The notes under the pieces are model-generated. The model did not search any database, was not told the origin of the DNA, and worked only from the letters and a program-made list of their open reading frames with translations. Of a DNA stretch of 64,000 nt, positions 1-64,000 are shown in pieces. Source of the DNA: Saccoglossus kowalevskii (Eukaryota > Hemichordata > Enteropneusta > Harrimaniidae); the NCBI RefSeq assembly GCF_000003605.2, contig NW_003133344.1, positions 648,748 through 712,747 on the forward strand. The letters run 5' to 3'. How positions within the stretch are numbered: the stretch's first letter is position 1; each line of letters begins with the position of its first letter. Both the position numbers and the translations under genes were made by a program.

Positions 1-1339
1 AGTGTGTTGAAGATGACAGCAGGAACTGGAGGAAAATATGTATTCTGGCAACGTTTTACTTATTTTCACGTGAATAAATAGTACATTATTAGAGCAGTGT
101 TTTACCACCAATATCCTATTGCGACACATGTATACGCGGTGTGAGTTTACGTAGTGTGTCGACGCGCTTGTTGTAAGTTACAAATTGGACATATTATTTT
201 ATGATTTTCTCAACATTTGTTTTACAGATGAAAATAAAAATCTTCTTAACCAAATACTTGATTTTATTTTGATTTTATTAAAAAAATAAATGACTAGTAT
301 TTCGCCAATAAGAAGCATTTTTCATCCAAAATAAAATATCATCGATGACCATGAAGCATCTGTTTTATAAGCCTCGTCATCTATCAATGTAGGACATCGG
401 TGACGTCAAAGTGACGTGAATGGTGAAAACAATATAGTTCAAAACTAAGGATTTACTTGGATGTGGAATATATCATTAGAAACATATTTTGCCGCAGATA
501 TCGACTTTGTTTACAGCATTTCTTGCATCCCTTAAACGTCTCAGAACGCCTCGTCGCTAGACTTATCACTAGTAATTAAAACCTTTTTTTTCCTGTTTTG
601 GCAAAATATTTTTGTTGCACCACGGTTTGCCACAAGAATCATATTCCATAGTTTGGGACTGGTTGTCAGGACATTTTCCAATGCTTTCTAGTTGTTTGGT
701 GTTCAATCACAAATAGGATTCAGCGTAAGGTTCCTGCCTCAGGAATCAAAGGGAAAAAATGTTTAAGGGCTTTGTGGAGTTGAATTCAAGGACGGAACTG
801 GTGATTACATAATCAAAAGTGTTACTATACGCGATTATTCGATCAAACGACGAATTCGGCTCTTATCTAAGTGAGTTTAGACGATTATACCAACTCATGT
901 TAATGGTGGTTGCGACGACCACAACCATTTAAAATTACCGATAAACAATCGCCAGGAATTAAAACACTCGACAAAGGCAACAAGCCGGAAAGCTCCTGCT
1001 GCTGAAGTCAGAGTCGACAAGTGTATCGTGGTTTAAAAACAAAGGTTCTCTTGACTTTTGAGCTGTAATAATATGACTTTCTGCTGGACGTTAATGAATT
1101 CGTTTTGACACTTAACTATCCGCGCCGAAATGTAATGCCGATGCTTCATGTTCTACTTAGCTTATATCTCAGCTAGTGGATCGTGGTGAACGATTTATTT
1201 TCAAACAAATTTAATGTAATCTATCTTTCAAAGTACATTACTCAATACATGTGTGCAGTTGAGCGATCTTATTTGGCCAATGGAATCGTGCTTCGAAGAA
1301 TGTTTGTTATGAATCATTGTTTTACACATTTAGCATGGA
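1..1339. other. Upstream sequence without recognised genes
   Basis: AT-rich, stop-dense in all frames. No gene, RNA or repeat was recognised. Confidence 0.6.
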
Positions 1340-1514
1340 ACGTATTTGATCTAATTAGTATGTAAAACGGAAAGCTATAATTAGAAGTACGTACTTGATC
1401 TATGTAAAACGGAGAGCTATGATTGGAAGTACGTATTTGATTTATGTAAAACGGAGAGTTATGATTGGAAGTATGTATTTGATCTATGTAAAACGGAGAG
1501 CTATGATTGGAAGA
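1340..1514. repeat. 42-bp minisatellite, about 4 copies
   Basis: Units begin TATGTAAAACGGAGAGCTAT and continue GATTGGAAGTACGTATTTGA, repeating every 42 bp at 1359, 1401, 1443 and 1485. Because 42 is a multiple of three, a minus-strand frame stays open with an SPFYIDQxRTSNxS repeat. I see no evidence that it is translated. Confidence 0.85.
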
Positions 1515-1925
1515 CAGTATATGAGGCATCGAACTATAATTGTAAGCGCGCATTGACTTACGTGGAATGACTGGATCTGATTGGAATAGTTAATGTAATT
1601 CGGGACAACTGATGAGAAGTATACGTCATTCACTTTATATGTCAACTCACTGCTCTTGCGAAAAGGGACGTTGTTCGCTTCAGGCTGTCGAAGGTTGTTG
1701 ATTCTCCAAAGATCCTGACACGTGTTGCCAAGGGTGTATTATATACTGCCGTAGTAACAAGTAACAAATGCTATGCGTGGCACACAGTACCTGCAAGGTA
1801 ATATTGTGCATTCACTATATTGAGACACAAGGATTCGTCATGCAATACTCGCTCTGTCAGCTACCGCCACGAAGACATGCCGATATAGTTCCACCGGCAT
1901 ACAGGACACACTGCAGCTTTCGTTA

Positions 1926-2029
1926 GATGAAAAATCAAACCGCTAATACGCATGTGCAGTGCGTAAATTATGTACGTACTAAAATAGGCAGTGCACATGC
2001 GTATTAGGGAATTTTCATTTTTTCATCGA
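1926..2029. repeat. Hairpin-forming inverted repeat
   Basis: CTAATACGCATGTGCAGTGC (1943-1962) pairs with 1988-2007 at 19 of 20 positions around a 25-nt loop. The outer GATGAAAAA and TTTTTCATC parts extend the pairing. It is probably a small palindromic MITE. Confidence 0.75.
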
Positions 2030-2540
2030 ACAAATCAAAAACTGTGTCATGGTACAAACACAGCGTTGCCACATGATGATGAATCAACGTCTAATGTAAT
2101 CATCAACATACAGTATCAAACAATATTATTAAAAATGACATGTTTTCGTTACTATTGCATGTTTAATTGAAAAAATGCTGTTCATATAATAAACGCCTTT
2201 GTTTTGTTATATTTTAGGCGATAATTTATTTACAATTGTCGGCGTCAAGACGTTTTTCATTACGTATACTCAGACGATAAAAATACATTCACAGGAGGAG
2301 GTCATTTGTTATAATATTATGCCGACAACACGTTGATTGGAAGAATACAGATTAACGAGGCTTGCACGTCGAATGATCCATTAAAAGGGTCGCAGTTATT
2401 TATTTGTTAGTTACTTGCAAGAGTCTGTAAGCAATGTTGGCATGTGTTCAAACACTGTTCACACATGCGTATACAATACAACATTTCACCACATAATTTG
2501 TACATTTACATACAATTCTATATTTGTGGAACGGGGTGCA

Positions 2541-2697
2541 TTAAAGCGGGGGTCAACTGCGCACGCGCGGGAATTCAATCAATTTGGCAGCAATGGCATG
2601 CTAAGAACGCAAAGGCTCATGGGTAGACGCTTGTTTGTAAACAATGATACTCTATGGCCACCTGACGCATGCCTAGGTGACGACTCCCTCGCTTTAA
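2541..2697 (+). mobile_element. TTAA-flanked MITE, family A, copy 1
   Basis: The copy is bounded by TTAA on both sides with inverted ends AGCGGGGGTC and GACTCCCTCGCT. The core contains AACGCAAAGGCTCATGGG, GTTTGTAAACAATGA and GACGCATGC. The same core recurs at 7165, 51170 and 59877, and inverted at 13033. It is non-coding; the open frame across it is incidental. Confidence 0.8.
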
Positions 2698-2917
2698 TAC
2701 CCAAAACGTATCAATTCTGATAGCGGGAAACTGTGAAAACAGCTAATGCACACAAAATACCCCGCGCTGCATGACGACCACCGTGTTTCAAGACTCAGTA
2801 CGTTCCATACATAATTTATAATATGTTAATAACATGCAAATCGTCCTGTTTATGCAACGAATACTTTAAACACGCGATTGAAAGGTTTAACTTTGAAAGA
2901 TTTCCGTTTTGGGTAGA

Positions 2918-2958
2918 ACTCCAGATGAACTCCAGATGAACTCCAGATGAACTCCAGC
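2918..2958. repeat. 11-bp tandem repeat
   Basis: The unit ACTCCAGATGA is repeated about 3.7 times. Confidence 0.85.
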
Positions 2959-2959
2959 T

Positions 2960-5900
2960 TGCACAAATGTTGAAAGACTACGCCGTATTTAGACCTCACC
3001 GGGGCCTGAAGAAATTCAACATGGTTAAAGGATTGACCTCTGTAAGCTAGTCACTGAACCCTACTTCTATGAAACACATTAACTGATTAGTGTTAATCCA
3101 AACTGAGAATCAATATGTTTCGTTTTTCGAAGTACATGTTTTTATCCGATCTTACGACGACCGTGCGCCCTGTTGTACAGAAATAGGGTTCTCCTAAACA
3201 AGTTTGACCTGACGTGACATTCGCCATCTTTGAAAATCATGCCTACGGAAGAAGATGTAGAGAGCGTACATTTGAGGACTGTTACTTCCTGTACGTCACA
3301 ATAATTATACTGCTTTGCAAGATAAATTACCCTTACACATCCATGAATTAAAATGTGAAATATATGCATTAATTATAGACATATTGAAAAAAGTAGTTCA
3401 AGAGGCCCACTAGTGTATTGTTGATCCAAAAACACTGACTCGTCTTGAGTTAATCTAAATCAATAATACTTCTGTACTAGGCCGTGCTTCTATTTTAAAC
3501 GAACGTAGCTATGCTAATTTTGACAGCGAAGACTTTTTCTTTCTCTCGAAAATAAGAAAGTAATAACTAAGATAAAGTGAGTACTGACTATATGTCTTCT
3601 GTTTTACAATTCCCTCACTGTAAGCTGTAACGCACTCTTCAAGACTAATTGGTCTGTTGGATCTGAATTTACGACAATCATTCAAGACATTGCGGAAGTC
3701 GTTTTCTCCTAGTATCATTTACCTAAGGTTTATCGGATTGTAGCCCTTTTTACAACAAAAGCCTCTTAATGAGTGTATAAAGTTTGATGATTAACTTTAA
3801 ATTTATGTTATTGACACAATTTTAAGACACTACGGTATATATCTCCACAAGCAGCAATGGTGGGCTTGTAACCTATACGCTATTGGATCATATCGCTCTG
3901 AATCGTAATGCTTGGGACACACCCATGACCCAGTATGAGGTATATTTGTCAGAATTGGTTGCTGGGGGTTACTAGGTGTCAGTAATCTGTTTTTATTTTT
4001 AAGTATAGTGGCAATTATGTTTATGTTTTCAAAAATGCTGTTTTGGGGGATTGGTTACTACGGCGGAGGGCTTTCTGGCTAGGGCAGGACAGACCCACCT
4101 CACTCTCCTGAGTGCCTGACTTTATTCATATGGCGTCAGGCATGTATATGTGAGGGTTTACTTGTAATTACTTGTATGCATGTCAATGAGGTCACATGAC
4201 CATTTAATCATGCACAACTCTTGTACAAGAGACTAGTACCATTAGACACACAAATCTAGGCCATGCTATTCTTAGCGTAATATCTAGAACAAAGAAGTTC
4301 TAAGCGTAGTTGCCATGGCTGTAGTCGTGGTTGCTATGATGTGATGTCATACGTAAGATGTATCTAAACGTTTATACACTAAATATAAAGAAAATTACGA
4401 ATTAGCTTTGTATGAAAAAACAATTTCAACATTCTTTTCACCAAATTAGAGGGTCTATTTCATTAATAATTCAATCCCGAAAACGTAATTTTGAACCATT
4501 CTTTAAGCAACTATGCAGTACACGTACTTCAACATAACATAACAGTTCTCAAGTTACGGATATACAGCCTTCTAATACTAACACAGGGGGAATTCCTGGC
4601 ATTTTGTTGTACATTAAAATACATAGTATATAATACAATGGCTCAAGCATATAATTTGAATACTTTTTAGTGAAATACATTCCAAAATATGACAACCCTA
4701 TTTCTTTGTATGTACATGCTCATCAAATATTTGGCACATACGTAGTACTGTAACAGTACTCGAGCTATAAGCTGAGGGATATTTATTCCTCATTTCTCAT
4801 GTATAAAACATTCCAAATTTGATTACACGGAATATCTGAGTGTGCTCTGCTTTTTCAATCTCAATTTAAAACTTTCAATGGATTTCCGTGAGTATTGTGT
4901 TCCTATCCCAGGGGGTGAATTGAATTGAACTTAATGTCGATTTCCTATTGTGAATTCGTTGTTTTTCAATAACTTACTGACAATTTTAGTATACATTGCC
5001 GGGTATATATGTAAAACATTGAATCACGTTTCAGTGAGTTCATTGATTTCTTTGACTCATGTTACTCCTGTCTCTTTTCATCCTCGTCTTTTTTGCTCCA
5101 ATTGCTTCCAATTTCAGTTCCAAAGCAGTCTTGTTTGCTTCAATTGCTCCCAATTCCAGTTTCAATGAAAGCAGCAAGTAATTTTCTAGAATGGCCGCGT
5201 GGTACTCTGACGAGAGGCTCTGAATACTTAGCAAGCGCCCTCAATTGGTGAACGTGTATGTTTGTAAATATATGTTTGCAGTTTATAATAAATCACAATT
5301 CAATTCTGTCGTAGTAGTAGTAGTGTAGTATCAACAACAAAACACGGAGGTCTTTGTCCATATTCCATTCTTAAAGAAAACGTATCTGGCTTTTACCTTA
5401 AACATCGAGCGGCAAAACTAGTATTTCTATCACAGGTTTTTCAAAAAATGCCTACATAATGTGATCCACGGAAATCACGAAAAGAACGCTGCGGGCGCTA
5501 ATTATTTGTGTGTTGTGTTAGTTTGCACTTCTGAATTATACAATCAACGACCAATTATAAAATCCAACGACAAAATTGAAATAAATGCAAAAACTGCGTA
5601 GCATAAATGCTGACTTTGAAATTGTATGTATATATATGTTATTATTTCAGTAAAGAAAAACCATAATCTGTACTTATATGTTTGTAGCGGTCTTTCAACA
5701 GAATCAACCGTAGGTAGAAACTTCAATCAGCTACGTCATGGTTAAAGTGCTCCAGAAATGTCTGGTTATTTACTAATCTGAATATGCATTGCTGCGTTTT
5801 GCTAATATACATATGCATGAATTAAAACGGTGGCGGTTTACTAATATGCATGATGTTTAGAAAAGACCAGATTTCGAGTTACCGAACTAAATGCACCGCC

Positions 5901-6815
5901 AGCACAATAGGTCGCATGAACAAGAATGATATAATAAGCATCTAGGTAATAGTGAGCTACAAAAAACTTGGACCATGAACGCGAAGAGCGCCATCACAGT
6001 TGAAAGACGATTTACTTCTCTACTTTATTTACACTCATATCATCAATGTCGCCCTCTATAAGCTGATAGTTCCATACTAAAAAAAACCTATAAACTAGGG
6101 TGGCGCGCTTCAATTTCTTGAAACATGTGCGGCAACTTGAAAGCGTCGTGTGCAAAAGTTAGTTTGACATCACCTTCCAGGCAAAAGGTAAAGAGGGAGA
6201 TCGGCTTACAGAACATTCACAAGTTGATGAATGTTAATGTTTTAAATGTCTCAATATCATGAACAAAATCTGTTGAATAGTTTTCAAACTGTTGGTAATA
6301 ATCTGTGTCTGTTATATTCGATCAATTTTTTGGAATTTTTCTAAAATGTGCAGAACAAGACATCTCCTTTTTTAATGATACTACAAAAACCAGGAAAACC
6401 ACGTCGAGAATACACATTTCAAGACGTGAAATATATCAAACGCAATCAACGACAACAACAAAATGTTGGTAAATTTGCCGAAGAAAACAGTGTTTGACAG
6501 GTCGTTGACCCTGGAACTCTTCATTTGCATACTTTGATATTTATTGATATTATTTTTTTTTAAATCTTAAACAATTCCCATCTCTTTAATTCTGCATCTA
6601 TTTTCTCTGTAGATTACCATAGTCGTACACGCCACCTATACAATACACACACGTACCGTAATATATCATTATAATCCAGACAGCAACTGCGTCAACATGT
6701 GCTATGTGACAGTTTAAAGCGGAATTTGAGTCTCAAGTTTTCATGCCACTAATCAACCAATGCCTTAAATGCCTTGCAAGAACCAATGAAATGTTTTAAA
6801 TATTTCTTTTCTCAG
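2960..6815. other. Non-coding upstream stretch
   Basis: No recognisable coding sequence. A short degenerate duplication around 5094-5165 (GCTCCAATTGCTTCCAATTT and a similar copy) and a GTAGTAGTAGTAG run near 5312 are the only visible structure. Confidence 0.6.
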
Positions 6816-6853
6816 GTGCTACCTGTTTGAGGGCGTAATCACCTCGGTCAAAG
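6816..6853 (+). CDS. Orphan exon-like segment
   Basis: A strong acceptor (ATTTCTTTTCTCAG) is followed by 38 nt open in only one frame, encoding CYLFEGVITSVK, and a good donor (AAAG/GTGAGA). It would enter in phase 2 and leave in phase 1. It cannot join directly to the GARNL3 exon at 12624, which needs phase 2, unless another exon lies between. It could be an alternative 5' GARNL3 exon, part of another gene, or chance. Confidence 0.33.
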
Positions 6854-7164
6854 GTGAGACCAACATGTGGTCTTTTGTTTACTACTTAGCGGCTGTGTAC
6901 CTGTGGGTTTATTCTGTGTGTATTTGGATGTTCTAATCTTGGTGTTTTCCAGTGATTTCTCTTGGTGCAATCCAAATGCAGTAGGTGTGTCTTGTTTACC
7001 TGAGATTTGCAAGAGTTTGAGCTGGCCAACAAGTTAGTTTTTTTCATATGGTTGATTACTGGCATGTTGATTTCCCATATTTGACCCATGTTTTCAACTT
7101 TCTTCATCATTTTCAAATAGCAATCTCGTCATATGTTAACATTGTCGTCTATTGAAATTCAATT

Positions 7165-7297
7165 AGTGGTATGAGCCCTCGAGCGACGATAACAACACAC
7201 GCTAAAAACGCAAAGGATCATGGGTATACGCATGTTTGTAAACATTGACACGCTATGGCCTACTGGCGCATGCGTAGATGACGACTCTCCGCTTTAA
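7165..7297 (+). mobile_element. TTAA MITE, family A, copy 2 (left end lost)
   Basis: It shares GCGACGATAACAACACACGC, AACGCAAAGGATCATGGG and a right end GACTCTCCGCT followed by TTAA with the other copies. The left inverted end is missing or diverged. Confidence 0.72.
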
Positions 7298-8880
7298 TAC
7301 AAATTGGCTACTAGGAATATTTAGATTCTGCAACTGGGACCCAGGTTTTCATACTCGGGAATAACATAGAAACGAGACATGAGCACGCCCTCTATGGTGG
7401 AATGTATGTAATGCCCTTTAGTTATGAGAAACAGTCCCCTCCCCGGACATCGGCGAAGACAGGATCCACACAAATTCGAAATGAACTCGCGGAAGACCGA
7501 ATGGCGCGAGGAACTACATCATATGTTTATACCTCTTGCATATAAATTTGGAGTGATATTCACATATTAATTATAAATGTGTTATAATTTTTCATTTGTT
7601 TATGCAAAATTATTAAATGGATTACTTCCCATACTAGTGCAGACTATTGATTGATTGGTTTTGACAAATAAATCGAGTCAACATAGTCTGTGCAGATGGG
7701 TTGTGTAGTGGTTCATTGTGTACTTGTCAAGAACGTATTCCAATTAATATTCTGGTTTTCATCTGTCTGTAACAACACATGGTACGCAGAATTCTGATAA
7801 CACGTTGAAGGTTATGGTGGGCATATCGATAGCGAATGTAGAAAGTATGGAGTTAGTTTACAATTTGTGAAATCTGGTAATATTTAATTATTAATTCGAG
7901 TTTTGTGCCTACAAGGGCTTGCATTTCCACGCTTCTGTAGGATCGTAGAGGAAGAGATTAGTCGGAATAATTCATGCCATTCGGCCACACAACGCTATCA
8001 CATTCGAACAATTCCTCGTAACTTAGGGGGTGTTTCACGATACTACCAGCGAGCCCCCGTAAGACACTCGCCAATCTTTCGCTCACTTGCTCGACACTCA
8101 TTTGTTTTCAAGCGACGATCTGATTCAAAAGCATGCATGCTCTCTGGCAGAAATGTGGCCGTAATGGGCACACTCGACGTGCGAAAGAGACTTCGGATAT
8201 TCCGAAAGATTATCGTTACACCCCAAAGGTGGTCAGGGAATGTATGGAGGATGATGATCAAGAATTCTTCCAATTCAATCGAAGGCGGGTTAAGAGGTTT
8301 GTGAGGCATTTTGTTCTGGCGTTTTATGCGTTATATGTAGATACTGATGATTTAATTGGCAGTGGGGAATTTGCTGTTGTTACTAGTATGCGATCAGAAA
8401 TTGACAACGCACGTGATGGAAACGACTCTTGCTCGGATTTCGTGGTGAACTCTAATGTAACATTTCAATATTTGCCGTGCGACTTCCAAGTATGTGATTA
8501 CGTTGGTTTCTGACTGTCATCAGCTTATTTGCGAAGTGCTCACATAATCCGACCACAGACGCGAACGAGATGTGCATGTTTCGCTCAAATCATGATTAAA
8601 CATTGACCCACTTTTCACATTATTAATAAAACACGGATCGCCAATTGTCAAAAATATCTGTGTCGTTTTGACGCGCATTGACCTAACGATACGCCATGTT
8701 TTCTCAATGCAGTGACGTTGCGATCTTGATAGCGTAGTGTCAAACATCACCCGTGACAACACGGCCGTTAGACATAGCGTAAACACTGATGCGTTTCTGT
8801 TGATGTCGATGCGTAAAAAGAATAATAGAAGACAGAATATATATGATATTTTAAATACACGCAACTACACCGACAACGTA
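7298..8880. other. Stretch with overlapping open frames but no recognised gene
   Basis: From 7900 to 8515 three overlapping frames on both strands stay open for 88-133 codons because the sequence is GC-richer and stop-poor. None resembles a known protein to me and none shows a convincing splice context. Confidence 0.5.
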
Positions 8881-9560
8881 TATGCATGTGCGCGGCGTTA
8901 ACATGGCGGCGTACCGGTGACATCGTGTGACACGGCGACGAACGGCCAGTTTGACTATCATTTTATTTTTTCGCTTCTGCTCTGCACGATCTGTATGCGC
9001 ATCACCTGCGCGCTCACTCAGATCCGGCACATTTGGCAATTTGTTTTTATCAGCGTGTGGAACGAGAAAATGTCTGCCCATCCACGAACGTGTCTCCGCT
9101 TAGCAGACGACATTATTGCCTGACGAACATTTTTTCACGGATGTATATCACTTTTCTGATCAGGAGTGTCTAAAAGACAGTTATTTTTGCACTACAAAGC
9201 GTGATACGTTTGTGAAATAAGCAGAGGTCACACAGAAGTGCCAATGAACGTTGATATATTAGTTTTCTCCCTGTTTTACCCTGTACTCTTCATTGTATTG
9301 ATGCTGTGAGCGACAGACATCATTACGATGGATACGTGTTCCCCCGGCTGACTAATTGTAGACTGCCCATCCTCTTACACGATGGTTGTACAGCGAACTT
9401 GTTCAGCTAACTCTGCCGAGCGTATACACTTCACAAATTCATCAAACAAGTGTTCATCGGCGTGAACCGCGTGAATCTCGCGAGAGTTCACGTTGTCTAA
9501 CCCTGAATTATGGAGTGATTTCAAGTGTTTCCAACACGGCGGCAATTTATGACCGATGTG
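8881..9560 (+). promoter_or_regulatory. CpG-rich promoter-like region
   Basis: This stretch has far more CpG than its surroundings. It contains AACATGGCGGC (8901-8911), which fits the YY1-type core-promoter motif AANATGGCGGC, and TCTCGCGAGA (9476-9485), a known TATA-less promoter palindrome bound by ZBTB33-like factors in mammals. The latter sits in a larger 21-bp near-palindrome starting GTGAA and ending TTCAC. The region lies upstream of the first secure GARNL3 exon, so it is the best candidate for its promoter. This is inference from motifs only. Confidence 0.4.
8903..8916 (+). CDS. GARNL3: Candidate GARNL3 first coding exon (MAAY-R)
   Basis: An ATG in AACATGGCGGC context opens ATG GCG GCG TAC CG, followed by GT at 8917. 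It ends in phase 2, exactly what the exon at 12624 needs, and would give [15 protein letters not shown]. The surroundings are CpG-rich and look like a promoter. The donor (GTGACA) is weak and the exon is only 14 nt, so the phase match could be chance. A non-coding or different 5' exon is possible. Confidence 0.3.
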
Positions 9561-10011
9561 GCAACCGATAGGATTATTTACAAAAAAATATGGAATATAT
9601 AGACATAAAAATATATGTGTGTGGTGGGTGTTGACACTCATTAAATGTGCTAGCGGAGTTAAATACATGGTCAATAACCGCAATTGGATAACAATTATAC
9701 GGTTTCTGAATACTAGTTGTGTTGCCAAGCAACCGCTGAAAATATAAATGCGCTCATTAATTCCAAATATTGATTTTGAAGCGCTGTCATGGCCACACTC
9801 GTTTTATTTAGGGGGTCGTTTTGATTTTCTATTGAATCCGGTCGTTGTCAATAACGTTCGACACACAGCAACGTATGCGGATGTCTCCCCATTGTGACGT
9901 GGGTTTTGAGAAAACGACACCGTTGTATTACATTACAAACGCGTGATTACATGCAAGCAAAACACTATAAATTGACAGTGGTGTTTTGATGAAGGCTCTT
10001 TTTCACAATCA

Positions 10012-10428
10012 CTTCCAGACTCCCTCAAAAACATCAACAACAGAAACAAATTTAAATATGAAATGAAACATTATTTGCTTTGTTAAATTCCTCGATTACC
10101 TCCCATTTCTCTGCAAAAAAAAAAAATTCTTTTCTTCTGCATATACATTCGTTGTACCAGTAGTTCGTTTATATTATTATTACACATAATTTTTTAGTCA
10201 TATTTATATCTAAATCATATAGATTACCTTTTAATTTTCGTTATGTAAATAGTAATTTTCCTTTCCTTTACCAGTAAATTGTAAATTTCTACTTGACAGT
10301 CTGGGCCATGGACTGGACTAGTCCATAAGGACTATTTTCATGGTCCACGCCGGAATTACTACTATTGTATTTTGTTTATAAGTTCTGTTATAATGGTCTT
10401 TCTGGTGAAATAAATAAATAAATAAAAA
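10012..10428 (+). mobile_element. LINE 3' end (CR1/L2-type tail fragment)
   Basis: Codons at 10012-10086 read LPDSLKNINNRNKFKYEMKH then YLLC and stop. This resembles the conserved C-terminus of CR1/L2/Rex-type ORF2 proteins (SLPxxLKN...FKxxLKxYL). A ~320-nt AT-rich 3' UTR follows and ends in GTGAAATAAATAAATAAATA, a tandem 4-bp tail as in non-LTR retrotransposons. Upstream coding sequence is not recognisable, so the copy is 5'-truncated. Confidence 0.75.
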
Positions 10429-12025
10429 TCATATGTTCTCGCAACATATCGGGCGCGCTCAGTTGCATGATAATCATGGTCAAGATCACATGAAATTGGA
10501 ATAAGACCCCTAATCATTTTAGAGAGCCGTTGGTTTTGTTTTGAAACATTTAGCTTTTTAATGCAGATCCTCGTCTCCGAGCGTCACGGGGATGACACCG
10601 CCTTTTCCGGTTTTCGAAAATCATCATGGGCATAGTCGTATTTGATGTAGTTCGATAGTGTTGTGTACCACGGACATTACATTAGAGAACATTAGGTACC
10701 TGATGTTTATTGGACGAAGCCAATGTTTTGGATTACAACTATTTAACCGAGCACAGGCATTACCGCCTACGGGAAATCAATTTGCGGACGCTTGCTTGCG
10801 ACGTGTCGTCGGCGTTCGGTCACCTTTGTGTGCATATTCCATGTTCGCCGCGTAGCTTCCTGTCTAGAAAAGTACTGCCGGATATTGTCAAAAAGCCAAG
10901 TCACAAATCAGTGAAACATTTATCAGTGAAGTAACACTCTTATTGACAGCTATTCTAGTCCATTTCGAGATATCAATCAGTTTCCTTATCTGAAATCAAA
11001 CACCATTATGTTTTTTAGTGTTGGTTCTTTGAATTAATAAAGCAATATAATAGAAATGTTCTCCAACAAGTACCTGTATTATACCAAGTTCATTGATATG
11101 AAAAGATATGGACGTGAAATTGCCCTTAATAGCGATTAATTGCGGAAGTATGACGTCACGTATAGAATAAAACGCCTATAATAACGCGACTTCATATTTT
11201 GTTTTCATTCACGACGTGATTTTAATGAGCAGCGTAGAAAACAAGCATTGTGGGAGTTATTATGGAAAACAGTCTCAGGTTACCACACACAGCCAATTAT
11301 TGCGTCATGGTTACTGATGCGAAAATAACACAAAATCATTCAAAACACTATCTGCAATTTTGATTTTGTGAGTATCTACTTGAATTGTACATAACACAGT
11401 AGCTATAGCTGCAACAGCTGTGTGTTTGTGTCGGATACGGCGGTATATGCTGCAAACCACTCCTTCACTGGACAGTGTCAATATTTTATGATTTAATTTA
11501 ACTGTGAGTGTATTATTTTATATTTGCCCGACTTTGAGTGCCCTTCATATTAATGTAGTCACGTGATGTCATGGGTTTTGTATAACGCGATTATAACGAG
11601 AATTGTCATAATTACATTAGCCCTCTTCGAAGCAATTCAGTGTATTGCGTCTCAGTGGTGTATACTGCCACGTGAAAGACAATGGTATCATTTTAATTTA
11701 AATATGACCCCTTTATTTTGCTCGCGTGCCCCCTTTTAGTATGTGTCTATAATTTGTACATACACTCAAGAGTCGTCTGATTTACGGGAGATTGTAATGG
11801 GTTTACTACTCGCGCAAGGTGAATGACTGATCCGTGCGGCGCGGCAGTCCGATGTTGGCCGACAACGTAACAACGCCATGACTATTTACACCCAGCATTT
11901 GTATTAATTGTAACCTCTTGGTAGCGTAATACTATAATCTTACATTCACGAACACGCACTTGGAGATGTATTGGCTATACCTGTGTATTGCTTCCTGATT
12001 ACCTTGTTTTCTGATGGTGAAACGT

Positions 12026-12154
12026 AACGCGGTGGTCGTCGCGCAGCGCGTGTTGGAATTTCATGTAAATAAACAATGTGTTGTACACCCGTTGTATACG
12101 TCGCTATTAGTCCCATATCGAACAAAACACGGCACGACGACTGCCGGCCTTTAA
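12026..12154 (-). mobile_element. TTAA MITE, family B, copy 1
   Basis: It shares TTTCATGTAAATAAACAATG, TTGTATACGTCGCTAT and AGTCCCATATCGAA with the copy at 20632. The right end is CGACGACTGCCGGCCT followed by TTAA. The left end reads GCGGTGGTCGTCGCGC, the inverse of the right end, with its TTAA eroded. Confidence 0.72.
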
Positions 12155-12623
12155 AGACTGCGTTCGTGAACCACGGCGTTAACCATGGTCATATAGCGTC
12201 CACGCACGTAGGCGCTGAATGACGTAACGTTCACGCTATGCATGTGACGCGTGATGATGTATGTCGCATCGTTTACAATATGTGTATTGCGCGCAACGAC
12301 CATGGCCGCAAAACGTTTGTTATTGCAGTCAACATTTTTTGGTTTAGCGGTTTTTTGCAAATCCCGTTCAGAATTTAACTTACCGAAAGCTGGGTGAATG
12401 TTATCCCGAAATTACCCTACGGCGAACACTGACTGATCATTCAGAATGTAAAACACATGCACGCATTTTTTATTTTTTTTAGGTCCTGACAAATATACAA
12501 AGAAATAATATAGTTACATTTTAGAACCTAATTTCCCTTGGTTTCTTTCCCTTCAATATTCATTAAGATACATTTCCCGATCATGCATTTAAATAATATC
12601 GTATATTTGTTCAATTCTTACAG

Positions 12624-12693
12624 TTCTCCTGCCACCGAACTTGCTTCCAGGCGAGGTGTTTTCAGTCGACGACACTACGGATCCGTGGAGCTG
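12624..12693 (+). CDS. GARNL3: GARNL3 exon: N-terminal segment
   Basis: The acceptor is TTCTTACAG and the donor is CTG/GTGAGT. The exon encodes [19 protein letters not shown] followed by SVEL (residues 6-28). The [10 protein letters not shown] stretch is the conserved start of the GARNL3 homology region, and it joins in phase 0 to [11 protein letters not shown] in the next exon, 20 kb downstream. It enters in phase 2, so at least one more upstream coding exon must exist. Confidence 0.88.
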
Positions 12694-15600
12694 GTGAGTA
12701 TACAAGCTTTCAGTTTCTCAAATATTTCCCCGAAAATAACCTTTTAAAACGTGAACTTTGGCATTATACTTCATAGATATTGGTTCGCCTACGGCATGTG
12801 TTCCGAGTCTGCGTGGTAAGGGTCCCGGTTTGACGTGTGCCAGCTTCGAACCATCCATGTATTTATATTGTCAACCCCTAGACGGGATGTGTGTTCTAAC
12901 GATTGCATTTGACTTTGACAAATGATCTGTTGATATTGAGTGATCATTTTAACGTTTCAACGACCTAAATTTCAAATGGTGATCGATCCTGCTTGATTTG
13001 GCCGTGATCTCATGTGCAGGACGGTCTTGAAGTTAAAGCGGTGGGAAGGGGATGGTCGTCACCTGCGCATGCTTAAGATGGCTACATGATGTCATTGTTT
13101 ACAAGCTCTCTGATTGGTCAGACCTTTAGGTGCTAGGCTTATCTCGACGATCAATTTGATCGCATTTTCTAGCGTTGAAGATATATTGACATATCGTGTG
13201 ATTACTATAACGTGACAACAAGGAATAAAACATCTTTCGATTGCAATTTGACTGTAAGTGTAATGTAACTGAAAGGTCAAGCGAGAACAATGTTTTGCAA
13301 ATCAATTTCGACATTTCGCTGTAACGTTTGATCACGTTTCTGTGGCAACAAACGCAGTATACCACATCAATTTATGCTCCTACCCTAATACACACAGACG
13401 ATACTGAATAATTCAGTCAAGCACTTCGATCATAATAAGTATGATTTTATTGTTGCGTCACAACTTGGCCTAGGTCAATTTCGACACTTTACATGTTTTT
13501 TTCTGTTGTCAAATTGAATTTCATATGTGAACAAATAATACGAGGTGTATTACACACGTAAATATACACGAGATTGGAAGAGAAATATCAGATGCACCTG
13601 AGCACACAAGTGTTAATTGTTAGCATTTGCTGTATCATGCTCTTAATAAGCAACTCAATGCCTGATCACGCACGTTGATTGACCATGAAAGCCTAATTGG
13701 CAAGACTCCTTAGCCGAGTTATTATAGCACGGAAACAATCTTCACGGTCTGAACGAACAATGAGTAGATTTCAGGATGAGATTAGATAACGCACACCTTT
13801 CTCTTGCTTGTTTCTAAGCAGTATCCATTGTCAGCTGCTCGTATTTATGTGTTCCATGTTCTTTGAAATACACGACTGTCGAAATTTGCAAAAGCTACAT
13901 CACCTCCACATAAAGATGGTGTAGTACATCTTGCTGTGTGTTGAGATAACCCAATGTAATATTTATTTCTAGCCATTTTCCATCACTATGAACACAGCTC
14001 ACATAACGTATAATGAACATCAAACGATGTGGTGTTCATGAACGGTCGCATCGACTCATATTACCGCGTGATTTACGTTGCAGCTTTCAAATGACACCTT
14101 TGTCCGCGCTCTCTAACTGTTAAAAGGCGTTGGTCGTCGCGCTGCGCATGTGCGACATTTGTTTTGATAAACATTGATTTTTCCAAAATCCAATGCGCTT
14201 CTTTGATGGAAAGTATGAGGTTTGACCTGGGCACGACTTTCACTAATTACCACCGATGACTCATTCGAAACCTTCCAATCACCTAAACATCTAATTAAAG
14301 CTTGGTAACGTCTCAGTTTGTGCTCGTTGATCTACTCAACAGTCAAGGTTTATCTGCGCCAACTTTGTTTATATGAGACCCATATATCTCGACTACCACC
14401 TTTAATTATTCAAAACAGCAAAACGATAAAGTATAAGATAACTAAATAACGAATGGGATTTAAACACAGCCAGTGTGATTTATATTATAATGACACTGCT
14501 TCGGGAAAGCAAACGTGTTTAAAAGCGTATTTAATGATTGCACAGCACCATTTACATCAAATTTGAAATCTATATCGACCGCCACCGCCTTTTCACGATG
14601 CACGCGTGAGCTCGATGCCTACTAAAACAGCAGTACTTTCAAACAAATTGCAAAGGGTTAAATCAACGATCCCGCATTAACCCCGTAACGATTACCAATG
14701 TGGTTTCAGAAGAATAGACATTAATGACTTCCGATATTAAATTACTTAGAGAGGAGCATAGCCGCTGCTGAATACGTTATATCTGTGTCGATCTCTTCTT
14801 TGAATGATTAGTTTTCGTTTTGTTTAAATATTGCCAGGCGTCAAATTTGTACAATATATTGCGAACGTAATATTGTTGAATACGTTTCATAAAGTGCTTT
14901 CATAACGCTACATTGAAAACGTTTTCCAATTTGTTCTTCATCACGACCGTTAAATAGTATTAGCACAACACGTAATAACTTTGTGATTTGTGTAAGGCAT
15001 CACGTTTCTATCTGACCTTCCAAATCCCAAATATTCCAATACCATTAGACAGACCAGCAACCGACATATTTTTCTTTTAAATTACATTCTTAAAACATAT
15101 GTATAGTGATGGAATTGCTAAGGTTCCCTATTCAGTTAGATGTATGCGTTCGAAAAACCATGCGGACTGTCTTTGTGGCACACATTCAACACATATTAGT
15201 GTGGAAATATTGGAAACTGATCGGGTTCTTCGAGTTGAATATATTTATTCATGTAAAATATGATGAAGCTCGTTTGTTGTGTACATTGCCAATGCACGGC
15301 TGCTTGACCTTGTAATATGGCAAAACCAAAGGTCATGTGTTAGAGCAGTAAAATAATCGAATTTTTATCAGTTTAAATTTCACAATTTGGAAATACAGAT
15401 TTTACGTTTCTAAGGGAATTGAATCTTGTAATTTGAGTACAAACCTCGATTAGTGGCAAACTACAAATGTAGTTTTGAAGGGAAATAAGATTTATCTTAA
15501 TGTTCATTTTATTGCAATTAATTTAACACGTCAGCTGCATAATAAATATGTTTATATGCATTAACTGTATGGCGACTATTTCTGCATGGATAGATGCCTC

Positions 15601-18600
15601 GTTATGAATTTCTTTGCACGATATGAATATATTATTTGTTCGTATTATATACATACTCAATGCGCACTGAAATATTTGTATATAAGGCAACACAAGGTGC
15701 GTGTCTATCGAAACATATAACTGAACACTCGACCAAATACATTTTTTTCGAATATTGTGGGCATTTAACATGACTATGCCTAAATACTGTACAAAATAAT
15801 CCGTGACGAATTCCAATTTGCTGTACTAAACCTATACATATATTCATAATATAAAAATTAGCTTTAGTTGGCGTGGTATATTTTTTTCTGAATCGAGAAT
15901 ACAGAATTGTATAACTTGTTGTTATAATACACCAAAAATAGAATAACCCAGACATCACACAACACATGTACGAACACGCATCAGTTAGCTGGTCACCGAA
16001 GCATGAAATCGGGTGATTAATCTTCTTGTGTTTTTACTTGGAAATTCAAGCTATTCAACCAACGTATTGATCACAATAAATCACGAATAAACACTGGCCG
16101 ACTGTTTCGTTCAATACTTTTCGACGCTACATGCTGGTGCTAATACTTTGAGTATATGTTGTATATAATCTGGCAGGTTATGAATTGGCATTGGGAACTA
16201 ATAGAATCCTTACCTATATATACATATAATGTGAATAAGGTTAGTATATTGCGTGCAATTAACACCATATTTTCGATAAATGTTCGCAAAAATAATAAAT
16301 ATTTTCATTTAATCATCAGAGTTGCAAATCTACGTTTTGATAACTTAAGACAAATATTATTCAAACAAATGTATAACTATATTTAACATCCATATTTTAA
16401 ATCAAGGATAATTTTTAAAAAAACTTTAGATATAACTTTTCCCATTGCGTACATTATCGAGGGGAATCAAAATAGCTTTACCATAGAAACCAGTTGTGAC
16501 ATATTCTAATTGGCCGCCAGTCCTTTTAATGAATAGACTTCTCAACAACATGAGCTGGGTGAATTCTTATTATCTCCATCTCCTACCTTGAGCCATATTC
16601 ATTCTAGCACGGTGCTCGTGAACAAATTTACCTGGGCTATATAATCGACTTGTACACGACCCTCATTTTAACATTACCCTAGTTCATTTCGTTTGCTATT
16701 ATCATCTCGAGTGACCACACTGTGTAACGCGCCCGTGCACAACAACCACGTGATCAACGTCCAAGTTGCGAAGGTGTAGCAAGCCATTTTTATATGCCGT
16801 TATTCAACGACTTCTCTCAACTGAAAAGAAAATATTTCGTCTCAAAAACGAACCACTCGTTTGTCAAAATTACTACGCAAATGTAATATTGCCACTGTCG
16901 TCTGCAGTCGAACGTAAACCGATAAACGCTAGATCTGGCAGATCGTGGTTCTCCAACAAATCTGAAGCTAATAGGTAGGCAGTAGTTCATGTTGATGATA
17001 ACTGTTTGTCATATGCTTCAAAGGTTTTAATGATCTACGGTGTGATACTACCCATTTCAAATGGGAATAGTACACTCTCGAAGGCAAGTATCGTATCAAG
17101 CTTTGATTCCCCTAGGTTTCATTTAACAGAATGTTAAGATCCGCTCAAGATGCCGTAAGGCATTTAATTTCTGCTGTATCAAATATCTAGAAAGTGCTAG
17201 TGTATTTCATACAAGTTCTCGAATCTTAGATTTCCAAACAGCTATGTAGAAGACCGCATTCAATTATTCAATGATCTGTTTCCTATAAAGCTACGATAAG
17301 ATCCCACTGATTTATTTGTGTCACATGTTTTATACTTCAAATTTGGCAATAAGCTGAATCAGCTAGATAGTTCCTAACAATGACTTGTAGAATCGGATGT
17401 TAGACTGTAAAAAGGTCACCTGTGACAGTTTTGTTGTATTTGCGTGTTTGTTGATTAATGCTAGTAATCTTTGGTTGATGTAATGCACTACGCGAATGTG
17501 AAAACAACATGTACCAGCAATTTAAAACATAATTCAATAGTTTAGCAAGCTTAATTTTGTGAGCGGGGGTGCTCAGTGTTTTCACTTAAACTATTCACAA
17601 TCACGATATACTAATACCGAACCAAAATACAAAAACGAATAAAAGTTTAGACTTTTAGAATAAAAGTCGAATATTTTTAGATTATTAAAAACAGCTCTTT
17701 AAAATATCACCCAGATATTTCATAATTTGAAGGGAAAGTAGGAAGTAGACTTCAAACCTTGCACTCATGTTCTCTGTGTCACTCGCAACATTAGGCGTCA
17801 AAGGTCGAGTAAACATAGCCAGCGCCTTCAAGGTTGGTACATATGTTCCCCATGCTACATTTTGGGGTCAAAAGTCAATGTCACAGTGCATGTGTATTCA
17901 TGTACACAATGTAGTTTCAAATGAAGATAGCAACCACGCATATGTGACCCACAAGATCATTTAAATATTCTGAACATGCCTAGAGAACCCCTGCCTACTC
18001 ATATACCTATTTGTCACATAATATGCTGATTTTTTACATCCATGCATTTGTATTAATGACGTCATTACCCGATTATATGCCAAGCCTAGGCGTTGATGAG
18101 CAGTGCGTGTGTTCTTTAATTGCCTTGATGATCGGCGTCTATATTCTAGACAATTTAACTCGCCATTCATTCTTATATCCGATACGGCTACATTACGCAA
18201 TATTACATTATAAATAATTGAGGGTTTTGCAACCAGCTAAGACTTTAGTTGTTGACCCTATTTTATGATGGAATCGATCGTGGTGGTATCACAATTTCCC
18301 GGAAACTAGTGATTTTGTAACTATTATTCTTATATTATTTGACAAATCTGAGATATTTTAATTAGGCAAATCATTACCACAGTAATCGCAGTCGTGGTGA
18401 TTATTGCAGGCTCGAATTGAAATTAGCTCATACAATTGCAACATATATATTTAGAACCACACTTTAATATGTAAGACGTGGTTTACAATCCTATGATCAC
18501 GATTCAAACATAACTCTGGATTCCTTCTTCGTTATGAAGCATAGATGCCCAGAGAGGCATTCTAATGACTTTTCTTTTATGCAGAGCACCCCTCCCCGCC

Positions 18601-21600
18601 CTCCGGTTTGAAATCCACTGTCCTTTACAAAGTTGAATACTGTATATATGCAGTGTATTATATAACTTTCCGATTGTCTCAAATTGACATTGCCAGTGTT
18701 TCAGTAAACTGCATATTGTAGACCACGTCCTTGAACCAACAACAGAGACGACAAATGAGAGGTGCGAAAGAGATCTTCTTTTGTGCCCCAATTGTCATTC
18801 ACCACACACAACGTGTAATGCTGTGAACCATTTCCTGTTTATCAGTAATCTAGGTATCATGTTCGTAAAACACTATCAATATATAAGGTTTCTAGTTTCA
18901 TTATTTATAAAAAATGCATATTTTCATCTACGTGAATAATTATATTCATTTCCTGTAGTTTTAAGTTTTCATCCTACCGCCCCCCAAGAATATATTTGTT
19001 TGTGGTACTTATCGTATAGTGAATATTGATGAGTACGTTACGTTTGTCGTAACTAAATCAGCTTTTTGGACAGAGGATATAATTTCTCGTTTTGACATTT
19101 CTAGAGAAAAATATTTTCAGGCAATTCATAAACAGATTTATGTATTTTTTTTAGAGATACGTCACATGCGATAAAACGCGATACTCCTGCGATATCCAAT
19201 TGTGCCTTGATGCTTGATTTTAATCTTGAAAACAGTATAGAAAACACATCTAAACATAACAGATATATAACTAGCGCAGGTGGTAATTCTAATCTATTTG
19301 TAAGTCACTTCCGTGGTTGTTTTCGGCTTGCGAATTGATGCGTTAGCCGTTATTTACGAATAAAAATATTGTATCGACAATGGCGTCAACGCGGAAGAAG
19401 GAAGCAGACGACAGTCGATTGATGGGCGCCAATTCAATCGTTCAATCGTCCACCGAATCTACACTGAATTATCGATATTTAGAATGTCTTCTTATCGTAT
19501 ACCTATACTTGAATATTTAAGCTTCTCCTCAAAATATGAGAGATTATTATTATGGTTATGTTTGCGTTTTGGAATGACGCAATAGGGCATTATTGCTCAC
19601 TCATGTAAAAATACACCGATTGGTTTAAACAGTACTCCTAGAATGTACCCAGCATCATTAAAAATACACGACATCAACATAATACAAACAAACGAGTCCA
19701 AACAACATTGATGTACGTGCGTGATGCGTATAATGTGTAAAGCCACTACCATCGCAATCCAATAACTTAAGTTCTGTATTAATTGGTGGGAATATTGTGA
19801 TTGATTGCGATGTCTGGAAATGCCAATTACTGACAAATGTAGCGTACGTGATGTTTTATGATGTTATGTCAGCGTGGTCAATGAGAATTATTATTGCCAA
19901 TTGCTTCTGCAGTTACCACATTAATCGCAGAGCAAGGTAGACGACTTCAATATGTTGTGTATCATTCATTATTCAATCAGTTGGCTGCTCCGATTGTTGC
20001 GTATAGATATTCATCATATACGAAACAGTAAAACGTATGCCGATATTTCTAAACCATTCATGGTATTTGTTATTGTATGTATTATTGTGCTGATCCCCTG
20101 TGCAAACTGTCAATTCGGGTGAAATATCCCATAACAACGGACCCTAAATGACGTGGAAATGTTAACAATATATACTTTTAATTGTATAAGCACATTTGTC
20201 ATTGAAGTCTGATTAGTTCATTCCCACAAACCAATGGCGGCTATCCAAATCATTGTACACTAGGGAATTATAGGACTTCGCGTGTAATATGCTGAACATA
20301 TGAATCATTTTAGAATACATGTGATTGCATATTATTGCAGTAGCATGACTGACGTATAACATTACAACATGTAGAGCCGTGTTACATGGAATTGTCATCA
20401 GTAAACAGCGTTGTATTTGTTTCTACTTCTGTAATTCCTTGGATTTTGTTTTCATGCATAGCTGGGTGGAATATATGAAAACTCAGACTACGAGATATTA
20501 TGAAATAAAAATGGTCCGTGTGTGAAGGCGATTGACTGTCGGATATGCCAACGACATAACGTACGTGTGTCTCAATACATGCGAGAATCCAGTAAATTCA
20601 ATCAGCAGCTAGCGACAATCAACGATGTAGCTTAAAGGGCAGTGATCGTCCCGCAGCGGTGGTTCGATTTTCATGTAAATAAACAATGTATTTTACACGC
20701 GTTGTATGCGTCGCTATGAGTCCCATATCGAATAGGTCGCTGCGCGCCGACCATGGTAGATTGTTCCAGAAGCATTTGTACACAAGACGCGTTAAATAGC
20801 TCTCAAATTTGAGCGGTATATTTGCCCAAGACTGAAGCTAATATTTTAATGAAACATATCGTTCGAAACGTCTCTATACAGATTATGATACTTTTTACGC
20901 AATTTGTTTTTTTAATAATTAATCGATATCGTGTGTTTTTTCCCGGACGTGATTGGAAATAACTATGTCTGATATATGATAATATATTATACTTCGAGTA
21001 ATACACCGTATAGTAATTCATCGTAACTTAAGGATGCGGTAGAGTTATCATGCTCTAAAAAGTAAAAAACTGTTTTCATGGGGAAAAGTGTTTTGGCTTT
21101 CTAAAAAAAATGATCTGCGACATGTACCACGAATTAGTCACGTGATTACTAAGTAAACATATAGGTGTTATTTTGAATAAAAATGAGTTTTGTATAAAAA
21201 CGGTAGGGGTTTTGTAAAAAGAGAAAGATGAAAAATCAAGGCAGCATCAGCCCCGTCAATGCCTCGAGAGTGTTATAACATAGATTGGATATTTGTTTAC
21301 AATGACATCAATTTACATTTTTCCTGTCATTTCACCCATAGACGAGGAATTTAAAAGCCTTTTATTTTTCATTGCGAGAAGTTATCAAAATGCTTCCAGG
21401 GTTTTATTCTGCGCCAATACGTTATCAATGTGTGTGAATGTGAAAGTATGTCAATTTCTGACGACGCACAACTCACTTGAATGACCTCTAAGGCGTCAGA
21501 TTTCTTCTGCCTGAAAANNNNNNNNNNNNNNNNNNNNNNNNNNNNNNNNNNNNNNNNNNNNNNNNNNGTAATTGGAGAAAGAGGTCAAAATGCCAAAACG

Positions 21601-24600
21601 CCAACCCCTAGTGCTAGTTAACTCAACAACATCCGACTTTTTGTCTTGTTCCAGCAGACACTCGACTTCCACCGCAACCTCGGAAACGGTGTTCTTTGTC
21701 GATGGGTGGCCCGGCGGCAATCCCACATAAGACACTAGTTTTTTCAAACCTCGCCGTCCTCTCCCAACTGCTCGTCCGACCAATACAGATTGTCGGTTGA
21801 TATTAAATTGTCTGCCCGACTTTTTGGAAGATGGAAATTGATCATGACGAAATTTTACCCTCTTGGTTTGAATACTCAAACTTGAAGTGTAAACCCCATT
21901 GTACTGTCGGCAATACATTTCTGTTATAGGTAAAGTTTCGCTTCCTCTGAACTGCGTTTTGAGTTTTTCCTTGTGGGCTTCTTTTTTGTGATTAATCAAT
22001 CAGGAGCCGGAGTTGATATGACCGCGTCGTCTTCAGTGTGCACTGTTTCCGTCGTAAAGGGATTATGCAAATTACGCAATAAGTCAATGTTATTGTTAAG
22101 CGTCCAGACAAAGTGTACAATATCCCGTTATATAAGTAGTTTTTCTTATTTTTGATCAAAAAAGGTATTCTAGATGTGTATCAGTTTTAATTTTGCTAAA
22201 TTATGAGCAAAAATAACTTTACAAAAGTAATAACAAAAAAAGCAAAATTCACGAAAATAACTCTACCGCATCCTTAATTCGTGTTTTAGCTTAGCAATTA
22301 TGTGTCATGGGTTGTTCTATAGAACACCACTGAATAGTCAAAGATAAAACTAAAATCAAGGTCAATATATCGCAATTTTGACCTTGCATCGATGGAAATT
22401 TTTACCCAAAGGCTTTTTAAAGTCAAAACTGTACTTTATACTATAAATGTATATCTGCCAAAAAAAACTTATTATGCAAATTGTACGGCTGTTGTGAGGG
22501 CTTAAGCGTGAGTTGTCGATAGTATCCAGTCTGTAATTACCATAGTACTGTACCGTCACAAGATTTGTTTTCTTTGCGTGTTTTTTAGGACACGCATTTG
22601 TGATGACGTGTCAACGTAAACAGTCATGAATATTGAGACGTGTACCGTTCCATATCAGCGGATACTTTTCATACTAAACTTCACAACCAAGAACTATATG
22701 CAGTTATATAATCAGGTCAACTTCGAATCAAGTAATATTGCGTTGCTATGGGTGATGCCGTGACGTACAGCGAATGACGTAATGCAGCTATCTGAGTGGT
22801 TTTATTAATACCACATAATAAGTACAATAAATACAATGAACATCTTTTTTTTAGAAACAGCAGTTTCGACCTAATTATACCTGACACTGCCAGGCGGATT
22901 TTTTTTATCAGCGCTGCATAAACAGAAAACGATTACATTTAACGAAATCCATTAAAGCCAGACAAATATCTTATATACGATCTTGGTAGAGTCGCTGATT
23001 TACCCACGCAATGTCTAATCGTGCTGTTTTGTTTGTGTCCTTTGAAAAGGTTCGGTGATAACATTACATACATGCGTTATCCTGGTGTGATATATTGTCT
23101 ATATCGTATTGCCTATAACGAAAAGAAAACATGCTGACATGTTATACAGCAGCGTATTGGACAGGCCGTGTGAGTGCTGTGTTGACATTTGTAGATTCTT
23201 TGTCATCTATGGTGATTATTGAGAAAACACAGCTGAAAGATGTTGGGTGAAAATCATTCTTATACCACAGTATTCTCGAATGATCATACAGTTGTATGAT
23301 TTACATATTGTACTGTGTTGTTCTTAGTATGATCCGACCACTAACAATTACCCCCCCCCCCCACACACACACACTTTATTGTGCATACACAAAAGTTTGA
23401 TGTCACAGTATTCGTATCATATAGTCTGAGTAGTAGATGAACGTTTTGTATTACCACAGTTAGTAATAATGATATGTTTTCACACTGTATCAGCTTTAAT
23501 TTGCAATTGCAATTTTGGCTTGAGCGTTTCTCTATGATATGAGGTTCCACTCTATCAATACTTTAAATGGTCCTTGTTGAGATTAGTTCTTCTATGTTTC
23601 ACTTGATACGCCATGTGTGAAGGACCATTTCAACGACTTGTGTCTGATGGTGTGGAGATGAACGCTGAACTGTCTTTTGAAGTTTGATTATCGACAGTTT
23701 GTGCGAGACTTAAAGACAGTTTCGTTACCATTCGTTTTGAGGGACAACTCGGAAAATTTGTGAAGGTCGTGACAAACATTGCAACTATATTTCTTATTTT
23801 CAAATGTCTGTCATAAAAGATGGCAAATGCGATAGATATTTGAATTGAAAGCTGAAGAGACTGATATTGAATTCCTGATTGGCCCAAATCACAGACCATG
23901 AAAGTCGGTGATTACAAGATATCCTCTGATAGGCATCTAGTAAAATATTTATATATAAAATACATGTTGCCGTTATTAAAATGTCCAAACCCAGTGTGAA
24001 TCTGCCAACGGTGTATCGCTAGCAGATTACACATGTAAGCGGGGACGTTCATTTGCCCGAGGTAAGCTTTAACTTCGCTTTCGCCCGAGAAAGGTGTATG
24101 ACATTTGATGCGCGGGGTGTTACGTGGTAGCTTACAGAGATTTACCAACTGTAATTACGTCTGATTGGTTCTCTGAATTTCCATAGTTATTTCGATTGGC
24201 CTTGGGAACTTATGCGGTTTTATTCAAAAGGCTTCAACGTAATTCACCTCTGCATATGTGTAATATAAGCTTTGTGGCTCCAGGTTCTAACTCTGGAATA
24301 AGAAAACAATATCTATCCATAACATGACTTGTTTTTTCACTTCATATAACACGGCCGCCTTTACATTGTAATTGTGTCTAATTTATGGTCATGTAGTTTA
24401 TATTAAATAAATAGGACTATCTCCACTCTATTACAATGTTTCGATATCCCTTAGACGTCAATGTATCCAAACATCACTATGTTACATATCGATTCACTCT
24501 TAATAAAACGACTAAGCTGACTGTAATAGTTTAGATGATGGAACCAATTTACCTACGTTACATACTGATATTCAGAACGCCACAGAGCGTGTGTTACATT

Positions 24601-27600
24601 TGCATACGTTTATCGTCGTTTTGTGAAAACCTATTATCGTCATTTTACAAGAAATATATTATTACAAATGTTCAAGTGAATTCAATCTGCGGTCTTTGCA
24701 CATTACACATAGAAATGGTGCCTGACACGTAAGTGGTTTTATAACTAAAAGTCCAAAACACAGTTTGATATCACTGACACTGTAATGACTCTCAAGTGCT
24801 TTAGTGCTGCCCATTTAATTTATGTATTAATAGATATTTATTGTTTGCAGAATATGAAGTGCTCATAAGCTATTGCATTGTACACAATATATCATTTTTG
24901 ACATTTTTGTTGTTCAAAGTTATTTAGATAATTTAATATATAATTCCTGTCCTTGTACATTGGTAAGTGACGATGTTATTCTGACCAATCGTCGATTTCA
25001 TAAGTGGTGATTCATTTCCTTTCAAAATTCTGAAATGTAATTTGATTATTTAACTGTTAACCATGTCTTACGTCAAGCACGACTGAAATGTAGTCAGTAT
25101 CTAACGTTAAAGGAACACTACGATAACAGTTTTGAGTAGAAAAATCATATTTAGTAAAATTATTGTTTATACATGAGTTGTTGAAATATAAATAAATAGT
25201 TTGTAATTTCAATCATTTCCTTTCAGATCAAATTAAATACAAACATATAGAAAATACAGCAAATGCTTTTTTCAGTAATATTGTTGTGTAATCGGTAATT
25301 GTGAAAATCATTCGTAGTGTGTATGTAGAATACATTTTTTAACCAAAAATGTCGAAAACGTAAAGTTGTTACCGTAGTGTTAAGTATAATATTGCATTGA
25401 GGTAATACATATCACATGCAATATTATTTGCAATCAACTTCTACATTTTTATAAACAAATTGTAAACGTAATAAAATGTAGATGCTAAATGGTGTCAACA
25501 GTTTTAGGGATAATACCATTAATATAAAAGGGTTATGTCATTTATAACTCACCCTGCATCAATGATTGTGATTTCATAATGAATTGTCCAAAAAAAAACA
25601 TGAAAAAGTCAATCGTAAACCTGTAATTAGAATGCTTGAAAATGGGTATTACAAGCGCTGAGGTCCGGGATTCTTTGTGAGGTTGCTTGTAAGACTATTG
25701 TTGAGTATATTTCTTCAAATATATGGACTGTAAAACTGTTCCTACGCATTAGCAAATACTATTAGACAAACTATAATGCAAAAGACAGTAAATAACTCAG
25801 TATATAATAGAGTACAATCTCTATACAGTGGCATAATAGCCAAATGAAAAAAATTCTGAGTGCTCATCAGAAAATGGCCAATTAGTATGTCAAGATTTCT
25901 TTTGAGATTTCATTAATAAAGCCTCTGAGAAGTCGTGCGCGATTGGATTTTGGAATAAACTTTGGAATGATACAACTGCCAAGTAAAAAAATTCACGTCT
26001 TGACAAAGATCCAAACCTGCGTAATATATTTAAATATAAACAGTTAAAAATTCTTTAAGAGCATGTCAGGCAACCTAACAAAGATAAATTATCCGCTAGA
26101 CTCGAAGCATAGAATGTTATTTATATTGATATATATACATCTATCGGTTTAGGTTTAATAAAATCCAGGGTCTGCGTTCATCACATAAATTAACATATTA
26201 CAGAATTGAGTACATGCATCACTGTTAGTTCACATTAATTGAAAAAAGCAACACATTTTCCCTTGCTTAGATATGTGGACTTTGGGATGGCAAGGAATCT
26301 AGTCAACTATACGCACCTCGGATAAAATAAAATAAAATGTCATTCATTATCAACAATTGATCTTCCCCCTACTTTAACAATAAGACACAAGCTTGGATTA
26401 CTATGTAGTTGAACTTCAACACCAAGTCTTGCTAAAGAAAACTGTAAGTTTAAGGTGACGGTACATGCTAAATACAATTGTAGCTCTAACAATGATTTGA
26501 AATTAACCTACCCAATAGACCCACCAATGCCGACCATTCTTGTTGATAACAATTACATAACCAACAGTTGATTAGACCATTGCTATCTTTCACTTGTTGT
26601 TAAATACATTATAAAATATTTTGAGACCTGTGAGAATGTATGTCGAAGTGATATATTGATAGAGTATTCTATAATACAATCCTCAATTCATCGTAACAAT
26701 TTACGTGAAGAGAACATACATCATGCATTCATATTCGATTCAATCCAAAGTAAAGGCTGCTATTACGATTCTATTTTAAGTTATGTGTATACATTCTAAA
26801 CTAATTTACGTTAAGTGACTCAAGAAAACTTTAATTCAAACACGACTCTTGAGTTTCCACGTTATTTGTATTGAAGTAGATTGGTTTCGAACTTTAATCA
26901 AGACAGAATACACAGCAATTCATAACTATATACGGCTTCACCATGAGATGTCGAGCAATAATGCCGTTAATGATTCCATATTGATGCCATATATTGGACA
27001 ACATACTTGAGATGACTACTGTTCATTAATATAGTAAAATGTCATTTCCTATTCTTTTCTGTTTTTGTGGAGATTTGTATACGAAAAAACAGTAATATTT
27101 TTTAACTAATAAGCCCTATATTATATAACATTTTTAGTAAATTTTTTAAATTGATTATAACCATACAATAACCAGAATGTAATGACATCGTTAATGACCA
27201 CAGAAGCATGTTTCAGAGAATAACTACTACTGCCTTTCAATCTATTCTATACTGATACAGGGCATTGCCCTTTTCTTATTAAAATGTCTTCACTTCACAT
27301 TTGGTTTAGTTATTAAGACAGGTGGTGGTTCCAAAAACAGATTAACAATTTGATCAGATGAACATGGATTAATTCACTAGTTCCGCACCAGCGCAGCTGT
27401 GCTTCAAATAAGTTACATCATTGCGCATAAGTAACGTGAGTTGCGTATATCCACATGGTGCCTGTCGAACATCGTTTTCTGGTGGGTGGATGTGCCATGG
27501 TAGGTAGCGTGTATGTCTTCAACGGTGAGGCGATTCTTTCAATCCTGTGATTCATGTTGTAGTATATGTCTGTTTATTTTTATATATGTTCGATATTACC

Positions 27601-30600
27601 CATTCATAACTAAAAGGGAAATTTCACAAGTACACGCAATTCATTAAATGTTTTTTTATGTATGTCCCATTTAGGGCCGATCAGATAATCCTGGCAACCA
27701 AATGTCCTATGTTTGAATTTAGTTTATATTTTTTGCTAATAAACAACTGAATATTTTAAATATAAAAATATTTGAAATGTAATGATGGATTTTTGTTGCA
27801 CATAAAGAAAACAGTATGGACTTAAAATCAGCAAAAATTACAGGCACATATACAAACATATATAAACATAAACACAAATGAACCATTTGCGGTTTGACTA
27901 TTTTCTTCTGTCTAAATGTGAATGCTGTGTTATGGGTTAGAAATGAATGTGTTGAGTCACTGATCATTTGTGCAATGAGTGGAATAACATACAAATGCCC
28001 AACTATATAACAATCGCACGCGCTTTGCCACTTCCACAATACATTTAACTAATAATTAGTATTTATTAATTACAGCATCTGGGCGAATCTGTGAAATTCT
28101 TCATAAATATGTTTCTGTAAAAAAAAGATTGATGATATTTGACAATGTCAGTCAGCTTTTATTTTTTTTCAAATTTTAATAATAATTATAAATTAACCTT
28201 GTATTTAATAATAACCTAATATTTAATATCAAAGACCATCATGTCTGGTATGTGTGAATTTGTTCCCACCAAGTTTGTAGAATTTGTATTACTTAGATCA
28301 TATACTAGTATATTTGTGGCGTTTGGTTAATTATCTGGTTTTGTTCATGGACTCTCACATTTTGTAGACTTTGTGTTACCTAAATCATATACTAGTATAT
28401 TTGTAACGTTTGGTTCGTTATCTGGTTTGTTCATGGACACTCACATGATCTGCTTTATTGCATGTATCTGCCCCTTGTATCCAAAGGGAGTCTTTCGTGA
28501 TTGCATCATCTTTGACATATGCTAATGACTTGATTATCTTGGGGGTTGAAATCATATCATCCTGGACTTATCTTTTCAATTTCATTCTAGGAAGCGCGTC
28601 CCTTTCGCTCTGTGAGTTTTTTTTTTATTTGAAGTCTGATTCGATTCATATCGCCAACTTGTGGGATTATCTTGTCATGAGCTACGTATTTAAATTACCG
28701 CATAATGTGAAATACCTTCGTCATAGATAGCTTCAATGTTTCATCTCATCTGTTCGCTTCCGAACCTTTCAAGCAACTTCTACATTGACATATTGCTGCT
28801 ATCATATTGAAAAGTAAAGTAGGCTTTTACCAGCAATTACAATCCAAAAGTAAAACGTAAGTTAGACATTGACAACAGATATATATCTTTTAACAGTCGC
28901 ATCACTGATACAACGAAGATTATGTTTTATGGGTTTGCTTGTTACATCTATATGTCTTCTATTGTCAATTAAAGTGTGCAACCATAGACAATTTACAACG
29001 ATGGGCATGTGGATGCTAATCTGATTTTTTTTAATATAGGGAAATGGCCGGTGCTCCTTTCCAACTAAAATTATATGTCACTGGCCATCTCATTCCGATT
29101 AACATATCATATTCATTAGGTTACAATTAGGTTTGTCAATATTAAGTATATTTGACAAAGCCATTTGACTAGATTGATTCTGGTTAATGCCTGTGAAGGG
29201 TGGATGAATAGTATTAAGGGATTAGTTGACGTGGTACAAACAGATATAAAGTTGTATGTTAAACATAATACGGTGGAAATGGTTATGATCATCTCGAGAC
29301 GACTCGATTACAACTTGTTTAATGAAACAGTGTCAATTCGCTAAGAGAAAATATGAACTAAGGAATGATTCAAAACAACTACTGCAATTATGTTTATTGT
29401 GCGAATAATTTTTCCAGCCATAGATTATTCATAACACATTTATTCCCCACGTTGATTACTAATGAAATATTTTAATTTTCCCATTTAGTATGGTTCTGTA
29501 AATTATAAATCCATTTTATCAATTCAGGGAACACTCAACGTTTTTGGTATGGCCATAACTTTTAGATTGGTACACACCATGTTAGTGTATCTTCGAATAC
29601 GGACATAACCATAGGAGACCTGTGTAATTTGGGCAAATTTTAACCGCTAACATCCAAAATTTGCCATTGTCTTACTGTGCAGTCATGTGAACATAGCAAT
29701 GGATTCACTTCGATGATAACACATTGATTGATAACGATTGAATACCGTGGTGATTACTATATATAATTCCCATGTGTCCTAAATACATTCAGTTTACCAT
29801 GAATTATAGTAGTCATCATGTTTGGATCGTAAAATTCCATTGCATTATTAATTACGAACCCTTGTTGGATCATTGCAATTAAATTGCGGGTGTTTGTTGT
29901 ACATATATCAAAATATTCAATCATAATATGCTTATTTCTATTATGTGACATAATTTTAAGGCTCAATGCCGAAAACATGGCTTGTAAACTGATACTTTCA
30001 ATCACAGACGGTAGTTCAGAGTTTACTGTGTGCAGTTCATCTATATTCAAGAAAAATATATGTCTTTATTCGGTATTATCAATACTTGGTTTCCATGGCA
30101 ATTTAAGTGTACGTGCTTATATAAGCAGCATTATTAGGTATCAATTGAATGTAACAATCCGTGCACATTAACTGACATCACTAAGATAATATTTCTTAAT
30201 ATTTCTTATTAATAAAGTATCAAAGAATGATCTGGTCTGTGAATTACATTTGTTGGCCACAATATGTTTAAAAATCTATATTGATAAATTGATAAACTGA
30301 TTTGTGTTGTGTCAGTCAGACGATCACCATACGATGAAGTGCGTTTCGAACCGTGTCTGCTTGGATGAAAGCTTGCCATACAAGACCATTATTACAGATA
30401 TGCAGTACCTTGCTTGAGCATGTAAATGTGTCCCCCAGACGAATAGATTTAGATGCAACTTCGAGTGTATTTTCTCCAGTGTACTCTTCAATGGCAAGTG
30501 AATAATAGGACTCCTCGATGCTTTTATAGGGGCTGACATGTATACTGCGACATCCTGTGTGGCGTTTAAAGAGAGATCTTAATTGGAGTTTCCAACAAGC

Positions 30601-33600
30601 ATTATAGCTTCTGACAACGTGTCTTCTTGCATTTCCGTCTTTGAGAGGTTTCCAGTTGTCGGCACCTGCCCAGATTAATCTGAATTCTAGTTGGTACAAC
30701 TACAGCAGCAGAGATAACACGTATGGCCATATTTTGTACATGAATTCAGACTTAGGATAATGCAAATCCCATAGTATAATGTGCCAACATAACACCTGAA
30801 AGCAATGTGTAGGAGAAATAACCAATAGCAAATATTGACACTTTGGTTGAGGTTAGAACGGATCCAATGCATACCTGTTGATGGGATGGTGCTGTAAAAG
30901 TAACGCTTGCAGATCTTTTACTTGAGATGCGTTAATTTGTTTCAAAATATTTGGACACTAATCATAGTGTAGGATTGGTAGCATATGCTATTTGTGTATA
31001 CCCTATTCGAGACACAAACCTTCATTCAGCCCATACAGTGATCACAGCTGCAAAGGGAAAACTATCTAAATTTTGATATGATATGAAAAACGTAGGTAAT
31101 GCTGTCATCTGTCTATTGGCGCTGTATTAGACCATCATAAAAAAACGCCATGTAGTCAAAAACCCGATTTACAATCATATTTTATATTTTGTGGTGGTCA
31201 TAGAACATATTCAGGAAGAGGATGTTCACATCGTGACATATGTCCAAGTGAGTAACCCTGTCGAGATGTTATTCATTTTCTGTGTGTCCTTCGGTTGCTG
31301 GTTAATCAGAGACAGTATGTTGAAGTCAGTAGACAATAACTCATTGATGCTTTAAATCACCATCAATCATGACATGGACATGCGAGTCGAAGGAATGACA
31401 TGGAAAAGAATGACCATTTATCCACTCAACAACACTATAGAAAAAATGGATTCGCCACTATGATCTTGAATGATCTTGCAGGCAGATGTTCTATATTTGG
31501 GACATGGTTGCATAATGTTGGACAAATAAGTTACAAATATAATATATCATTAGATGTATATGTACATTCAGCAATCTCAGTATAGAATGAATGATCAACA
31601 TTCCATATACATATTTATTGATATATCAACAATTATGTTGGCAGGTAATGTCCCTGGGTGTGTGGTTTGTAGAATTATTAATGCGTCTGGAAGTTTATCA
31701 GGTTTCATCTGTAGCTCACAGAGCACTCGGTAATCAAGGACTTGATGCATGAAACTGGTTTCCCATAAGCCGTTGCCTCAAGCCACGCATTATAATTATA
31801 CTGATGGTATAATATGGGTGAAACGTTCTCCGAACTTGACCCTGAAGTACAACTACGACGAGATCGAAACAGTGCATATCGACTGACACAAATGACCTAG
31901 AAAAACACGTTTACCACGCTTTTTAACCAACATTTTTGAATTTCTGCTGATTGTACTTCACATATATGTGGCTAAGCAAGCCAATTGTTCGTCTGTAAAC
32001 AAATTTAAGTTTGTATATGATTTTGGTCTACCATGATCAGTTATTTATACAACTGAATAGATGCCACTCTAGCTCTGCGTACAGTGTGAACGGGGACGCG
32101 TTCAGTTGATAGATGCCCCAAACACAACCCTGCGTACTTCTATGGACAAAGTCCGGGACTTTGAAAAATATAACTTTTTTAATGAAATAGTATGCCCAGA
32201 TACCAAAAACGATGATCTATTAACACATATATCCAGGATTCCCAGTTCGGAGTCCAATTGTGGATGAAATCGGCTACTTTGTCCTTAAAATAAACGCATT
32301 CTCTTGCGTGAATTAAATTTAAAATGGCAGCGTTTGATGGATGATTCCTCGGTACCTACGCCGTTACAATTGTTCCGTCTTCACTAGTCGTTTTATTTAA
32401 AGACATTTCAGTTTCAGATAATTTTGTAATGGTTGTTACGGATAACTATCGTCATTTCAACCGATTTCGGCTGGAAAACTACTTATTTTTAACTTGCGCA
32501 CCATCTCCGGTGCGCTTCCAGACTTTGTCTATGGAGGTACGCAGGGCTGTGGTGGGGGATATATATCAACCGAACGCGTCCCCGTACACGCATCACTTTA
32601 TGCAGTGCTACCACACACTTCTTCTTAGAACAATGAGTAACGATAAAAATCACAATATTAACATTTACATTTAGAGTCCGAACTCTATCGATGCTTTGGC
32701 ACACTTTCACGCAATTGTTTATCTAATTACGTCATTATTATCTGTTTTATTTCAGCTCATATCATGTGACGCTGGTGGTGCTATTCAAAATGCCGGTAGA
32801 TTCAGGGTAGAAGACGGTGAAATAAGAGATGAAGTCCATGTAAGTAAACTACGGCCATTGACTAATAAAGTATCGAAAAACATGGAAGAAATAGTGTTAT
32901 AGTTTGTCCAAATAAAGCAAAGTGTTTTCGCAAATATAGTCCCAGATGCCAGCTGTCTTGTGTAGATTGTGACTAAGATTGATATATAAAGGTTCATATA
33001 TTTTATTTCTACATTCGAGCCTTCGAGCTCGCATAAAAATAGTAGGAAGCGTCAGGGGTACAGTTTCAGACCAAGCTACTTCGAGAAAATAGGCAGTAGT
33101 TACATGGCGAAACATTCAAAATATACAACATGCAAAATCTCATCAACCACAATAACATGACAAGTAATACAAGACTCATTCTCCTCTATAACTTGTATGT
33201 AAATCTCGCTGATAGCTGATCGACAAATCAAACACACTGGCGACATTGTGTTCCTAGATGAACTTTCAGACATAAAAAAGATTGGCTAAGAAAAGTGGTC
33301 GTCGAACGCCGAACGTGCATTGTGTCATGTGTGAAGGTAGTCGAGCATCGTTTTTAATACAACTCGTTGTTCGTTTTTTTACTATTAATAATAATCACAT
33401 TTCATGTGGGCAAAATTAAAATGAAACGCCGAATGTAAGAGTTTTAGAGCCAACAAAAACATGTATTTAACGACTTTAAATACTGCCGACAGGTAAGTCA
33501 CGTCTTGTCACGATTTGTGACAAGCTTGCATCATTTGTTATAAAATATCTGACAAGCGTCATTACATACACAGTGGGAGAACTCTTTGCCAATTATAAAT

Positions 33601-36600
33601 GCCGTGAACCACATCAGTTTGTTCGTAAATAACTTTGTTATATGGGATAACGCTCGATAATAAGCCGACGAGCAAATAGTCACACTATCTACTACTCCAG
33701 GGCGGTCATACTTTGTTTCAGGTTGACTTAATCGATTTCGAAGCTTAATCGACCCATGTATTAAACGCAAAATAGCTTTTTAAAATAACTGAATACGATG
33801 TTGTTGTTGAAAATATATTTTTAGTTGTGCTAATTTTGGTTATCGTGCCTTTTCAGCAATTTGAATAATAACGTTTATGTCACGAAATAAATAAACTCTA
33901 CATGAATGTGTTTGTCCAATTTTGCTGATTTTCCCAGAGATTGAGAATATGTATAATTGAAAACAATATATGTAAAATATGTTTTAAGATAGCATTGAAT
34001 CGAGTACTGGTAAAACATTATTCTACAACACTTCGTGACAAACTCAACACTGCAGCAAAACCATTTTATTATACATTGTAGTCCTCTTTTTCACGTGAAA
34101 ATGTTTTTGGTAACTGTTTTTCTAGTATATCTAAAACATATCAACACAATATTTTGCTTATTTGGCAGTCACGTGATGTAATAATAACTTTTATAAATTG
34201 TTGTGGTCTAATGAGTACTATTTTTTTAACAAGATTCGTCAACAAATCTTTATTTATGTGGTTTATACACAGATTCCTAACGCTGGTACTGGTACAGACA
34301 TCCATCTAGAAAATCCAGAATATCAGACAAGATGGTATTTTAAGTACTTTCTAGGAAAACGTGAGTGAACATCTTAATGCTGAGATATGCCTGCAATAAC
34401 GTGGTATAAAAACATAAAATATTAAAGCATATTTGACTACGACGGTTTGTTTTACTTTGTCACGTGTTTGCATGAATGTCTCTCTGAATCTTTATACAGA
34501 TATGGCACTATGATTGGTTACGTTGTATTACTGAGTGATACATTAAATGTTTCATGAAAAGATAGGAGAAAACGGGTTATTAAGTTTTACACTGAATTAT
34601 TTATGTAACTTACCGAGATCTCCTAACGGCCTAGAGGAAGTGAATTAGGTGCATCTAACCTAAAAAACGACTGCATTATTTAAGATCAGAATGAATGTCG
34701 TGTGTTTTTCACAATGTAATGGGCATCCACGCATGTACAGGGTGAAAAATCCATTTAGCTTGCCATTCTTATAGTTTAAATCTTTAACAAAATTGTATTT
34801 AGTTTTTTTTATATCAATGAACAATAAAGATAAAACACATACTAAGATTTCATAATTTATATACGCATTGAATTGTGTTCGTCTGTTACCATACATACTT
34901 CTTTTCAAATGTGTACATATAAAGAGAAAATAATTGTTGTTATTATTATTTTTACTCCAGTTCATCAAAACTATGTAGGTGCTGATCTTGAAAAGAATGC
35001 CTTCTTCCTGTCTGTTGTGTTAACAGACGCCAACAACCATAACGTGCCACAGTACCGAGCAATCTTATGGAGAAAGACGGTGGGTAGAAGCATAACTCGC
35101 AATTTTTATATGGTTATATTATGTTTACAATCACCTGACATATTACGAGCAATGTCCTAGGAAAAATTACAAAATATCGTTATTTTTTGCTTCCAACATA
35201 TTTGCCACATTTAATTAACTCATACCATTTCGCGTCCGGCGTAGTTATGGAACATTGACTTTAATGGATGTGCTCTCCACTACCTTGGGCAGAATAAATG
35301 AATATATTAACTATTATATGTTCTCATTTAATTGGACTGGATGCAGATATGTCAGAGAGCGTATGTAAGGCAGTGATATAGCGTACAATTTACAAGATAT
35401 CAGTGTGACCTCGGGTGCTTTATGGTATGGCATCTTGGTAAACACTAGAATAGTACAACCTATACATGAATAATCAAATTTTTCTAAAAAGGTCAAGGGG
35501 CTTTTAGTGGAAATGATGTTGGCTAGGTCATGTATAAGATAGTTCGTTGCAAAGCGGGTATCCATTTAAATCATTAAAATCTCAAAATAAGCGTATAGCC
35601 CGGGGCTATCACGCTACACAAGCGATCCACAGCACGGCATAGAACTTTACATCTAATGTGTCTAAACAGTATGGTTCCATTTTTCGCTGTTTGTGGTTAC
35701 ATCAACTATCGATCGTTAACAGCAATCACAAAAATCATCAGTTTCAATCAAATCTTTATAAATGAACATTGTCTGAGAAATATCATTGTTTTGTGTGTGC
35801 AAATAAACGATTTACACATTATTTTATATCGTGTTTTTGGAACATATCTATATATAAAGCAATATAGAAGTTTACAAACGTATAAACACAAATGAATTGA
35901 TTTTATAACAATACACTTTGGTGCGGTCATTGCAAAAAATATGAGACCTATATATATATATATATTAGTTAAATGGACACATAAATGTAAATCAATAAAA
36001 CGATCTCATGTGAGTACACGTTAGTCAAACGAGAAAATCTGTGATCATGTGTATTGATGATTTACGGTTATTTTTAACAATCATTTTTGTATATTAAAGC
36101 AAGCAATCTTATAATGGTTTTCATTCGCAGGGAACACAGAAGATTTGTATCCCATATAACCCAACGAAACCATTAACAGTTAAGTCTATCTTAAGGTGAG
36201 ATCGGAAAACCTATTATTCAAAATAATTCAAAATAACTGCCATTAATGTTACGATCTTTTCAATTAGTTAGTATGCTTAATATATAGATATATGTAGCTA
36301 CGTAATATGTGGGTATAACTTACATTTTATGCATGACATATTGGGATGAATGGTTCATTTATATACTCGTTATTGTGTTATCTTTCAGCCGTTTTGAAAT
36401 GAAAACTGAAAAAGCGCCAAAGGAAATTTACAACCCGGAAATTCAGAAGGTAAGGCGTTTGTTTTTCAAAAACGCGGCTCCGTACATTGCGATAACCGTT
36501 ATTGTTAATTGGATATGTTTAACCGAGAGGGTTTCAGAATAAGGTTAATAGTACATACGCCATATGTTCGCAACAATAAAACATTAATTCATTGCTACAT

Positions 36601-39600
36601 GTTTTGATACAATCAATTATTAATATATACTCGACTATAAATTAAACTACTGTATGTTTTACGTTTACTGTTTGAGAACAAAAAATAGGCACCTGTCTGA
36701 GGATGACACGTCAAATCAGTCTGATGAAGGCGTTTAACCTGTTCCTAATTGAGTTTTGTGTTAAGTACACAGGATATTTGTGCCGGAATATTCATATACT
36801 ATTTTATTATGAATTCATGATTTTAATGTTTAGTCAACGTTATGAATACTTTTTCTGTACACAGAAGAACAATGTGCGAGCAACTCGACAACCTTGTATT
36901 GTTATGTCATGTATTGTACCATGCGCAAACCATACGTCCTTGGATTATTCTCGTATAATGTATCTGCGTTTGCGGGCGTACAAGTATGAAGCTGATTATG
37001 TAGGGGCATCATCTAAAATAGCATCTATAAATATAGGCTAACACTGGCATTTAACGTTGACATTGTATCGCATAGAACCACGTTTTTTGAGTTTCCTACG
37101 ACTAGGTTATCACACTGCATTTGACAATTCTTCGAAGTTAAATTACTATCATTCAAACGAGACCATACAAACTGGTACATACATTTTCGAATACAAACTT
37201 GTATGTATATTTATTCCAGGAACTCTTGCTTCTAGAAGAACAAGAAGGTTCAGTCAATTTCAAATTTGGTGTCTTGTATGCGAGAGAAGGTCAGACGTCA
37301 GACGACGAAATGTTCAGTAATGGTAAGTTAAAATGTCAAATTCGCCTTTTTCTTACTTTTTCAATATGTGAGAGGTTACTAAATCAGCTGACAGATGTAT
37401 ACTTTAGATTCATCTGTGTGAATAACTGCGTGAAAACATTTCCCGATGTGAGTAAAAGTGGAATGCGAGGTTGAAATGCTTGTTTTCATCTTTGCACTGA
37501 CACTCGTCGCTGTTTAGATACAGTCCATTTACTGCGTGACTTAATAAACTAGTGTAATCATTTTCAATTTCATCCCAGCCTTTGTAGTTCAATATATCTA
37601 ATATTGTAAGATCGCGAATTTGATATCCTATTAATCCCATGTATTAATTTCGTACTTCTAAAGGCTAAATACTAAATCAGAGATCGTATTATTTAAGCGT
37701 ATTCAAGGTCGATAAGCGTGCTGGCTCATTTGCATAACCGATCGATTGCCGTTTGTTAATCCTATTGCGATTTTAATTTAATTTAAATATTTTTGTAGTG
37801 ATCATTACATTCGTAGTTTGGGGGATGCATTGATAGCATAAATACTAATTTGAAGTCAATTCAATTCGTGGTCATTTCACAATCCGTCTGTGAAGTTGAG
37901 ATAAGGAAAATTTGAAATGTGTTCTTACATGTTGTCTAAAATCACGAAGATCTCATGTTATTGGTTTATTTTGCGATAGTCAGCCATAATGTCAAATGTC
38001 TGCATTTTATTTACATAGTATGAATATATAGCAAATTATTGGACTGCTTTATTGTTCGTCTTAATCCATCATCCGCAACAGGTGTTACATTTTTATAAAT
38101 GTACCTTCAGATTTGTTATTTCATTTTTAAACCCATTTTTATATGTAGCCACTGTGGGTGGTTCTCTGCCAGATTTGTTGATTTCATTGTGATAACTTTA
38201 AATTTCTAATTTCAGTGAATTTTTCATTCATTTTGGCAAATAAGGCTATTTAAGCTTAATGTAAACGACTGTTATATATGTACTGGACCTATATCAGATT
38301 TGTCACTTTTGCGACGATAACTTTCATTTTCCAATTTTTGGGAACAGTGTTGCATTTTTAATAAAAAAAACACATTTTGTTTGAAAACGGGTCATTTGTA
38401 CAGTGTCCCGTCTTGTACGGCGGCAGAGGTCTTCAAACTATACATCTATTTATTCTTGTTGTTTGTAATGTGTTACGCATTAGTGTATTATAATGAAGGA
38501 AGTCATTATATGCATTAGGTGTATTTGTATCCGTAATGGAACGTATTTACTTGTCCATATTACCCCTGTCAGATGTTAGCATTGTTTATGACTTCTTCAT
38601 CTCACATCTTCATATACGTATAGTCTTTGTGATTTGTAGATTAGATTTAAATGTCGGTTTCGGGGATGTTTTGATTTTTACCAATATTCAATATGTGTCT
38701 GCATTATGATCATTACAAATAATTGTGAAACATATTTCAATTTTTGTCTGTTCAGTCAGTGCCCCATGGGTTCTTTCAATTAGATCGATATCGTTTGCAA
38801 ATCTCAGATTCGATATTGGCCGGCCATCTATCGATTCAGAAGTATGCTTATCGTAATCACGTGGAGTCTCTGTCACGATCGGTGAAAGAATGATTTTATA
38901 AATATATTTAGAAAAACCTTGCTGCATTACTGCATCTTATTGTTGGTCGCTGTTGTTCTGAAACGTATCTTTCACTGGGTGCCTAATCAGATAGCTTTGT
39001 AATAGCGTTAGTTTTTATATGATGTCATTGAACATTTACTGTACGTTTTTGTAGATTTCTTCTTTTCGAGCTTCAATTCAACAGAGATCTATAATTTGCA
39101 TTGCTTTGAGGAACATGTAGCTGTTTTAACCTGTGTGAAAGCATTGTTGTTCCACCACCAATTCTAATATGTCTAATCACCATTTCACCATGTTTTTTAG
39201 TTGATAATGTTATTATGGAAACGATCCTGAATTGTAAATTCACTTATTGTTTATCCGTAATTTCTTTCTGAATTTATTTGTATTCTTCACTCTGCTGTTC
39301 ATTTCCCTGTATTCTCTTGCATCCTTTTGGTTGCTCCTGTCAGCCATGTTATATGCCTTTCCGAAGTACGGCGTCGAGCGATTGTTGGTATTATCAAATT
39401 ATCTTTTCCTTAACCACTTCATGCATTTAGTTGATGAATTATACTTTTCGAAGTCATCCCTCTGTTTTGAATAGTTTGAGAATGTATTTTGATTAGGGTA
39501 TTGGTGTGAATCGTTGGCGAATATGTCTGCTAAAGGCAGTACTGATAAAGATCGTTCGAGAACGAGGCTGGTATTGGCATTACTAATGTTGATTAGGTTT

Positions 39601-40977
39601 GGTTTAGACAGTATGATGGGAATGATTAGGTAATTGATTTAGTTGGGACAGATAGATGATAATGGGTCTGGAATGGAGAGTAATTATACTGATATTTAGG
39701 GAATGAGTTTGATATTTGCCATATTCGTGTCTATAGCGAAGAGGTCTTGATTTGGGCAGTAATGATTTAGACAAGTTGAAATGGGTCTGGATTTGGGTAG
39801 TAATGATTTAGACAGGTTGAAATGGATCTTGATTTGGGCAGTAATGATTTAGACAGGTTGAAATGGATCTGGATTTGGGTAGTAATGATTTAGACAGGTT
39901 GAAATAGGTCTGGATTTGGGCAGAAATGATTTAGACAGGTTGAAATGATGAGTCTGGATTTGGGCAGTAATGATTTAGACAGGTTGAAATGGATTGGGAA
40001 GTGATGATGTGGTTAGTTGGAGAGTAACTTCCACCATAGCATGAAAACAAACGGTGCACATACACGCTGAGTATTATTTAATGTGAAATCTCCAACTCAC
40101 CAAGACTCAGCGCACAGACAGTTGGCATTTAAGCCGATGGCCTAATAACCCTATTACAAAAGCAACCATTGCGCCGAATACCCTCATGTGTATGGCGGAT
40201 TATTAGTCCGTATACAAAATGTATCATGCTCCGTCATCAGTGTGTTGAAAATATTGCCAGTTACTGCAATTGGTTAATCCACAGTGCAAATACGTACTCC
40301 CATGGGGGAATTACTCCTATATAATGGAATAAATAACACATTCATTGACGCTTTACGCCACTGTCATTGAGTCGTCATGGGGAGTACAGGCGGGCGAATT
40401 AATTCTCTTCGGAACAATCCATTTTATTGCAGATTATGTGATTTCATACAAATACTATTGATGATAGTTCATAATTACGTTTTATTTGCGATATCCTGCA
40501 TGTGGCATTTCAGTAGGCTGGTAATTGGTCCGTGATTTTTCATACTAGACCTAGTTACTTTGCATATGACTAATATGTATGCCTAGGTGTTTTTGTCGGT
40601 TCATACAGTCTTATCCCAGGAGTACAGGCAATTAGTTGATTATCTAATGGAATCTGATTGGATCTTCTTTCTATTTATAAATCATGTTTCCAATTTACGT
40701 TAGTGCTTTTGTTGGGTAACAAATTACGTTTGTATGGGTTTCATTCACATAATAGCTTTAGAGATCCTATGTGAAAATCACATTGGCAATTTGCCAATAT
40801 TTTCAATTTCGATTAGATTTCAACAGAAGTCACATGTAATTATTATGTTATTGTTGTTTACATTCAGAACACGGAGACAATGCGTTCCTGAAGTTCGTCA
40901 GTCTTCTCGGCGATCGCATCAGTCTGAAAGGATGGGACAGATTCAACGCTGGTCTCGATGTGAAAAGTGAGTTATTC

Positions 40978-41054
<77 letters not shown>

Positions 41055-44000
41055 CTGCGCTTCCTTCAAAGAATAAACAATATATAGTGCAAAAGTACAT
41101 AATGTTTAGTTTGTTTAGTTTATTCGTTCAATGCAGTATCAGCTAAAAACTGTGTTCTTATTTGCTGACAATGGTTTATTATAATCTTTCCCTTTCTATC
41201 TCAGGTAACACAACGGGTACTAAATCTATTTACACTATTTATGAAGGACATGAAATCATGTTTCATGTGTCAACCATGTTGCCTTATTCAAAAGATAATA
41301 AACAACAGGTAATGTAAAGCATATTCACAGGAAACATCTGAGTCGGGGTGATTTGCATTTATACAAAATAACCAATCCATTTGGTCACAGGATCGGCGTT
41401 CACACAGAGCTAAGAATAGGGCGTATCATCAGCTAACATGTGTATAATTGTGTCTTGCAAGTGAGACAGGAAAATGAAAAAGCTGATAATAATACTCTAT
41501 TCTGCCTTTAGATGAATCTATAGTTGGTGATTAATTCAGTTGCATTGGGATATCTTACAAAGGGAGTAACGTGCGATTTCAGGTATTAAACTGTTGAGCG
41601 TTGTGGATATCAACTACATTATTCTATAATTGCACATGCCAGTCAAATCGGACATTGTCGTTGTAGCCATGGTGTTCACTTAGAGCAAACTCATTGCCTA
41701 CCTCGTTAAGAAAACAAAATGTGCGCTATTTAGTGTATATGTGATGTTAAGAGTATGTCTAAGCTTCATTAAATTGGTGACATTGATGAATAGACCAGGT
41801 GTGGTAAGTCAAGATCAAGGTACGTATGCGAATAATTGACAGTTTATTCACCAACTAATTCACCAACTTATTCAGGTGGAGCGTAAACGGCACATCGGTA
41901 ATGACATCGTCACCATAGTATTCCAAGAAACATCTGATTCAAACGTCCAGCCAACATTCAAACCGTCAATGATCAAGTCACATTTTACCCGTATCCTTTG
42001 TTTATTTTATAACTCGTTGATATGTATTAGGTTATTGGGGGCACACCTGGCCGTGAAACCGTTATGAATGTAGCATGCCTTAGCTGGGTCCCATCTGTTT
42101 CGTTTTTTTGTTAAATGTCATTATATATTGGAAGGTTATTACCTACTACTTGGAGCTAGTTGATGTCACTGACTGTATTATCCACGAACCGAATAACAAC
42201 CATGTTAGGGAAAGAAGATATATCATGTTATTGGCAAATAGAGAAATCAAATTGGCAAAAAGATTATGTAGACTCAAAGAACTGCGCTTGCGAGTCGTAT
42301 GCTAATTTATGCTAATTAGTCAGGCCCACTCAGCGCGTCAATGAACGTCAGTGTCTACCGCAAATAGTTGTCTGCATTCGGCAGATTCATTACCTTCTTG
42401 GCGAAAAAAAAAAAAAAAAAACAATTTTCAGTCGGCATTATTATCAGGTATTGACATTGCACCGAGTGCGTGAATAAGTGTTATCGAACGTGCTTAGATT
42501 TGTTTTGTTCACAGCGAGTAATTCGTAACTGGCTACACCTCTGCGCGTAAGACACGTACAAGAAAATAAAGAACTAGTTTAAATCCTTATCTATGCCAGG
42601 AACGTGATTATATGCTCACTAGCTCCCGGCATGAAGCGGGATTATAGTTGGAGTTGGTTATTGTGTGATACGTGTTTACGAGTGCAACATGTAAGCTGTA
42701 AGTCTACGTACTCCAGGCGATTGGTGTACTGACTCGCCACACGTAATGCTCATTCTATATGCATATGATGTGCATAATTAACGCAAACTTCGATCTCAAT
42801 TATTATTATTAAAATGTTAATTATTAACAACTCAAAAATAACATAAACGTCATTGAGCGTGTACCACGTTTTGCAGATATGTTGACCGCTCACTCGCGGC
42901 CTGCATAACGTAATAGTTTGCACGTAGATTAAGCAATCACACTGAATTGAGTACGTGAATTGTACACGCTTCTGCTATGTATTGCTTGTGTGATTATAGA
43001 TTAATTAATTAGACAGTAATTGACCGATCCCAGTTTTTTCACTTTAAAAAGGATAAATAATCGTTAGTACGAGAGATCAGAAAGTACCAAAATGTACTGT
43101 GCTTTGATAATCGACGCTCATTGACTGTTAAATTATGCACTTAATATTTCATTTTAAACTAGCATACAGTAGAATGGCGGTACTGACTGAAATACGTGAA
43201 ACTCACTGAAATTCATCACTATATTTTAGAACTAATTCGACGATGGTATAATAAAAACTTTGATAAAGTACTATATCTCGAACGGGGCCAAGGAGCTCTC
43301 TGTTCTCCTATTCATTGTTCTACATTTGACCAAAAGAATTTACGCATAGTTATATATAAATGATTATAACATTCACAACGTGATATATCATATCGTTTTG
43401 GAAATAAGATTAAAATATGTGAATGGTGCCTACCCACTTAATAAGTTTGGCAATGTGCCGTGTGCTGTATAGTATACACCCATATGCCTAAGTGTACGTA
43501 ATTGTTCCATAACCTAATGGTAGATATATTTGCTTTAGTGACGTATAACTCAGAAGATGACAGCTACAAGTGAGTATTCTTCAATTGTACATAAAGAATT
43601 GAGATCCATTGCGCGATATCTTCACATTTTATGATTTTTCGCTTCTAGTCGTAGCTATATGTATGTGTGTTTATCAATACTCCCCAGGCCCAGTCTTATA
43701 ACTTTTTGCTGTTTTATGTTTTTACTAAGATTTCCGATTTTAACTATACTTGAACTGTGATAACTTAATGGCTGCTCTCAATTAGGAGTGGTGTAGACAT
43801 TCGCGATAGTATGCTTTTCCATTTAAATATTTTGTTTTCAAATAATATTGAGCCACGATCAAATTCGACAATAATTAGTGTGGTCACGTGGTCGTACTGG
43901 TTAACTCCTTTGAAAATTCAATTAAACACGACATGAATGAGAATAAGGAAATAATAATGATACTTAATTAGCGTCTGTTCAATTATGAACTTATCTTCTG

Positions 44001-47000
44001 ATTCCATGCACATGATACCTTGAAATATACGTGCATTCGTTCAGATGTTCGTAACTTACTGTGAGGTATTCCCAGCTGTACGTCTGAATACATCCACTGT
44101 CGTCCGAAATGTAATTTCCTTCACATAGCGGTGCCGGATATTTTACTTCCACTTGAGTATTCCACTGGAAAAGTTGGCTGGATATACTTCAGTGAGATAA
44201 ACGTCAATATACCATATTTTCATTTGAATTTTATTTGTATTCCTGGGATTTAACAGTTATTAGCCTGTCGGCGACTATGTATGTACAGCGCTCAGTACTG
44301 TGATATGCATTGGCAGGAAGAACGCAATGGGAACGTGTAGTGCTCCGCTAACATATATACGCTAACATCTTTTTTAACCACAAGTATTTAGCACGTAGCC
44401 ACTGAACATTCGCCACGTGCGCCTCACACCTCACACATACATGCATTATGCACGAGACAATCACGCCCTCTGGATATCACGTGACCAGATTTGCAGGTGG
44501 CTCGAAGTCGGTCCCGGTGCCTTCGACTAATCCTATAATACTGTATATGTATATTTCAACGTTTTATTTTGTATTACATTACAGGCTTTCGGTATTTTCA
44601 GAAGAATCTGTTCCGTTATTTGGCCCACCCCTGCCTTCCCCGCCTGTCTTTAAAGATCACATACAGTTCAGAGACTTTCTTCTTGTTAAACGTGAGTATA
44701 ACTGGGAGAGGTATCCTTCACCAGGCTCCACGAAATCAAGCTATCGATTAAGATCTTTCGACGGCTAAGATCACCATTGCGATTTAATACTGAGAAATGA
44801 CACGTCTACCTACGTACATACATACGAAATGAAACCTACTTGTTTTGCAGTAATCAATGGAGAAAAAGCAGCATTCAATACACCAACCTTTGCTAACAAG
44901 CGACAGAGGACTTTGGATATGCTCATTAAAAACTTGCATCAGGAACTACTACCGGAGGTTAGCAAGGTAAGTAAGCAGTACGCGCCCGAGGTACTTGTAT
45001 TTGTAGAACCAGTATTTCTTTATTCATTCGTGAATAAAAAAACCTACAATATACGGGGATGCATGAATCCTAAATCATATTCCGCGAACGAGCCTTAATG
45101 ACTTTGTGTGGAGGGGGCAACAACGGACGTCATAGGAGATGCCAAGTGTAGAAACAACCGCGAGACATGTTTATAATTATGTCATTCCCGTATATGTCAT
45201 GTAATTTTCTTAATGATAAATCGCAGTAAACGCGATTAATATTAACAAAGTCCTTATTTCTTGGATTAAATATCGTTTAACCTTTTCAGCAAAATATGTT
45301 AAACAAGCGATCCTTCAGTGACGTCATACCGGAAGCTCAACGAGGCGGGAAAAGTAGAAAGGAGGAGCAAAGGCAGTCGGAATTCCTTAGGATAGGACAG
45401 GTAATATATGGCGTCAGTATCGATGGACAAATCTGTGTTTGATTTTATTGAGAGAATTATATTTTTTTTTGAAACTCTGAAATATTTTACGCTATAGACA
45501 ATTAGAGGCAAATGACCGGCGAGGTATCGTTGTGGGCGAGAGTGCCACGAGACTCAAATAGTGTTTCATTGTATTTGAGGAGCAAATACAAGTCTCGCAC
45601 GTGGCTCTCGTTCTCCACGAGATAACGGCGGCCATTTACAACTACTAGTACTGGTTTACTGAATATAAACGGCAACGAATGTAAAAATTGAAACTGTATA
45701 TCGCTTATGAAATACATATTTTTTATGATCGAAGTCTACTCATAAATGAAAATACCAAGAATTTATTCATTTTGCAATAAATTGTGTTGACAATATAAGG
45801 ATATTGACTTAAAAAGTTGTGGATCGCCAGGCTTATTTTCGAGAAAATAATAGTTGTATTTTAGTTGATAGTTGTCATTTTAGCACTATTATTATAACGC
45901 TTTTATCCTAGGTTCATATGAGATATTATGCTATTAATTATTTTAAAAATCTGGATTTTAAAAGTTTTCTTTAACATTGTGTTCTATGGAAGTGTTACAA
46001 AAAAATGGAGATTTTTGAAAAATGTTTCAGAAACAACTTTACTGTAACACAAACTATAAAACTATAACTATTAAAGCTGCATGATTATAGATAATAAACC
46101 AATAAATATTGTCATGCGAATTATGACCAACTTTCTAAAATTATGAGTAAGATTTTACTTTAACTCACGGTTCGAACGCGCAATGAACGCCAAAACAGCC
46201 ATTCAGTCGACCATCATACTTGACCATAATATTTGGAAGTGCTGTCACGGTAATTTCAATATTCAGTTGACGAGAATTCGGTCACTATAATGATGATGGA
46301 CAGAATTTGACAACACTCTAGATCTTTGACTTATTTATTATTATCCTAAGTGGGTTAATTACGATTCGCTTATTTCCTTAGATGTTGAAACTACAGACTA
46401 TTGTGAAAGGAGACGCTCCTACAAGTCTTGCCACCACAAGTCTGTTCAGACGCGAGGTAAGCAAGCTGAGACTGTGATTAAAATACAATCATGATATTGC
46501 GTCATTGGCGTTTGCATCACGTGTAGCCTGTTCACTCAAAGGCGATGATAGTAATAACCGCTACGCATAAACACATGCACCCCATCAGTCTTCAATTCGA
46601 AACAGAATTCAAGATAATAAAATTGGTTTGTCAGAGTAGGCTGGTTATTTATTGAATTTTCCTTCATCTTCCTGTAGCCATGGGAACCACACTGCATTAC
46701 CTCTGATTTTCCTCATCACATTGTTTGCGGCGACACATGGGGTGAGTGTAACATCGTTATTTATTCGTACTTTGAGCGGAGATTTAGCTACTATCTGCTC
46801 TGGGGTATTACTCAGCGACGCCACCTTTCATTATCCATTCCCGAGTATACAAGTTATTATCCGTACAGTAATTATACCCATCAACTCAGCGAATACCCCG
46901 GTTTACGTATTTACAGCAACAAGAAAATTTATAACTGTCAGAACCGAACAGTGACAAATTATGACATCGTGGATTTTGTTTTATAAAACACGCCATAGCA

Positions 47001-50000
47001 TGCGGTGGCCGCGTGGCTACAAATTCAGTTAGTTTACCTGGCAGTGGATTTACCCTCTTTTATTATTATAATGTTTAATGCATTCAGGCGACAGACTAGT
47101 GGTCGGTACTGACGTCGGTGTTTACATCTTAGAAGGTATGTAATTAGTTTAGTTTAACTCGAGTATAAAGAAAAGTGCCCATGTGTACCTTCTTAATAGT
47201 CCGCGTTCTCAATAAATACATATTAATAACATATCAACGATTATGTTTATGTTCTCAGAGGGAATCAGTGCCCGTCTCATCTTTGACAAGTCCGTGCATG
47301 TAAAACAGCTGAGCGTGGTCGAGGCGCATGGATTGGTGCTATTCAGAGCAGACAAAGGTAACAATACGCGTTACCCTCTGAGCTTAGTCAAGTTTTCGTG
47401 ACAGTATTTCTGCTTTACATTTTATCGTTATTAATGTTTCTATATGGTATGCTTCAACGTCGAGTTTGCAAAATGCAAAATAATGTTCGATCCATGTGAG
47501 TAGTGCCGGGTTTGCAGTACGTACATGAAATACCAAACGCACGTGCATTTGTCTGGTCAAATATTGTTTCAAACGAATACTAGTATATTGTGTGCACTAA
47601 CACTAACTATTTAGTTAAACGTAGCAATTGTAGTACTACTTGGCATGCCGTACCTCAGTCGAGTGTGTCGAGAAATGCAAGTGCACACCATCGAAAGAGG
47701 GAGCGATTCTGACACGTCAAAATAACGAAGATGGTGTATGTAAATTCGTTCGGATAAACAACTACTTTTGGTTGTGTAGTCGTTCGTAATTTGCAAATGT
47801 AGTAGTCTTATTGTTGGATCGCCGCAGATGACAACAATATGGAGGCTATAAACAGCCTTTCTTTCATCCATCCGTCGATTGAGGGCGCGATTCATAGGAA
47901 CAATACTATTTCGAACACAATGTGCACCCACATCACCTTTTAATTTCTGTTTTCCCGTTAAGACATCTCCGTTTTGTTCTGTAAACTATATTTTTTTTAA
48001 TTTATTTTGCGTGTGGTTTCCCTGACAGTAAAGATTGGCATGTTGTTATTGATTATGTTTGCAGGCAAAGATTGTAAAGTGTACGTGTTCAGACTGTCAG
48101 ATTTTGAGGGAGAACAAAATGAATATGTATTACGAACAAAAACTGACTGTAAAGATCATAAACTAGAACGAACAAGAGGTGAGCACGTGATTATGTTATT
48201 CAAAGTATTTCCGGCCTCATCTACGATGTTAATTGCCCCTTTCACGTGATATGAGAATTAGTGTTGTTCACACGTACGTCGGAAAAGTTACTATGATTTG
48301 ACCTACGCCTCACACGGCATCTGTACAGCAATAAATTGATTGTTATCCGAACACGGCAGTACAAGTTAGAATAGGTTAGACAGTATTAAAGGCGTCTTGT
48401 CGGGTGGGAATGGTGTAACATTCGGCTCCGTGCCTGTCAGTTGGTTTATGAGAACAAAGCGAAGCGTGTCTGTGACGTCAAAATGACGTAGATGAGTGTG
48501 AGCAAAGTCGGTCAAATGATAAAGTCGTGTAATAGTTCTTGATTTAGAATAAATCTGAAAAATAACGTTTTGTGTTGACAGACGAGCACAGATTAAAACA
48601 AATTGAATATACACTGTTGTGAATAGCGTTACCTTGCACTCATTACGTCACGTTAACCCTTCGCCGCTAGAGGGCTCGACATCAAGACACGGTGTATTTA
48701 GTGTAGAATTTCTTACTATTACTGTACATGTAATCGACAGGATGTCATCTATATTCGCTGAGTAGACCGGGCGGGAGCCACCTACGCATGTGCGTTGCTA
48801 TCGGTAAAAAGTTACTCCTGATGACATGGAAACACAGTGCTGCGTGGACAGCTTGGTGCACGGCGGCAGACACGGACACTATCGAGGGGTTCCAATACGT
48901 ACGGGTAAGGTTTTTTTTTCGTGGGAAGTTGTCTTCCTTGCGTTTCAGTTTAAAACAAATGTGAAACTATCACGGGTGTTCAATATGGTTAGTATTGCAT
49001 TATTGAAATGTATTTAACGAGGTAACATTGTAAGCAGAACAAATTTTGTGTGGAAAAGTGTTCAAAATCGGATCTTCTCGAAAATGCCATATCGCTCTGT
49101 GGGCGTCATTTAGCTGAATGTAATGACACAAGCAGACTGACTGCGCGCCAAAATAAAAGTGGCAGATTTGTGTTGGTTGGCTAGTGTCTATGCGTGTGTT
49201 GTTTTGGTTTTACCGACAATTCAGACCTTAGCGTACGCCTTTCAGTGAACGGGGGAAATGGTATTTAAAAGGTCATATTAGAAAGGTCTTACTTGTATTT
49301 TGATGTAAAGACATTTTTGTATGACATTTACAAATAACACGTTACAGTAGAAGATAAATTAAGTTACTGCAACTCGATCGCCTGCGTCGAACTAGGGTTT
49401 GCTATTGTCACGTGATGAAGGCTGTCAGCCAATCACGAACATTGGCGGCTGAGCTGGCATGTAGAATCAATATATACTATGACAAAAAGCACATTAAAAA
49501 AACAAAAAAAATAATTTATTACTCTGGCTGTGTGTGTTTGTTCCGTGAAAAGATTGAAGGGGGTAAGTTGTAGAGGTTACTTGACTCTATAACATTTCTT
49601 AATAGACGACGAAATAAACAGCAACACGGGATCCTCCCCGTGAAGATGATTTATTATATACTGTATAAACCCGCTTCATTCTGGCGTCTTGCATTTCCTC
49701 CCGTCTACGATTCCAGTAAATTTATCATTCCTACTTATTTCACCAGAATGGGTGTGTATAATATTTATTCTGCTCGAGGAGGCCACGTGCTGATTTAGCC
49801 TGGCTTCCCTATTAATTCTTCGGCCCTCTCTATAGAGGGGAGTGGATCAGTGAAATTAGGGTTAACCATGCTAGTGCTGATTTAGCTTTGTCTTATAAGA
49901 GATTCATTCTAGAGTTGCATCATATACCGGCGAAGCACGCAGTAATGATGTATATTGGCGTGTGCAATGCCGCTGAAATAGAAAACTCTGTTCGGTTGAT

Positions 50001-53000
50001 CTGAGTCACGGTGGTCGTTCGTCGTTTAAAATGAGGACAATTATTGACGGGTGACCACAGGTTAACACCAATTCAACACTGAATATTAGCGTCACGGTGA
50101 AGCCTCGGCACTAGGACTGCTGGGAGCGCGATATATAGTAACCACACATAGCTTACTGGCGCGTTTATTGTTTGAAGATTTAGTAACGCTGTCATTTTCT
50201 TGTTTTAGGAACTGTATGCAGGGGACGTGCCAATCTTAATGACACTTATTGATGGCGGGAAAGGCGACAACCAAATATGTGTCGGCTACCGGCACCAGTT
50301 TGACCTAATCAACGAAAAGAACGGCGACACGTTCCGTCTGCACCAAGTCGAGACTAGTAAGGTATTGTTTTGACAAGAACTGGCGAGAGTTTTAGTTTTG
50401 GTTTTTGTTGGCGATAGAGTAAAAACACAAGCGATAACCATATAGCGACTGTCGGGGAGAGGGGCATGTTTCTCGGTCCCTTTCAGTGTGGTGCTCCCTT
50501 GCAGTAAACAAGTTTAGTTCATCTTTTCTATAACATATTAATAATATTTCTTCTAAAATTCAGGTTAATTTGGTTACGGCATTGGATATTTATGAAGACG
50601 ACGAGGCCGAGTTATTACTATGTTATAGCCGTAAGTTTTCACAGTACTCGTATATACAATGTCGCAAACAACCTGGTGCATGGTCGGCGCAAATACTAGT
50701 AGTTTCAGAAACCGAGATTACATATATCGTTCTTTCCACTTTATCAATTTAAGTGTGTTTACCGAATCACTTTGGCGATTGACGCAAGCGTCATGTCTAC
50801 ATACAGCAACCACGTGACCATTTGCAATGACTACGCTGTTTATCTGTTGGATTTCAATAATTTGTCTTCACATTGTCCGAACGGCAGATGCCACGCACCC
50901 CTCAGGCTTGGCGATTTAATGTTACTGTGATGAACGCTGATAGTGCTGCTATTGATTATCGTCGGATATCGATCTGAATCGAGAGCATAGTAATTGATTT
51001 CCTATCAGTCATCATCATCAATCTTATATTGATCAACATCAGTCTTATTGGCCGCCGCACTTGTTTACAATCTGTGCGGGTGCGCGTGCGCAGTGACTGC
51101 TGGTTGACAAGAGCCTGACGTTGAAATTCGAAGATAAATTAACAGCGTTGTTCACTGTTGTTGTTGTTATTAAAGCGGGAGGGTCGGCACGAGAATTGAG
51201 TCCCAAGCGACGATAACAACATACGCTAAAAACGCAAGGAATCATGGGAAGAAGATTGTTTGCAAACAGTGACACGCTATGGCCATGCGCAGGTGACGAC
51301 TCCCCCGCTTTAAATATACATGTGTATGTTACTGTTAATAAGACAACATATGGGCAATGTTATCGCAGCAGATCGCTAGTCTTTATTGATCAGCGATTAC
51401 AATATATACATATGACGTCACAGTGCATTTAGGGAATAATTTAATACACATGTATGCCAAAACAAAACTAGACTTGATTCTGGTCGGCGCGTGCGTCAAT
51501 TCCATAGGCGGCCATTGCAAACATGTTTTTATTTGAAAACGTGCCAGCCGTTGGTAGCGCAATAACTGGTTAGCGCATACACAGATCGACTGTCTTGAAA
51601 TATCGCATCGTTTTTTTCAAGAAACTTTGAAACAAGAAACAGATCTATTTTGTTTACTATACATACATGATTAGGACACGTTAACACAGATTTGTGTGTG
51701 GTTATTCCTTCGTGACCTTTCAAATAAAATATTTGTCCTGTCCGTCTTTCCTATAGACGTTTCTCAGTTTAAGAAGTTGACTGGAGACCAATCATCAGAC
51801 TTTGATATCCATTGGAACTCGCCACCTACGGCTGTCGGTAAGTTTTCCATCACACATAAAGCAAATGAGACAGGTTGTGTCGGGATCACTGTCTTTCTGT
51901 AACCACGATAGCACGTCACTGGAGTACAATGCAATACTCACTGTGTCCAAAATGACACACATCACAATTCAATTCACTCTTGAACGAAGTTACTGCGTTA
52001 TCATAAAATTTTGCTGAATAATGTTTGTGGTCATCTGTGTTCCCTTCCAGTCTGTGCATTCCCGTACATACTGGCGTTCACACCTGATACTATTGAGATA
52101 CGTCTGGTTGTCAATGGCAACCTGGTAAATGAAATGACGATGCCGAGACTCAGCCTCATCACGTCAAAGGTTCGTTTCACCATTATTTGTTTTATATTTA
52201 TAATATATATGGACGTACAACCCTACATGGGGTATTGAATAGAATTGAAGAGAAAAACATTAATTGACATGGGCGCGACGCCGATAATTGTTTTCAGTCA
52301 TATTTCGTGTGAAAACAAAACATGGCGCGTATCACGTATCCAGGCCTGTGGCTAACCACGCGAACGCGCGTCACTACAGTGGGCCAGCAGTGATCTTGCG
52401 CTCGCAAGGTTGGGGCTAACTGCGTCCTCGTCGATGAATAGCTGAGAATAGCTGAAATCTGTCGGTGCGGTCGCAATTCACGTGAATCAGGCTCGTTGTT
52501 TTAAAGAAGTCACTCAAAGCTGTGATGTGTTTTTCATTCATTCATTCATTCAGTAACTCTTTACCACAATAATCATATGTGATACACTTATACGAGGCGC
52601 GGAATGTAAATTTATTATTTTGTGTATACTAGAAGAAAACGTACTAATAATTCAAAATTACGTACGTATTGGAGGCCGTGGCGTGTGTGTTTTAAAATGA
52701 TGTGTGCATTTAAAAAAAAAAAACGGCGTGACTGTGCGTTTAATGGTATGTGCTTTAAAAATCATGTGTGTATATTAAATGGCGTGGGTGTTTTAAAAAA
52801 CGTGTGTTTTAAAAATAACGTGTGAATTAAAAATGATGTGTGTCTTAAAACGGCGTGTGTGTTTACAATTATGTGTATTTAAAAAAAACGTGTGTGTTTA
52901 AAAGGACATGTGTATTTTAAAAATAATGTGTGTTTAAAAACATAACGTGTGCGCAAAAACGATGCGTGTGTTTTTAAAAATGGCGTGTGTTTAAAAACGA

Positions 53001-56000
53001 CGTCTGTGTTTTTAAAAATTGCGTGTGTTTAAAAACGACGTGCGTGTTAAAAAATGACGTGTGTGTTTTTAAAAATGGCGTGTGTTTAAAAATGAGGTGT
53101 GTGTTTAAAAATGACGTGTGTGTTTTAAAATGACGTGTGTGTTTAAAAATGACGTGTGCGTTTTTAAAAATGACGTGTGTGTTAAAAACGACGTGTGTGT
53201 TAAAAACGACGTGTGTGTTAAAAAATGACGTGTGTGTTTTTAAAAATGGCGTGTGTGAGGTCGAATGAAAATTTCGTGAGTAAAAAGAAAAAACGCGTGC
53301 ATTAACTCATTTACGCCTGGGGGCGCTGTTTTGGATGATTTTTTTTCGTGTGTGTGTGTGCAAAACAACGCGTGCGTTAACCTTTTTACGCCTGTGGGGG
53401 CGCTATTTGAGAGATTTATTTCATGTGTGTGTTAAAAAAATTGCGTGCATTAACCTATTCACGCCTGTGGAGGCGTCGTCTCAAGTGGTAGCCATTTTCG
53501 TTTGGGGATTTCTATAACGTCAATAAGATACGTAAAAAGGAACTTGTCCAGCACGTCCAGTCCAGCATTTTGCCCTATAAATTTACCGACACTGTGTATA
53601 CCTCACAGACCAGGTGATTTATTCGTGTGGTTGGTTGCTGAATACAATGCGTGGACGTCTGGTACAATGGGGCAGAACAAAGTACTCATACTGGTCTCAC
53701 AGGCGCTCAGAACATTTCTTTGATAATAAAAAATGACCTAAAGTAGGNNNNNNNNNNNNNNNNNNNNNNNNNNNNNNNNNNNNNNNNNNNNNNNNNNCAT
53801 GCTTGAGTTGTGTGAAGTGGATCGAAATACAATTTTAAAAATCGTGTTATTTTCGGACAATTTCGGTGTCACGGTGTGAACGCTTTCCTACCTTGTGTTA
53901 TCATATGAGTGGTAGGCGAATGTGCCGGCGACTGATTAACTATGCCGACCCTACTTTAGGTCATTTTTTATTATCCAAGAAACGTTCCGAGCGCCTGTGA
54001 GACCAGTACGAGTACTTTGTTCTGCCCCATTGTACTAGACGTCCTCAGCAACCACCCACACGAATAAATCAAAAGGTCGCTGAGGTATACACAGTGTCGG
54101 TAAATTTATAGAGCAGAATGAATAAAATGTTCGTGCTGGACAAGTTCCTTTTTACGTACCTTATTGACGTTAGAGAAATCCACAAACGAAAATGGCTACC
54201 ACTTGAGACGACGCCTCCACAGGCGTGAATAGGTTAATGCACGCGATTTTTTTAACACACACACGAAAAAAAATCTCTCAAATAGCGCCCCCACAGGCGT
54301 AAAAAGGTTAACGCACGCGTTTTTTTGCACACACACACGAATAAAAAATCTATTCAAAACAGCGCCCCCACAGGCGTAAATAAGTTAATGCACGCGTTTT
54401 TTTCTTTTTACACACACGAAATTTTCATTCGACCTCACACACGCCATTTTTAAAAACACACACGTCATTTTTTAACACACACGTCGTTTTTAACACACAC
54501 GTCATTTTTAAAAACACACACGTCATTTTTAAACACACACGTCATTTTTAAACACACGTCATTTTTAAAAACACACACGTCATTTTTTTAACACGCACGT
54601 CGTTTTTAAACACACGCCATTTTTAAAAACACACACGTCGTTTTTAACACACACGTCATTTTTAAAAACACACACGTCATTTTTAAACACACGTCATTTT
54701 TTTAACACGCACGTCGTTTTTAAACACACGCCATTTTTAAAAACACACACATCGTTTTTAAACACACGCATCGTTTTTACACACACGTCATTTTTAAACA
54801 CACACACGTGTTTTTAAACACACGTCATTTTTAAAAACACACACGTCGTTTTTAAACACACGCATCGTTTTTACACACACATTATTTTTAAAATACACAT
54901 GGCCTTTTAAACACACACATTTTTTTTAAATACACATAATTGTAAACACACACGTCATTTTAAGACACACATCATTTTTAATTCACACGTCATTTTTAAA
55001 ACACACGTTTTTTAAAACACCCACGCCATTTAATATACACACATGATTTTTTTAAAGCACATACCATTAAACGCACAGTCACGCCGTTTTTTTAAAATGC
55101 ACACATCATTTTAAAACACACACACCACGGCCTCCAATACGTACGTAATTTTGAATTATTAGTACGTTTTCTTCTAGTATACACAAAATAATAAATTTAC
55201 ATTCCGCGCCTCGTACACTTACAATACAGCATTTTCACCGTAACCTTGTATTCGTGTCGTATTTCTATTCTCAGTCTGACTTATACTTTACAACGTGTGC
55301 TGGCGAGACTGGGAACTCAAGTGGAAAGGAGAATGGTCAAAGCCGTCCACTCAGTCCCCTTGGTTCGCCTACGTCATCGGGTGAGTTTACTGCTCTAACT
55401 CGCTTCGCGTTATCAAAATTGGTAGCGTGCGCGAGTTCGTACCGAGCAGAGTAATCAAGCAGTTCGTATACCATGGTAGTGCATGATGTGCCCAGTGTGC
55501 AACACATACGTGGGATATTATTAGAGAGGAGGCAAGGGGGTAGCTGGTACAGTTTTACGGGAAATAAAAAGGGCTTTTTACAATTTACCAGGGAAAAAAA
55601 GACGTTTTTACAGTTTACAGTGAAAATTGAATTTTGCAGTGAAATGTGTCATCTAGTCGTTTTACAGTTTCGAAAATGTAATTTCCCTGGATTGTTCTTT
55701 ACGACTTTTTTTATTTTGGATGTAAATTCTTGTACGTACCGAGAAAAATGACACATTTTTACAGTGTACGAAAAAAATATTTGATTGATTACGTTGTACG
55801 TCTAGCCTGTGATTACAGAATTACGGAATTTATTTTTTCAATTTACGTTGTACGAACAAAAAAAATATTGCAATTACGTTGAACGAAAATAATCCCCTTA
55901 TTAGAATATGCATGAATTTGAAATATCTCTATAGCAGTTACACACCCGGGTCTATTGCCTTTTTCAAATGTCCATGTTTTATCGTTCCTCTTTCAGGGCC

Positions 56001-56781
56001 TCCCAGTCCACAGGCAATACAAGTGTTCAAGATTCCTCTTAACTGTTTGGTTGGTCAGATGACAGAACGTCCGATACCAGCGCCTTCCAAACCACAACCA
56101 CCAAACATCATTACCCCTATTGTGAATATCCCAGATAACGGAGTGCGTAGGTACGTACAGATGGACGAGAGGATGACGTCACCGCGCCTAGGAAGGCATC
56201 CACCGCTCGAACGAGGAAAACGGATTCATTATCGCGGTGCCAACGATCCTCTGACAATCAATGACGCACGTGCAGAATTGTTTGGAACAGCGCCACCTCG
56301 CTCCAAGACGAACTCACCACCACCAGTGTGGATGGAGCGCGACTCTCGCTCTGATTTATTCACATCGGCAAAAACAAGGAGTAGCTATGATACATTATTG
56401 GACCCAGTGGATCCACGAGCAGAACTGTTTGGTTCGAACGTTGGGTCACGGCAGAATTCCACCCAGTCGGAACCGGATCATCACAACACAGGTTTCCGAT
56501 TCGGGCACCGAAATAGAGTTCCCGAGCGAACCGGATCGACAAATTCTGAACCGGATGCCCGAACTGAACTTCTTAGAAAATCACCCGCCAAAGGATTGAT
56601 GGGGAGGGTAGGATCTACTCCCGCCGACTTGTGTAATCCACGCTCTGAATTGTTGGGTCTACATTCTTCCTCAACTTCAGAACGGGCGAGTTCGGCGAGC
56701 CACTCCATGTCCAGTTTAAGTTCCTCGCCGTTCAGACTATCTTCATCTGTCGATGACGAGGAGGACATCGACTTGAAATGA
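12624..56781 (+). CDS. GARNL3: GARNL3 orthologue, Rap/Ran-GAP and CNH domain protein (26 exons)
   Basis: This is a predicted GTPase-activating protein for Rap-type small GTPases in the cytoplasm; the family's cellular role is poorly known. Coding exons: 12624-12693, 32756-32839, 34273-34360, 34961-35079, 36131-36195, 36389-36449, 37220-37322, 40868-40966, 41205-41308, 41876-41990, 43524-43569, 44585-44691, 44851-44966, 45290-45400, 46382-46456, 46678-46741, 47088-47135, 47259-47357, 48065-48178, 48741-48904, 50209-50361, 50564-50630, 51757-51837, 52051-52169, 55275-55380, 55997-56781. They total 3163 nt, and all phases join. Residues below count from a provisional Met at 8903 (1058 aa; human GARNL3 is about 1010). 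The RapGAP domain spans about 160-360, with HIGNDIV and its catalytic Asn278. The CNH domain spans about 460-760. The tail (763-1058) is Ser/Pro-rich and ends acidic. Assignment rests on recognised similarity along the whole length, for example [17 protein letters not shown] and [14 protein letters not shown]. The start exon is unsettled. Confidence 0.93.
13033..13110 (-). mobile_element. TTAA MITE, family A, partial inverted copy
   Basis: TTAAAGCGGTGGG followed by GGTCGTCACCTGCGCATGC is the inverse of the family A right end. ATTGTTTACAA then matches the inverse core. The copy fades out after about 75 bp. Confidence 0.6.
14120..14176 (+). mobile_element. Family B-like MITE end (partial)
   Basis: TTAAAAGGCGTTGGTCGTCG then CGCTGCGCATG resembles the outer end of family B. 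Only about 55 bp are recognisable. Confidence 0.45.
19380..19496 (+). CDS. Possible alternative first exon
   Basis: An ATG in good context (GACAATGG) opens 39 codons, [20 protein letters not shown] onwards, to a possible donor ATC/GTATAC in phase 0, which would fit the GARNL3 exon at 32756. The 60 bp around the ATG are CpG-richer than their neighbours. The donor is weak and no homology is recognised. Confidence 0.2.
20632..20757 (+). mobile_element. TTAA MITE, family B, copy 2
   Basis: It starts TTAAAGGGCAGTGATCGTC and contains TTTCATGTAAATAAACAATG and AGTCCCATATCGAAT, as in copy 1. The right end (CGCGCCGACCATGG) is truncated before the final TTAA. Confidence 0.7.
21518..21567. other. Assembly gap (50 N) inside the TTAA-flanked transposon
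   Basis: Fifty N interrupt the transposase remnant. The true gap length is unknown, so the reading frame cannot be followed across it. Confidence 0.95.
21568..21999 (-). pseudogene. Transposase N-terminal fragment (Kolobok/Mutator-like)
   Basis: The minus-strand frame reads from an ATG at 21999 into the N gap at 21567. It encodes about 144 residues, including [20 protein letters not shown] and [17 protein letters not shown]. The pattern NRxxVxxxRxxGxGxxxLxxxxxxxxLPPP-like recalls the N-terminal part of the 'Mutator-like transposase' family common in invertebrate genomes. The catalytic acidic residues would lie further on and are missing or in the gap. The TTAA-flanked inverted ends around it support a transposon origin. 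Family assignment is by eye and could be wrong at superfamily level. Confidence 0.55.
25107..25383 (+). mobile_element. TTAA-flanked 277-bp MITE, family C
   Basis: TTAA (25107-25110) is followed by AGGAACACTACGATAACA. Near the right edge GTTGTTACCGTAGTG is followed by TTAA (25380-25383). The inverted ends share CACTACG-TAACA; the right end has lost about five outer bases. There is no ORF inside. Confidence 0.68.
28274..28446. repeat. 87-bp tandem duplication
   Basis: Two adjacent copies (28274-28360 and 28361-28446) share ATCATATACTAGTATATTTG and TTGTTCATGGAC, with several substitutions between them. Confidence 0.8.
32082..32592. mobile_element. 0.5-kb MITE-like element with ~75-bp inverted ends
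   Basis: The sequence from about 32082 (CAGTGTGAACGGGGACGCG...) to about 32152 (...TATGGACAAAGTC) reappears in inverse orientation at about 32519-32592 (GACTTTGTCTATGGAGG... to ...GACGCG complement). The arms are roughly 75 bp and clearly diverged. There is no coding capacity between them. The CAGTG start suggests a hAT-type end, but I could not find a clean target duplication. It sits about 160 nt before a GARNL3 exon. Confidence 0.7.
32756..32839 (+). CDS. GARNL3: GARNL3 exon: pre-GAP segment
   Basis: The acceptor is TTATTTCAG and the donor is CCAT/GTAAGT. It encodes 28 codons in phase 0 to 0 (residues 29-56), including [20 protein letters not shown]. This matches the GARNL3 segment that follows SVEL. 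Confidence 0.92.
34273..34360 (+). CDS. GARNL3: GARNL3 exon: [19 protein letters not shown] segment
   Basis: The acceptor is TATACACAG and the donor is AAAC/GTGAGT. It covers residues 57-85 plus the first base of codon 86. [19 protein letters not shown] is one of the most conserved stretches of GARNL3-type proteins. Confidence 0.95.
34961..35079 (+). CDS. GARNL3: GARNL3 exon: N-terminal RapGAP-associated region
   Basis: The acceptor is TTACTCCAG and the donor is ACG/GTGGGT. Residues 86-125 include [17 protein letters not shown] and [12 protein letters not shown], both typical of the family. The exon exits in phase 0. Confidence 0.95.
36131..36195 (+). CDS. GARNL3: GARNL3 exon: GTQKICIPY segment
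   Basis: The acceptor is TTCGCAG and the donor is TTAAG/GTGAGA. Residues 126-146 ([20 protein letters not shown], then L) plus two bases of Ser147. It continues the RapGAP-associated region. Confidence 0.93.
36389..36449 (+). CDS. GARNL3: GARNL3 exon: linker into RapGAP
   Basis: The acceptor is TCTTTCAG and the donor is AAG/GTAAGG. Residues 147-167, [20 protein letters not shown] then K. The intron before it is the shortest in this part of the gene (193 nt). Confidence 0.93.
37220..37322 (+). CDS. GARNL3: GARNL3 exon: start of the Rap/Ran-GAP domain
   Basis: The acceptor is TTATTCCAG and the donor is AATG/GTAAGT. Residues 168-201 contain [17 protein letters not shown], the conserved entry to the RapGAP fold, then DDEMFSN. 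Confidence 0.95.
38688..38927 (-). pseudogene. LINE reverse-transcriptase fragment, inactive
   Basis: The minus-strand frame encodes [20 protein letters not shown], which corresponds to the RT motif xxGRPIxNLRFADDIDL found in many invertebrate endonuclease/reverse-transcriptase elements. The catalytic FADD is changed to FAND (codons 38790-38801), so the first catalytic Asp is lost. The flanking sequence towards 39000 (minus-strand upstream) looks like further RT with stops. It lies antisense inside the 3.5-kb GARNL3 intron. Confidence 0.72.
39744..39996. repeat. 41-bp minisatellite, about 6 copies, in a GARNL3 intron
   Basis: Units starting GTCTGGATTTGGGTAGTAAT and continuing GATTTAGACAGGTTGAAATG recur at 39744, 39785, 39826, 39867, 39908 and 39952. 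The last spacing is 44 because of a 3-bp insertion. Confidence 0.88.
40868..40966 (+). CDS. GARNL3: GARNL3 exon: RapGAP domain, [10 protein letters not shown] region
   Basis: The acceptor is CATTCAG and the donor is AAAA/GTGAGT. Residues 202-234 include [19 protein letters not shown] and FNAGLDVK, typical of the GAP core. A (TAA)n tract begins about 11 nt after the donor. Confidence 0.95.
40978..41053. repeat. (TAA)n microsatellite next to a splice donor
   Basis: About 25 uninterrupted TAA units begin 11 nt after the GARNL3 exon ending at 40966. The poly-Leu reading frame on the minus strand is an artefact of this tract. Confidence 0.95.
41205..41308 (+). CDS. GARNL3: GARNL3 exon: RapGAP domain, [14 protein letters not shown] region
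   Basis: The acceptor is TATCTCAG and the donor is CAG/GTAATG. Residues 235-269 include [20 protein letters not shown] and [11 protein letters not shown], the strongly conserved GAP segment just before the catalytic helix. Confidence 0.96.
41876..41990 (+). CDS. GARNL3: GARNL3 exon: catalytic asparagine-thumb helix of RapGAP
   Basis: The exon encodes [18 protein letters not shown] and then [11 protein letters not shown] (residues 270-307). In Rap1GAP the equivalent Asn of HIGNDIV inserts into the Rap active site in place of an arginine finger. Here it is Asn278, codon 41900-41902, so the catalytic residue is intact. The donor is not U2-type: it reads GTATCCTTT (see the U12 intron entry). Confidence 0.96.
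41991..43523 (+). other. Minor-class (U12-type) intron in the RapGAP domain
   Basis: The 5' splice site is GTATCCTTT, the U12-type donor consensus. Close to the 3' end, TTCCATAAC (43505-43513) differs by one base from the U12 branch-point consensus TTCCTTAAC and sits 10 nt from the end of the intron. The acceptor lacks the pyrimidine tract seen at the other GARNL3 acceptors. Homology fixes both exon edges (SHFT / HIFALV). All three features agree, so this intron is probably removed by the minor spliceosome. Confidence 0.87.
43524..43569 (+). CDS. GARNL3: GARNL3 exon: short IFALVTYN exon
   Basis: This 46-nt exon runs from the acceptor AATGGTAG to AA/GTGAGT and encodes (H)[14 protein letters not shown](K), residues 308-323. 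SHFT-HIFALV is the expected family sequence, which fixes this acceptor. A more pyrimidine-rich AG 15 nt downstream (43537-43538) would drop 15 nt of the exon, removing conserved IFALV and forming a different junction codon, so it is rejected. Confidence 0.92.
44585..44691 (+). CDS. GARNL3: GARNL3 exon: [14 protein letters not shown] region
   Basis: The acceptor is ACATTACAG and the donor is AAAC/GTGAGT. Residues 323-358 contain [20 protein letters not shown] and FRDFLLVK, the C-terminal end of the RapGAP homology region. Confidence 0.96.
44851..44966 (+). CDS. GARNL3: GARNL3 exon: [19 protein letters not shown] segment
   Basis: The acceptor is TGTTTTGCAG and the donor is AAG/GTAAGT. Residues 359-397 include [20 protein letters not shown] and [17 protein letters not shown]. 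This is the post-GAP helical linker in GARNL3 proteins. Confidence 0.95.
45290..45400 (+). CDS. GARNL3: GARNL3 exon: [14 protein letters not shown] linker
   Basis: The acceptor is CCTTTTCAG and the donor is CAG/GTAATA. Residues 398-434 include [16 protein letters not shown] and a basic, Glu/Arg-rich run ending SEFLRIGQ. It is phase 0 on both sides. Confidence 0.94.
46382..46456 (+). CDS. GARNL3: GARNL3 exon: linker to the CNH domain
   Basis: The acceptor is TTCCTTAG and the donor is GAG/GTAAGC. Residues 435-459, [20 protein letters not shown] then LFRRE. This corresponds to the LKxxxIVxGDAPxSLA stretch of GARNL3. Confidence 0.92.
46678..46741 (+). CDS. GARNL3: GARNL3 exon: start of the CNH domain
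   Basis: The acceptor is CTTCCTGTAG and the donor is TGGG/GTGAGT. Residues 460-480, [20 protein letters not shown] then W, match the PWEPxC opening of the citron-homology domain. Confidence 0.93.
47088..47135 (+). CDS. GARNL3: GARNL3 exon: CNH first strands
   Basis: This 48-nt exon runs from CATTCAG to GAAG/GTATGT. Residues 481-496, [16 protein letters not shown], show the CNH pattern hydrophobic-VGTDxGVY. Confidence 0.92.
47259..47357 (+). CDS. GARNL3: GARNL3 exon: CNH domain
   Basis: The acceptor is TTCTCAG and the donor is AAAG/GTAACA. Residues 497-529 include [20 protein letters not shown] and LVLFRADK, in line with the VKQMxVLExxxLLVLRADK segment of GARNL3. Confidence 0.93.
48065..48178 (+). 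CDS. GARNL3: GARNL3 exon: CNH domain, [14 protein letters not shown]
   Basis: The acceptor is GTTTGCAG and the donor is AGAG/GTGAGC. Residues 530-567 include [18 protein letters not shown] and [14 protein letters not shown]. Confidence 0.94.
48741..48904 (+). CDS. GARNL3: GARNL3 exon: CNH domain, [12 protein letters not shown] to EGFQYVR
   Basis: The acceptor is TAATCGACAG and the donor is CGG/GTAAGG. Residues 568-622 begin [17 protein letters not shown], continue [14 protein letters not shown] and end [10 protein letters not shown]. The exon is open through all 54 codons and matches GCHLYAI...LRIVVAI...EEFQYIRE of GARNL3. The GC-rich middle ([11 protein letters not shown]) is less conserved. 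Confidence 0.9.
50209..50361 (+). CDS. GARNL3: GARNL3 exon: CNH domain, [13 protein letters not shown]
   Basis: The acceptor is TTGTTTTAG and the donor is AAG/GTATTG. Residues 623-673 include [40 protein letters not shown] and VETSK. It is phase 0 on both sides. Confidence 0.95.
50564..50630 (+). CDS. GARNL3: GARNL3 exon: CNH domain, [16 protein letters not shown]
   Basis: The acceptor is AAAATTCAG and the donor is AGCC/GTAAGT. Residues 674-695, [20 protein letters not shown] then YS, match VNFVAAIDVYEDGEAGLLLCY. Confidence 0.95.
51170..51313 (+). mobile_element. TTAA MITE, family A, copy 3 (in a GARNL3 intron)
   Basis: It is complete, with TTAA at 51170-51173 and 51310-51313, and ends AGCGGGAGGGTC and GACTCCCCCGCT. 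The core has GCGACGATAACAACATACGC and CATGGGAAGAAGATTGTTTG. It lies between GARNL3 exons at 50630 and 51757. Confidence 0.8.
51757..51837 (+). CDS. GARNL3: GARNL3 exon: CNH domain, [13 protein letters not shown]
   Basis: The acceptor is TCCTATAG and the donor is GTCG/GTAAGT. Residues 696-722 include [20 protein letters not shown] then NSPPTAV. The segment between LLLCY and DFxxxWN is a few residues shorter than in vertebrate GARNL3. Confidence 0.9.
52051..52169 (+). CDS. GARNL3: GARNL3 exon: end of the CNH domain
   Basis: The acceptor is CCCTTCCAG. Residues 723-762 include [20 protein letters not shown] then VNGNLVNEM. The donor is AAG/GTTCGT, a weak match to the U2 consensus. It precedes the 3.1-kb intron that carries the foldback element. 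Confidence 0.95.
52593..55213. mobile_element. Foldback-type element with long, repeat-filled inverted arms
   Basis: The left arm (52593-53747) and right arm (53950-55213) are inverted copies of each other. The outer ~85 bp are almost identical and the inner parts more diverged. From the outside in, each arm has a unique end starting CGAGGCGCGG, roughly 600 bp of 18-22-bp units of the form GTGTGTGTTTAAAAATGAC, about three ~75-bp units containing TTACGCCTGTGGGGGCGCT, and a unique ~260-bp inner part. The flanks TACACTTATA (52583-52592) and TACACTTACA (55214-55223) look like a 10-bp target duplication with one mismatch. The loop holds ~150 bp plus a 50-N gap. No transposase ORF is visible. This architecture is typical of foldback (FB) or Mutator-like non-autonomous elements. 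Confidence 0.82.
53748..53797. other. Assembly gap (50 N) in the loop of the foldback element
   Basis: Fifty N lie between the two inverted arms. The round length suggests an arbitrary gap size, so the loop may be larger and could hold coding sequence. Confidence 0.95.
55275..55380 (+). CDS. GARNL3: GARNL3 exon: Ser/Gly-rich tail start
   Basis: The acceptor is TATTCTCAG and the donor is TCGG/GTGAGT. Residues 763-797 begin [18 protein letters not shown] and run into [12 protein letters not shown], a likely disordered, proline-directed phosphosite-rich stretch. The exon starts 61 nt after the outer edge of the foldback element. Confidence 0.92.
55381..55996 (+). other. Last GARNL3 intron
   Basis: AT-rich, with loosely repeated TTACGTTGTACG-like words near 55790, 55842 and 55873 and TTTTTACAGTTTAC words near 55600. 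This may be the remnant of a degenerate tandem repeat. Confidence 0.5.
55997..56781 (+). CDS. GARNL3: GARNL3 last coding exon: disordered tail with repeated motif
   Basis: The acceptor is CTCTTTCAG and the exon is open for 261 codons to a TGA stop. It encodes residues 798-1058. It begins [20 protein letters not shown], matching the KIPLRNLVG segment of GARNL3. It continues as a Pro/Arg/Ser-rich, probably disordered region and ends with poly-Ser and an acidic DDEEDIDLK tail. A motif of type (D/N)-(A/P/S)-R-x-(E/D)-L-(F/L) occurs five times, at 56263, 56341, 56410, 56554 and 56635. Confidence 0.93.
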
Positions 56782-57779
56782 TAACGCTTGTGCAATCATG
56801 GAAATGGACATTTACTGCTGATCATGAAATAAATACACAGGAGATGTGCGAAATGTACACGGGTCGCAGAAAGATCGCTAGAAAATGAGACTGACGTCAC
56901 CGGGAATGCATATTTATTATTATTTATTATAACGAACGGCGTACAACATGGTATTGTTAATGTACGCAGTATCGAGTGACAAGATAATGGTAACGTTGAT
57001 TGACCTGTCTGACAGAACAGTCTGGCTCGCTTAATCCAGTACGCTCGAGTTAGTTACAATGGCGTCTAACACTTGTACAATATATGATATACAATATATG
57101 TTGGCCAATCACAACACATCTAACATACGAGATTCATACTTTTTGTTCATCTATTGACTTTTAACCATTCCTGAATACCCTTATAATGTTGGTTTGCGTC
57201 ATATTTAGAATTAAGCATCTATCTGACAGCCATTATAACTGCGAAAATGGCCGTACGATGCTGCTGGGCTCATGCATGTGTACACAACGTATTTATGGTA
57301 TTTCATATTGACGTTTACAACTTTAAATATTCACATTTTAAAACAGTGTGTAATTTTAGTATGTTAATTGTATATATAATCTATTTAACGAATAGCAGAC
57401 GAATTTTAAATTATATTATGCCCAATCGTGTATCTAGACTGAGAGGAATCACGTCAAATCACAACTGTCATGGCAACAGCGACGATAATAATTATCACAT
57501 CTTCTAAATTGGTAGAGAGCAAAATGCCATGCATAACACGGAAATAAACATATCGAAATTGAAACAATATACCAAATTATATAAGTTGTTTGTCATGCGC
57601 TACGTACATTGCAAAGTCACAATGACGTCACGTCGGATTGCATTTCTGTACTATTGTATGACTGATTCATGCTCCAATATATACATGACTACGATGTGAA
57701 ATTTATTCTCTGAAATAATCTTTTTAGTTTTACATGAGGCTAAGGTACTTGAAATGTGTTTAAAAATAGGTCGGTCATG
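56782..57779 (+). other. GARNL3 3' UTR and flank
   Basis: Untranslated or intergenic sequence with candidate poly(A) signals at 56828 and 57543. No coding exon was recognised. Confidence 0.6.
56828..56833 (+). promoter_or_regulatory. Candidate poly(A) signal
   Basis: AATAAA occurs 47 nt after the GARNL3 stop. Further AATAAA at 57543 and 58742 could serve instead, so the 3' UTR length is open. Confidence 0.35.
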
Positions 57780-58665
57780 TGATGTCACATCTATGTGACC
57801 GTGTCCTGTAGATGTGGATGTCATGCCTCAGAATAATCATCGAAGAGTTCTGTGGATATCACATCTTAGTGGGCCTGTCATGTTGATGTCCCCTCTCTTA
57901 TCTGCAGTTTCTTGTGGATGGCTTATCCCAGTGGCCGTGTCCTGTGGATATAACATCTCAATGGACGCGTCTTCTTGATGTCACGTGTCAGTTGGCGTGT
58001 CATATGGCTGTCACATCTCAATGGACGCGTCGTCTTGATGTCACGTGTCAAATTGGTGTCGCATCTCAGTGGATGTGTCCTGTGTATGTCACGTAGCAGT
58101 TGGCGTGTCATATGGGTGTCACATCTCAGTGGACGTGTCTTGTGGATGTCACGTAACAGTTGGCGTGTCATATGAGTGTCACATCTCAGTGGATGTGTCC
58201 TGGGGATGCCACGTACGAGTTGACGTGTCATATGGGTGTCACATCTCAGTGGATGTGTCCTGTGGATGCCATGTAACAGTTGGCGTGCCATATGGGTGTC
58301 ACATCTCAGTGGATGTGTCCCGTGGATGTCACGTAACAGTTGGCGTGTCATATGGGTGTCACATCTCAGTTGATGTGTCCTGCGGATGTCACGTAGCAGT
58401 TGGCGTGTCATATGGGTGTCACATCTCAGTGGATGTGTCCTGTGGATGTCACGTAACAGTTGGCGTGTCAAATGGGTGTCACATCTCAGTGGAAGTGTCC
58501 AGTGGATGTCACGTAACAGTTGGCGTGTCATATGTGTGTCACATCTCAGTGTATCTTGTAGATGTCAAATCTCGGCGACCATGACCTCTGGATATCTCAT
58601 CTCGGTAGGTGTGTCTTGTGGATGTCACATCTTAATTGGCGTGTAATGTACATGTTACATCTCAG
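57780..58665. repeat. 60-bp minisatellite, open on both strands
   Basis: Roughly 11 good copies between about 57960 and 58560, with more degenerate edges, repeat every 60 bp. The unit contains GTCACATCTCAGTGGATGTG, TCCTGTGGATGTCACGTAAC and AGTTGGCGTGTCATATGGGT. Because 60 is a multiple of three, the + strand encodes a repeated CHISVDVSCGCHVTVGVSYG and the minus strand MTRQLLRDIHRTHPLRCDTH. It lies about 1 kb past the GARNL3 stop. I read it as a non-coding satellite. Confidence 0.88.
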
Positions 58666-59876
58666 TATCTACAGAATTTGGCTCATTTCGGAAGTTTTAA
58701 ATCGAGATATATTTATAAGATGGTAATATTGGCTGGGTATCAATAAAATGACACTAAATGTAAGCATAAAATCTATATTTTCTGTGTGTGTGTGGAATAT
58801 GCTTGGGACTATGGGTGTTCAGTGGTTTTCACTGTTACAAACAAGTTGAATAATTATTTGTAAATATTTGCTAGTTTCTCACTAATTCTTCAATCTGTAA
58901 CAATATTTTCTGTATGATATTTTTATTAATGTAAGTGTCTCTTTTTGGGATGTTAAACATTTTCACCCTGTCAGAGCGTCCTCTACGGCTCGTTCAAGAG
59001 AACAGAAAGCAGTTAGACTTGTACATAGATATATTATTGAAGTAGAACTTTCAGTAGATGACGTCATGGACATGAATTGCTTATTAAACTGGTTTATATG
59101 TTGGGAGGGATAATTATCGTAAATATTGGGGTGAGAAGAAACAGCGTTTTGCGAATGGAAAGGGTCTGAAAATACTTGAAATCGTTTTGTACGTCAAGAT
59201 AAAAACAAAGGTATCTACGACTTTTCCCGCTTAAGACGCTCTTGTATAAACTATATATTTGTATTGATAATAATTGTTATGTTCTCTTGTCTGCCTCCCA
59301 AGGTGAAATAAATGTGCCTTTTATTGTTACGACTCTAATATTTGAATTCAGTGTAAGGTCCCGTTCTTTCGGTATGTCTGCGTTTGTTTTGTATTCGATG
59401 TTACTCCATAGCGATGTATTCAAAGCATGTCAATTTCATTGTTTCAATGAAATTCGTTCACGCGGTGCGACGATCTATCCTAGTGAAACTTGACATAGAA
59501 CTTGATATAGGGGCAACTAAGCCTCCAAACGTGTGAACGTATTTATACTCACGTATTGACAAAATACATACGCTTATTTACACCAAAGTACAATGTTTGC
59601 AACCTATGTATTTACCAAATAAAGACCAACATTTTTTTTGTCAACTCAGTACGCATGCGTGTATATTGAATTCGGTCTACACGGGGGCAATTTGTTGCTA
59701 TATTCGGCGTATTATTTTAAAAGCACTAGCAAGCATATCTGTTAATGGAAATATAAGCAACATAAAACTTGACCCAGGAGTTTGTAGTCTGAAAAATATA
59801 TTGACCATGATCTACTTCAATTTAGAATGGCCTGCAATAACTGTGTTGCTTTTAAATTTAAAGCGAGAAATTAAAA

Positions 59877-60022
59877 TTAAAGCGTCACCTGCGCACACAC
59901 GGGAATTGAGTCCCAACCGACGATAACAACACACTCTAAAACGCAAAGGCTCAAGGGTAGACGCTTGTTTGACACACTGTTACCATCTGACGCATGCACA
60001 GGTGACGACTCTCCTGCTTTAA
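59877..60022 (+). mobile_element. TTAA MITE, family A, copy 4 (3' flank)
   Basis: TTAA at 59877-59880 and 60019-60022 bound the ends AGCGTCACCTGCGC and GACTCTCCTGCT. The core GACGATAACAACACACTC and AACGCAAAGGCTCAAGGG match copies 1-3. A short internal deletion removes part of the GTTTGTAAACA stretch. Confidence 0.78.
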
Positions 60023-61660
60023 CATATTTGGTAAACTGTTATAATAAAGTAGTGATTGGTACACGTAATTCCATACGCAAATTTGAAGAACTCACCGACA
60101 TATTGATAACAGCTATTCTCATCAATACGTTTTCGAGCGCAGTCTTCCGAACTGACGCTCTTGCCGACCAGAAATAGATCATTGTTTTCACGTCTTTTCA
60201 TTCCTACAGCTAGGCCAAAGTCATAGAAACACAATTACGGTGTCTTATATTTTCGCTACATTATTATTAATAAGATCCTTTTAATTCATGTTGGTACACG
60301 AAAGTATATACATTATTTAGGAGGAAAACAATTTTTCAACTCGTCTGTGATAACAATTGACATTTTTTCAGCCATTTAGGAAGGGTACAAAATTGGCCAA
60401 AAGTTGATTTTTGTACTGTAATTTCTGAAATTCTGTTCTGAAAGTTTGTAAATGCCTTGCAACGAATAGTCGTTGGTTTATAACAATGTATTGTTCGGAA
60501 TTTACTTAATGGAAACAAATATTACAAGCGAATTCCTCGTGCTTCCATTGTTGTGAAATGTTGCGTCGCCCATTTGAATTTTGACTGAAAAATCGAACTA
60601 GAAACAGATCTTAAGTGAGATTTGCAAAACATTTGCAAACGAAAGACTATTATATTAAAAACTTGTGCTACCCTATAATATGTCCATTTAATAATTGTTG
60701 TATCTCAAATTCTTACTTATTATGACTTCCTGGTTTCATTTAAATTACCATATACACATAAACTGCCACATATACATAAATTACTACATACACATGTAAT
60801 ATTTCTCTCTCTCAAAGTTAAAGTTCCGTCAAAGTTAAATAGCTTATTTTCATCTTAACCCAATCATAATTATCCAATCATAATTCGTTTCTCAGGTTAC
60901 AAAAATAAGTTTTATTATGAAAAAAACTTTGATTCCTCTAATTTATATATATATATATCCCGCCCACATATGATGTGATTTGCTTTATTTGAGGTAATTT
61001 GAGGCAGACTTTCGTCAAATTGTATGACTCATTTCGCAACCTGCACGAAAATTGCTCACTTGTTGTGTATTGTGCATTGCAACTTCTCTGGAGGCTTTTC
61101 ATGTACTTTGTATTGTCCTTGGGTTACGACATATTAGTAGTATACGAAATATGGTATATGGTCTTCTTTTGCTGGCAAGGACCCAATTTGTGTTGTAAAA
61201 TGTGCAGAATGATATTTTTCCCCAAAACCACGTGGGAGTTGATATGAGAGAGTTGGCGATTTTAACAACAAATAGTATGACATGTTTATAATAAATGCCT
61301 GAATAATAATGGACAATATGTCATGTGACCTAATCAATCATGCTTGCACAATTCCCAGAGACACATAGTAAGATAAACAATCTGATATGAAAGTGCTAAT
61401 ACTTTTCACAATTTTAGTCTGGCATATGGCCGTATTAATTATGAATACAATAATAAATAAGTCGTGACATGACATAATACAGTTGAGCCCGTCTTCAATG
61501 TCAATTCTGCCGAAGGTACAACTAAAGATATTTAACGCTGGTCGGTTCGTTGTGATATTCGATTCCCCAGTTTTTTATTGTGATTAATATAGATTTTTTT
61601 CTGATTTAAAGATTCAACATGTATTCACAGACTGGTTGAAAATGTTTCCAAACTGTCCTC

Positions 61661-61750
<90 letters not shown>

Positions 61751-63106
61751 CGAAACGAAACTGAATAAACTTGCACTGTTCATAAAGACTATGATTGTAA
61801 ATGATTAAAACAATAAATCCTTGTACACGTACTAATGCAAATTATTATTGTCAGTAATGATAATATATTGAGGCATATCAATTCAAATTAAATAACTATT
61901 AATAGCCCTAGCAACTGTAGTAGCCTCCACATTGGGTACACTTGATAATATAATCACTCTGGGCCAGGTACATCAAATGATATCCTTTCCAATAGAGCAC
62001 CTACCAAATATCGAGTAATGCTGAGAATCACGTCTCCTTATCTTGTATGCCTTATTTTGTGCAGATATTTTCTGACCTTACTTAAAGTACGATTGCATGG
62101 TTCTTGCCTAAAAAAAGTAGTATAAAATGCTTCCTTTACCTACTCCATTTAACAGGACTAACATCAGCAGATATCGAATCAACATTTAATGATTTGCAAT
62201 AATAAGCATAATTATTCATATAACATTGCTTACAGTGTATATCATCGATCAGAATATGATTCAAAGCTTTTGTGTTTCTTAGCAAGGCAATGTATGAATA
62301 AATTTCATCCACAAAGTCAACTTAGGATTGTTTTAATAACCAGAGATGATGAGTTCACGTTGTGAAAGCTGTCACGAATGTCATGTTTATGTTGTATGTC
62401 GTGATGGTGGTGTTTTGTGTTTGTCTTATGGGGATAGATAGGCAATGTTGTTTTTGGCGATAGATAATTGTTAAATATAGAGTGGCAATGATGTTTCTTT
62501 TAGTCAGTACTGGAGAAGCGGGCTTTGATAGAACCCGATCTGAACGTTCATATGCGACCAAATGTGGATGTCCGATATTGTAGGTACCACAGTAAGCCAT
62601 TAAATAATATTGCATCATGGGAGTTTGTGATCTATTCTGGAGGACGTCGTTTCGCCGTAGCTGGCAGACTGTCAAGTATACCAATTTTCACGTGTCCACT
62701 AATCGCGCGTTTGCAAGTAACGTTAGAACAATGCACTGTGTATTGTCATACAAATTAATGTATTGTGATCTACGGAATGTGCACCATGAAGATAATTCTA
62801 TTGGCTAATTCCGGCCTACTGCAGTTAACGAGTGGGGAAACTCGCCAGTGAATGACATTCCCAATGTTGGTTCTGAACTGGATGCGTCTTCTAATTTATG
62901 TTGCTGGCTACGGATGTGTACTGCGGTGCAAGGGAATCCACCCGGACCACTCTCCTTCTACAAGTTACGAATATTAGACAGATAAACTCTGTAATCGATT
63001 GGTATCGTGCTCGACTGAGTGTGCAGCGCGTAGTCTACGACTACAGTTGTCGGAAATAGATATGGATAGAATTATTGTTTACTATTTTTACTGATATTGT
63101 GTATCG
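60023..63106. other. 3' flank without recognised genes
   Basis: AT-rich, with the (TA)n tract at 61664. Short open frames around 62355-62760 overlap on both strands and match nothing I recognise. Confidence 0.6.
61664..61749. repeat. (TA)n microsatellite
   Basis: About 43 uninterrupted TA units. They could form cruciform structures and are likely to vary in length. Confidence 0.95.
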
Positions 63107-63420
63107 TGTTATATTATTATACTGTTATATACATCGCTAATACCGCCTAAGCTTGAATGTAACAAAACGGGATACGACCTTGAACACTGTGTTATGAGCG
63201 AACGTGAGAGGCAACACCACAATATTTGTATTGACCAATCACAGCATTGTATATTTGTATCCAAGTTTCCCCGCTCGAATTCAGAATCCCCACGAGGGTA
63301 TATAAGCATCCATTGTAATTGTTTCAGGGCTCTTCTATGTTATGTTCACGAATAAACAACTTGTGTTCTACTTTTGAAAGTATTTGTCTTGTCTGACTGC
63401 TGGTATTATAAAGAATATTA
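63107..63420 (+). promoter_or_regulatory. LTR-like or TATA-promoter-like stretch
   Basis: In order it shows TGTTATATTATTATACTG, a CCAAT box (about 63235), GGGTATATAAGC (about 63297), then an AATAAA (about 63352) followed by a GT/T-rich stretch. This spacing is that of a retroelement LTR (promoter, R, poly(A) signal). I found no clear TG...CA boundary, target duplication, primer-binding site or gag/pol frame, so it may be a degraded solo LTR or an ordinary promoter. Confidence 0.3.
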
Positions 63421-64000
63421 CGTCCAAAAATACGACTTCCCACATTTTTTCGCCCGCGATCCTTGAAATCCTGCCCGCGATGCTTATTCACGTTGTATTG
63501 TTTACAAGTGTCAGCCTCGTCTAGCACATCTTTAAAACAATAACATGTATTGATCGAAAGGTAATCCCGCCTTTGTACATAGTTAGCCTTACAAAAACAG
63601 TGATAAAAACGGAAGTCTACAAGAAGTTACCAAGTCTATCAAGGGTGCGGAGCTGGCAAACCCAAAATACTAGGGTAGTAATAATTTGCCCATTGCGTCG
63701 GGATGGTCTATCCCGAGTTGCTGCACTGCGGTTAATTGCGTTTTACTACTTCATCGCCAGTGACACTAATTACCAAGAATTAAAAAAACAAGTGAAATTA
63801 AGTCGCATTGGAAAGAAAACTGTAAATAAATCGGAGTAAAAATTATTCAACTGCAGACGAGATGGACGAGGAAAAAACGAACCCTGACCTCTAGAAATAC
63901 CTCATTCACAGTGCGTCATTACCGAGGAACGCCACCCTAAGGCGACGTAACACATGTTAGTGACATCACAACCGATGCATGCCGGGTTACAACAGAGATT

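Follow-up and report, generated by a model that had tools for sequence, protein, structure and literature searches.

The foldback structure in the 64,000-nucleotide stretch of Saccoglossus kowalevskii DNA that we analyzed (the window) is a real, dispersed jumping element. We directly observed a dispersed family with fixed TA..TA ends and 6-bp target-site duplications and, inside the end and repeat array of one copy, a gene with an HTH and an rva_4 exon. The family is probably a non-autonomous foldback DNA transposon, moved by an IS3EU-type cut-and-paste DDE transposase with a Pfam rva_4 core and an N-terminal helix-turn-helix (HTH), and we regard it as similarly probable, as part of this explanation, that its activity was recent enough to leave near-identical ends.

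Architecture and genomic copies

The full element spans positions 52591 to 55215 of the window, with TACGAGG at its left edge (2 bp outside the start at 52593 proposed in a first-pass annotation) and CCTCGTA at its right edge. As that annotation had proposed, the left (52591 to 53747) and right (53950 to 55215) arms are complementary, in blocks that include 129 nt at 98%, 242 nt at 93%, and 141 nt at 96%. Each arm consists, from the outside inward, of a 90-bp end, an array of 19-bp units, 75-bp units, and an inner arm. On the left (plus strand), these are the outer unique end (52591 to 52680, beginning TACGAGGCGCGGAATGTAAA), the array (52681 to 53257; TRF, 27 copies at 52749 to 53257; unit TGTGTTTAAAAATGACGTG), about 2.5 copies of the 75-bp unit (53258 to 53475; TRF, 53288 to 53475), and the inner arm (53476 to 53747). 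On the right (minus strand), they are the end (55126 to 55215, an inverted copy identical at 90 of 90 positions), the array (54436 to 55125; TRF, 32 copies at 54436 to 55043), about 2.5 of the 75-bp units (54212 to 54435; TRF, 54212 to 54403), and the inner arm (53950 to 54211). Long inverted arms, made largely of tandem repeats, thus enclose a short middle, which is foldback architecture, and the center is readable in another copy (L025). The window contains two occurrences of the terminal 16-mer, against 0.02 expected by chance; the four matches of this 16-mer in viral contigs had unrelated flanks and were read as chance. Scanning the window against Rfam and for tRNAs yielded nothing informative.

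The arms are 100% identical over the outer 90 bp and 91.6% identical over the inner unique part. Differences amounted to 7 of 326 positions in the outer 330 bp versus 22 of 261 in the inner part (Fisher test, P value = 0.0008), so the earlier remark that the arms are alike outside and diverged inside holds. Conversion that would homogenize both inner arms within a copy was also considered and is unsupported by a tree of nine inner arms, two of them of unknown side: branch support was at most 54%, and in the window the left inner arm and the right one resembled most arms from other copies at least as closely as they resembled each other.

The first 20 bases of the end match 62 sites in the 572-Mb genome with at most 2 mismatches, while the reversed control matched none, and the outer 101 bp have at least 42 matches (69 candidates, 40 scored). 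Omitted from the 62 were partial matches starting inside the end (one each in L057 and L060, the main match of L060 being retained), L070 as a duplicate of L046, L005 to L012 as duplicates of later loci, and an end running into N (L013, position 8670). An inner match in L018 (position 658) and the ends in L022, L023, L026, L033, and L060, each of which follows array sequence inside an arm, were counted but are doubtful. The other copies predicted by the first-pass annotation were therefore found, and its picture was borne out in that the foldback family is transposed and multicopy, its arms are built of repeats, and its ends are more conserved than the interior.

The host gene is consistent with GARNL3, the assignment made earlier: a Rap_GAP-like exon fragment (44577 to 44699, plus strand, under the Pfam cut-off) is accompanied by collinear CNH fragments, one of which, the end of the CNH domain (52050 to 52166, plus strand, profile positions 216 to 254), is over the cut-off and lies just upstream of the element. 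The host gene at the element was absent from the list returned by a genome-wide CNH search. An empty allele, as sought by the earlier annotation, would read ...GATACACTTACAATAC... with a single CACTTA; none was found in the assembly, where the flanks of the window copy matched only their own places. An artefact of the assembly, or an inverted duplication that arose locally in a GARNL3 intron, would fit the position of the palindrome axis, which sits in an assembly gap, but we give this explanation practically no credence, as it is already refuted by the other copies: the 62 sites are dispersed, with unrelated flanks and 6-bp duplications, and L025 contains both inner arms and the center free of gaps.

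Termini and target-site duplications

The element includes the terminal T and A: T stands at position 1 in 58 of the 62 readable ends and A at position 2 in 59 of 62, and the 12 flanking positions outside the ends carry at most 0.29 bit of information. Because 58 of the 62 ends begin at the T of TACGAGG, the duplication is 6 bp long, and in the window it reads CACTTA on the left (52585 to 52590) and on the right (55216 to 55221). We examined all eight contigs in which a forward and then a reverse terminal 20-mer site lie at element distance; the pair in L018 is not among the eight both-ended places whose flanks were compared. The 6-bp duplication was perfect at five of these eight places (CACTTA, GTAGTG, TCAGTA, TGAGAT, and CATTTG), had one mismatch at one (CCCGCC/TCCGCC), and was not seen at two (L056 and L013); in the control, mispaired flanks matched in 0 of 56 cases. 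The 10-bp duplication first proposed has a single mismatch in the window's own copy but 2 to 6 mismatches at the other seven both-ended places, and frames of 8, 9, and 10 bp were all rejected by this comparison.

Termini that are "always TA..TA" and a duplication of "usually 6 bp" characterize IS3EU/GingerRoot (PMC10045372), and the family has both. It differs from the fungal IS3EU elements, whose end is TAYGG..CCRTA and whose TIRs are "longer than 30 bp" (PMC12730594), in that its ends read TACGA, with A as the fifth base, and in that its arms are about 1.2 kb long and made of tandem repeats; the comparison is with these published descriptions.

The earlier annotation had placed the element with Mutator-like or Drosophila FB foldbacks, and several observations agree with this: long TIRs of tandem units are the FB/Tetris architecture, most foldbacks have been assigned to Mutator (PMC4079207), the 10-bp frame of the window copy has its one mismatch only, and the window has a weak match to Mutator (PF20700) at 21.5 to 22 kb. 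Moreover, duplications of 4 to 10 bp are given jointly for IS256 and MuDR (PMC10045372), so 6 bp is by itself compatible with Mutator. We nevertheless judge this affiliation very improbable. The 6-bp frame fits the both-ended places far better than the 10-bp frame, the element edge has a fixed TA, and TA..TA with 6 bp is the IS3EU signature; the sole gene found directly inside an end codes for HTH and rva_4, and seven other open frames from four partly readable copies (L015, L016, L019, and L031) matched no Pfam family.

Among known foldbacks, Tetris and FB share with our family the outer flanking, tandem-repeat, and inner domains, a variable noncoding middle, and rearranged copies, but Tetris duplications are 8 to 10 bp, against 6 bp here, and no Tetris transposase was found (PMC4079207, which also cites a sea-urchin foldback). 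Galileo, of the P superfamily in Drosophila, likewise has foldback-like long TIRs, with tandem repeats containing sites to which its transposase binds through a THAP domain (PMC3688188). That transposase is P-type; our family has TA..TA ends and 6-bp duplications, and the gene linked to it in one copy codes for HTH and rva_4. The target duplication of FB is 9 bp. The TU elements of sea urchin have long arms whose outer domain is built of short tandem units and resemble the present arms in this respect, by description; their duplication is 8 bp rather than 6 bp.

A linked HTH/rva_4 gene

In contig C470 (locus L029), the same end (9338) and array (8762 to 9159) stand beside an HTH/rva_4 transposase gene, with its HTH exon at 8093 to 8782 and its rva_4 exon at 4725 to 5183 (E value = 3e-55), all on one strand. 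On the basis of this linkage, the likely mover of the family is an IS3EU-type transposase. The catalytic D and E are present, three open frames joined end to end contain no HHCC-like motif, and the catalytic D, counted from the exon's first Met (taken as the start codon), is at about residue 165. An integrase-like DDE core without an HHCC-like motif, a catalytic D 100 to 300 residues from the N terminus, and an N-terminal HTH are IS3EU/GingerRoot features, and we infer that rva_4 is the IS3EU transposase and that the lineage of the C470 gene moves the foldback family. A PDB search with the rva_4 exon gave one weak match, differently named. The far end of C470 is masked by a stretch of N, leaving a single readable end; the HTH exon occurs once, and the reading frame, which changes within exon 2, looks broken. 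No intact autonomous copy is thus in evidence.

The family might instead belong to another TIR superfamily with 6-bp duplications and stand beside the C470 transposase by chance, for instance through insertion next to an rva_4 gene. Only one gene is directly linked and the distal end of C470 is missing; in addition, C231 (L046) was considered as an autonomous partner and rejected, its foldback sequence being a rearranged fragment and the rva_4 gene 3.2 kb away belonging to another lineage (27% identity with the C470 core), so nearness can mislead. We consider chance adjacency unlikely. In C470, the array directly adjoins the coding exon and both are oriented as in a transposon; by our estimate, the 62 ends together should have about 0.01 rva_4 matches lying inward in this orientation at a distance of up to 5 kb; and the TA..TA termini and 6-bp duplications are an independent fit to IS3EU. 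Elsewhere in the genome, rva_4 genes likewise have 19- to 22-bp arrays at the same place. Across the nine rva_4 places examined, such an array lay upstream in seven and two were unreadable. No distal inverted array was seen in C746 and C862.

Under the IS3EU-type explanation, the transposase would most likely recognize the 90-bp ends and perhaps also many sites in the 19-bp array, whose units are putative binding sites like those measured in Galileo (PMC3688188); it would cut before the terminal TA and insert with a 6-bp duplication.

The palindrome axis and repeat X

The small loop described earlier falls in an assembly gap of 50 N (53748 to 53797), which hides its size in the window. Since the window's two gaps each have exactly 50 N, the length looks like a placeholder, and subtraction against L025 suggests that about 79 bases are missing at the axis. 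The axis falls inside a dispersed repeat, X: the final 51 bp or so of the left inner arm (53697 to 53747) are the inverted 3' end of X, and the 3' part of X follows in direct orientation at 53798 to 54000 (plus strand), forming the loop and the start of the right arm, so that the right inner arm overlaps the end of X. The junction between inverted and direct X is identical in L025, L015, and L074, three of the four copies readable there; L073 reads differently, and L028 has another axis with no match to the loop. From this shared junction, one arm was probably copied back on itself and then spread, in which case the palindrome of the X-bearing copies would have been born once, from an arm carrying a piece of X.

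A broader reading, which we put forward tentatively as somewhat doubtful, is that the arrays are a trait of this animal's IS3EU-type transposons and that foldbacks are born from copied-back arms. These transposons would bear 19- to 22-bp tandem arrays at the transposase-proximal end as putative multisite binding arms, and the copying back of an arm with a fragment of another repeat would convert an ordinary end to a non-autonomous element with two arms; the junction inside X would then be a fossil of foldback birth.

IS3EU sequence is already linked to satellite-like repeats, two satDNAs of oyster being labelled DNA/IS3EU (PMC8268682) and half of TCAST10 of Tribolium being IS3EU sequence (PMC5844308). 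In the literature searched, "IS3EU" and "foldback" occurred together in PMC8268682 only, with "foldback" in its reference list alone, and no paper combined "IS3EU" with "fold-back." A foldback family that combines IS3EU-type ends with a linked rva_4 transposase would bring a further superfamily into the foldbacks and would support the proposal that different lineages have repeatedly given rise to this architecture. The way in which a foldback can be born would be recorded directly by an axis that lies within a dispersed repeat, and the arrays beside seven transposase genes make the idea of multisite binding testable.

Structure, dispersal, and insertion sites of the foldback family

The inverted arms described by the first-pass annotation proved real, with exact ends at 52591 (TACGAGG) and 55215 (CCTCGTA). 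From the outside in, each arm starts with 90 bp of unique sequence, continues through an array of 19-bp units and about 2.5 copies of a 75-bp unit, and closes with an inner unique stretch. The nearly identical outer ends and diverged interior noted earlier were also recovered: over compared bases, arm-to-arm identity was 100% in the outer 90 bp versus 91.6% in the inner part, with 97.0% and 94.5% in the outer and middle array, where lengths differ greatly, 96.8% in the 75-bp units, and 98.7% in the inner array. The palindrome axis falls in a 50-N gap; because the other gap in the window is also exactly 50 N, we took this length as a placeholder.

We located the window in contig G000:C2501 (assembly, 572 Mb in 4,830 contigs), and the other genomic copies that the first-pass annotation had suggested seeking with the outer end were found, with at least 42 matches to the outer 101 bp (69 candidates, 40 scored). 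The terminal 20-mer occurred at 62 genome sites with up to 2 mismatches (32 forward and 30 reverse), versus 0 for its reversed control. Among the 63 ends in fetched loci, 62 were readable; position 1 was T in 58/62, position 2 was A in 59/62, and position 5 was A in all 62, and the 12 positions flanking the ends carried at most 0.29 bit each. Since T and A are fixed at positions 1 and 2 and the flanks are nearly uninformative, the TA belongs to the element. The end sequence also lies inside arms after an array (...GTGTGTG or ...GTGTGTA, then TACGAGG) at L022:9090, L022:9497, L023:8389, L023:8717, L026:6553, L026:6709, L033:1562, L033:1774, and L060:116; these represent either nested insertion or arm expansion.

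Target duplication was judged at eight places with both ends. Identical 6-bp flanks were present at five (window, CACTTA; L026, GTAGTG; L028, TCAGTA; L033, TGAGAT; L040, CATTTG), L055 differed once, and L056 and L013 did not match (three and four differences, respectively); mispaired flanks matched in 0/56 combinations. The 10-bp duplication proposed earlier did not hold, having 1 mismatch in the window and 3, 2, 3, 2, 3, 6, and 6 in the other seven places. End-to-end lengths were 170 bp (L040), 757 (L056), 955 (L055), 1,385 (L028), 1,488 (L013), 1,659 (L033), 2,625 (window), and 5,323 bp (L026), assembly gaps being included for the window, L013, and L026.

The reported insertion in GARNL3 was upheld in part. 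One window open frame matched Rap_GAP below the cut-off (E 6.5e-5), and five of eight open frames picked by eye from a list matched CNH on the + strand, collinear with the domain profile: positions 33-97 at 48.0 kb (E 3e-4), 81-119 at 48.7 kb (E 0.13), 123-155 at 50.2 kb (E 0.03), 165-189 at 50.5 kb (E 0.056), and 216-254 at 52.05 kb (E 1.2e-6); the other three matched nothing. RapGAP followed by CNH is the domain order of GARNL3, which the host gene fits. Only the last CNH fragment exceeds the cut-off, and a genome-wide CNH search listed contig C4338 alone, the host gene not being among the matches. The element starts about 425 bp past this last fragment and is therefore most likely intronic.

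A linked transposase gene and its probable superfamily

PMC10045372 gives complete IS3EU families termini that are always TA..TA and duplications that are usually 6 bp, places GingerRoot in the same lineage, describes these transposases as lacking HHCC, and assigns 4-10 bp duplications to IS256 and MuDR; fungal IS3EU has ends TAYGG..CCRTA and a 6 bp duplication (PMC12730594).

We searched the genome with Pfam rva_4 (PF24764), presumably a model of IS3EU-type transposases, and obtained 59 matches (best E 3e-70; 78/78 candidates scored). An rva_4 match and a family end occurred together on three contigs, about 1 Mb apart on C2070 and within 5 kb on C470 and C231. On C470 (L029), one strand carries the end at 9338, an array at 8762-9159, an HTH exon at 8093-8782, in which HTH_7 exceeds its cut-off, and an rva_4 exon at 4725-5183 (E 3e-55). 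Across 619 columns, the end plus array matches window-arm positions 1-614 at 87.7% identity. By our reading, the exon joint is bordered by GT..AG and falls within the codon of the first catalytic D; in the core, D and E are present with 34 residues between them. This copy looks broken because the frame changes in exon 2, and its far end is unseen because contig bases 1-5504 are N. The HTH exon had one full genome match (itself) and nine weaker ones. At the C231 locus (L046), the family fragment is rearranged and the neighbouring rva_4 gene belongs to a different lineage; this locus was not counted as support. A 26-bp minisatellite of 58 copies (L029:5349-6867) lies inside the likely intron of the C470 transposase gene.

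The family is dispersed, with fixed ends, 6-bp duplications, and a linked HTH plus rva_4 gene. It probably moves by cut-and-paste through a transposase of this lineage supplied in trans, and the arrays may provide extra putative transposase binding sites. In Galileo, binding sites were measured inside tandem repeats of its long TIRs (PMC3688188).

At seven of the nine rva_4 places fetched out of the 59 matches, a 19-22-bp-unit array lay upstream of the gene at a distance of about 0.6 kb or less: C470; C231 (6304-6535, 21 bp x 11; the open frame around it continues into the gene); C746 (22 bp x 8); C3022 (22 bp x 2.7, weak, at the contig end); C3128 and C4704, which belong to one lineage (21 bp x 23 and x 16); and C2916 (21 bp x 7), where the core alone was recognised. 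The upstream regions of the other two were unreadable (C862 starts at the gene; C3161 has N 110 bp upstream). Comparable arrays occurred in 33/533 unmasked 700-bp windows from controls consisting of the window and end-chosen rather than random loci. Neither C746 nor C862 yielded an inverted partner array. Arrays are established as part of inverted arms in the present family only, the other lineages being known from the transposase side alone.

IS3EU sequence has been connected with tandem repeats before, namely with two oyster satDNAs (PMC8268682) and with half of Tribolium TCAST10 (PMC5844308). Among the open PMC papers searched, "IS3EU" and "foldback" co-occurred only in PMC8268682, where "foldback" stands in the reference list alone; "IS3EU" and "fold-back" did not co-occur.

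Probable origin of the axis and divergence of the arms

The inner 272 bp of the arm had at least 43 genome matches (92 candidates, 40 scored). Its last 50 bp, with the centre taken from L025, form part of a dispersed repeat, X, with at least 89 matches (124 candidates, 40 scored). By our row count, X also occurs one-sided, at 78-86% identity, in at least 34 non-family places. L075 and L076 show a longer repeat whose 3' end (..GAGCGCCTGTGA) is X; X is also present at L025:8213-8435. At the foldback junction, about 104 bp from the X end, inverted, meet X itself, the two overlapping by 8 bases. Because this junction is identical in L025, L015, and L074, an arm holding a truncated X was probably copied back on itself once, after which copies would have spread; in yeast, single-strand hairpins are reported to give rise to foldback inversions (PMC7467729). 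The L073 junction differs, as after deletion, and the window has a gap there. L028, whose axis differs and which lacks any hit to the loop, does not fit a single birth simply.

Among matches to the outer 101 bp, at least eight, both window ends included, were 100% identical over the matched 91-101 bases; inner arms showed 88-98% pairwise identity. Conversion between inner arms of one copy was not seen among nine inner arms, since their tree was weakly supported and the window's two arms were not mutual closest. This contrast between ends and interiors is compatible with selection for transposable ends, or with interiors that had diverged before a recent spread.

Other repeats in the window

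A weak Mutator-like transposase match (PF20700, 21496-21999, - strand, E 9.5e-4, below the cut-off) lies in a frame that runs into the other 50-N gap. Four copies of a dispersed repeat of about 100-130 bp, 76-86% alike, lie at 2597-2700, 7172-7300, 51188-51317, and 59898-60027. A 60-bp minisatellite of about 10 copies (57953-58551) reads as open translated repeats on either strand, and uninterrupted microsatellites occur at 40978-41053 (AAT x25) and 61664-61749 (TA x43).
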